In this document: positions 1 through 43,142 of the stretch, one piece after another
Layout of the letters: every line of letters starts with the position of its first letter
How positions within the stretch are numbered: the first letter of the stretch is position 1
Origin: Ancylobacter defluvii
GTDB taxonomy: Bacteria; Pseudomonadota; Alphaproteobacteria; Rhizobiales; Xanthobacteraceae
Direction: 5' to 3'
NCBI RefSeq assembly: GCF_018390605.1
Contig: NZ_JAHBGD010000021.1
Location: forward strand, 1 to 43,142
DNA length: 43,142 nucleotides
The notes under the pieces: generated by a model
Databases searched by the model: none
Told to the model about the DNA's origin: nothing
The model's input: only the letters and a program-made list of their open reading frames with translations
Translations under genes and position numbers: made by a program

Positions 1-577
1 CCCAGGCCGGAAAGACGCTTCAACGTGTCAACCGATGCCGACACACGCGGCTCGTGGGTAGGCTCGGAAAATACCGCTATTCGCATGCGCCTTCCTCCCC
101 GAAAGGTCGTTTGTTGGTCTTCTGCCGTCCGGCGCGGGACGACCCGCGGCACGGCCAGCAACGGCAAGGCGCGAAAGCCGGCCGATACGCGGTCGTTGGC
201 GTCGACCGTCCGGCCCGGACCTTCGAAAGGTCCGCCACCCTCTCGCCGGCGCCGCACCCGGCTGCGACGCGACACCACACCCGGAGGCCGGTTCCGCATC
301 GCCCGCGTCGCACGCCGCGCCTTTCGACGCGGATCGCAGGACGAGAGATGGCCTTGTATTGGTATACAGAATTACGAATACCAGCAAGGAGATTCCGTGG
401 TTTCCCGTCGAGGAAATCGCCTGACGATAGGTCAATCCTACAGCACAGCTTCTACCGCGTCGCGCAAACGACACGTTGCACTGCAATATAAGCAAGACAA
501 GACAGCTTCCGGCTTTTGGTACATATGAAGAGCCCCCGGCTTCTGGTGCCGGAACAAGTGTTTAAACGGAGGAATCC
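1..577. other. Non-coding stretch and leader upstream of pyk
   Basis: No reading frame here looks like a real protein; those present are arginine/proline-rich shadows without recognisable domains. Two inverted repeats are visible. At 216-234 there is a perfect 8-bp hairpin (CGGACCTT, loop CGA, AAGGTCCG). At 352-389 there is an imperfect one in AT-richer DNA (CCTTG/CAAGG outer arms, TGGTAT/ATACCA inner arms). A short stem CCGGC/GCCGG at 536-552 lies just ahead of the pyk Shine-Dalgarno sequence. The composition falls to AT-rich from about 350 to 565, which fits a promoter and 5' leader, but I cannot place -35/-10 boxes with confidence. Confidence 0.5.
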
Positions 578-2170
<1,593 letters not shown>

Positions 2171-2204
2171 GCCGGGCGGACATGTCGCCGGCCCCGTGAT
2201 TGGC

Positions 2205-2240
2205 AAGGCCCGCCGCTGCAAAGCGGCGGGCCTTTTCATC
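2205..2240 (+). terminator. Rho-independent terminator of pyk
   Basis: A perfect 12-bp stem (AAGGCCCGCCGC at 2205-2216, GCGGCGGGCCTT at 2224-2235) with a 7-nt loop is followed by TTTTC. It lies 35 nt after the pyk stop codon and between two convergent genes, so it may also stop the Hint gene transcript, although the T run on that strand is weak. Confidence 0.9.
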
Positions 2241-2257
2241 TGAGGCGGCAGGCGCGC

Positions 2258-3166
2258 TCAGGCCGCCGCGGCGAGGACGGTCGCTTCGACGGCCTCGCCA
2301 CGCATCTCGGCCCGCGCGGCGAGGCGGGCGCGGATCGCCGACGGCAGCTGGCGCGCGGACTTCACCCGCGGCCGGTCGATCTCGCCGAGCGCCGCCGGCC
2401 GCATGCCGTAAAGCGCCTCGTATTCCGCATAATTGTCGAAGCGGCGGCGGCTGACATTGTCGACGAAGGTTTCCGCCGGCGCGCCCTCGGCGCGAATGAG
2501 CGCGTGGTCTTCCAGCTCGATGTGGAAATAGGTGAAGCGCGCCTCGGGCGTCTCGATACGGACGATCGTCGTGCCATTGACCAGCGCGCTGGACTGCACC
2601 AGCAGGCCATCGAGCATCAGCGCATGGTCGGGAGAGACGTAGAGGTCGCGGGCGGGCACGTTTTCATCCAGCGCGCCGGCGGCGATGCGGATGGGATAGG
2701 AGGTCAGCGGATCGGCAAACATGGCCATGACGCTTTGCCGGCCGATCCATCGCACCGGCCGCGTCTCGCCGGAGGCGGTGAGCACGAGGTCACCGATGGC
2801 GAGGGACTCGACCGGCCGCTCGCCGCCCGGCGTCGCGATCCGCGTGCCTTCGAGGAAGCAGACGACGAAGGCAGCCGTGGTGTTGACTTCGACCGGGCTG
2901 AGCGGGTTGGGACCGGTGGCAAAATAATAATAGATACCGAACCTTACGGCGACCCAGCCGTCCGCAGCCGTGCCGACCAGCTGATAATAATTGTCGGTGG
3001 AGCTGTAGACGCCGTTATTGTAGCGCATGACGGCGACAGTGCTGCCGATGGTGTAGCTGCCATCCGCCACCACATAGGTCGCGCCGCCCGGCGACGATCC
3101 GCCATCGGGGGTGAAGACCCCCGCACTGTAAGTGCCGCCGAATAGCCGGCTTTCAAATCCCGCCAC
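2258..3166 (-). CDS. Hint-domain protein (Hedgehog/intein fold)
   Basis: The centre of this 302-residue protein begins a Hint module ([18 protein letters not shown], then [20 protein letters not shown] and [11 protein letters not shown]), matching the Hint_2 family found in secreted or toxin-like alphaproteobacterial proteins. The first 100 residues are glycine-, serine- and tyrosine-rich and beta-like, without a recognised domain or clear signal peptide. The Hint Cys follows directly after VV, the place where self-cleaving Hint domains cut, but no C-terminal extein-like domain can be named. I chose the GTG at 3166 because AGGGGG stands 5 nt upstream; a GTG at 3190 in the same frame has no ribosome site. 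Function unknown. It follows the LuxR-type gene on the same strand. Confidence 0.75.
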
Positions 3167-3305
3167 GTTTCCCCCTGTGCCGCCCGGCACCTGACAAATG
3201 GAGGAGGCTCACAGGCGAGGCTCAGCTCCGTCAGGAAGGATAGCGGAGGTAAAATCGTCGCTCATGTCCTCTAGATAGAGGATGCGGCGGAGCCGGACGG
3301 CAGCG

Positions 3306-4082
3306 TCACCCGCCCCGCTTCAGCCACAGGCTCATCAGCTCGGCGCGGCTGCGCACGCCGAACTTGCGGAAGATGCGGGTGACATGCTGGTGCGTCGTCG
3401 ACGGGGCGGTATCGATCTGGCGGGCGATCCCCTTTTCCGACGCCTTGGTGAGCAGCAATTGCAGCACCCGGCGTTCGGTCGGCGTCAGCGGCGAGGACGC
3501 CAGCAGCAAGCCGCTGCCCAGCATCAGATGGCGGTGGAACCATTTGATGCCGCGCAACGCATAGGCGAGCTGGGCGATCTCGGCGTCGGTGAAGCTCTGC
3601 GCGGAATAGAAGCCGAAATGCGATTCGCAGTCCCGGTTGAGCGGGAAGGCGACGAAGACGGCATCCTGCGTGCCCACCGAGCCGTAATGACGATGGAAGA
3701 ACGGCGTGTCGAACCATGCCGGCGGCAGTCCCCGGCGGAGGGAATAGGTTCTGAAACTGCCGACCTCCTTGAGCGGCAACAGGAAGGAGGGGTCGATCTC
3801 CCGCCGGTCCCAGACCTTCAGGATTTCCTTGAAATGCCCCTCGTCCGGATGCGGCGCGACCGGCCGCAGCGCCTGCACCGCCCCGACGCGCCAGCCCTGC
3901 AACGGATCGTCGCCCACGCCGGCATCGACACGGATCGCCCCGGCCCAGGTGGCGTTCCACGCCTGCGCCATCCCGGCGAGGGCCGCCAGCAGATGCGACG
4001 TCGCCTGCATCCACTGGCCGGCCTCGACATCCGACAGCTCGTCCCACAGGCGATGAATGCTTTCCTGATCTTCGGGACTCAT
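3306..4082 (-). CDS. LuxR-family transcriptional regulator
   Basis: The last 60 residues (about 199-258) form a LuxR/FixJ-type helix-turn-helix: LTPTERRVLQLLLT, then KGIARQIDTAPSTTHQHV and the recognition helix leading into FRKFGVRSRAEL. The first 190 residues carry no named sensor domain I can assign with confidence; an autoinducer-binding or GAF-like fold is possible. The downstream gene on the same strand is the Hint protein, 139 nt away, so co-transcription or control is possible but not shown. The ATG at 4082 has only a weak AGGTG ribosome site. The 193 nt upstream contain no further gene. Confidence 0.8.
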   Translation of the reverse strand: MSPEDQESIHRLWDELSDVEAGQWMQATSHLLAALAGMAQAWNATWAGAIRVDAGVGDDPLQGWRVGAVQALRPVAPHPDEGHFKEILKVWDRREIDPSFLLPLKEVGSFRTYSLRRGLPPAWFDTPFFHRHYGSVGTQDAVFVAFPLNRDCESHFGFYSAQSFTDAEIAQLAYALRGIKWFHRHLMLGSGLLLASSPLTPTERRVLQLLLTKASEKGIARQIDTAPSTTHQHVTRIFRKFGVRSRAELMSLWLKRGG

Positions 4083-4275
4083 GGCACCTGGCAGCGGACG
4101 CGGGAAAGACGGCCATATTCATCGGGATACCGCCCGACCGCAATCGCTGGCCGCGCCGATTTTCCCGCCCGCAACGCGACGCTCCGCCGCTTATCGGAGG
4201 CGTCGGCGCAACAGGCGCCGGCCTGATCCCTGCAAGGCGCGCAGCGTCTGATCCCCGCCGCGCGCCGCGGGTACC

Positions 4276-5157
4276 TCAGTGCTCGCCGCCCGTCGGCGCG
4301 GCGATGCCATCGAGCACCGCCCGCTCCTGCGCCGGAAGCGCCAGGGCGGCGGCCGCGAGATTCTCCCGCAGATGCGTCACCGAGGAGGTGCCGGGGATCA
4401 GCAGGATGTTCGGCGCCCGGTGCAGCAGCCACGCCAGCGCCACCTGCATCGGCGTGGCGTCGAGCCGGGCCGCGACCTCCGACAGCGCCGAGGATTGCAG
4501 CGGCGAGAAGCCGCCGAGCGGGAAGAACGGCACATAGGCAATGCCCACCGCCGCCAACTCGTCGATCAGCTGGTCGTCGGCGCGATGCGCGAGATTGTAG
4601 TAGTTCTGCACGCAGACCACCGGCGCAATGGTCCGCGCCTGCGCGATCTGCCGCGCGGTGACGTTGCTGAGGCCGAGATGCCGGATCAGCCCCTGCTGCT
4701 GCAGCGCGGCCAGCGCCGAAAAGGACTCCTCGATCGACGCCTCGGCCGGCGCGTGCAGGCCGCCGACGCGCAGATTGACCACGTCCAGCGCCTCGACGCC
4801 GAGATTGCGCAGATTGTCGTGCACGCCCTGCACGAGATCGGCCGGCTTGAGCGCCGGTATCCACGACGCGTCGCCGCCGCGCACCGCGCCGAGCTTGGTG
4901 ACGAGGGTGAGGTCGCCCGGATAGGGATGCAGCGCCTCGCGGATGAGCTGGTTGGTGACGTGCGGGCCATAGAAATCGCTGGTGTCGATATGGTTCACGC
5001 CTTGCGCCACCGCCTCGCGCAGCACGGCCAGCGCCGCGGCGCGGTCCTTCGGCGGACCGAAGACGCCGGGGCCGGCGAGTTGCATCGCCCCATAGCCCAT
5101 GCGGTTCACCCGGCGGTCACCGAGAAGATAGGTGGATATGATGTCGGTCCCGGTCAT
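4276..5157 (-). CDS. pdxI: Aldo/keto reductase, pyridoxal reductase type
   Basis: This 293-residue protein closely follows, from memory, E. coli YdbC/PdxI, the NADPH-dependent pyridoxal reductase that salvages vitamin B6 by making pyridoxine. Blocks such as RMGYGAMQLAGPGVFGPP, VNHIDTSDFYGPHVTNQ and YVPFFPLGGF match almost residue for residue. The aldo/keto reductase catalytic Asp58, Tyr63 and Lys88 are present. The fourth position, usually His, is Arg130 in VVNLRV, as in PdxI. The ATG at 5157 begins the conserved region; the frame stays open 247 codons further upstream but runs antisense to the LysR gene. It is divergent from that LysR gene, which may control it. Confidence 0.9.
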   Translation of the reverse strand: MTGTDIISTYLLGDRRVNRMGYGAMQLAGPGVFGPPKDRAAALAVLREAVAQGVNHIDTSDFYGPHVTNQLIREALHPYPGDLTLVTKLGAVRGGDASWIPALKPADLVQGVHDNLRNLGVEALDVVNLRVGGLHAPAEASIEESFSALAALQQQGLIRHLGLSNVTARQIAQARTIAPVVCVQNYYNLAHRADDQLIDELAAVGIAYVPFFPLGGFSPLQSSALSEVAARLDATPMQVALAWLLHRAPNILLIPGTSSVTHLRENLAAAALALPAQERAVLDGIAAPTGGEH

Positions 5158-5170
5158 GACGGTCTCTCCC

Positions 5171-5226
5171 GATTGCGGTCCCGATGATATGGACCTGCCG
5201 GCCTCATCCGATAATCTGCCGCAATC
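5171..5226. promoter_or_regulatory. Inverted repeat between pdxI and lysR
   Basis: GATTGCGG at 5171-5178 and its exact complement CCGCAATC at 5219-5226 flank the middle of the 96-nt divergent intergenic region, with centres 48 bp apart. LysR-type regulators commonly bind such divergent promoter regions. Assignment as an operator is inference. Confidence 0.35.
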
Positions 5227-5253
5227 GACACAACCCGTACGACTGAGCGTACA

Positions 5254-6162
5254 ATGGCCCGCGACCTCGACGACCTCTCGATCTTCGTTGCCGTGGTGCG
5301 CGCCGGCGGCTTCCGCGACGCGGCTCGAGCCGGAAGCGCCTCGGCGTCGAGCCTGAGCGATGCCATGCGACGGCTGGAGACGCGGCTCGGCGTCCGCCTG
5401 CTTCACCGCAACACCCGCAGCGTCACCCCGACCGAGGCCGGACGACGGCTGTTCGACCGGCTGGCACCGGCGCTGATCGAGGTCGAGGCCTCGCTCGACG
5501 AGGTAAACGCCTTTCGCGACCGCCCGGCCGGAACGCTGAAGCTCAATGTGCCGGCCAATGTCGCGCGCGGCGTGCTGCCGTCCATCGTCACGCCCTTCCT
5601 CAAGGCCTATCCCGACATCAGGCTGGAAGTGACGGTCGAGGACGGCTTCATCGACGTGGTGGCGCGCGGGTTCGATGCCGGCATCCGCTACGATGAGCGG
5701 CTGGCGCAGGACATGATCGCGCTGCCGATCGGTCCGCGCGTGCAGCGGATGATCACCGCCGCCGCGCCAGCCTATCTCAATGCGCGCGGGCGGCCATCCC
5801 ATCCACTCGACCTGCTCGCCCATGCCTGCCTGCGCGGAAGGTTTGCCGGCGGCGCGGCGCCGCACTGGGAGTTCGAGCGCGACGGGGAGACGGTGCAACT
5901 CGACCCGCCCGGCCCGCTATCGGCCCAGCCGGGCCTCGCCATTGAGCTGGTCGTCGATGCCGCCGTGGCCGGGCTCGGCATCGTCTATCTGTTCGAGGAC
6001 TGGCTGGCCCCGCATCTGGCGAGCGGGGCGCTGGAGCCGATCCTGCAGCCATGGTCGCCGAGCTTTCCCGGTCCATTCCTGTATTATCCCGGCCGGCGAC
6101 ATCTGCCGGCGCCGCTGCGGGCCTTCGTCGACTTCGTCCGGAAGGCCGGCACGTGGGACTGA
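5254..6162 (+). CDS. LysR-family transcriptional regulator
   Basis: A 302-residue LysR-type regulator. The N-terminal winged helix-turn-helix spans about residues 4-62 (DLSIFVAVVRAGGFRDAA, then LSDAMRRLETRLGVRLLHR and TRSVTPTEAG). The remaining residues form the LysR substrate-binding domain (LKLNVPANVARGVLPSI, FDAGIRYDERLAQDMIALPIG, then GLGIVYLFEDWLAPHL). It is divergently paired with pdxI across 96 nt, the usual arrangement of a LysR gene and its target. The natural effector is unknown. It ends 4 nt from the convergent ABC-F gene. Confidence 0.9.
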   Translation: MARDLDDLSIFVAVVRAGGFRDAARAGSASASSLSDAMRRLETRLGVRLLHRNTRSVTPTEAGRRLFDRLAPALIEVEASLDEVNAFRDRPAGTLKLNVPANVARGVLPSIVTPFLKAYPDIRLEVTVEDGFIDVVARGFDAGIRYDERLAQDMIALPIGPRVQRMITAAAPAYLNARGRPSHPLDLLAHACLRGRFAGGAAPHWEFERDGETVQLDPPGPLSAQPGLAIELVVDAAVAGLGIVYLFEDWLAPHLASGALEPILQPWSPSFPGPFLYYPGRRHLPAPLRAFVDFVRKAGTWD

Positions 6163-6166
6163 ACCC

Positions 6167-7789
<1,623 letters not shown>

Positions 7790-7874
7790 GGAAATCCGCG
7801 CGTGATGAATGTTTGGCGCGGGTTTAAGCCATCATGTACGGCGGTGGAAGGGCCGGCGGGGCGCCGCGCCGCGT

Positions 7875-9023
7875 TTACTGGCCGGCGCCGGGCGCCGGAT
7901 AGGCGGGAGCGCCCGGCAGCACCTGGCGGACCGCGCCGCCGGAGGCGCTGCCGGCGGACGGCATCGGCGCCGGCGCATAGCCCTGCGACGGTGCCGCGCT
8001 GCCGGCGGCGGAAGGCAGCGGCGGCTGGGTGCCGGAAGACGGGCTCGCCGCGCCGCCCTGCGCCGGGCGCGCCGGTACCGGACCCGAACGGGCCGACGTA
8101 TCCGGGCTCGGCACCACCGGATAGCCGGCCGCCGGGGTGTAGCCGTCGGTGGTGGGATCGGCATAGCCGGGCTCGACCACCGGCTCGGGCGACTCCACCC
8201 GGCTGCCATAGCGGCGAGGTGCCGGACGCGCCGGCGCCGCCGCCGGCTCCGGTCCCATCCAGCCGTCCAATACCGTGCCGTCGCCCTTCACGCCCGAAGG
8301 ATAGGCGAGCGGGCCGCCTATGCGGCCTATGCCTTCCGGCTCGCCCATCGGCCGGCCATAGGGCTGCCAGCCGCGCGGCAGGAAATAGCCGTTGATCGAA
8401 TAGCGATACATCACACGCAGCAGGTCCTGCTCGGTGGCGCCCTTCTGGCACAGCCGCAACCGTACCGACAGCACGCCGCGATCACGCGCGATGAAACGAT
8501 AGACCGGCGTCCGCGACTGGATGCGCTGCCAGGCATACATGCAGATCTCACCCGCGCCGCCGCGGCCCATCGCGTAGTTGAACGGGCCGTACCGGTTCTG
8601 CACGAAATAGTTGGAGGTGTGCATCGCCACGCCGGGCAGCCGCTCCTCCATCTCCGTCTCCAGCGCCTCCTCGTTGAGGAAGTCGTCGCTGCGGGAATAG
8701 CTGCCGGCGCGCACATGCTCGACCGGGCCGAAGAAGGTGACGTAGAAGGCGTTCTGGCCGCGCGCGGAGGAATTCGTCTCCAGGGCGATTTCCTGCACGA
8801 TGGCGTTGGAATACGCCGTCTGCAGCACGGCGAGCACCCGCGGCGCCGCCCCGGGCTCGGGCAGCACCAGCGCCTGGCTGGTATCGACCTCGACGGTCTG
8901 TCCCGCCACGCGCACGCCGCGCTCGAAATAGGACGGATAAGGTGACGCGCAGGCTCCCAGCAGAAGCGCGAGGGAGGCAGCCATCGCCCCGAGGGCAGCG
9001 CGGTTCATGGTCCGTCCGTTCAT
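7875..9023 (-). CDS. bcsN: Cellulose biosynthesis protein BcsN (lipoprotein)
   Basis: A 382-residue predicted lipoprotein: an N-terminal hydrophobic stretch ends in LLLGAC, making Cys25 (Cys20 from the second Met) the lipidated residue. The body contains YFERGVRVAGQTVEVDTSQALVLPEP and NAFYVTFFGPVEHVR, which I recognise as BcsN, an alphaproteobacterial cellulose accessory protein of unknown biochemical role. The last 130 residues are a low-complexity Pro/Ala/Gly/Ser-rich tail with tyrosines. It is divergent from bcsA across a 234-nt gap, so the two presumably share a control region. Two ATG starts (9023 and 9008) are possible; both lead into the same signal sequence. Confidence 0.85.
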   Translation of the reverse strand: MNGRTMNRAALGAMAASLALLLGACASPYPSYFERGVRVAGQTVEVDTSQALVLPEPGAAPRVLAVLQTAYSNAIVQEIALETNSSARGQNAFYVTFFGPVEHVRAGSYSRSDDFLNEEALETEMEERLPGVAMHTSNYFVQNRYGPFNYAMGRGGAGEICMYAWQRIQSRTPVYRFIARDRGVLSVRLRLCQKGATEQDLLRVMYRYSINGYFLPRGWQPYGRPMGEPEGIGRIGGPLAYPSGVKGDGTVLDGWMGPEPAAAPARPAPRRYGSRVESPEPVVEPGYADPTTDGYTPAAGYPVVPSPDTSARSGPVPARPAQGGAASPSSGTQPPLPSAAGSAAPSQGYAPAPMPSAGSASGGAVRQVLPGAPAYPAPGAGQ

Positions 9024-9257
9024 GAGGCCTTCATGGGCTGGAGACGCCGTCCACGCGACCGCTTACGGGCGCATCCCAGGAACACCACGCTGGAAGCCGC
9101 CGAATCACCTGATACGCTGACTTTAACTCGTGAGGGGATTCGGTGGAATCGACCAGCGGGTTCCCGAGGCAAGCGGATAGACTTCCTCAACTTCTGAACG
9201 TTAAGACAGCATGTCCATCGCCCTGCGGCACGGGGTTTCAGCGAGGCACGAGAGACG

Positions 9258-11462
9258 ATGCGTAGGGCCTTGATCGCCGTCCTCTGGATGCTCGCGTCAG
9301 TGGTGATCGTATTTCTGATCACCTTGCCGATCAGCCTGCAGGCGCATCTGATCGCCGGTTCGATCGTGGTTCTCGCCATGATCCTTTTGAAGACCTTCGG
9401 CCCGCCCACCGGGGTGTTCCGCGTGATCGCGCTGGCGCTCGGCACCGCCATCGTGCTGCGCTACGTCTATTGGCGCACCACCTCGACGCTGCCGCCGATC
9501 AACCAGATCGAGGACTTCATTCCCGGCTTCATGCTCTACATCGCCGAGATGTACAGCGTGTTCATGCTGTTCCTCAGCCTGTTCGTGGTCTCCTCGCCGG
9601 TGCCGCCGCGCCCGACGCCGCCGCTTCCCGCCAACGTGCCCACAGTCGACGTCTTCATCCCGACCTATAATGAGGACATGGCGCTGCTCGCCAACACCGT
9701 GGCGGCGGCCAAGGGGATGGACTACCCGGCGGACAAGCTGACGGTCTGGCTGCTCGACGACGGCGGCACCGACCAGAAGTGCAACCAGGACAACGCCGCC
9801 AAGGCGCTGGAGGCACAGCAGCGCCGGCGCGAGCTGAGCGCGCTCTGCGAGGGCCTCGGCGCCCGTTACCTCACCCGCGCGCGCAACGAGCACGCCAAGG
9901 CCGGCAACATGAATAACGGCCTCGAACACTCCACCGGCGACCTCGTCGTGGTGTTCGATGCCGACCACGCCCCCGCCCGGACCTTCCTGAAGGAGACGGT
10001 GGGCCACTTCGCCCAGGACGAGAACCTGTTCCTCGTCCAGACCCCACACTTCTTCATTAATCCCGACCCGCTCGAGCGCAACCTCGACACCTTCGACGTG
10101 ATGCCCTCCGAGAACGAGATGTTCTACGGCATCATCCAGCGCGGCCTCGACAAATGGGACGCCTCGTTCTTCTGCGGCTCGGCGGCGGTGCTGCGCCGCG
10201 CGGCGCTGAAGGAGACCAACGGTTTCTCCGGCGTCACCATCACCGAGGATTGCGAGACCGCGCTCGGGCTGCACTCGCGCGGCTGGCGCTCGATCTATGT
10301 CGAGAAGCCGCTGATCGCCGGCCTGCAGCCGGAAAGCTTCGCCAGCTTCATCGGCCAGCGCTCGCGCTGGGCGCAGGGGATGATGCAGATCCTCATCTTC
10401 CACGTACCGTTCTTCAAGCGCGGCCTCAGCCTGCCGCAGCGGCTCTGCTACATGTCGAGCATGCTGTTCTGGCTGTTCCCCTACCCACGGCTGATGTTCC
10501 TCGTTTCGCCGCTGTTCTACCTGTTCTTCTCGCTGGAGGTATTCAACGCCTCCGGCGCCGAGTTCCTCGCCTATACCTCCACCTACATGCTCGTGAACCT
10601 CTTGATGCAGAACTACCTCTATGGCCGCTACCGCTGGCCGTGGATCTCCGAGCTCTACGAATACATCCAGTCGATCTACCTGCTGCCGGCCATCCTCTCG
10701 GTGATCGCCAACCCGCGCAAGCCGACCTTCAACGTCACCTCGAAGGGCGAGAACATCCATGAGGGCCATGTCTCGGAGATCGGCCGGCCGTTCTTCATCA
10801 TCTTCGCGGTGCTGGTGGCGGCCCTCATCGTCTCGATCTACCGGGCGCTGACCGAGCCGTTCAACGCCGACGTCATCATCGTGGTCGGCGGCTGGAACGT
10901 GCTCAACCTCTTGATCGCCGGCTGCGCGCTCGGCGTGGTGTCGGAGCGGCGCAACCGCCGCCGCACCCACCGCGTCAACCTGCAGCGCCGCTGCGAGATC
11001 ATCATCGACGCCATCACCTATGCGGCGATGGTGGAGGACGGCTCCACCGGCGGCGCCCGCATCCGCCTCGCCGAGGGGGTGAAGGGGCCGGACTTCGAGC
11101 GCGGGCAGCAGGCGCAGCTGCGCTTCACGCCGCATGCCGATATCGGCCCGGACGTGCTGCCGCTCTCCATCCGCAACATCGAGCACGACAAGGACGGCGT
11201 GGTGTTCGGCTGCCAGTTCGAGCCGCAGACGCCGACGCATTACCGCCTCGTCGCCGACCTGATCTTCGCCAATGCCGACGAATGGCGGAAATTCCAGGAA
11301 TCGCGCCGGAAAAATCCCGGCGTGCTGCTCGGCACGCTGCGCTTCATCCGGCAGGCGCTCTACCATACCGGCCGCGGCCTCTCCTATCTCGTGCACCTGC
11401 AAAGGCTCTGGCGGGAACGCCGCCGGAACCCGCTCTTCGCCGCCGCCAAGCGGGAGTCGTGA
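9258..11462 (+). CDS. bcsA: Cellulose synthase catalytic subunit BcsA
   Basis: Inner-membrane family 2 glycosyltransferase that polymerises UDP-glucose into beta-1,4-glucan and exports it. Of 734 residues, the first 110 hold four hydrophobic segments. The catalytic set is complete: LDDGG (Asp167/168), DAD at 234-236, TED at 329-331 and QRSRW at 367-371. Further membrane helices follow. A PilZ domain binding cyclic di-GMP begins near residue 563 (arginine-rich ERRNRRRTHRV, then EDGSTGG), so activity is probably switched on by that messenger. It is first in a compact operon with bcsB, bcsZ and a TPR gene. Confidence 0.97.
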   Translation: MRRALIAVLWMLASVVIVFLITLPISLQAHLIAGSIVVLAMILLKTFGPPTGVFRVIALALGTAIVLRYVYWRTTSTLPPINQIEDFIPGFMLYIAEMYSVFMLFLSLFVVSSPVPPRPTPPLPANVPTVDVFIPTYNEDMALLANTVAAAKGMDYPADKLTVWLLDDGGTDQKCNQDNAAKALEAQQRRRELSALCEGLGARYLTRARNEHAKAGNMNNGLEHSTGDLVVVFDADHAPARTFLKETVGHFAQDENLFLVQTPHFFINPDPLERNLDTFDVMPSENEMFYGIIQRGLDKWDASFFCGSAAVLRRAALKETNGFSGVTITEDCETALGLHSRGWRSIYVEKPLIAGLQPESFASFIGQRSRWAQGMMQILIFHVPFFKRGLSLPQRLCYMSSMLFWLFPYPRLMFLVSPLFYLFFSLEVFNASGAEFLAYTSTYMLVNLLMQNYLYGRYRWPWISELYEYIQSIYLLPAILSVIANPRKPTFNVTSKGENIHEGHVSEIGRPFFIIFAVLVAALIVSIYRALTEPFNADVIIVVGGWNVLNLLIAGCALGVVSERRNRRRTHRVNLQRRCEIIIDAITYAAMVEDGSTGGARIRLAEGVKGPDFERGQQAQLRFTPHADIGPDVLPLSIRNIEHDKDGVVFGCQFEPQTPTHYRLVADLIFANADEWRKFQESRRKNPGVLLGTLRFIRQALYHTGRGLSYLVHLQRLWRERRRNPLFAAAKRES

Positions 11463-11464
11463 CC

Positions 11465-14173
11465 ATGCGTCCCCGCCGTTCCCTCCGCGTCGTGGCCGGG
11501 GCGCCGATCCTCACCACTCTGCTCGGCACCGCGCTGCTCGGCATGCTGGCCGCTGGTCCGGCCGCCGCCCAGCCATCGCCCGGCAGCGGCGCCGGACAGG
11601 GCACCGGCCTGTTCCAGATGACGCCGCCGCTCGGCGGCGCCGGGCGCGCGCCAGGCGCCGCCTCGCCGCCGGTTTCCGTGCCGATGATCGCACCGGGTGC
11701 GGGCGCGCCCGGCACCCCCTCCGCCGTGGCCCAGCCCCGGCCCCCGGCCGCCGCGCAGGCGCCTTTCTCGCCCACTCCCGCCGCGCCGGCGCCCGCTCCG
11801 CAAGCTCCTGCCGCCCAGCCTCCGGCGCCGGCCGTCGGCGGCGCCCCGCCGGCAGCCGCCCCGTTCCAGATGATTCCCGGCCAGCCGGCCGCCCCCGCCG
11901 CGACGGCGGCGGCGCGCCAGCCCGCGGCGCCGCTGCGGCCGGACCGCTACATCATCCCGCAGCAGCGGATGGTGTTCGCCGGCGAGGTCGCCTCCCGCGC
12001 CTTCGTGATCTACGCCACGCAGGAGGAGGCGGCGCGCCAGGCCACCTTCCTGCTGAGCTATCTCAACGCCGTGGTGGTGATGCCGGAGAGCTCGCGCATC
12101 CGCGTCACCATCAACGGCCAGGCCGTCGTCGAAACGCCGATCTCCTCCTCGCAGGAACCATCGCGGATCGCCGCGCCGATACCGCGCGGCACGCTGCGCG
12201 CCGGCGCCAACCTCATCCGCATCGAGGTGACGCAGCGCCACCGTACCGACTGCGCGGTCACCGCCAGCTACGAGCTGTGGACCGAGATCAACAATGAGGG
12301 CACCGGCATCGCCTATGCCGGCGGACGGCCGAAGATCCTCGGCGGCCTCGACGATCTCGCCGCCATCGGCTTCGACGCACGGGGCACCACCAATATCCGC
12401 ATCATCACCCCCGGCTCGGTCGAGAGCAGTTCGCCGCGGGTGCTGCGCGCCGTCCAGGGCCTCGCCCTGCGCGGCCTGTTCCCCAATCCGGCGGTGACCA
12501 TCGCCGACGGTGCCGCCGGCCCGGCCCCTGCCGGCACGCTCAACCTGGTGATCGGCGCGGCGGCCGAGCTGCCGCGGCTGATGGCCAACCCGATGGCGGA
12601 GGCGCGCCAGCGCCCGGTCGCCAACCTGGTCGAGGACAGCCGGCTGGGCGCGCCGACGCTGGTGCTCTCCGGCCCGACGGCCGCCGATGTCGACCGCGCC
12701 ATCGACCGGCTCAACGACTTCGTGCTCAACCAGAGCGATGCCATCCAGACCGCGACCAGCTTCGCGCCCAATGCGCCGCTGTTCAACGGCGCCCGCACGC
12801 TACGGCTCGCCGAGCTCGGCGTGACGACGCAGGAATTCTCCGGCCGGCGCCTGCGCGTCGAGTTCCAGATCGCCCTGCCGGCGGATTTCTTCGCCGAGTT
12901 CTACGGCAACGCCACCCTGCTGCTCGACGTCGCCTTCACCGCCGCGGTGCGGCCGGGCAGCCATGTCGACGTCTATGTGAACCAGCAGATCGCCTCCAAC
13001 CTGCCGATCACCACCCGCGGCGGCGGGCTGATGCAGCATCAGCCCATGCAGGTCCCGCTGCGCAATTTCCGGCCCGGCATCAACCATCTGTGGCTGGAAG
13101 TGGTGCTCGATACCGAATCCGATGCCCGCTGCCTGCCCGGCGCGACGCTGCCGGGCGACAGCCGATTCGTGCTGTTCGATTCCACCGAGTTCTCGATGGC
13201 GAATTTCGCGCGCATCGGCACCGTGCCCAATCTCGCCGCCTTCACCGCCGATGGCTTCCCCTACGGCCTCGGCGGCACCCCGACGGCCGTGGTGCTGGCC
13301 CGGCAGAATGCGGCGACGCTGGGGACTGCGGCGACGCTGCTGGCCCGGCTGGCGCGCTCGCATGGCCGGCCGCTGCCGCTCGACGTCTCCCCGGCCGCGG
13401 CGACGCTCGGCGAGCGCAACGCCCTGTTCATCGGCGACATCGACCACATTCCGGCAAGCGTGCTCGACCAGGTCGGCATCTCCGAATCCACCCGCTCCAA
13501 CTGGGTGGTCTCGGCCGGCGACGACGCCGCTGCCGGCACGGAAAACGCCGACAATTACGACGGCGTGCTGGAGCGCTTTCGCGCCCGCCAGAACGCCAGC
13601 GCCGGCAGCGCCGCGACGGCGGCCGGCGCCACCGACGATGCCAACACGCCCCAGGTCTATGAACGCTGGCGCCATGCGGTGCAGAACACCGGCGCACTGC
13701 GCGCCCTCGCCGACAGCTTCGAGGGATGGCTGAAGCGCACCTTCTCCATCAGCTTCGAATCGCTGCGGATCAACCAGGGACAGCGCGCGCTCTACGAGCC
13801 GCCGCCGCGCACCTCGGTGCTGATGGCGCAGGGCAACAGCCCCAACGAGGCGGCGGTGTGGACCCTGGTGACCGGCCGCACCTCCGAGACGCTGGCGGGC
13901 GGCATGACGCGGCTGGTCGCCGACAGCGCCTGGAACCACATCGGCGGCCAAGCGGTCGCCCTGCAATCCGCCTCCGGCGAGGTCGAGCGGCACGAGGTGA
14001 ACAGCCACCGCTTCATCGTCACCACGCCGCTCAGCATCGCCAATATCCGCATGATCAGCGCCAACTGGCTGTCGACCAACATCGTGCCCTACGCGCTGAT
14101 GCTGATGATCGTGTCGCTGGTGCTCGGCATCACCACCTTCCTGATGCTGCGCCGGCTGGGGCGGCCTTCATGA
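11465..14173 (+). CDS. bcsB: Cellulose synthase periplasmic subunit BcsB
   Basis: Partner of BcsA that guides the nascent glucan through the periplasm. The 902-residue protein has a signal peptide ending in AGPAAAQ. A long Ala/Pro-rich low-complexity linker (about residues 37-157) follows, then the BcsB body of carbohydrate-binding-like and flavodoxin-like domains (YIIPQQRMVFAGEVASRAF, MPESSRIRVTINGQ). A single C-terminal helix (NIVPYALMLMIVSLVLGI) anchors it next to BcsA. The start is the ATG 2 nt after the bcsA stop; the frame is open further upstream only inside bcsA. The low-complexity linker is longer than I expect in enterobacterial BcsB. Confidence 0.95.
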   Translation: MRPRRSLRVVAGAPILTTLLGTALLGMLAAGPAAAQPSPGSGAGQGTGLFQMTPPLGGAGRAPGAASPPVSVPMIAPGAGAPGTPSAVAQPRPPAAAQAPFSPTPAAPAPAPQAPAAQPPAPAVGGAPPAAAPFQMIPGQPAAPAATAAARQPAAPLRPDRYIIPQQRMVFAGEVASRAFVIYATQEEAARQATFLLSYLNAVVVMPESSRIRVTINGQAVVETPISSSQEPSRIAAPIPRGTLRAGANLIRIEVTQRHRTDCAVTASYELWTEINNEGTGIAYAGGRPKILGGLDDLAAIGFDARGTTNIRIITPGSVESSSPRVLRAVQGLALRGLFPNPAVTIADGAAGPAPAGTLNLVIGAAAELPRLMANPMAEARQRPVANLVEDSRLGAPTLVLSGPTAADVDRAIDRLNDFVLNQSDAIQTATSFAPNAPLFNGARTLRLAELGVTTQEFSGRRLRVEFQIALPADFFAEFYGNATLLLDVAFTAAVRPGSHVDVYVNQQIASNLPITTRGGGLMQHQPMQVPLRNFRPGINHLWLEVVLDTESDARCLPGATLPGDSRFVLFDSTEFSMANFARIGTVPNLAAFTADGFPYGLGGTPTAVVLARQNAATLGTAATLLARLARSHGRPLPLDVSPAAATLGERNALFIGDIDHIPASVLDQVGISESTRSNWVVSAGDDAAAGTENADNYDGVLERFRARQNASAGSAATAAGATDDANTPQVYERWRHAVQNTGALRALADSFEGWLKRTFSISFESLRINQGQRALYEPPPRTSVLMAQGNSPNEAAVWTLVTGRTSETLAGGMTRLVADSAWNHIGGQAVALQSASGEVERHEVNSHRFIVTTPLSIANIRMISANWLSTNIVPYALMLMIVSLVLGITTFLMLRRLGRPS

Positions 14174-15258
14174 GGCGGGCGCTCCTCGCCCGCCTCGGGG
14201 CCAGCCTCATTGCCTTCGCCACCCTTCTCGCCCTCGGGGCCGGCGGCGCCACGCCGCTGAAGGCGCAGACCATGGCCAATACGGTGCCGATCGAGGCGTG
14301 GAACGCCTATATGCAACACTTCGTCGCCGAGAACGGGCGGGTGGTCGACACCGCCAATGGCGACATCAGCCACAGCGAGGGCCAGGGCTACGGCATGCTG
14401 CTGGCCTTCCTCGCCGGCGACCGCAGCAATTTCGAGCGCATCTGGAGCTTCACCCGCACCGAGCTGATGATCCGCGACGACGGGCTGGCGGCCTGGCGCT
14501 GGGACCCCAACGCCACCCCGCATGTCACCGACGTCAATGCCGCCAGCGACGGCGATATATTAATCGCCTACGCCCTCGCCCGCGCCGGCATCAGCTGGAG
14601 CAACCCGGCCTATACCGACGCCGCCCGCAAGATCGCCCGCGCGCTCGGCGCCAAGCTGGTGGTGAAGTCGGGCGACCGGCTGGTGCTGCTGCCGGGTGTC
14701 CAGGGCTTCTCGGTCGAGGACCGCAAGGACGGGCCGATCCTCAATCTATCCTATTGGATCTTTGAGGCTTTCCCTTTGTTCGTCCAGCTGGCGCCGGAAA
14801 CCGACTGGGCCAGGCTCGGTGTCAGCGGCCTCGAACTCCTCTCCATCGCCCGGCTCGGGCCGGCGCAGCTGCCGCCGGATTGGATCGCCGCCCCGGCGCG
14901 CGGGCCGGTAACCGTCGCCGATGGCTTCCCACCCGTGTTTGGTTACAATTCGTTAAGGATATTTCTTTACCTGTTGAGGGCAGGAATCGAGGATTCGCAG
15001 ATACTGGAGAGCTTCCGGCGCAGCTGGCTGGCCGAAAATGGCGGAGTTCCCGCCATCGTCGACATCCCTACCGGCCGGGTGGTGAACCAGTTGACCGAGC
15101 CGGGCTATCGCATGCTGGGCGCCCTGCTCGCCTGCGCACTGGACCGAACCGCGATTCCACAGGACCTTCGGCGGTTCGAGCCAACGCTCTACTACCCGTC
15201 GACCCTGTTTCTGCTGAGTTGGGCCGTGCTGGTGGAGAAATATCCGCGATGTCTCTGA
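14170..15258 (+). CDS. bcsZ: GH8 endoglucanase BcsZ, catalytic Asp replaced by Asn
   Basis: Periplasmic family 8 glycoside hydrolase of the cellulose operon, thought to trim or edit nascent glucan. Of 362 residues, the first 33 form a signal peptide (ending in LKAQ). The proton-donor Glu is present at position 70 (HSEGQGYGM), followed by DVNAASDGDILIAYAL. Where E. coli BcsZ, as I recall it, has SYDAIRV with the general-base Asp243, this protein has GYNSLRI with Asn260 (AAT at 14947). The DNA around it uses unusually AT-rich codons (TTA, AGG, ATA, TTT). The ATG overlaps the bcsB stop (ATGA). It may be inactive, weak, or use another base. Confidence 0.9.
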   Translation: MRRALLARLGASLIAFATLLALGAGGATPLKAQTMANTVPIEAWNAYMQHFVAENGRVVDTANGDISHSEGQGYGMLLAFLAGDRSNFERIWSFTRTELMIRDDGLAAWRWDPNATPHVTDVNAASDGDILIAYALARAGISWSNPAYTDAARKIARALGAKLVVKSGDRLVLLPGVQGFSVEDRKDGPILNLSYWIFEAFPLFVQLAPETDWARLGVSGLELLSIARLGPAQLPPDWIAAPARGPVTVADGFPPVFGYNSLRIFLYLLRAGIEDSQILESFRRSWLAENGGVPAIVDIPTGRVVNQLTEPGYRMLGALLACALDRTAIPQDLRRFEPTLYYPSTLFLLSWAVLVEKYPRCL

Positions 15259-17444
15259 AGCGAGCGGCTCTGCTGTTGCTCTTGGGGGGGGCCGTGATCC
15301 CCGCCATCGCCCAGCAGATCGAGCTCCCGGTCGGCAACGCCCCGGCCGCCGACAGGACGCCGCCGGCCGACGGCGCCGCTCGCCCCAGCATCGACGAGAG
15401 CGCACTGCGCTATTTCGCCTCCCAGGGCGACACCCGCCGCCTCGAAGCCGAGATCGCCCGCCTGCGCGCGCTTTATCCCGACTGGTCGCCGCCTGCCGAC
15501 CTGTTCGGTCCGCAGTCCGATCCCGATCTCGAGCGCATGTGGAAGCTCTATGCCGAGGGCAAGCTCTCCGACGTGCGCAGCGCCATCGCCGCCCGCCAGG
15601 CCAGCGATCCCTCCTGGCAGCCGCCGGCCGAGCTCCTCGCCCGCCTCGACGAGAGCGAGAACCGCCGCCGGCTGATCAACGCCTCCGACGCCCAGCAATG
15701 GAGCACGGTGCTGCGCATGGCGACGGAGACGCCGGGCCTGCTCACCTGCTCCAATGTCGACATTCTCTGGCGGGTCGGCGAGGCGTTCGCCAAGACCAAC
15801 CAGATGCAGCGGTCGCTCGACGCCTACACCTACCTGCTGACCAACTGCAACGACGCTGCCGAGCGCCTCGCCACCATCCAGAAGGCGCTGCCGCTGCTCG
15901 ACGACGAGCAGGTGAAGCAGCTGCTGGCGCTGGAACGCAAGGACGCCCAGGGCCAGCCGGAATTCACCTCGATCCGCGACGAGCTGATCCGCCGGCGCGT
16001 CGGACGCGCGGCGGAAAACCCGGAATTCGTCGCCTCCAGCGACGACATCGCCCGCCTGGAAACCCTCGCCCGCGCCGGCAATACGCCGGGCGACCCGCTG
16101 CTGCTCGGCTGGTACCTGTTCCGCCACGACGAAGCCTCGCGCGCGCTCGACTGGTTCAAGCTGGCGCTCGACCGCCAGGGCGGCGCCAAGGCGGCGGAGG
16201 GCTATGTGCTGGCGCTGAACTCGCTCGGACGGGCGCTGGAGGGCGAGCCGATCGCCTTCCAATGGCGCGACGCCGCGCCGGAGAACGGAAAGGCCTATCT
16301 CGACGTCGTCATCAGCCTGCTCACCGCCGCGCCGCCACCGGTGCTCTCCGAAACGGTGCTGACCCGCTTCAGCCCGGTGGTGATGCGCGACAAATACGTG
16401 CCCGGCGCGCAGGCGCTCGGCTGGTACGCCTACAATACCGGGCAGCTGGTGGTGGCGCAGGCCTGGTTCCAGACCGCGCTGTCCTGGGATCCCAATGACG
16501 AGCCCTCTTCCTACGGCCTCGCCCTCACCTATTGGCGGCTGAACGACGCCGCGCGGCTCAACGCGCTGGTGCAGAGCTGGCGCGGCCGCTCCGAGCGCAT
16601 CGTCGCGCTGGTCGATGCGAATCTCCGCGCCCAGCTCGAAGCCCGCAATCTGCAGGGCCAGATCAACCGCACCACCAATCCGCTGGTCGCTGCTGCGCTG
16701 CGCGTCACCCCGCCGCCGGCCAATGCCGGGGCGCCGGGCACCGGCCTCGCCTACACCGCCGGGCAGCCGCCGACCGGCTTCCAGCCGGTCCCGACGCAGC
16801 AATTCCAGCCGGTCCCGGCGCAGCTTGCCCCGGCGCAGACGGCGCAGGCCGCCCCTGTCCGGCGCGCCTATGCGCAACCGGCCACCTATCGGCAACCCGC
16901 CCCGGCCGCGGCGAACCGGCCCCGCTCCGCCTCCGGCGACACCGCCCGTGGCAGCGGCGGCGGTGCCGCCGCGCTCTCCCGCGGCTGGCGGCTGATGGAG
17001 CTCAACCGGCCGATCGAGGCGGTCACCGCCTTCGACGAGGCGATCCGCACCGGCAGCGGCCGGATCGCCGAAGAGGCCGCTTACGGCAAGTCGCTGGCCT
17101 ATATGCGCAAGGGCATGACCAACCAGGCGCAGGTGGCCGCCATCGAGGCGCCGCAGTCGCCGCGCCGCGCCATGCAGCTGACCGCCGACCTGCTCGCCCA
17201 GCGCGCTTACGAGTTCTACAAGGACCAGCGCTATGTCGAGGCGATCATTTCGCTCGACGAGCGCGCCCGCATCTCGCCGGAACAGCAGGACCTGATGATG
17301 ATGCGCGGCTGGAGCTACTTCAACATCCGCGACTACCAGTCCGCCGAGCGCATCTTCCGGGCGCTGGCGGCGCAGGGCAACACCGACGCCATGAACGGCG
17401 TCTCCGAAATCGAGTTCGCCCGCCGGCTGTACAAGCGGGAGTAG
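15249..17444 (+). CDS. TPR cellulose-operon protein (BcsC-like without barrel)
   Basis: A 731-residue exported protein with a signal peptide ending near PAIAQQ and tetratricopeptide-like helical repeats through most of residues 45-480. A Pro/Gln/Ala-rich linker at about 487-567 contains a tandem QFQPVP motif. A second TPR block (570-731) ends without any beta-barrel. It occupies the bcsC slot, but BcsC is usually over 1,100 residues with a C-terminal outer-membrane barrel. It probably corresponds to the BcsK-type periplasmic TPR protein described for alphaproteobacterial operons; that name is from memory, so I leave the symbol empty. The ATG at 15249 overlaps the bcsZ end by 10 nt. Confidence 0.85.
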   Translation: MSLKRAALLLLLGGAVIPAIAQQIELPVGNAPAADRTPPADGAARPSIDESALRYFASQGDTRRLEAEIARLRALYPDWSPPADLFGPQSDPDLERMWKLYAEGKLSDVRSAIAARQASDPSWQPPAELLARLDESENRRRLINASDAQQWSTVLRMATETPGLLTCSNVDILWRVGEAFAKTNQMQRSLDAYTYLLTNCNDAAERLATIQKALPLLDDEQVKQLLALERKDAQGQPEFTSIRDELIRRRVGRAAENPEFVASSDDIARLETLARAGNTPGDPLLLGWYLFRHDEASRALDWFKLALDRQGGAKAAEGYVLALNSLGRALEGEPIAFQWRDAAPENGKAYLDVVISLLTAAPPPVLSETVLTRFSPVVMRDKYVPGAQALGWYAYNTGQLVVAQAWFQTALSWDPNDEPSSYGLALTYWRLNDAARLNALVQSWRGRSERIVALVDANLRAQLEARNLQGQINRTTNPLVAAALRVTPPPANAGAPGTGLAYTAGQPPTGFQPVPTQQFQPVPAQLAPAQTAQAAPVRRAYAQPATYRQPAPAAANRPRSASGDTARGSGGGAAALSRGWRLMELNRPIEAVTAFDEAIRTGSGRIAEEAAYGKSLAYMRKGMTNQAQVAAIEAPQSPRRAMQLTADLLAQRAYEFYKDQRYVEAIISLDERARISPEQQDLMMMRGWSYFNIRDYQSAERIFRALAAQGNTDAMNGVSEIEFARRLYKRE

Positions 17445-17469
17445 CCGCTCCGGCACGGCCCGAAACCCG

Positions 17470-17507
17470 AAAGGCGTGCCTCCGGCAGGAGCGCGCCTTT
17501 TTCTTTT
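17470..17507 (+). terminator. Rho-independent terminator of the bcs operon
   Basis: Stem AAAGGCGTGC (17470-17479) pairs with GCGCGCCTTT (17491-17500), with one T-G wobble and an 11-nt loop, followed by TTCTTTT. It lies 25 nt after the TPR gene and between it and the convergent tRNA-Sec gene. Confidence 0.85.
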
Positions 17508-17526
17508 GCAAACACGGAGCGAGGAA

Positions 17527-17622
17527 TGGCGGAAGAGAGTGGGAGTCGAACCCACCAAGGACCGGCGAGCGGCCCCTTCTGGTTTTGAAGACCAGCTACC
17601 TCACCGGAGATAACTCTCTTCC
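17527..17622 (-). tRNA. selC: tRNA-Sec (anticodon UCA)
   Basis: Selenocysteine tRNA, charged with Ser by SerRS and converted by SelA. Read on the minus strand it folds as the long bacterial type: 8-bp acceptor stem (GGAAGAGA with TCTCTTCC), 6-bp D stem, anticodon arm CTGGT-CTTCAAA-ACCAG with UCA at 17588-17586, a long variable arm, T arm GTGGG-TTCGACT-CCCAC, discriminator G and an encoded CCA. The D arm and variable arm are nearly those of E. coli selC. The first 22 nt overlap the 3' end of selB, whose UGA stop lies within the D-arm sequence. Length is 96 nt with CCA. Confidence 0.97.
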
Positions 17623-19643
17623 CCATTGGCCTCCCGGGCGGAGGCCGAAACATCTGCCCCGCCGCCACCCTGGACGGCAAGAAGCGCGGCGGGCGGCTCG
17701 TCGACGGCACCGAACAGATCGAGCCGGTGCCGGTTGATCCGGCGCAGATCGCCGCGCCGGAGCGTCACCCCGTGGCGGTCGAAGAACTCCAGGATCTGGA
17801 TCGCCACCTTGCGGCCGACCGCATGCTCGCCATGCTCGATGCGGTCGCGAAAGGCGGCGGCGCTGAACTCCCCGTCCGAGGCCAAGGTTCTGGCATGGCC
17901 GACCATAACCGATACCACCGGGCGGAGGAAGAAGTGGTCATGCGCCACCTCGTCGACTTTCCCCAGCCGCGACAGCAGCTTGAACAGCCGGCGGATATCG
18001 GCCTCCGGCTCGCCGAGCCGGCCGGCAATGTCGCGCACCCGCGGCGGCCGGAAGCGCTCGGGACCGGCGAGCATCGGCGCGATCGCCTCCCACAACAGTT
18101 CGTCGCCACGGGTGAGCCGCACCTCATGGCCGGCGAGCCGGGCCCAGCCGCCCTCGACCGCCAGCATGCCCTCCGCCGCGAGACGGGCGAGCGCGACCAG
18201 AAAGGCCGGCTTGGGCAGCCGTACGCCGAGCTCCATACGCAGCTTCTCGACGCCGATGCCGGCAAGGTCGGGATTGGCGGCGTGGTAGGCGGCGAGCGCT
18301 GTCCCGATCTCTTCGCCCAGCGCCGTCCAGCGCGCGGCGGAGAGGGCGAGCGTCGTGCCCCCGACGGCGAGCGTCGCCAGCTTCAGCTCGGCCGCCAGCG
18401 CCGCCGGGGCATCGGCGGCGAGCGCGCGGTCGCGGGCGAAGGCATCGAGATCGAGATAATAAGGCGGCAACTCGACGAGACGAGCGAGCGCGGTGGCGGG
18501 ATCGGCCACGCCACCGGCCGCGAGCAGGGCGAGCCGTTCCGGCGTGCGCCGCTTGCGGGCGGGCGCGCGCAGATCGATGAAGCGGCCGCCGCCGATGGTG
18601 CGCTGGGCCGAGGTGTCGCGCAGCACAAAGCGGTCGCGCACCGCCGCCGCAATGGGGCGCTCCAGCACCAGTTGCACCAGCCCATACGAGCCCGGTGCCA
18701 GCGCCTCGGTCTCGAGCGGCACCACGCGGGCGCCGACCTCCACCGCGCCGTGATGCAGCCGCGCCGGAAACCAGGTGCCGAGCGGCTTCGGCTCCGAGCC
18801 GAGGACGCGGAGCGAGGCATCCATGCGGTCGGTCGGCGAGAGCAGCGAGGGATCAAGCACCACGTCGCCGCGCGCAATTGCCTGTGCGGTGATGCTGTCA
18901 CCAGCGAGGTTGAGCGCGCAGCGGTCGCCGGTGACGCCGCGCGCGGCCGGGCGGTTCTGCGCATGGATGGAGCGCACCCGTGCCGGCAGGCCGGTGGGAC
19001 TTACCGTGACCCGATCCCCCACCGCTACCACGCCGGACACCACGGTACCCGTCACCACGGTGCCGGCGCCGGACAGCGCGAAGGAGCGATCGACCGACAG
19101 GCGGAAGCGCGCGCCAAAGTCCGCGTGCTGTCTCTCCGCCGAAAAGCTCGCCGCCGCCGCGACGAGGGCGGCGCGCAGTTCGGCGATGCCCTCGCCGGTC
19201 TGGGCCGAGACCGCCAGCACCGGCGCGCCATCGAGCGCAGTGCCCTTGAGCACCTCGGCGATCTCGACCGACACCGCCGCGCGGCGGGCATCGTCGGCGA
19301 GGTCGGCCTTGGTCAGCGCCACCAGCCCGCGGGAGACGCCGAGCAGATCGAGGATGGCGAGATGCTCGCGGGTCTGCAGCATCACCCCGTCATCGGCGGC
19401 AACCACCAGCAGCGCGAAATCGATGCCGCTGGCCCCGGCCAGCATGGTGTGGATGAAGCGCTCATGGCCGGGCACGTCGATGAAGCCGAGAATGCCGGCC
19501 TCGCTCGGCAGATAGGCGAAGCCGAGATCGATGGAGATGCCGCGCGCCTTCTCCTCCTTCAGCCGGTCGGTATCGACGCCGGTGAGCGCGCCGATCAGCG
19601 CGGTCTTGCCATGGTCGATATGGCCGGCGGTGCCGATGATCAT
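17601..19643 (-). CDS. selB: Selenocysteine-specific elongation factor SelB
   Basis: GTPase that delivers Sec-tRNA to UGA codons followed by a SECIS hairpin. The 680-residue protein starts with an EF-Tu-like G domain (GHIDHGKT at 7-14, DVPGH at 56-60, TKAD at 111-114), then beta-barrel domains, then the C-terminal winged-helix repeats that hold the SECIS RNA. It is somewhat longer than E. coli SelB (614). The ATG overlaps the selA stop (ATGA). Its last codons (after ANG: EESYLR and UGA stop) are read from the first 22 nt of the tRNA-Sec gene, so the two genes physically share sequence. Confidence 0.96.
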
Positions 19644-21058
19644 GCCGGCAACGGGGCGAGCGGCAGCCCGGCGAGGCTGTCGAGCAGGCCGCGGGGGTCT
19701 TCAAGGCAGCGCAGGTCGAGCAGCAGCGCGCCCTCGGCAATGCGGCCGACCACCGGCCGCTCCAGCCGGCGCAGCGCGCTCGCCAGCGCCGCCAGCGCCC
19801 GGCCGGAACCGTCGACGGGGCGCAGGGCGAGGCCGGCGCTCGGCAATGTCTCCTGCGGCAGCGCGCCGGAGCCGATCTGGCTGGCGCAGTCCACCACCGC
19901 CACGGCATAGCCGTCCCCCAGCAGGGCGGCGACCGGCATGGCCAGCGCCTCGGCCAGCGTGCGGATCTCCTCCATCGGGCGCGCCAGCAGGCGCAGCGTC
20001 GGCAGGCGGTCCTTCAGCGTGTCGGGATCGCGGTAGAGCTTGAGCGTCGCTTCCAGCGCCGCGAGGCGGATCTTGTCGACCCGCAGCGCCCGCTTCATCG
20101 GGTTGCGGTTGAGCGCGGCGATCAGATCGGCACGGCCGACGATGAAGCCGGTCTGCGGCCCGCCGAGCAGCTTGTCGCCGGAGAAGGTGACGATGTCGGC
20201 GCCTTCCGCCACGCAGTCGCGCACCGTGGGCTCGCGGCCGATGCCGAGGCGGGCGAGATCGGCCAGGGTGCCGGAGCCGAGATCGTTCACCAGCGGCACG
20301 CCATGGGCGCGGGCGATGGCGGACAGCTCGCGCGCGCCGACTTCCTTGGTGAAGCCCTCGATGCGGTAATTCGAGGTGTGCACCTTGAGGATCAGCCCGG
20401 TATCGGCGTCGAGGGCACCGAGATAGTCTTTGGCATGGGTGCGGTTGGTGGTGCCGACCTCGACGAGGCGGACGCCGGCGCGGGCCATGATGTCCGGCAT
20501 GCGGAAGGCGCCGCCGATCTCGATCAGTTCGCCGCGCGATACGATGGCGCCCTTGCCCGCCCCGAGCGTGTTCAGCACCAGCAGCACCGCGGCGGCGTTG
20601 TTGTTGACGACGGTGGCGTCCTCCGCGCCGGTCAGCTCGATGAGCATGTCGCGGACATGGTCGTCGCGCTCGCCGCGCGTGCCGGTGCCGAGATCGTATT
20701 CGAGCGCCACTGCCGAGCGCATGGCGGCGCTCGCCGCCTCCACCGCCGCCTCCGCCAGCACGGCGCGGCCGAGATTGGTGTGCAGCACCGTGCCGGTGAG
20801 ATTGAACACCGGGCGCAGCGAGGCGCGGGAGCCGAGCTCCAGCTGCTCGGCCGCCGCCAGCGCCACATGGTCGGGTGTGGGCATCGCGGCGAGCTGGCCG
20901 GCGAGCACGCAGGCACGCACCTCCTCGATCGCGGCGCGGATCGCGACAGTGAGCGGGGCGCGGCCGAAGCGCTCGGCGGCTTCGAGCGCGGCCTCTGATT
21001 TCAGCACCTGGTCGACCGAGGGCAGATCGCGCAGGGACGGGCGGGCTTCCGCATCCAT
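19640..21058 (-). CDS. selA: L-seryl-tRNA(Sec) selenium transferase SelA
   Basis: PLP enzyme that converts Ser-tRNA-Sec to Sec-tRNA-Sec using selenophosphate from SelD. It has 472 residues (E. coli 463). The family core is clear: [49 protein letters not shown], and the PLP lysine in [13 protein letters not shown] at Lys296, next to E. coli Lys295. The ATG at 21058 has GGAGG 9 nt upstream; the frame continues open into the antisense of fdhE, which I reject. It lies 11 nt after fdhE and overlaps selB, so the three are probably one transcript. Confidence 0.97.
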
Positions 21059-21069
21059 GAGGGCCTCCG

Positions 21070-21984
21070 TCAGTAGCCGATCAGGAACGGGTTGTAGGCG
21101 GCGCGGCGATAGGGCCCCTCGCGCATCATCATGTCGAGCGGCAGCGAGCCGATATCGTCGGCCAGCGCCTCCATCGACGGGTCCTTGTGCTGGTGCAGCA
21201 CCTTCACATAGGTGCGGCACTCGTCGCAGGTCTCGGCCTTCACCGTGCCGGGACCGCCCTCGACCTCCTGATAGCCGATGCCCTTGGTGGAGCCGCAGGA
21301 CACGCATTTGATGCGCACATAGTTCCACAGCGTGCCGCACAGCTCGCAGGCGCAGAAGCGGTTGCCATGGGCGGTCGGCCATTCGACGACCAGCGAAGCG
21401 ACCGGCGGGCCGCCGCAGGCCGGGCATATCGCGGTCTCGCCGACCGGCTTCAGCGCCTTGGCATCGAGGGTGGCGGCGAGCCGGGCCGCGAGCACCTCCA
21501 GCCCGGCGGCGAGAAAGGCGTGCTCGGCAAGCGCCTCCATGGGAATGGCATGGGCGAGCACATTGCCGGCGATCTCGGCGCGCGCGCCGGCATCGGCCTG
21601 CCGCAGACGGGACAGCGCCGCGGCGGCCGGCTCCGGCATCGGCCGCCTGGCCACCGCGTCGAACAGCGCGTCAAGTGTCGGCATGAAGGCGGGATCGTCG
21701 GCCAGCGTCGAACGGTCGAGCGGCGGCATGCCGAACTCGCTCGCCCGCGCCACCTGCTCGGCCGGGATCGGCGCCGGTGCCGGCGCCAGCGCCACCGTCT
21801 CGGCCTGGGCATCGACGATGCCGGCGACGAAATCGAGATAGGGCCTGGCCGGGCTCACCGCCGCATAGGCCCGCAGCCGCCGGGCGCGAACGGGAAACAG
21901 AGAGGACGGATCGGGAACCACCGCGAAGGGCGGCGTCGAGACGGCGCCGATGACGGTGGGATCGGGCTGGATATCGGTGGACAT
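21070..21984 (-). CDS. fdhE: Formate dehydrogenase accessory protein FdhE
   Basis: Cytosolic maturation factor needed for active respiratory formate dehydrogenase. The 304 residues compare with 309 in E. coli. The C-terminal half carries the zinc-ribbon/rubredoxin-like Cys pairs typical of FdhE: CPACGG near 190, FCACELCG, IKCVSCG, and AETCDECRTYVK. The N-terminal 70 residues contain the RARRLRAYAAVSPARPYLDFVA block. The start at 21984 has GAGGAG 4 nt upstream (further start codons upstream lack one). It is separated from fdnI by 238 nt that hold a terminator-like hairpin, and leads directly into selA. Confidence 0.94.
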   Translation of the reverse strand: MSTDIQPDPTVIGAVSTPPFAVVPDPSSLFPVRARRLRAYAAVSPARPYLDFVAGIVDAQAETVALAPAPAPIPAEQVARASEFGMPPLDRSTLADDPAFMPTLDALFDAVARRPMPEPAAAALSRLRQADAGARAEIAGNVLAHAIPMEALAEHAFLAAGLEVLAARLAATLDAKALKPVGETAICPACGGPPVASLVVEWPTAHGNRFCACELCGTLWNYVRIKCVSCGSTKGIGYQEVEGGPGTVKAETCDECRTYVKVLHQHKDPSMEALADDIGSLPLDMMMREGPYRRAAYNPFLIGY

Positions 21985-22133
21985 ATTGCTCCTCACGAAC
22001 CGCACGGGCCACGTGGACAGGCTGGACCCGGACCAGGACCGGGCGACGCAAACCGGACGCATCGATCACACTGCGTGGAACACGCACATATAACGCATGC
22101 ACCCGCGAAACAGCTTCACGGGGTTTCCAAAAC

Positions 22134-22175
22134 GCCCGCCGGCGCCAGAGAACCTCGCCTCCGGCGCCGGCGGGC
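22134..22175 (-). terminator. Strong hairpin between fdnI and fdhE
   Basis: On the minus strand a perfect 13-bp stem (GCCCGCCGGCGCC with GGCGCCGGCGGGC, arms at 22163-22175 and 22134-22146, loop 16 nt) is followed by GTTTTGG. It lies about 47 nt after the fdnI stop. It looks like a terminator or partial terminator that would reduce read-through from the structural fdn genes into fdhE-selA-selB-selC. The T run is short, so efficiency is uncertain. Confidence 0.7.
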
Positions 22176-22222
22176 CGTTTCGATCAGGCGCCGGCGGCTC
22201 GGTGTGCCGCCGGCCGCTCAAT

Positions 22223-22951
22223 TCACTCCGCCGGCGTGCCGGTACCGCTTTTGGCCGGCTTGTGGACCAGCTCGCGCAGCCATTTGCGGTGATGCCGCCA
22301 CGCCCAGCCGCCGGTGACGTTGCCGCGCGTCATGGCGCTGAAGGTGCCCTTCACCCAGATCGCCGCATAGACATGGACGATCCACACGCAGATGGCGAAG
22401 ATCGCCGTCGCCGAATGCACGAGGATGGCGATGCGCTTCTGCTCGATAGTGGTGAAGGGGTAGAAATACTGGTCCCACATCACGATGCCGGAGGTGATCA
22501 GCACCAGGATGAGGGCCGACATCGACCAGAACACGAATTTCTGGCCGGCATTGTACTTGCCGACTTCCGGCATCTTCTCTTCGCGCCCGGCCAGCAGGTC
22601 GCTCGAATGCGCCAGCCATTCCGCATCGACACGCTTCGGCAGGTTGGCGCGCCAGAACCGCACGAACAAGAGGGCGAAGGAGCAGAACAGCACCACGCCG
22701 ATCCAGGGATGCAGGATGCGCGTCATCTGGCCGCCGCCGAACAGGCCGGTCAGGAAGAACAGTTTCGGCGTGAACAAGGCGAGACCGGACAGCGCCAACA
22801 GCACCAGGCTTACGGCGGTGATCCAGTGATTGATGCGCGCACCGACGGTGTAGCGGTCGACCGTCACCGGGTGACCGGGATGCACCGCATCGCCCGACTG
22901 GACGTCGTCGGCAGGCTCCGGAACCGGAGCCTTCGGGTCGTGAACCGTCAT
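22223..22951 (-). CDS. fdnI: Formate dehydrogenase gamma subunit (cytochrome b556)
   Basis: Inner-membrane di-heme cytochrome b that passes electrons from the beta subunit to quinone. Of 242 residues, four membrane segments are visible: [18 protein letters not shown] near 45, the stretch following [10 protein letters not shown] near 82, [19 protein letters not shown] near 140, and [18 protein letters not shown] near 188. Candidate heme histidines lie in these helices (RINHW, HPW, LVHSA, VHVY). The C-terminus ([16 protein letters not shown]) matches FdnI/FdoI. Its N-terminus is about 30 residues longer than in E. coli. It overlaps fdnH by 4 nt. It could equally be named fdoI. Confidence 0.94.
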
Positions 22952-23937
22952 GACCGCCTCCCCTCCAGCGGCGCCGGGCCAGCCGGTGGCGGAACAGTGG
23001 CACCGCCGGCAAGCCTCTCGGCGTTCTCCTCATCTTCCTCGGTCACCTTGTTGGGGCCGGCGACGAGGTAATGAAGTACGCCGGCCGCCGCCGCGACACC
23101 CATCAGGGCCATGCCCATATATTTGGTGATGCCCTTCCAGGTTTCCACGATCGGCGAGATGCGCGGATTGTCCGGCAGGCCGGCATAGATCGACGGCTGG
23201 TCGGCGTGGTGCAGCACATACATCACATGGGTGCCGCCCACGCCCTGCGGGTCGTAGAGCCCGGCATTCTCGAAGCCGCGGGACTTCAGGTCCTTGATGC
23301 GGAAATCTGCCCAGCCCTTCATCTCCTCCTTGGTGCCGAAGACGATGGCCTGGGTCGGGCACGCCTTCTGGCAGGCCGGGCCCTGGCCGACCGCGACGCG
23401 ATCCGAGCACAGCGTGCACTTATAGGCGGTGTGGTCGACCTTGGAGATGCGCGGGATGTTGAACGGGCACCCCTTGATGCAGTAGCCGCAGCCGATGCAG
23501 TTCTCGTGCTGGAAATCGACGATGCCGTTCGAATACTGCACGATGGCGCCGGGCGACGGGCAGGCCTTGAGGCAGCCCGGATCCTCGCAATGCATGCAGC
23601 CATCCTTGCGGATGAGCCATTCGAGATTCTCGGTCTCGGGGTTCACCCACTCGGTGAAGCGCATCAGCGTGAAGGTGTTCTCGGTCAGGTCCATGGGGTT
23701 GTCGTAGACCCCGTGGTTGATGCCGATCTCCTCGGTCAGATGGTTCCACTCGAGGCACGCGGCCTGGCAGGCCTTGCAGCCGATGCACTTGGTCACGTCG
23801 ATCAGCTTGGCGACCTCGGTGAGCCGCGTCGCCGGCGGCTCGATGGTGGAGGCCGAACGCCGGATCAGGTCCTTCTCGCCGAAGCGCGGCGCGGCCGCGG
23901 CCGGGTCGACGGACGGGTTGGGAATTGGTGGGAACAT
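22948..23937 (-). CDS. fdnH: Formate dehydrogenase iron-sulfur beta subunit
   Basis: Periplasmic-facing electron-transfer subunit with four [4Fe-4S] clusters. The Cys clusters are intact: [55 protein letters not shown], and [28 protein letters not shown] single C-terminal membrane anchor follows ([20 protein letters not shown], about 275-295). The 329 residues compare with 294-300 in E. coli FdnH/FdoH; the extra length is mostly in the N-terminal 35 residues and the tail. It starts 12 nt after fdnG and overlaps fdnI. Also called fdxH or fdoH. Confidence 0.95.
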
Positions 23938-23949
23938 CGCGCCGCCTCC

Positions 23950-26900
23950 CTACGCCACCGGCCCGGTCGAGGGCTCGATGTTGACCATGAACGCCTTGAA
24001 TTCCGGCGTCTCGATATTGGCGTCACCGACGAACGGGGTGAGCACATTCGCCGGGAAGCCCTTACGGGCGGCGCCGACGAAGCCCCAGTGGATAGGCACG
24101 CCGACCACATGCACCGTCTTGCCGTCGATGGTCATCGGCTTGATGCGCTTGGTGACCACCGCGATGGCGAGAAGCTCGCCGCGCTTCGACCACACCCGCA
24201 CCCAGCCGCCCTTGACGATGCCCTTCTCCTTGGCGAGTTCCTCCGAGATCTCCACGAACTGCTGCGGTTGCAGCACCGAGTTCACATGGTTGTTCTTGGT
24301 CCAGTAGTGGAAATGCTCGGTGAGGCGGTAGGTGGTGCCGGCATAGGGGAAGTTGGGATCGCCGATATCGGCGAACTGCTTCCAGTCGTCGGCGAAGACG
24401 CGCGCCACCGGATTGCCGCGCACCTTGGGCGCGATCACGTTGGCGACCGGGCTCTCGAACGGCTCGTAATGCACCGGGAACGGCCCATCGCGCATCATCT
24501 TGCGCACGAACAGGCGCGATGACCCCTCCGGATTCATGATGAACGGGCCGACTTCACGCGGCTTGGCGGTGGGCGCGATGTCCGGCACGTCGTAGCCGGT
24601 CCATTTCGCACCGTCCCACTCGATCAGCTTGCGCGAAGGATCCCATGGCTTGCCGTCGAGGTCGCAGGAGGCGCGGTTGTAGAGGATGCGCCGGTTAGCC
24701 GGCCAGGCGAACGACCATTTCAGATAGGCTCCGGTCTCGTCCGGGTCGGAATTGTCGCGGCGCGCCATCATGTTGCCCACCTCGGTCCAGCAGCCGGAAT
24801 AGATCCAGCAGCCGCCGGCGGTGGTGCCGTCGTCGCGATAGAGGCCGAAGCCGGAAAGCTGCTTGCCGGCCTCGAGGATCTTCTTGCTCGGATCATTGGG
24901 ATCGAACACGTCGACCAACGCCGAACCGTTCATCTCCCTGGCGAGTTCCTCCGGCGACGGCTCGCCCGGATCCTTGTAGGCCCAGTTCAGGTTGAGGATC
25001 GGATCGGGAAAGGCGCCGCCCTCCTTGCGGTACAGCTCCTTCAGCCGCAGATGGATCTGCGCCATGATCCAGGTGTCGTGCTTGGCCTCGCCGGGAGGCG
25101 AGCCGCCCGGCCAGTGCCATTGCAGCCAGCGACCTGAATTCACCAGCGATCCCTCATCCTCCGCGAAGCAGGTCGACGGCAACTGGATCACCTCGGTCTT
25201 GATCGAGGCGGGATCCGCCTTGTTGTAGATGCCATGGTCTTCCCAGAAGCGCGCCGTCTCGGTCTGGAGCGGGTCCATGACGACCAGCAGCTTGAGCTTG
25301 GCGAGCGCCTCGGCGAGCTTTGCCTTGTTGGGGAAGGCCTGCAGCGGGTTGAACCCCTGGCAGAAATAGACGTTCATCTTGCCCTGCTTCATCAGCTCGA
25401 AGGCACGCAGAACGTCGTATCCCGATACGTCGAGCTTCGGCAGGTAGTCATAGGCCCAGTCATTCTGCGCCGTAGCAGCGTCGCCCCACATGGACTTCAT
25501 GAAGCTGACGAAGAACTTCTTGTAGTTCTGCCAATAGCTCATCTGGTTCGGCCGCAGCGGCTTGAAGCCGCGGGTCGACATATAGGTGGCGAAATCCACT
25601 TCCTTGTCGGCGGGGATGTTGAGATAGCCGGGGATGAGGTTACTCATCAGCCCGATATCGGTCAGTCCCTGGATGTTGGAGTGGCCGCGCAACGCATTCA
25701 TGCCGCCGCCGCGCACCCCGATATTGCCGAGGATGAGCTGCAGCATCGCCATGCCGCGGATGTTCTGCGACCCCTTGGAATGCTGGGTCCAGCCGAGCGC
25801 ATACATCGACGTCATGGTCTTGGTCGGCGAGGAGCACTCGCCGATCATCTGCGCGATGTGCAGGAACTTGTCCTTCGGGGTGCCGCAGATGCGCTCGACC
25901 ATCTCCGGCGTGTAAATGGCGACGTGCTGCTTCAGCAGGTTCCACACGCAGCGCGGATGCTGCAGCGTGTCGTCCACCAGCGCATAGCCGTCCGGGCCGA
26001 TCTCGTATTCCCAGCTATCGCGGTTGTAATCGCGCTTTTCCTCGTCATAGCCGGTAAATAGGCCGTCCTGATAGGCGAAGCCTTCCTTCACGATGAAGGC
26101 GGCATTGGTGAATGCCTTGGTATAGGCCCACTGCACCTTGTCGTTGCTGATGCACCAGTTGATCAGGCCCATCAGAAAGGCGATATCCGAACCCTGACGG
26201 ATCGGCGCGTAAAAATCCGCCACCGAAGCCGAGCGGTTGTAGCGCGGGTCGATCACGATCAATTTGGCGCCACGGTTGGCTTTCGCCTCAGTGACCCATT
26301 TGAAGCCGCACGGATGGGCCTCGGCAGCATTGCCGCCCATGATGACGACAAGATCGGTATTCCGGATGTCGGTCCAGGAATTCGTCATAGCGCCACGGCC
26401 AAATGTTGGGGCGAGACTCGCCACCGTCGGGCCGTGTCAGACGCGTGCCTGGTTGTCGAATGCCAGCATCCCGGTCGAGCGCACCACCTTGTAGGTGGCG
26501 AACGCAGTTTCGTTGGTCGTCGCCGACGCCGCCAGGAAGCCGGTGGTCAGCCACCGGTTGACGGTAACGCCGTCCTTGTTCTTGGCGATGAAGTTGGCGT
26601 CGCGATCGTCCTTCATGGCGCGGGCGATCTTGTCGAGCGCCACGTCCCAGGAAATCGGCTCGAACGTGTCCGAGCCGGGCTTCCTCACCATCGGCTGGGT
26701 GAGGCGCGTCTCGGACTTCACGATGTTCAGCAGCGCGGCGCCCTTCGGACACAGCGTGCCGCGATTGGTCGGGTGGTCGGCGTCGCCCTCGATATGGACG
26801 ATGTCGGCCTTCTCGCCCTTCCGAAGGTCGCCCTTCGCAAAGATGATGATGCCGCAGGCGACCGAGCAATAGGTACAGGTATTGCGGGCCTCGACCGTGT

Positions 26901-27036
26901 TGACCAGGTGGAACGGCTTGACGTGGGCAGCCACCGCCGCCTCCGCCTCGCCGAAGCCGAAGGCCCCGAGCGTGGTACCCGCTAGTCCCGCACCCGACGT
27001 GCGCAAAAATGCGCGACGCGAGAGCTCCATATTCAT
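23950..27036 (-). CDS. fdnG: Formate dehydrogenase alpha subunit, selenoprotein
   Basis: Molybdenum or tungsten bis-MGD catalytic subunit that oxidises formate, exported folded by Tat (SRRAFLR at 6-12). It reads as one 1,028-residue protein only if the in-frame UGA at 26439-26437 is decoded as selenocysteine 200: NQARV-U-HGPTVASLAPTFGRG matches E. coli FdnG around Sec196. The N-terminal [4Fe-4S] cysteines are 54, 57, 61 and 96. A conserved SECIS hairpin follows the UGA. Automated callers will split it at 26437 into a 199-residue piece and a 3' piece. The ATG at 27036 has GGAG 9 nt upstream. It is the first gene of the minus-strand fdn-fdhE-sel series. Confidence 0.96.
26408..26439 (-). promoter_or_regulatory. 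UGA (Sec) codon and bacterial SECIS hairpin in fdnG
   Basis: The UGA is at 26439-26437. Numbering from its U, nucleotides 15-32 (26425-26408) fold as GG, bulged U17, GGCGA, loop GUC, UCGCC, CC. The bulged U17 and loop G23-U24, the SelB contacts known from E. coli fdhF/fdnG, fall at the same distances from the UGA. This is direct sequence support that the UGA is decoded as selenocysteine. Confidence 0.93.
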
Positions 27037-27108
27037 GTGCTGTTCTCCCGGCTTGGCAGTGCCGCGACCATCCCCGCGTCTGAAGCGATAGGGTCGTTCG
27101 ATCAGCCA

Positions 27109-27138
27109 ACGCTATTTTTTACCTACTCCAATGTCAAA
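27109..27138 (-). promoter_or_regulatory. Candidate promoter of fdnG
   Basis: On the minus strand TTGACA (27138-27133) is followed by a 17-nt spacer and TAGCGT (27114-27109), a perfect -35 with a partial -10 box. It lies 73-102 nt before the fdnG ATG, in the AT-richest part of the divergent intergenic region. Confidence 0.5.
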
Positions 27139-27289
27139 TCACCTAAAGTCGAGTGCACGGGAAAAAAGACTGCGTTTACAGGTGCTTCCGTCGTGCGATT
27201 TCGCAATCGCACTGCTGCGGCGCACAATCCGGCCGCTCGCCGCGGGCGGGTCATTGACGCGGAAGCCCGACTGTCGGCAGGATTGTGGC

Positions 27290-27925
27290 GTGCTCGATAG
27301 TTCGGCTCCCGCGTGTCGGGGCTCCGCCTCACCTCTGCTGCCGGCCCTGTTGCTTGCCCTTGCGTCATTTTCCATTGATGCGAGCGCGCAGTTGCGGGCC
27401 GAGCCTGCCTTTGCGCCCGGCGCAGCGGCACCGCCGCTGGCGCTCGCCTCGCTGGATCACGGCCCGCAGAGTCTTGCCGCACTGCACGGCCGGCCGGTCA
27501 TCGTTCACTTCTTTGCGACATGGTGCGAGCCGTGCCGCGAGGAGATGGCGGGGCTGCGCCGGCTTGCCGGGCGCCTTGCCGAAATGCCGCCGAAAAACCG
27601 GCCGGCGATTCTCGCCATCGATGTCGGCGAGCCGGCCACCCGCATCCGTCGCTTCCTCGCACAGGAAGTCGCCGGCGGGCCGCTGCCGTTCCCGATCCTG
27701 ATCGACGAGGACCGCGCCGCCATGAAGGCGTGGAAGGTCGCCTTCCTGCCGACCAGCCATGTGCTCGGCGCCGATCACACGCTGCGCTTTTCCGCCACCG
27801 GCCCGGTCGACTGGGACGACGCACGCGTTCCGGCCGCCCTCGACGGCCTGCTCGCCGCGGCGACGCCAACCGCGGCCTTCACCCTGCCCGCCTTGCCTGA
27901 CAACTCCGGGAGCCCACAACAATGA
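27290..27925 (+). CDS. TlpA-like periplasmic thioredoxin
   Basis: Thioredoxin-fold protein with active site FFATWCEPCREEM, the TlpA/ResA type used for disulfide reduction or cytochrome maturation outside the cytoplasm. With the GTG at 27290 (AGGA about 8 nt upstream) it has 211 residues and a signal peptide-like start (LLPALLLALASFSIDASAQ). Later landmarks are FPILIDEDRAAMKAWKVAFLPTSHVL, the cis-Pro region. The frame is open back to an ATG at 27131, but that has no ribosome site and lies on the fdnG -35 box. The stop overlaps the next ATG (ATGA), coupling it to the transglutaminase-like gene. It is divergent from fdnG, so a link to formate dehydrogenase is possible but unproven. Confidence 0.8.
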   Translation: MLDSSAPACRGSASPLLPALLLALASFSIDASAQLRAEPAFAPGAAAPPLALASLDHGPQSLAALHGRPVIVHFFATWCEPCREEMAGLRRLAGRLAEMPPKNRPAILAIDVGEPATRIRRFLAQEVAGGPLPFPILIDEDRAAMKAWKVAFLPTSHVLGADHTLRFSATGPVDWDDARVPAALDGLLAAATPTAAFTLPALPDNSGSPQQ

Positions 27926-29064
27926 CAAACCGTCGCGACCTGTTGAAAGCCGGCGCCGCCTTCGCCGCCGCCGCCGCTCTTCCCCAATCGGCCTTCGCGC
28001 AAGCGGGCGCCAATCCGGCCGCCGCCTCGGCTGCCGCGACCTTCGCGCCGAAGCCGGGCAGCTGGCGCAACTTCGAGGCGGTGACGACGCTCGCCATCGC
28101 GCCGATCGAGGGCAAGTCCGGCCCGGCCCAGGCCTGGGTGCCGCTGCCCTCCTATACCGCCGCCGACTGGTTCAAGCCCGGCGAGAGCACCTGGAAGACC
28201 AACGCGAAGACCGCCGAGGTGGTGAAGGACCCGCATTACGGCACCCTGCTGCTGCATCTCACCTGGGCCGAGGGCGTCGCCGACCCGCAGGTGGAGATCA
28301 CCTCGAAATTCGCCACCCGCGACCGCGCCACCGACTTCTCGAAACCCGGCACGGCCGCGCCGCTATCGCCGGAGGAACGCGCGCTGTTCCTCAAGGCGAC
28401 CGACCTGATCCCCACCGACGGCCTGGTGAAGGCGACCTCGGACAAGATCGTCGCCGGCAAGACCACCGACATCGACAAGGCGCGCGCCATCTATGAATGG
28501 GTGGTGGACAACACCTACCGAAACGCCGCGACTCGCGGCTGCGGCACCGGCGACATCGCCTCGCTGCTGGCGAGCGGCAATCTCGGCGGCAAATGCGCCG
28601 ACCTCAACGCGCTGTTCGTCGGGCTTTCCCGCGCCGCCGGCATCCCGGCGCGCGACCTCTACGGCATCCGCGTCGCCCCCTCGGCCTTCGGCTATAAGAG
28701 CCTCGGCGCCAACTCCCCGGTCATCTCCAAGGCCCAGCATTGCCGCGCCGAGGTGTGGCTGGACGGCTTCGGCTGGGTCGGCGTCGATCCCGCCGACGTG
28801 CGCAAGGTGGTGCTGGAAGAGCCGCCGGGGAAGAACGCTCTCGACGATGCCAAGGTGGTCGCCGCGCGCAAGGCTCTGTTTGGCGCCTGGGAAGGCAACT
28901 GGCTCGCCTATAATGACGGCCACGACATCGCGCTGCCGGGCTCGAACGGACCCAAGCTCGGCTTCCTGATGTATCCGCAGGCGGAAGTCGCCAGCCTGCG
29001 CCAGGACTGCCTCGACCCGGACGCGTTCAAATACACCATCAAGGCGAGCGAGATCTCGGCCTGA
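27922..29064 (+). CDS. Tat-exported transglutaminase-like protein
   Basis: A 380-residue protein with a twin-arginine signal ([20 protein letters not shown]). A transglutaminase-like Cys-protease core follows: [16 protein letters not shown], then the catalytic Cys in [25 protein letters not shown], the His in [13 protein letters not shown] and the Asp in [10 protein letters not shown]. Bacterial members of this superfamily are often peptidases or amidases; the substrate here is unknown. It is translationally coupled to the upstream thioredoxin gene. Its position between the selenoprotein fdnG and selD is the only functional hint. Confidence 0.85.
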
Positions 29065-29079
29065 TCGGCATCGTCTTGT

Positions 29080-29295
29080 CGCCACCCCGGCCGGAGACGA
29101 AGGGCGAGGTTCGGAATCGCTGCGGGCCTCGCGCGATTCCGGATCGGCCTACCCCGTCCGGGATGACGTCTGGCGGGGACGGGCACAAAAACTCCCTCTC
29201 CCCGCCGGGGAGAGGGGCGGTGTGAGAGGGGCGATCAAGCGCCCTTCCCCCTCCCCCGCCTCTGCGCGGCGACCTCTCACCGTCGGGGAGAGGTC
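29080..29295. repeat. Composite palindromic intergenic repeat block before selD
   Basis: The 235-nt gap between the transglutaminase-like gene and selD is filled with stacked inverted repeats. GGAATCGC/GCGATTCC lies at 29113-29140 and CCCGTCC/GGACGGG at 29153-29183. CCCTCTCCCCG-C-CGGGGAGAGGG is at 29194-29216 and GACCTCTC/GAGAGGTC at 29271-29295. The third has the same arms as a copy at 31779-31801. Elements of this look (CCGGATCGG..., CTCCCTCTCCCCG...) are dispersed in many Hyphomicrobiales genomes, as I recall. The last hairpin contains the selD ribosome site. Confidence 0.75.
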
Positions 29296-29299
29296 GAGA

Positions 29300-30376
29300 A
29301 TGGAACATCTGACCATGCTCGATACGCCGAATGATACCGCCCCGTTCCGCCTCACCAGCCTTGCCCATGGCGGCGGCTGCGGCTGCAAGCTCGCTCCCTC
29401 GGTGCTGCGCGAACTTTTGTCCGAGCAGGCGCCGGGCGGGCCGTTCGAGCGGCTGCTGGTCGGCACCGAGACCGGCGACGACGCCGCCGTCTACCGGCTC
29501 GACGACGACACCTGCCTGATCGCCACCACCGACTTCTTCATGCCGATGGTGGACGATCCCTATGAGTTCGGCCGCATCGCCGCCACCAACGCCATTTCCG
29601 ACGTCTACGCCATGGGCGGCAAGCCGCTGCTGGCGCTCGCCATCCTCGGCATGCCGCTCGGCAAGCTGCCGACCCCGATGGTGCGCGACATATTGCGCGG
29701 CGGCCAGGCGATCGCCGCCGAGGCCGGCATACCGGTCGCCGGTGGCCATTCCATCGACAGCCCGGAACCGATCTACGGTCTCGCGGTGATCGGCACCGCA
29801 CGGCCGGAAAACATCCGCCGCAACAGCACCGCGCAGGCCGGCGACGTGCTGATCCTCACCAAGGCGCTCGGCGTCGGGCTCTATTCGGCGGCGTTCAAGA
29901 AGCAGGCGCTCTCGCAGGCCGGCTATGCCGAGATGGTCGCTTCGATGACCCGGCTCAACCGCATCGGCGCCGAACTCGGCAAGCGGACACAGGTGCATGC
30001 GGTCACCGACGTCACCGGCTTCGGCATTCTCGGCCACGGGCTGGAGGTGGCGCGGGGCTCCGGCCTGACGCTCCGCCTCGACGCCGCCGCGCTGCCGGTG
30101 CTCAAGGAGGCCGAGGCACTGGCGCAGCAGGGCTTCGTCACCGGCGCCTCGCACCGCAACTGGGCGAGCTATGGCGACGGCGTCACCCTGCCCGGGGATT
30201 TCCCCGACTGGCGCCGGCATGTGCTCACCGACCCGCAGACCTCCGGCGGCCTGTTGGTGGCAGTGGCGCCGGAAGCGGCCGAGGCCCTCCTCGCCGAAAT
30301 CCGTGCCGCCGGCTACCCGGCAGCGGCGGTAGTCGGCCGGCTGGAAGCGGGCGCGCCGGGCATCGTGGTCGGCTGA
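29300..30376 (+). CDS. selD: Selenophosphate synthetase SelD
   Basis: Makes selenophosphate from selenide and ATP for SelA. The 358-residue protein opens with the catalytic loop [11 protein letters not shown] (Cys27, Cys29, Lys30; E. coli Cys17, Cys19, Lys20), so it is a Cys form, not itself a selenoprotein. [37 protein letters not shown] and [12 protein letters not shown] are standard SelD/AIR-synthase-like motifs. The ATG at 29300 has GGAGAGG 6 nt upstream; an ATG at 29315 is also possible. Unlike fdhE-selA-selB-selC it is on the plus strand. Its 3' end overlaps the HxlR gene by 64 nt on the other strand. Confidence 0.96.
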
Positions 30377-30717
30377 CACCGTGCCGCCTTCACCGCGGTA
30401 TGGTTGGCCTCCGCCCAGGCGACGAGGGCACCGAGCGGCACCATCAGCGAGCGGCCGAGCGTGGTCAGCTCGTAATCGACGCGCGGCGGCACGGTGGCGA
30501 ACACCGTGCGCGAGATCAGCCCGTCCGCCTCCAGCGAGCGCAGCGTCTGGGTGAGCATGCGCTGCGAGATGTCGGGAATGGCCCGGCGCAGCTCCGAGAA
30601 GCGGCGAATGCCCGGCTCCAGCTCCATCAGCACCAGCACGCTCCAGCGATCGCCGATGCGATCGAGCAGCGAGCGCGTGGGACAGGCGTCCCCCAGACCG
30701 ATCCATTCCGGCTTCAT
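30313..30717 (-). CDS. HxlR-family transcriptional regulator
   Basis: A 134-residue winged-helix regulator of the HxlR/DUF24 type. Landmarks are [20 protein letters not shown] near the start, [29 protein letters not shown] and [10 protein letters not shown]. Cys12 sits where YodB/QorR-like members carry a redox-sensing Cys. It faces away from a qorB-like gene, the same pairing as ytfH-ytfG (qorB) in E. coli, so it probably represses that gene until quinone or electrophile stress. The last 21 codons run antisense to the end of selD (30313-30376) and are Pro/Ala/Thr-rich. Confidence 0.9.
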
Positions 30718-30748
30718 CGTCCGCTCCTTCTGACCGCCGCAGCGGCGG

Positions 30749-30838
30749 CTTGGTTACGCGGCGCATACCGAGGCACGCCAAGATGCCTTCTTGCGCCTTA
30801 GACACATATTGGCATGTTAGTCTCATTCCGTAACCAAG
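30749..30838. promoter_or_regulatory. Inverted operator-like half-sites between hxlR and qorB
   Basis: CTTGGTTACG (30749-30758) and its exact complement CGTAACCAAG (30829-30838) bracket the divergent promoter region, with centres 80 bp apart. Perfect 10-nt complementarity in a 158-nt intergenic region suggests paired binding sites for the HxlR regulator; this is inference. Confidence 0.5.
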
Positions 30839-30875
30839 GACAGCCCCTCCGGCGTCCACGCAGGGACTTCGCATC

Positions 30876-31730
30876 ATGATCGTCATCACCGCCGCCAGCG
30901 GCAAACTCGGCACCACGCTCGCCGACGCCTTCAAGGCCAAGGGTCTCGCCGGGCAGGTCCGCCTCGCCGTGCGCTCGCCGGACAAGCTCGCCGCCCGCAA
31001 GGCCGAGGGTTTCGAGGTGGTCGCCGCCGATTACGATGATCCGGCGAGCCTGAGGGACGCCTTCGCCGGCGCCGAGATCGCGGTGATCATCTCCGGGGCG
31101 GGCACCAACGACATCCGCACCGCGCAGCACCACAACGCCATCGAGGCGGCCAAGGCGGCCGGGGTGACGCGCATCGTCTATACCAGCGCCACCAACCCGG
31201 TGAGCACCAGCCGCTTCGACTGGGCACAGGCGCATGAGGCGACCGAGGCGGAGCTGAAGGCCTCCGGCATCGCCTACACGATCCTGCGCGACAACAGCTA
31301 TTTCGCCAATAACGACCCGCTGTTCGCCAACGCCAAGGCGAGCGGCGTGCTGCCCTTCACCGGCATCGACGCCAAGGTCGCCTATGTCTCGCATGAGGAC
31401 GTGGCGGATTCGATCGTCGGGGCGGTGACCGGCTCCGGCCATGCGAACAAGATCTATGAAATCGCCGGCGGCGAGGCCTGGAGCGCGGTCGAACTCGCCG
31501 CCCTGCTCTCCGAGCTGACGGGCAAGGAGATCAAGGCGCTCGATGTGCCGGTCGCCGCCTTCGAGGAGCAGTTCCGTTCCATGGGCCTGCCGGAATGGGT
31601 GGCGACCGGGGTGGGCAGCTTCTATGCCGCGCTAGGAGCCGGCGAATATGCCGCCACTTCCGGCGATGTCGAGCGTCTCGCCGGCCGGCCCTCGACCAGT
31701 GCCCGCGCCTATCTCAAGGCGTTCGCCTGA
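30876..31730 (+). CDS. NAD(P)H:quinone oxidoreductase, QorB-like (NmrA-type SDR)
   Basis: A 284-residue atypical short-chain dehydrogenase. The dinucleotide-binding loop TAASGKLG is at the N-terminus, followed by VRLAVRSPDKLAARKAEGFEVV and YDDPASLRDAFAG. VTRIVYTSATNP and LRDNSYFANNDPLFANAK match the QorB/YtfG family that reduces quinones by two electrons to avoid radical formation. It is divergent from an HxlR regulator, as in E. coli ytfG/ytfH. I leave the symbol empty because paralogous NmrA proteins share these motifs. Co-transcription with the cupin gene 155 nt downstream is possible. Confidence 0.85.
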   Translation: MIVITAASGKLGTTLADAFKAKGLAGQVRLAVRSPDKLAARKAEGFEVVAADYDDPASLRDAFAGAEIAVIISGAGTNDIRTAQHHNAIEAAKAAGVTRIVYTSATNPVSTSRFDWAQAHEATEAELKASGIAYTILRDNSYFANNDPLFANAKASGVLPFTGIDAKVAYVSHEDVADSIVGAVTGSGHANKIYEIAGGEAWSAVELAALLSELTGKEIKALDVPVAAFEEQFRSMGLPEWVATGVGSFYAALGAGEYAATSGDVERLAGRPSTSARAYLKAFA

Positions 31731-31778
31731 GGGGTTGGACTCCCACGCAATTTGCGCCCTTTCCCGATTCGAGTGCCT

Positions 31779-31801
31779 CCCTCTCCCCGTCGGGGAGAGG
31801 G
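31779..31801. repeat. Palindromic repeat, second copy
   Basis: CCCTCTCCCCG, centre T, CGGGGAGAGGG: 11-bp perfect arms identical to the copy at 29194-29216, where the centre base is C. It lies in the gap between the qorB-like gene and the cupin gene. It is a REP-like dispersed intergenic element and could act as a transcript-stabilising stem. Confidence 0.75.
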
Positions 31802-31885
31802 GTGGAAAGGGAAACCTCACGCCCGATCCCCCTTGCCGACAGGCCCGGTTCGGGCTCGACTGCGGTGCCCCAACCGGAGCCCGCC

Positions 31886-32380
31886 ATGAGCTTCGCCTTC
31901 CTTCACGCCTCCGCCGACACGACGCCGATCGAGATCCCCGCGATCGGCCTCACTTTGCGCGTGCCGCTGCCGCCCGCCATGAGCGGCGGCACCGTCACCG
32001 CCATCGAGACCATCAACGCGCCGGGCTACGGCCCGCCGCTGCACCGGCATCGCGAGACCGAGATATTCCGCGTGCTGGAAGGCCGCTATCTCTACGAATG
32101 CGACGGTCGCCGCTTCGAGGCGGTGCCCGGCGACGTGGTGACCATCCCCGGCGGCAGCGCCCATGGCTTCGTCAATATCGGCGACAGCCCGGCGCGGCAG
32201 TTCATCCTGATCCTGCCCGGCCTCGACGCGGTGGCCTTCTTCACCGGCCTTGCCGCGGTGATGCGCGAGGGCGTGCCGGACCGGGCGCGGCTCGCCGCCT
32301 TCGGCGAAAAATGGGGCGTCGAGTTCCTCGGCCCGCCGCTCGTTCCGGATCGGCCCAGCCCTGATCGGCTCAGCCCCTGA
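31886..32380 (+). CDS. Cupin-domain protein
   Basis: A 164-residue single-cupin protein. The first cupin motif is in GPPLHRHRETEIFRVLEGRY (His, His, Glu metal ligands) and the second in PGDVVTIPGGSAHGFVN. Such small cupins include dioxygenases, isomerases and binding proteins; no specific reaction can be assigned. The ATG at 31886 is preceded by CCGGAGCCCGCC; the frame is open earlier but overlaps the qorB-like gene. Its C-terminus has a short repeat (PDRPSPDRLSP). Its last 11 nt overlap the convergent LysR gene. Confidence 0.8.
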   Translation: MSFAFLHASADTTPIEIPAIGLTLRVPLPPAMSGGTVTAIETINAPGYGPPLHRHRETEIFRVLEGRYLYECDGRRFEAVPGDVVTIPGGSAHGFVNIGDSPARQFILILPGLDAVAFFTGLAAVMREGVPDRARLAAFGEKWGVEFLGPPLVPDRPSPDRLSP

Positions 32381-33269
32381 TCCGCTCGGCGAGGAAATCG
32401 ACGAAAGCGCGGATGCGGGCGTCGAGATGGGCGTGCCCGACATAGACCGCGCTCATCTGCTCGATATCGCCGGCATTGTAGTCCTCCAGCACCGGCACCA
32501 GCGTCCCCGCCTCGATGTCGGCACGGATGTGGAAGGCGCCGATGCGGGCGAGACCCAGCCCCTCCAGCGCCAGCCGGCGCAGCGTGGTCCCGCTATTTCC
32601 CTCGAAATTGCCGCCGACCGGACGGGTGAACGCGGCCCCGGTCACCGGATCGCGGAACGGCCAGTCATCGAGGCTGCGACGGAAATTGAAGCGCAAGCAG
32701 TTGTGGCGGTCGAGATCGTCCGGCGTCGCCGGCACGCCGTGACGATCGAGATAGGCCGGGGCGGCGACGATCATCCGCCGGCTTTCCGACAGCCGCCGCG
32801 CCTTGAGCGACGAATCGCGCAGCGGCCCGATGCGGATGGCGAGATCGGTGCGCTCGCCCAACAGGTCGATCACGCTGTCGGTCAGCGACAGGTCGAGCGA
32901 GACCCGCGGATGGCGTGCCAGGAACTGCGGCACCAGCGGCACCAGATAGTGCTCGCCGAACGCCACCGAGGCGGAAACGCGCAGCCGCCCGCGCGGCTCG
33001 GCGGCGGCCCCGCCCGCCACCTGCCGCTCGGCTTCCTCGATCTCGGCGAGGATGGCGCGGGCGCGCGCCACATAGGCCTCGCCCTCGGCGGTGAGCACCA
33101 GCGCCCGGGTGGAGCGCAGCAGCAGCCGCACCCCCAGCCGCGCCTCGATGCGGGCGGCGATCTTGCTGACCGCCGAGGGCGACAGCCGCAGCGCCCGGCC
33201 GGCGGCGGAGAAGCTGCCGCGATCGGCCACCTCCACCAGCACCTGCATCTCGCCGGCGCGATTATCCAT
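32370..33269 (-). CDS. LysR-family transcriptional regulator
   Basis: A 299-residue LysR regulator. The HTH covers about residues 5-60 (MQVLVEVADRGSFSAAGRAL, SAVSKIAARIEARLGVRLL, TRALVLTAEGEAY). The effector domain contains RLRVSASVAFGEHYLVPLV, ERTDLAIRIGPLRDSSLKAR and LALEGLGLARIGAFHI. The ATG at 33269 has GGGAG 7 nt upstream; an ATG at 33299 in frame lies within the operator-like palindromes and is less likely. It is divergent from an MFS exporter, with two palindromes between them, so it probably controls that gene and itself. Confidence 0.9.
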   Translation of the reverse strand: MDNRAGEMQVLVEVADRGSFSAAGRALRLSPSAVSKIAARIEARLGVRLLLRSTRALVLTAEGEAYVARARAILAEIEEAERQVAGGAAAEPRGRLRVSASVAFGEHYLVPLVPQFLARHPRVSLDLSLTDSVIDLLGERTDLAIRIGPLRDSSLKARRLSESRRMIVAAPAYLDRHGVPATPDDLDRHNCLRFNFRRSLDDWPFRDPVTGAAFTRPVGGNFEGNSGTTLRRLALEGLGLARIGAFHIRADIEAGTLVPVLEDYNAGDIEQMSAVYVGHAHLDARIRAFVDFLAERIRG

Positions 33270-33285
33270 GGCTCGCTCCCACTGA

Positions 33286-33317
33286 TGAAACAGTTTCACA
33301 GATGATGATCATCATCT
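33286..33317. promoter_or_regulatory. Two adjacent palindromes, candidate LysR operators
   Basis: TGAAACAGTTTCA (33286-33298) has 6-bp arms and fits the T-N11-A LysR box. One base further, AGATGATGATCATCATCT (33300-33317) is a perfect 18-nt palindrome. Both are AT-richer than their surroundings and lie in the divergent region between lysR (33269) and the MFS gene (33411). Confidence 0.6.
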
Positions 33318-33410
33318 TGGAATAAACAACAGGGAATAGGGATCCCATAGTTCCGGCAACGTCACCACCCCTTTGCGCGCCGCTTCGACGGATGCGCCCG
33401 GAGCCGCACC

Positions 33411-34598
33411 ATGCCCATTGCCCTCTTTGCCCTCACCGTGGCGGCCTATGCCATCGGCACCACGGAATTCGTCATCGTCGGCCTGCTGCCGACCGTCGCC
33501 GCCGACCTGAACATCGACCTGCCGCTCGCCGGCCTCATCGTCAGCGTCTACGCGCTCGGCGTCACCTTTGGCGCGCCGGTGCTGACCGCGCTGACCGGCC
33601 GCGCGCCGCGCAAGCCGCTGCTGCTCGGCCTGATGGCGCTGTTCATCGCCGGCAATGCCGGGGCGGCGCTGAGCCCGGACTATGCCAGCCTGCTGGTCGC
33701 GCGGGTGATCTCGGCCTTTGCCCATGGCGTGTTCTTCTCGGTCGGTGCCACCATCGCCGCCGACCTCGTCGCCCCCAACCGCCGCGCCTCGGCCATCGCC
33801 ATGATGTTCATGGGGTTGACGGTGGCCATCGTCACCGGCGTGCCGCTCGGCACCTTCATCGGGCAGCATTTCGGCTGGCGCGCCACCTTCGCCGGCGTCG
33901 CGGTGCTCGGGGCGGTGGCCTTGCTCGCCATCGCCGTCCTGCTGCCCTCCCGGCTGTCACGGCCGGAACCGGCGCGCCTGTCCGACCAGCTCAAGGTCCT
34001 GTCGAGCGGCCGCCTGCTCATCGTCTTCGCCATGACCGCGCTCGGCTATGGCGGCACCTTCGTCGCCTTCACCTATCTGGCGGCGATCCTCGAGAGCGTC
34101 ACCGGCTTTTCGGCTGGTTCGGTCAGCCTGATCCTGGTGCTGTACGGCGCCGCCATCGCCGCCGGCAACCTGATCGGCGGGCGCATCGCCGACCGCGATC
34201 CGGTGAAGGCGCTGACCGGGCTGTTCGCGGCGCAGGCGCTGGTGCTGGCGCTGTTCGGCCTCACCATGTCGGCGCCGGTCCTGGCGCTGGCGACCCTGGT
34301 GGCGCTGGGCTTCCTGTCCTTCGCCAACGTGCCGGGCCTGCAGATCTATGTCGTCGAACTCGCCCGCCTGCACCGGCCCGGCGCGGTCGACGTCGCCTCG
34401 GCGCTGAACATCGCCGCCTTCAACCTCGGCATCGCCATCGGCGCCTGGATCGGCGGACGCGTGGTCGCCTCGCCCTTCGGCCTGGAGGCGACGCCCTTCG
34501 TCGGTGCCGTGCTGGTGGCAATCGCCCTCGGCCTTACCATATGGAGTGGTGTGCTCGATCGGCGCGCCGCCGCTCCGGTCGCTGCGCAGGCGGCGTGA
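33411..34598 (+). CDS. MFS transporter, AraJ/YdhP-like efflux
   Basis: A 395-residue major facilitator protein with about twelve hydrophobic segments. The start ALFALTVAAYAIGTTEFVIV with GLLPTVAADL is typical of the drug:H+ antiporter-1 sugar-efflux/arabinose-efflux group (AraJ, YdhP, SotB). The loop GRAPRKPLLL is the motif-A equivalent. Substrate unknown; these are usually exporters of sugars, acids or drugs. GGAGCC lies 6 nt before the ATG. It is divergent from a LysR regulator and followed 154 nt later by a TetR gene on the same strand. Confidence 0.9.
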   Translation: MPIALFALTVAAYAIGTTEFVIVGLLPTVAADLNIDLPLAGLIVSVYALGVTFGAPVLTALTGRAPRKPLLLGLMALFIAGNAGAALSPDYASLLVARVISAFAHGVFFSVGATIAADLVAPNRRASAIAMMFMGLTVAIVTGVPLGTFIGQHFGWRATFAGVAVLGAVALLAIAVLLPSRLSRPEPARLSDQLKVLSSGRLLIVFAMTALGYGGTFVAFTYLAAILESVTGFSAGSVSLILVLYGAAIAAGNLIGGRIADRDPVKALTGLFAAQALVLALFGLTMSAPVLALATLVALGFLSFANVPGLQIYVVELARLHRPGAVDVASALNIAAFNLGIAIGAWIGGRVVASPFGLEATPFVGAVLVAIALGLTIWSGVLDRRAAAPVAAQAA

Positions 34599-34752
34599 CC
34601 CGACCGGGCTGAAACGCCTCGATCGGGCCATGCTCTGACCGGATCAACCGGCTCCGCAGTTTCTCTGATTTGCATCATGAATAAAAAATGGTGTTTACAA
34701 GAGAAAGGGGAGAGCCGGTGGGGTCGGTGGCCCCGACGGAGGTGAACAGAAA

Positions 34753-35370
34753 TTGCGCGTTACCCGGGAAAAGGTCGCCGAACATCGGCGCACGATCCTC
34801 GAAACCGCCTCGCGGCTGTTTCGAGAGCGCGGCTTCGGCGATGTCGGGGTTGCCGAGATCATGCAGGCGAGCGGGCTGACCCACGGCGCCTTCTACGGCC
34901 ATTTCCGCTCCAAGGCGCACCTGGCCGAGGAAGCCTGCCGCGATGCCTTCGTGAAGAGCCGCGCCAAGTGGAACGAAGTTCCCACCCTGTGGTCGATCAT
35001 CGAACGCTATGTCTCGATCCGCCATCGTGACGAACCCTCCAAGGGTTGCCCGATGTCGGCCTTCGGCGCCGAGATCGCCCGGCAGCCGGAACATGTGCAG
35101 ACCCAATATGCCGACGGGCTGCGCCATCAGCTGGGGTGCATCGCCGAACTGCTGCCCCCCGGCGGCACGGCGGAGGAACGCCATGCCGATTCGATCACGC
35201 TGATGGCTTCCATGGTCGGGGCGATCACCCTGGCGCGCGGCCTGTCCTCGACCGACCCGGCGCTTTCCGAGGAAATCCTCGCCTCGGTGCGGGATTCGCT
35301 GCGTCGGCACGTCATCGAGGAACACGGGGCGGGAGCGTCCTGCCGTCGAACGGAAGAGGCCGCCGAATAG
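34753..35370 (+). CDS. TetR-family transcriptional regulator
   Basis: A 205-residue TetR regulator starting at TTG, chosen because GAGGTG lies 8 nt upstream. The HTH spans about residues 10-60 (HRRTILETASRLFRERGFGD, VAEIMQASGLTHGAFYGHF, SKAHLAEEA). The ligand domain includes KGCPMSAFGAEIARQP, resembling regulators of the AcrR/NemR-like group with a conserved GCP motif. It may control the upstream MFS gene. The stop codon sits at the loop edge of a 9-bp hairpin. Confidence 0.88.
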   Translation: MRVTREKVAEHRRTILETASRLFRERGFGDVGVAEIMQASGLTHGAFYGHFRSKAHLAEEACRDAFVKSRAKWNEVPTLWSIIERYVSIRHRDEPSKGCPMSAFGAEIARQPEHVQTQYADGLRHQLGCIAELLPPGGTAEERHADSITLMASMVGAITLARGLSSTDPALSEEILASVRDSLRRHVIEEHGAGASCRRTEEAAE

Positions 35371-35378
35371 GCGGCCTC
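35356..35378. terminator. Hairpin at the tetR/dctM convergent junction
   Basis: GAGGCCGCC (35356-35364), loop GAATA, GGCGGCCTC (35370-35378): a perfect 9-bp stem that includes the tetR stop codon. There is no T run on either side, so it is at best a Rho-assisted or processing stem. A second small palindrome (CACCGC-CT-GCGGTG, 35398-35411) lies before the dctM stop. Confidence 0.45.
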
Positions 35379-35418
35379 CGAGCACCGATTCCGTCAGCAC
35401 CGCCTGCGGTGTATCCCG

Positions 35419-36702
35419 TCAGCGGAACATGGCCGGCAGCCAGAGCGACAGCGCCGGCACATAGGTGACCAGCATCAGCACCGCCACGCTCGCCCCGAAG
35501 AACGGCCAGATGGTGCGCATCGCCTCGCGTATCGAAATGCCGCCGACCGCGCAGCCGACGAACAGCACCGTTCCGACCGGCGGCGTGTTCAGCCCGATGC
35601 CGGCATTCAGGATCATGACCACCCCGAAATGCACCGGATCGATGCCGAAGGCCTTCACCACCGGCAGCAGCACCGGCGTGCAGATGATGATCATCGGCGC
35701 CATGTCCATGAAGGTACCGAGGAACAGCAGCACTACATTGATCAGCAGCAGCACCATGATCGGGTCTTCGGAGATCGATCGGATCAGCGTGATCGTCGAT
35801 TGCTGCACCTGCAGATAGGCCATCAGCCAGCCGAACGAGGAGGCCGCGCCGATCACCAGCAGCACCATGGCAGTAGTGCGCACCGCCCCGAGCGTCGCCT
35901 CGACGAAGCCGGCCCAATCCAACTCACGATAGACCAGCACCGCCACCGCGAGCGCATAGAGCACGGCGATGCACGAACTCTCCGTCGCGGTGAACACGCC
36001 CGAACGCACGCCGCCGAAGATGATGCCGATCAGCAGCAAGCCGGGCACCGAGGACAGGAAGAAGAAGCCGAGCCGAGCAAAACCGGGAAACGGCTCGGAG
36101 GGATAGCCGCGCTTCACCGCCACCCACCAGGCGGTGACCATCAGCGCCACCGCCAGCAGCAGGCCCGGCACCACGCCGGCGGTGAACAGGTCCGCCACCG
36201 AGACATTGCCGCCCGCCGCGATGGAATACAGGATCATGTTGTGCGAGGGCGGGATCATCAGCGCGATGATCGCCGCGTTCACCGTGACATTGACGGCGTA
36301 GTCGCGATCATAGCCGCGCTTGGCCATTTGCGGGATCATCAGCCCGCCGACCGCCGACGCATCCGCCACCGCCGAGCCGGAAATGCCGCCGAACAGCGTC
36401 GAAGCCACGATGTTCACCTGCCCCAGCCCGCCGCGCAGATGGCCGACCAGGCCGGCGGCAAAGCGGATGAGCCGCACGGCAATGCCACCGCGCACCATCA
36501 GGTCGCCGGCGAAGATGAAGAACGGGATCGCCATCATCGCGAAGACATTGATGCCGGAATTCAGCTGCTGGAACACCACGATGGGCGGCAGCCCAATATA
36601 GAGCACCGTGGCCAGCGACGCGATGCCGAGGCAGAAGGCGATGGGGGTGCCGATCGCCATCAGCGCGACGAAGCTGCCGAACAGGACGAAATGCGCCATC
36701 AC
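35419..36702 (-). CDS. dctM: TRAP transporter large permease DctM
   Basis: A 427-residue, multi-helix inner-membrane protein of the DctM/SiaM type. It carries out sodium- or proton-driven import with DctQ and the periplasmic DctP. Landmarks are LMAIGTPIAFCLGIASL, GISGSAVADASAVGGLMIPQM, ALMIPPSHNMILYSIAAGG and GIGLNTPPVGTVLFVGCAVG near the C-terminus. The ATG overlaps the dctQ stop. Gene order dctP-dctQ-dctM on the minus strand next to kdu and udh genes suggests a uronate or uronate-derived acid as substrate. Confidence 0.95.
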   Translation of the reverse strand: MMAHFVLFGSFVALMAIGTPIAFCLGIASLATVLYIGLPPIVVFQQLNSGINVFAMMAIPFFIFAGDLMVRGGIAVRLIRFAAGLVGHLRGGLGQVNIVASTLFGGISGSAVADASAVGGLMIPQMAKRGYDRDYAVNVTVNAAIIALMIPPSHNMILYSIAAGGNVSVADLFTAGVVPGLLLAVALMVTAWWVAVKRGYPSEPFPGFARLGFFFLSSVPGLLLIGIIFGGVRSGVFTATESSCIAVLYALAVAVLVYRELDWAGFVEATLGAVRTTAMVLLVIGAASSFGWLMAYLQVQQSTITLIRSISEDPIMVLLLINVVLLFLGTFMDMAPMIIICTPVLLPVVKAFGIDPVHFGVVMILNAGIGLNTPPVGTVLFVGCAVGGISIREAMRTIWPFFGASVAVLMLVTYVPALSLWLPAMFR

Positions 36703-37319
36703 ACCACCTCCGGGGTCGCGGTATCGGCGACGATCTCGACGCCAAGAAGCGTATCGACGAGGCGCTCAGCGGCGAACAGCGCGATGAGGATTCCGCCCAG
36801 CACCAGCGGGAAGAAGTCCACCCCGCCCGGCCAGCCCAGCACCGGGATGGTCGCCGTCCAGGTGCCGATGGCGAGCTTGGCGCCGTACCAGGCCATGGCG
36901 ACGCCGAAGCCGGCCACCAGAGTGAGGCTCACCAGATCCATCGCCTTCTGCGCCCAGGGCGGCGAGACATGGTGGACCAGGTCGAGCCCGAGATGCACGC
37001 TGTCGCGCACCCCGACGGCGGCGCCGAGCAGGATGAACCAGCTCATGAACTGCAGCGACAGCGGCTCCGCCCAATTGGGCGTGTCGTTCAGCATGTAGCG
37101 GCCGAACACCTGCCAGCCGACCACGGCGGTCATGATCACCAGCAGGGTACCGGCGATCCACAGCGACACCCGGGACAGCAGCCCCAGTATCCGGCGGGCG
37201 ATGAGAAGAGACGGCATGGTGCCTCCGGTCTCCGGTCCGCCGGTCGGCGCTCCGGTCCGCTCCGCGCCATTGGCGGGAGCGGACCAACCGGCCTCGACCG
37301 GAGTGAGCGGCGCGTTCAT
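36699..37319 (-). CDS. dctQ: TRAP transporter small permease DctQ
   Basis: Four-helix small subunit of the TRAP permease, 206 residues from the ATG that overlaps the dctP stop (ATGA). [30 protein letters not shown] and [21 protein letters not shown] are typical. An internal ATG at 37217 (MPSLLIARR) has GGAGG 4 nt upstream and would remove a Pro/Gly-rich 34-residue leader, so it may be the true start; I keep the coupled start with that caveat. Confidence 0.88.
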
Positions 37320-38308
37320 TGGACGGCCTGGATGCGGGTGACCAGATCCTTCATCTTCGGATCGGTGACGAAGCTGTCATAGACCGGCTTCATCGCGTCG
37401 ATGAAGGGCGTCTTGTCGACGGTGAGAACCTTCACCCCGGCGTTGCGGACCTTCTCCTCCGACGCCTTCTCGCGCGCCAGCCACAATTCGCGCATCTTGC
37501 CGACCGACTCCTTGGCGGCCTGGCGGAGCAGCTTCTGGTCGTCGGGCGAGAGCTTGTCCCAGCTCACCTTGGAGATCACCAGCGCCTCGGGGGCCAGCGA
37601 GTGCTCGGTGAGCGTGTAATTCTTCGCCACCTCGAAATGCCGCGAGGATTCATAGGACGGCCAGTTGTTCTCGGCGCCATCCACCACGCCAGTCTCCAGC
37701 GAGGAATAGACCTCGCCGAACGGCATCGGCGTCGCATTGGCGCCGAACGCCTTCATCATCGCGATCCACAGGTCCGACTGCTGGACGCGGATCTTCATGC
37801 CCTTGAGGTCGGCCACCGACTTGATCGGCTTCTTGGTGGTGTAGAAGCTGCGGGCACCGGAATCGTAGAAGGCGAGGCCGACCAGGCCGTGCGGCTCGAA
37901 GGCGGCCAGGATCTCGTCGCCGATCGGCCCATCCACCACCTTGTGCATGTGGTCGACGGAGCGGAACAGGAACGGCAGGCCGAGCACCTGCGTCTGCGGC
38001 ACCAGATTGTTGAACGGTGCGGTGTTCACCCGGTTCATGTCGATGACGCCGAAGCGGGTCTGCTCGATGGTGTCCTTCTCGCTGCCGAGCGCAGCATTGT
38101 TGAACACCTGGATGTCGAGCCGGCCGTTGCTGCGCTGCTTGACCAATTCACCCATATATTTCACCGCCTCGACGGTGGGGTAACCGTCGGGATGGATGTC
38201 GGCGGAGCGCAGCACCGTCTGGGCACTGGCGCCAAGCGGCGTCAGCGTGACGGGGGCGAGCGCAAGGGCGCCGGCGACGCAGAACATGCGTGCGAAGTTC
38301 ATTGGCAT
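37316..38308 (-). CDS. dctP: TRAP transporter solute-binding protein DctP
   Basis: Periplasmic binding protein of 330 residues with a signal peptide ending at LGASAQ. DctP-family features include [57 protein letters not shown] (ligand carboxylate-binding Arg region) and [27 protein letters not shown]. By its neighbours (KduI, KduD, Udh, SMP-30) it probably binds a hexuronate or a related sugar acid; the sequence alone does not show which. It follows the FAH-type hydratase by 71 nt on the same strand. Confidence 0.94.
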
Positions 38309-38360
38309 TGTCCTCTCCTAGGATCACATGCGGCATTTTCTGCCATCATTGGTGTTGTCG

Positions 38361-38390
38361 CCGCCGCGCGGCGTAACCGTCACGCGGCGG
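38361..38390 (-). promoter_or_regulatory. Intercistronic hairpin between hydratase and dctP
   Basis: CCGCCGCG (38361-38368) pairs with CGCGGCGG (38383-38390) around a 14-nt loop that contains the hydratase stop codon. There is no T run, so it resembles an RNA-processing or stabilising stem that could set different expression for the enzyme and the abundant binding protein. The role is inferred. Confidence 0.4.
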
Positions 38391-39174
38391 CGGATCGCTC
38401 CGCCGGACGCGTCTTGACGCGGATGCCGAAGCCGCCGACACCGGGGAACTCGATGCGGGCCTCGTCGCCGACGCGGACGTCGTGCACGCCGGTGGTCATG
38501 CCGGTAAGCACGATGTCGCCGGCCTTCAGCCGCCGGCCGCGGCCGGCAAGCTGGGCGATAAGGAAGGCGACGGATTCATAGGGGCCTCCGGCCACGCGCG
38601 CCGCGCTGCCCTCCCCCACCAGTTCGCCGCCGATCAAAGTGCGGGAGATCAGTCGCTCCCAGTCACCGGCGGCTTGCGGCGGGATCGCCGGGCCGATGAT
38701 GGCCCCGGCATTGTTGCCATGATCGGAAACCACGGCACCGGGGCCAAGATCGTTGATGCTGGCGAGCGGGCTCGAGGCAATTTCCGAGCCGGCATGCAGC
38801 GTCGCAAAGCCGGGAATGTCCATCGCCGTCACCGGCCCTTCCGGCGCGTCGACCGTGAGCCGCACCACGAATTCCGCCTCGATCGCGGCGAACCCGTCCT
38901 GATAGACGAACACCTCGACACTGCCGCCGTCCTCGACCTCTTGCACCGCATCGGCAAAAACCGGCCCGACAAGGCGCGGCGCGTCATAGCGGTCCCGGAA
39001 CGCCGGGGGGATGCCCGCCACCTTCCAGCCGGCAAGGCGGCGCGTGGTCAGCCGCAAGGTCTCCTCCTGCACCGCGTAGGCCGCGGACAAGCTGTCCGGC
39101 AGCACACCCGGAAACGCAGCCAAGGCGCGTGCCTCGCGCCGCGCCGCGACAAATTCCTCTGCCGTGCTGGGCAT
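38380..39174 (-). CDS. FAH-superfamily hydratase (2-keto-4-pentenoate hydratase-like)
   Basis: A 264-residue member of the fumarylacetoacetate hydrolase superfamily, MhpD/hydratase branch. SAAYAVQEETLRLTTRRLAG, WKVAG, AAIEAEFVVRL (metal-binding Glu pair) and SDHGNNAGAIIGP support this, as does the C-terminal VLTGMTTGVHDVRVGDEARI. The ATG at 39174 has GGGGAGA 6-7 nt upstream; the open frame upstream is antisense to gntR. In this context it may act on a keto-deoxy sugar acid rather than an aromatic breakdown product; the substrate is unknown. It heads the minus-strand operon with dctPQM. Confidence 0.85.
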   Translation of the reverse strand: MPSTAEEFVAARREARALAAFPGVLPDSLSAAYAVQEETLRLTTRRLAGWKVAGIPPAFRDRYDAPRLVGPVFADAVQEVEDGGSVEVFVYQDGFAAIEAEFVVRLTVDAPEGPVTAMDIPGFATLHAGSEIASSPLASINDLGPGAVVSDHGNNAGAIIGPAIPPQAAGDWERLISRTLIGGELVGEGSAARVAGGPYESVAFLIAQLAGRGRRLKAGDIVLTGMTTGVHDVRVGDEARIEFPGVGGFGIRVKTRPAERSAAA

Positions 39175-39208
39175 TTGAGTCTCCCCGAAATGCTTTCTTC
39201 GTTTTTGG

Positions 39209-39238
39209 TATGGTAGATACTGCCTGTAGTATGGTAGA
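39209..39238. promoter_or_regulatory. Direct repeat, candidate GntR operator
   Basis: TATGGTAGA occurs twice (39209-39217 and 39230-39238), spaced 21 bp, two helical turns. An overlapping imperfect inverted repeat ATACT/AGTAT lies at 39217-39221 and 39228-39232. It sits in the 105-nt divergent gap between the hydratase gene and gntR, the natural place for control of both operons by the adjacent GntR protein. Confidence 0.55.
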
Positions 39239-39279
39239 ACGTCAAGCAGCAATCGAAACCGCAGCGGGAGTAGCGCAAA

Positions 39280-39957
39280 GTGAATGTGGAGGCCGGCGAG
39301 ATTGCGGAGAGCAGCGCGCGTCGCATCGAGCGCGAGATCCGCAAGGCCATCATCACGCTGAACATCTCGCCCGGCTCGCCGCTGTCCGAGCAGGAGATCG
39401 CCGAACGCTATGCGGTGTCCCGCCAGCCGGTGCGCGAGGCCTTCATCGCGCTGGCCCGGGCCGGTCTGGTCGAAATCCTGCCGCGCCGCGGCACGTTCGT
39501 GGTCAAGATCTCGCTCGACCGCATGCTGGAGGCGCGCTTCATCCGCGAGACGATTGAAGCCGGCGTGGTCCGCCGCGCCTGCGAGCGCTTCGATGCCCGC
39601 GTGCGCACCCGCATCGACTTCTATCTCGACGCCCAGCAGGTCGCCGCCGAGGCCGGCCAGCATTACGAGTTCCAGCGCGCGGACGAGCGCTTTCACGCCG
39701 CCCTCGCCGAAGGCGCCGGCTGCCCGACCGCCTGGTCGGTGATCGACGACATCAAGGCGCATATGGACCGGGTGTGCCACCTGACCCTGCCCTCGGCGAC
39801 GGCGCTGCCGCGGCTGGTCGAGCAGCATCGCGCCATCCTCGCCGGCATCGACGCCCGCGACCCCGACCGCGCCGAGGCCGAGTTGAAGGCACATTTGTCG
39901 GAAATCCTCAAAGCATTGCCGCAGGTGCGCGCCGCCCATTCCGACCTGTTCATCTGA
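39280..39957 (+). CDS. GntR-family (FadR/FCD) regulator
   Basis: A 225-residue GntR regulator. The winged HTH spans about residues 15-75 (RIEREIRKAIITLNISPGSPL, SEQEIAERYAVSRQPVREAF, GLVEILPRRGTFVVKIS). The helical FCD effector domain follows (EARFIRETIEAGVVRRACER, DERFHAALAEGAG, LVEQHRAILAGIDARD). GTG start at 39280 with GGGAG 9 nt upstream. FCD-type regulators of this kind often sense hexuronates or sugar acids (UxuR, ExuR, LgoR). It is transcribed ahead of kduI-kduD and divergent from the hydratase/TRAP operon, so it likely regulates both. Confidence 0.92.
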   Translation: MNVEAGEIAESSARRIEREIRKAIITLNISPGSPLSEQEIAERYAVSRQPVREAFIALARAGLVEILPRRGTFVVKISLDRMLEARFIRETIEAGVVRRACERFDARVRTRIDFYLDAQQVAAEAGQHYEFQRADERFHAALAEGAGCPTAWSVIDDIKAHMDRVCHLTLPSATALPRLVEQHRAILAGIDARDPDRAEAELKAHLSEILKALPQVRAAHSDLFI

Positions 39958-40006
39958 CCCACCCGACAGGGCCGGCCAACGGCCCGACATGCCAGGGAGA
40001 GAGCCC

Positions 40007-40846
40007 ATGGATATCCGCCACGCCATCCACCCGGATCAGGCCGAAGCGCTGGACACTGCCGGCCTGCGCCGGCATTTTCTGATCGACACCGTGTTCGAGG
40101 TCGGCGCCGTCCGCGCCACCTATTCGCATTATGATCGCATGATGGTGCTCGGCATCGCCCCGGCCGCCGGCGCGCTCACCCTGGACGCGGCGCTGGCGAA
40201 GGTTGCAGGTGCCGACTATTTTCTTGAGCGGCGCGAGCTTGGCGGCATCAATGTCGGCACGGGTCCGCTGAAGGTGACCGCCGATGGCGAGGTCTTCGTC
40301 GTGGAGACGCAGGAGGCACTCTATCTCGGCATGGGCGCACGGGAGGTGAGCTTCGAGAACCTCGATCCCGCCCGGCCGGCGCGCTTCTACGCCAATTCCG
40401 CGCCGGCGCATCGTCACCACCCGAGCCGCGTCGTGCGCCAGGCCGAGGCTTCGCCGCAGCCGCTCGGCGCGTTGGAGACCTCCAATCAGCGCACCATTTT
40501 CAAATATCTGCACCCCGGCGTGCTGCCGACCTGCCAGATCGTCATGGGGCTGACACGCCTCGAAGGTGGCAGCGTGTGGAACACCATGCCGGCGCACACC
40601 CATGACCGGCGCATGGAATCCTATTTCTATTTCGAGGTGCCGAAGGATAGCCTCATACTTCACCTGATGGGCCGGCCGGAGGAGACGCGCCACCTGGTGG
40701 TGCGCAACGAGCAGGCGGTGCTGTCGCCGCCATGGTCGATCCATTCCGGCGCCGGCACCGGCTCCTATGCCTTCATCTGGGCGATGGCCGGCGACAACCA
40801 GTCCTTTGCCGACATGGACTTCGTGCCGATGGGAGATCTGAAGTGA
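40007..40846 (+). CDS. kduI: 5-dehydro-4-deoxy-D-glucuronate isomerase
   Basis: Isomerises 5-keto-4-deoxyuronate (from unsaturated uronates of pectin or glycosaminoglycans, or from hexuronates) to 2,5-diketo-3-deoxygluconate. The 279 residues match E. coli KduI (278). Zinc-binding and core motifs are visible: IDTVFEVGAVRATYSHYDRM, FYANSAPAHRHHPSRVV, NTMPAHTHDRRMESYFYFEVP and WSIHSGAGTGSYAFIWAMAGDN. The ATG at 40007 has GGGAGAGAG close upstream; an ATG at 39989 in frame is less well placed. It overlaps kduD by GTGA. Confidence 0.96.
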   Translation: MDIRHAIHPDQAEALDTAGLRRHFLIDTVFEVGAVRATYSHYDRMMVLGIAPAAGALTLDAALAKVAGADYFLERRELGGINVGTGPLKVTADGEVFVVETQEALYLGMGAREVSFENLDPARPARFYANSAPAHRHHPSRVVRQAEASPQPLGALETSNQRTIFKYLHPGVLPTCQIVMGLTRLEGGSVWNTMPAHTHDRRMESYFYFEVPKDSLILHLMGRPEETRHLVVRNEQAVLSPPWSIHSGAGTGSYAFIWAMAGDNQSFADMDFVPMGDLK

Positions 40847-41622
40847 GCCAGACGGCGGGAAACCTTACCGGCCTGTTCGACCTCAGCGGCAAGATCGCGC
40901 TGGTGACCGGCGCCCGCACCGGTATCGGCCGCGCCCTCGCCGAGACGCTGGCGGAGGCCGGTGCCGACATTGTCGGCCTCGGCTCGCGCGCCATGCCGGA
41001 AACCCGCCGCGCCGTGGAGACAAGGGGGGCGCGCTTCCACGAGATCGTCCGCGACCTGGAGGCCGGCGGCGATTTCGCCGCGATGCTGGCCGGAATCACT
41101 GAGGATTTCGGCGCGCCGGACATTCTCGTCAACAATGCCGGCATCATCCGCCGCGCCGACCTCATCGATTTCACCGAGGCCGACTGGGATGCGGTGATGG
41201 CGATCAATCTCAAGAGCGTGTTCTTTCTCTCCCAATCGGTGGCGCGCGACTGGATCGCCCGCGGCATCCGGGGCCGCATCGTCAACATCGCCTCGCTGCT
41301 CTCCTTCCAGGGCGGCATCCGCGTGCCCTCCTACACCGCCAGCAAGCACGGCGTCGTCGGCCTCACCCGGCTGATGGCCAACGAGCTGGCGAGCAAGGGC
41401 ATCACCGTGAACGCGATCGCTCCCGGCTATATCGAGACCGACAACACCGAAGCGCTACGCGCCGATCCGGTACGTAGCCGGCAAATTCTCGAACGTATCC
41501 CAGCCGGCCGCTGGGGTGTGCCGGATGATCTGAAGACCGCCATGCTGTTCCTCGCCGCCCCGGCGTCCTCCTATGTGACGGGGGCGGTGGTGCCGGTCGA
41601 TGGCGGCTGGCTCGCGCGCTGA
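40843..41622 (+). CDS. kduD: 2-deoxy-D-gluconate 3-dehydrogenase (KduD)
   Basis: Classical short-chain dehydrogenase that reduces 2,5-diketo-3-deoxygluconate to 2-keto-3-deoxygluconate with NADH. It has 259 residues from a GTG start overlapping the kduI stop, with GGGAG upstream. The nucleotide loop TGARTGIG, the NNAG motif (ILVNNAGIIRRADLIDF), the catalytic Ser in NIASLLSFQGG and YTASK are all present, and the C-terminus has TGAVVPVDGGWL. FDLSGKIALVTG at the N-terminus is typical of KduD. Pairing with kduI makes the assignment strong. Confidence 0.95.
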   Translation: MSQTAGNLTGLFDLSGKIALVTGARTGIGRALAETLAEAGADIVGLGSRAMPETRRAVETRGARFHEIVRDLEAGGDFAAMLAGITEDFGAPDILVNNAGIIRRADLIDFTEADWDAVMAINLKSVFFLSQSVARDWIARGIRGRIVNIASLLSFQGGIRVPSYTASKHGVVGLTRLMANELASKGITVNAIAPGYIETDNTEALRADPVRSRQILERIPAGRWGVPDDLKTAMLFLAAPASSYVTGAVVPVDGGWLAR

Positions 41623-41630
41623 GGCCTGTC

Positions 41631-42527
41631 ATGGATGCGGAAAACCCGGCGCAGCTATTGATCGACAGCCGCTGTGAGATCGGCGAATCCCCTCTGTGGG
41701 ATGCCGGTCGGCAAGCACTGTTCTGGGTCGATATTCCTGCCGGTACGGTATTCCGGCTGGACCTTGCCAGCGGCGCGATCCGCACGTGGGACTTTGCGGC
41801 GCCGGTCGGCAGTCTCGGCCTCGCCCGCTCCGGCCATCTGGTGGTGGCGGTCGGCGGCGAGGTGCGCCTGCTGGATATCGAGACCGGCGAGCACAGGCAT
41901 CTGGCCGTGGTTGAACCGCGGTTCCCGGAGTTCCGGCTGAATGACGGCAAGATTGGCCCGGACGGCGCCTTCTGGGTCGGGTCCATGCACGATGTGGCGC
42001 CGGATCAGCAGCGGCCGGCGGCCTGCCTCTATCGCGTGACCGCTAACGGCCGCGTCGAGCGGAAGCTCGAAGGCTTCAAGGTTTCCAACGGGTTGGCCTG
42101 GACGGCGGACGGGCGCACCATGTTCCACACCGATTCACGTGGTCCCTGGATCGACCGTTGGGATTTCGACCCCTCGAACGGTGCGCTTTCCGCCCGGCAC
42201 CGGCTGCGCGAACTATCCGAGGCCGAGGGCCGGCCGGATGGCGGTGCCTGCGACACCGACGGATTGTATTGGAGTTGCGGCGTCTCGGCCGGCTGCCTCA
42301 ATGGCTTTGATGCCGAGGGTCGGCTGGCGCGCAAGATCCCACTGCCGGTGCCCGCACCTACCATGCCCTGCTTCGGCGGCGCAGGACTAAGCACGCTCTA
42401 CCTCACCAGCCTGCGCAAGGGGGTGCCCCCGCAGAAGCTGGCCGACGCGCCAACCTCCGGCGGCGTGCTGGCGCTGGAGATCGGCGTTGCCGGGGTGCCA
42501 GTGTCTCTGTTCGAGGACGCACCATGA
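41631..42527 (+). CDS. SMP-30/gluconolactonase-family lactonase
   Basis: A 298-residue six-bladed propeller of the SMP-30/regucalcin family. Metal-ligand positions are visible: Glu in CEIGESPLWD, Asn/Asp in FRLNDGKIGPDGAFWVGSM, Asn in KVSNGLAWTADG and Asp in RPDGGACDTDGLYW. Next to uronate dehydrogenase it most likely opens the glucaro- or galactarolactone product to the aldarate. It starts 8 nt after kduD and overlaps udh (ATGA). The exact lactone cannot be read from sequence. Confidence 0.9.
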   Translation: MDAENPAQLLIDSRCEIGESPLWDAGRQALFWVDIPAGTVFRLDLASGAIRTWDFAAPVGSLGLARSGHLVVAVGGEVRLLDIETGEHRHLAVVEPRFPEFRLNDGKIGPDGAFWVGSMHDVAPDQQRPAACLYRVTANGRVERKLEGFKVSNGLAWTADGRTMFHTDSRGPWIDRWDFDPSNGALSARHRLRELSEAEGRPDGGACDTDGLYWSCGVSAGCLNGFDAEGRLARKIPLPVPAPTMPCFGGAGLSTLYLTSLRKGVPPQKLADAPTSGGVLALEIGVAGVPVSLFEDAP

Positions 42528-43142
42528 CCGAGCCGAAGGATACCCGCCCGCTATTGTTGACCGGTGCCTCCGGTGCGCTCGGCCGCGTACTGGCGGCGAG
42601 GCTGGCACGACCCGATCGCCCGCTGGTGCTAAGCGACATCATAGAGCCGGCTTATGATCTGCCGCCGCATAGCCGTTTTCAGGTTGCCGATCTCGCCGAT
42701 CGCGAGGCCATTGCCCGGCTTGGCACCGACTTCGCCGCGATCCTGCATTTCGGCGCCGCCTCGACCGAACGGGATTTCGACGCCATTCTCGGGCCGAACA
42801 TCCTCGGTACGCATCACATATTCGACCTCGCCCGCGCCAGCCGGGCGCGGGTGATCTTCGCGTCCTCGAACCACGCCATCGGCTTTCACCGCCGCGGCGT
42901 GATGCTGGACGAGGACTGCGACCTGCGCCCGGACGGCTATTACGGACTGAGCAAGGCCTATGGCGAGTTGCTGGCCCGGCTCTATTGGGACAAGCACGGG
43001 CTGGAAAGCCTGTCGATCCGCATCGGCAGTTGCATCGAGCAACCGACCGATCTGCGTCATTTATCGACGTGGCTAAGCTTTGGGGATCTGGTTGGGCAGA
43101 TTGAGACTGGTTTGAGTTGTGTTGGGCTTGGGTGCCGGATTT
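42524..43142 (+). CDS. udh: Uronate dehydrogenase, 3' end beyond window
   Basis: NAD-dependent SDR/epimerase-type enzyme oxidising glucuronate or galacturonate to the aldarolactone. The first 206 codons are present. LLLTGASGALGRVLAARL is the NAD loop. RVIFASSNHAIGFH, RPDGYYGLSKAYGELLARLYWDK (Tyr and Lys of the catalytic triad) and IRIGSCIEQPTDLRHLSTWLS closely resemble Agrobacterium Udh as I recall it. About one quarter of the protein is missing at the window edge. The final 80-90 nt use many T- and A-ending codons, unlike the rest. Confidence 0.9.
   Translation, partial: MTEPKDTRPLLLTGASGALGRVLAARLARPDRPLVLSDIIEPAYDLPPHSRFQVADLADREAIARLGTDFAAILHFGAASTERDFDAILGPNILGTHHIFDLARASRARVIFASSNHAIGFHRRGVMLDEDCDLRPDGYYGLSKAYGELLARLYWDKHGLESLSIRIGSCIEQPTDLRHLSTWLSFGDLVGQIETGLSCVGLGCRI

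Follow-up and report, generated by a model that had tools for sequence, protein, structure and literature searches.

In Ancylobacter defluvii, the 3'-terminal 22 nt of selB double as the first 22 nt of selC, the gene for tRNA-Sec, on the same strand. The window analysed was a 43,142-nt stretch of contig NZ_JAHBGD010000021.1 (assembly GCF_018390605.1), and the overlap that a first-pass annotation had reported there was confirmed by the open reading frame, ARAGORN, TIGR00475 and RF01852. The locus is probably a frameshifted relic of an arrangement in which selC lay nested within selB, with a shared RNA that would be translated first and from which the tRNA would be cut afterwards. Comparison with related loci suggests that the 22-nt form is a reduced version of a once longer overlap and not a switch built for the purpose. 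The locus adds a case to a kind of gene overlap that is already in the literature. Mukai 2021 (PMC8124441) reported that tRNA-Sec genes of Alphaproteobacteria can lie wholly within selB or share part of it, and the A. defluvii pair, which shares bases on one strand, is a selB–selC overlap in the broad sense of that paper. The form with the selB stop at tRNA nt 20–22 was absent from the descriptions found in literature searches, and Ancylobacter is absent from the text of Mukai 2021.

The features of the locus are listed in Table 1. The product of selB was identified as SelB by TIGR00475 (388.5 bits against a cut-off of 242.25). The tRNA scored 77.3 bits against RF01852 (cut-off 47) and has the UCA anticodon, 8-bp acceptor stem, long variable arm and G73 of a bacterial tRNA-Sec. 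It was the one tRNA-Sec gene found when RF01852 was run on the whole genome: among 13 matches, of which the best four were identified, the next three (50.4, 48.5 and 45.6 bits) were tRNA-Ser, tRNA-Ser and tRNA-Trp, and the nine weaker matches all fell below the family cut-off. The 3' end of selB reads ...GGG GAA GAG AGT TAT CTC CGG TGA, giving a protein that ends in EESYLR. The first nucleotide of the tRNA (17622) is the third base of the GGG codon, and the last selB codons form the 5' strand of the acceptor stem and part of the D arm.

Table 1. Coordinates of the features of the selA–selB–selC locus and of the neighbouring formate dehydrogenase genes.
Feature	Position	Strand	Remarks
selC, tRNA-Sec (UCA)	17527..17622	minus	96 nt with encoded CCA; ARAGORN
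selB	17601..19643	minus	ORF of 680 aa; ATG at 19643; UGA stop 17601-17603; Pfam SelB domains
selB/selC overlap	17601..17622	minus, same strand	22 nt, tRNA nt 1-22
selB UGA stop, tRNA-Sec nt 20-22	17601..17603	minus	
RNase P cut	between 17623 (-1) and 17622 (nt 1)	minus	predicted, inside the GGG codon
Leader AAUGG (-5 to -1)	17623..17627	minus	predicted pairing with CCAUU at the tRNA 3' end, G73 bulged
selA	19640..21058	minus	TIGR00474, 575.8 bits; start codon estimated
fdhE	21070..22062	minus	TIGR01562, 309.8 bits
Formate dehydrogenase beta subunit	22948..23937	minus	TIGR01582, 471 bits
SECIS_3 of the formate dehydrogenase alpha gene	26384..26442	minus	RF01989, 86.4 bits

The order on the minus strand is selA, selB, selC, and the selA stop codon overlaps the selB ATG by 4 nt (ATGA, 19643–19640). 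Upstream of selA the operon extends through fdhE and formate dehydrogenase genes. The formate dehydrogenase alpha gene carries an in-frame UGA at 26439–26437, and the part that follows it matched TIGR01553 (1164.6 bits); its product is predicted to be a selenoprotein served by selABC. Beyond selC, a GC-rich inverted repeat (17468–17509) with a T run on its plus side lies between selC and a convergent plus-strand gene. In Rfam it gave only a sub-threshold match to RF00489 (29 against 50 bits); it is probably a terminator. A 788-aa open frame (15192–17558), antisense to the plus-strand gene at 14880–17444, continues the selB frame past its UGA and is by its looks a by-product of GC-rich DNA.

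For the survey of relatives, 391 genomes of the family were searched and 110 SelB loci were examined; second SelB-like copies, contig-end pieces and EF-Tu-like matches were set aside. selC was nested in selB in 93 of these loci, overlapped it partly in nine, stood separate in six and was out of reach in two. Wherever it enters the counts, L038, which runs off its contig with no selB stop seen, is classed as nested. The 30 loci of the same genus comprised 18 nested, six partial and six separate cases, and the other 80 family loci 75 nested, three partial and no separate cases, with two lacking a tRNA in reach. A second set of 80 named loci (56 nested, 16 separate, three partial and five with no tRNA in reach) represents partly the same species, and its counts are not additive to those of the 110 loci.

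The overlap, the frame and the UGA at nt 20–22 seen in A. defluvii recur in L010 (SelB identical to that of Ancylobacter sp. Lp-2, L117) and in L011 (SelB identical to that of A. sonchi, L039), and the form was present in 3/110 of the family loci examined. The junction comparison proposed by the first-pass annotation thus finds the overlap kept in two relatives. The closest relative with another form is L012 (A. oerskovii, L062), in which selB stops 120 nt before the tRNA.

A quick tree was calculated from 157 unique SelB cores (122 nested, 18 separate, ten partial and seven with no tRNA in reach). A. defluvii, L010 and L011 grouped together at SH-aLRT 92 (below 95), and L012 joined them at SH-aLRT 100, amid nested lineages. 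At least 14 changes between the nested and other states were counted on this tree, five of them within the 30 same-genus rows. The partial overlaps of L024, L025 and L027 (selB stop at tRNA nt 45–47, frame 2) and those of L178, L193, L197 and L046 (stop at nt 46–48, frame 1) look like separate losses of nesting. The simplest reading is that nesting came first and was lost several times later; this direction is our inference, as the change counts themselves give none.

Remnants of the nested arrangement have been described in Sinorhizobium (PMC8124441). In L016 the selB ORF still covers half of a nested tRNA-Sec, the first, before it breaks off, and a complete selC follows 962 nt further downstream, which resembles the pSymA case of Sinorhizobium in the same paper (PMC8124441). 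Another remnant is L108, with a nested-type selB tail cut short (GGEASPVGRPDFKSGWGREPVLARKIHGG...) and no tRNA-Sec in reach. L072, from a record titled Mycobacterium sp. KBS0706, is an alphaproteobacterial nested selB–selC that grouped with Inquilinus limosus (L085) with a support of 100; the organism label is probably wrong.

In the nested type, the tRNA starts at a codon boundary, with GGA (Gly) as its first codon (PMC8124441). The distance from a conserved SelB anchor motif to tRNA nt 1 was used to follow this frame. In 115 of 116 nested loci this distance was divisible by three, counted with L036, L122, L132 and L148 (anchor motif absent) excluded and with L070 and L150 (by eye both in frame 1) left out. 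The exception, L185, is alone in having a selB that reads through tRNA-Sec in frame 3, perhaps because of a recent frameshift or an assembly slip. The nested distances took 31 distinct values and varied over 57 parsimony length changes on the SelB tree (counted without L185), while those of the separate loci split 4/6/8 over the three residues modulo 3. Being divisible by three despite so many values, the nested distances make the frame through tRNA-Sec look selected in these relatives, as far as sequence comparison can tell. Stops were also absent from the other two tRNA frames in 72 and 66, respectively, of the 76 unique nested tRNAs (L061, L070, L091, L095 and L150, with ends of unexpected form, left out), so stop codons do not force the choice of frame. 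Since the frame is kept and the choice is not forced by stops, translation through the tRNA appears to matter in the nested relatives. Openness of frame 1 was rejected as a proof of selection: column-shuffled tRNAs were open in 89–93% of draws, frame 1 was also open in 8/12 separate tRNAs, and nested tRNAs are open by the definition of their class. The test of divisibility by three was used in its place.

A likely reason for this frame is a coupled gene downstream. In many nested cases, but not in all, the start of the following ORF coincides in part with the selB stop (PMC8124441), and 67 of our nested loci have an ATGA-type overlap between the selB stop and the start of such an ORF. A profile of this ORF (about 150 aa), built from nested loci alone and therefore one that a different downstream gene would escape, was matched in 75/122 nested and 0/28 non-nested loci. 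The profile gave no match above cut-off in Pfam; we assume that the ORF is one of the ORF1/ORF2 overlaps of Mukai 2021 (PMC8124441). The Fisher value for its association with nesting was 3e-10, but the loci are kin, and among seven phylogenetically independent pairs about 2.5 agreed and none opposed, which is not significant. With a looser test, any ORF of at least 90 aa near the selB stop, the counts were 83/121 nested and 11/28 other loci. Within the genus, where the nested frame was lost repeatedly, the profiled ORF was found in L037 only. In A. defluvii the profile found no coupled ORF between 200 nt ahead of the selB stop and 1800 nt past it, or the end of the locus.

As the profiled ORF follows many nested loci and none of the others, the A. 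defluvii locus looks like a frameshifted relic that remained when this partner was lost. A small gene that lies downstream in many nested relatives, its ATG overlapping the end of selB, would have disappeared from the Ancylobacter lineage. The reading of the tRNA would then no longer have been held in frame, and the clade with the 22-nt overlap would have shifted to the frame in which UGA is reached at tRNA nt 20–22. The A. defluvii tRNA has GGUGA in its D arm, which gives a stop at nt 20–22 when nt 1 is a third codon base; in the ancestral (nested) frame it has UAG at nt 25–27. Seven of the 76 unique nested tRNAs have the same first stop in the frame concerned, unused by their selB. The selB UGA needs no special design, as one frameshift in a free-running tail is enough. 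The first-pass annotation had remarked on a SelB UGA stop inside the gene of the UGA-decoding tRNA; the stop is there, but it simply follows from the D-arm GGUGA.

For the expression of the relic we propose the following course. selC would be transcribed as the tail of a selA–selB–selC RNA. Ribosomes on their way to the UGA would prevent the 5' half of the tRNA from folding and so exclude RNase P; as they become fewer, the tRNA would fold and RNase P would cut at nt 1. The cut RNA would then be spent as a selB message and would yield tRNA-Sec, and a late ribosome would need rescue by tmRNA, for which an alpha-type gene is present in the genome (293 bits). Protein would thus come first and tRNA after, as a competition on each RNA rather than as a strict switch. 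If this reading is true, SelB and the tRNA that it carries would be made in a set order from a single RNA, with RNase P determining the proportion of the two.

The bases flanking the predicted cut bear on this course. According to two studies, U(-1) and A(-2) favour cleavage by E. coli RNase P (PMC9433436, PMC10731613), and the rate data of the first make G(-2)G(-1) a slow context. U was found at -1 in 70/119 nested leaders, against about 10–18% at the four third codon positions from -16 to -7, and G at -2 in only 10/119 (leader counts without L185). By analogy with the context that the E. coli enzyme favours, this supports an action of RNase P on the selB-borne leaders of nested relatives. 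The nested leaders are U-rich on selB codons, with U at 39, 35, 15 and 59% from -4 to -1. The A. defluvii leader carries G(-2)G(-1), which, with the predicted pairing of AAUGG and CCAUU, suggests that it may be cut slowly by RNase P; this is a lead only, as GG also occurs in 10/119 nested leaders. G at -2 is shared by L009, L010, L011 and L012. A slow leader was not established as a trait of the clade, given the nested GG count and the kinship of L009–L012. A leader hairpin before the tRNA (GGCCTCC...GGAGGCC in A. defluvii) was also dismissed as a special feature, with z-scores of -0.8, 0.9 and -1.1 in the three species with the 22-nt form and a mean of -0.67 in 120 nested leaders.

In a more elaborate version, which we consider improbable, selection across the group would maintain the frame through tRNA-Sec so that selB ribosomes cross the tRNA on their way to the coupled gene, and translation itself would gate the maturation of the tRNA. 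In the clade with the 22-nt overlap, after the loss of the partner, this gate would have turned into a kinetic timer. If it were true, the pairing of the leader with the CCA end of the tRNA would slow RNase P until SelB was made.

It is comparably unlikely that a promoter of its own inside selB gives selC most of its tRNA-Sec and leaves the overlap with little effect on SelB. No sigma-70-like promoter was found in 17430–18000 by a consensus scan for which shuffling also predicted none; the scan covered the sigma-70 consensus only, with low power in GC-rich DNA and poor coverage of alphaproteobacterial promoters, which leaves room for such a site. selC also lies apart from selB in 18/157 unique loci, where it presumably works. 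However, selA, selB and selC are packed head to tail, with the selA/selB overlap noted above, and in nested relatives the RNase-P-like leader signature sits on selB codons.

Somewhat less probable still is a strict one-or-other switch, in which each selB–selC RNA gives either SelB or tRNA-Sec and so sets their ratio. In outline this is the proposal of Mukai 2021 (PMC8124441), in which tRNA processing leaves a non-stop selB mRNA and SelB and tRNA-Sec are alternatives; the mechanism of the first-pass annotation is close to it. A 2026 review restates the model in one sentence (PMC13188914), and no bench test of it was found in literature searches. The geometry of the overlap suits a switch, and overlap of some kind is present in 102/110 family loci. 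On any shared selB–selC transcript, to judge from the anatomy of the locus, the conflict with RNase P would remain. The claim that a joint transcript yields a selB message or a tRNA but not both holds for one molecule at one moment, and a cut at 17623/17622 would indeed remove the selB stop. As a strict either/or it is too strong, because one RNA could be translated, even many times, before it is cut, and the two outcomes would be ordered in time rather than exclusive. Moreover, 12/30 same-genus loci are not nested and six of these have no overlap. Several lineages of the genus have thus dropped the overlap, so a working system can do without it.

An artefact of chance or assembly, with the true selB stop upstream of the tRNA, has very little probability. 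SelB tails are unconserved and variable, as such an account would allow, but the overlap and its frame recur in two independently sequenced relatives, L010 and L011, whose tails differ from that of A. defluvii and are 18 nt shorter (83 against 101 nt from LDLFG to tRNA nt 1, all 2 modulo 3). The same stop in two relatives with differing tails makes a sequencing error that moves the selB stop, named beforehand as a ground for refutation, very unlikely. Between L010 and L011, ten of 27 tail codons differ by an amino-acid-changing and one by a silent substitution, which, at the level of codon comparison, shows a SelB tail seemingly without protein constraint. That the selB UGA is recoded as selenocysteine, letting SelB sense the supply of Sec-tRNA at its own stop, is barely credible: the frame is open past the UGA through the tRNA, but no SECIS family match was found at this UGA with permissive filters (among the ten matches listed at E values up to 5), and in relatives the selB stop lies elsewhere and is UAG, UAA or UGA.

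Two observations on the nested loci go beyond the text of Mukai 2021 (PMC8124441): the frame through the tRNA has persisted over at least 57 changes in length, and the selB codons before the tRNA show an RNase P leader context. Members of the genus form a natural series, from fully nested through stops at nt 47, at nt 22 and 4 nt before the tRNA to genes far apart, that is suited to checking the 2021 model in harmless bacteria.

The A. defluvii locus shares with the nested type (PMC8124441) its two genes, their common strand, the bacterial class and the predicted consequence of processing. It differs in that selB stops at tRNA nt 20–22 rather than past the whole tRNA, in that nt 1 is the third rather than the first base of a codon, and in having no coupled downstream ORF. 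In Dyella and Luteibacter the overlap is partial and the selB stop also lies inside the tRNA-Sec gene, but at nt 46–48 (PMC8124441); that of A. defluvii, at nt 20–22, is in another frame. The two groups of partial overlaps in our survey (L024/L025/L027 and L178/L193/L197/L046) likewise have selB ending within selC, with a different frame and stop site. In E. coli, selA and selB form an operon and selC lies elsewhere in the genome, free of overlap, whereas in A. defluvii genes of the same functions overlap.
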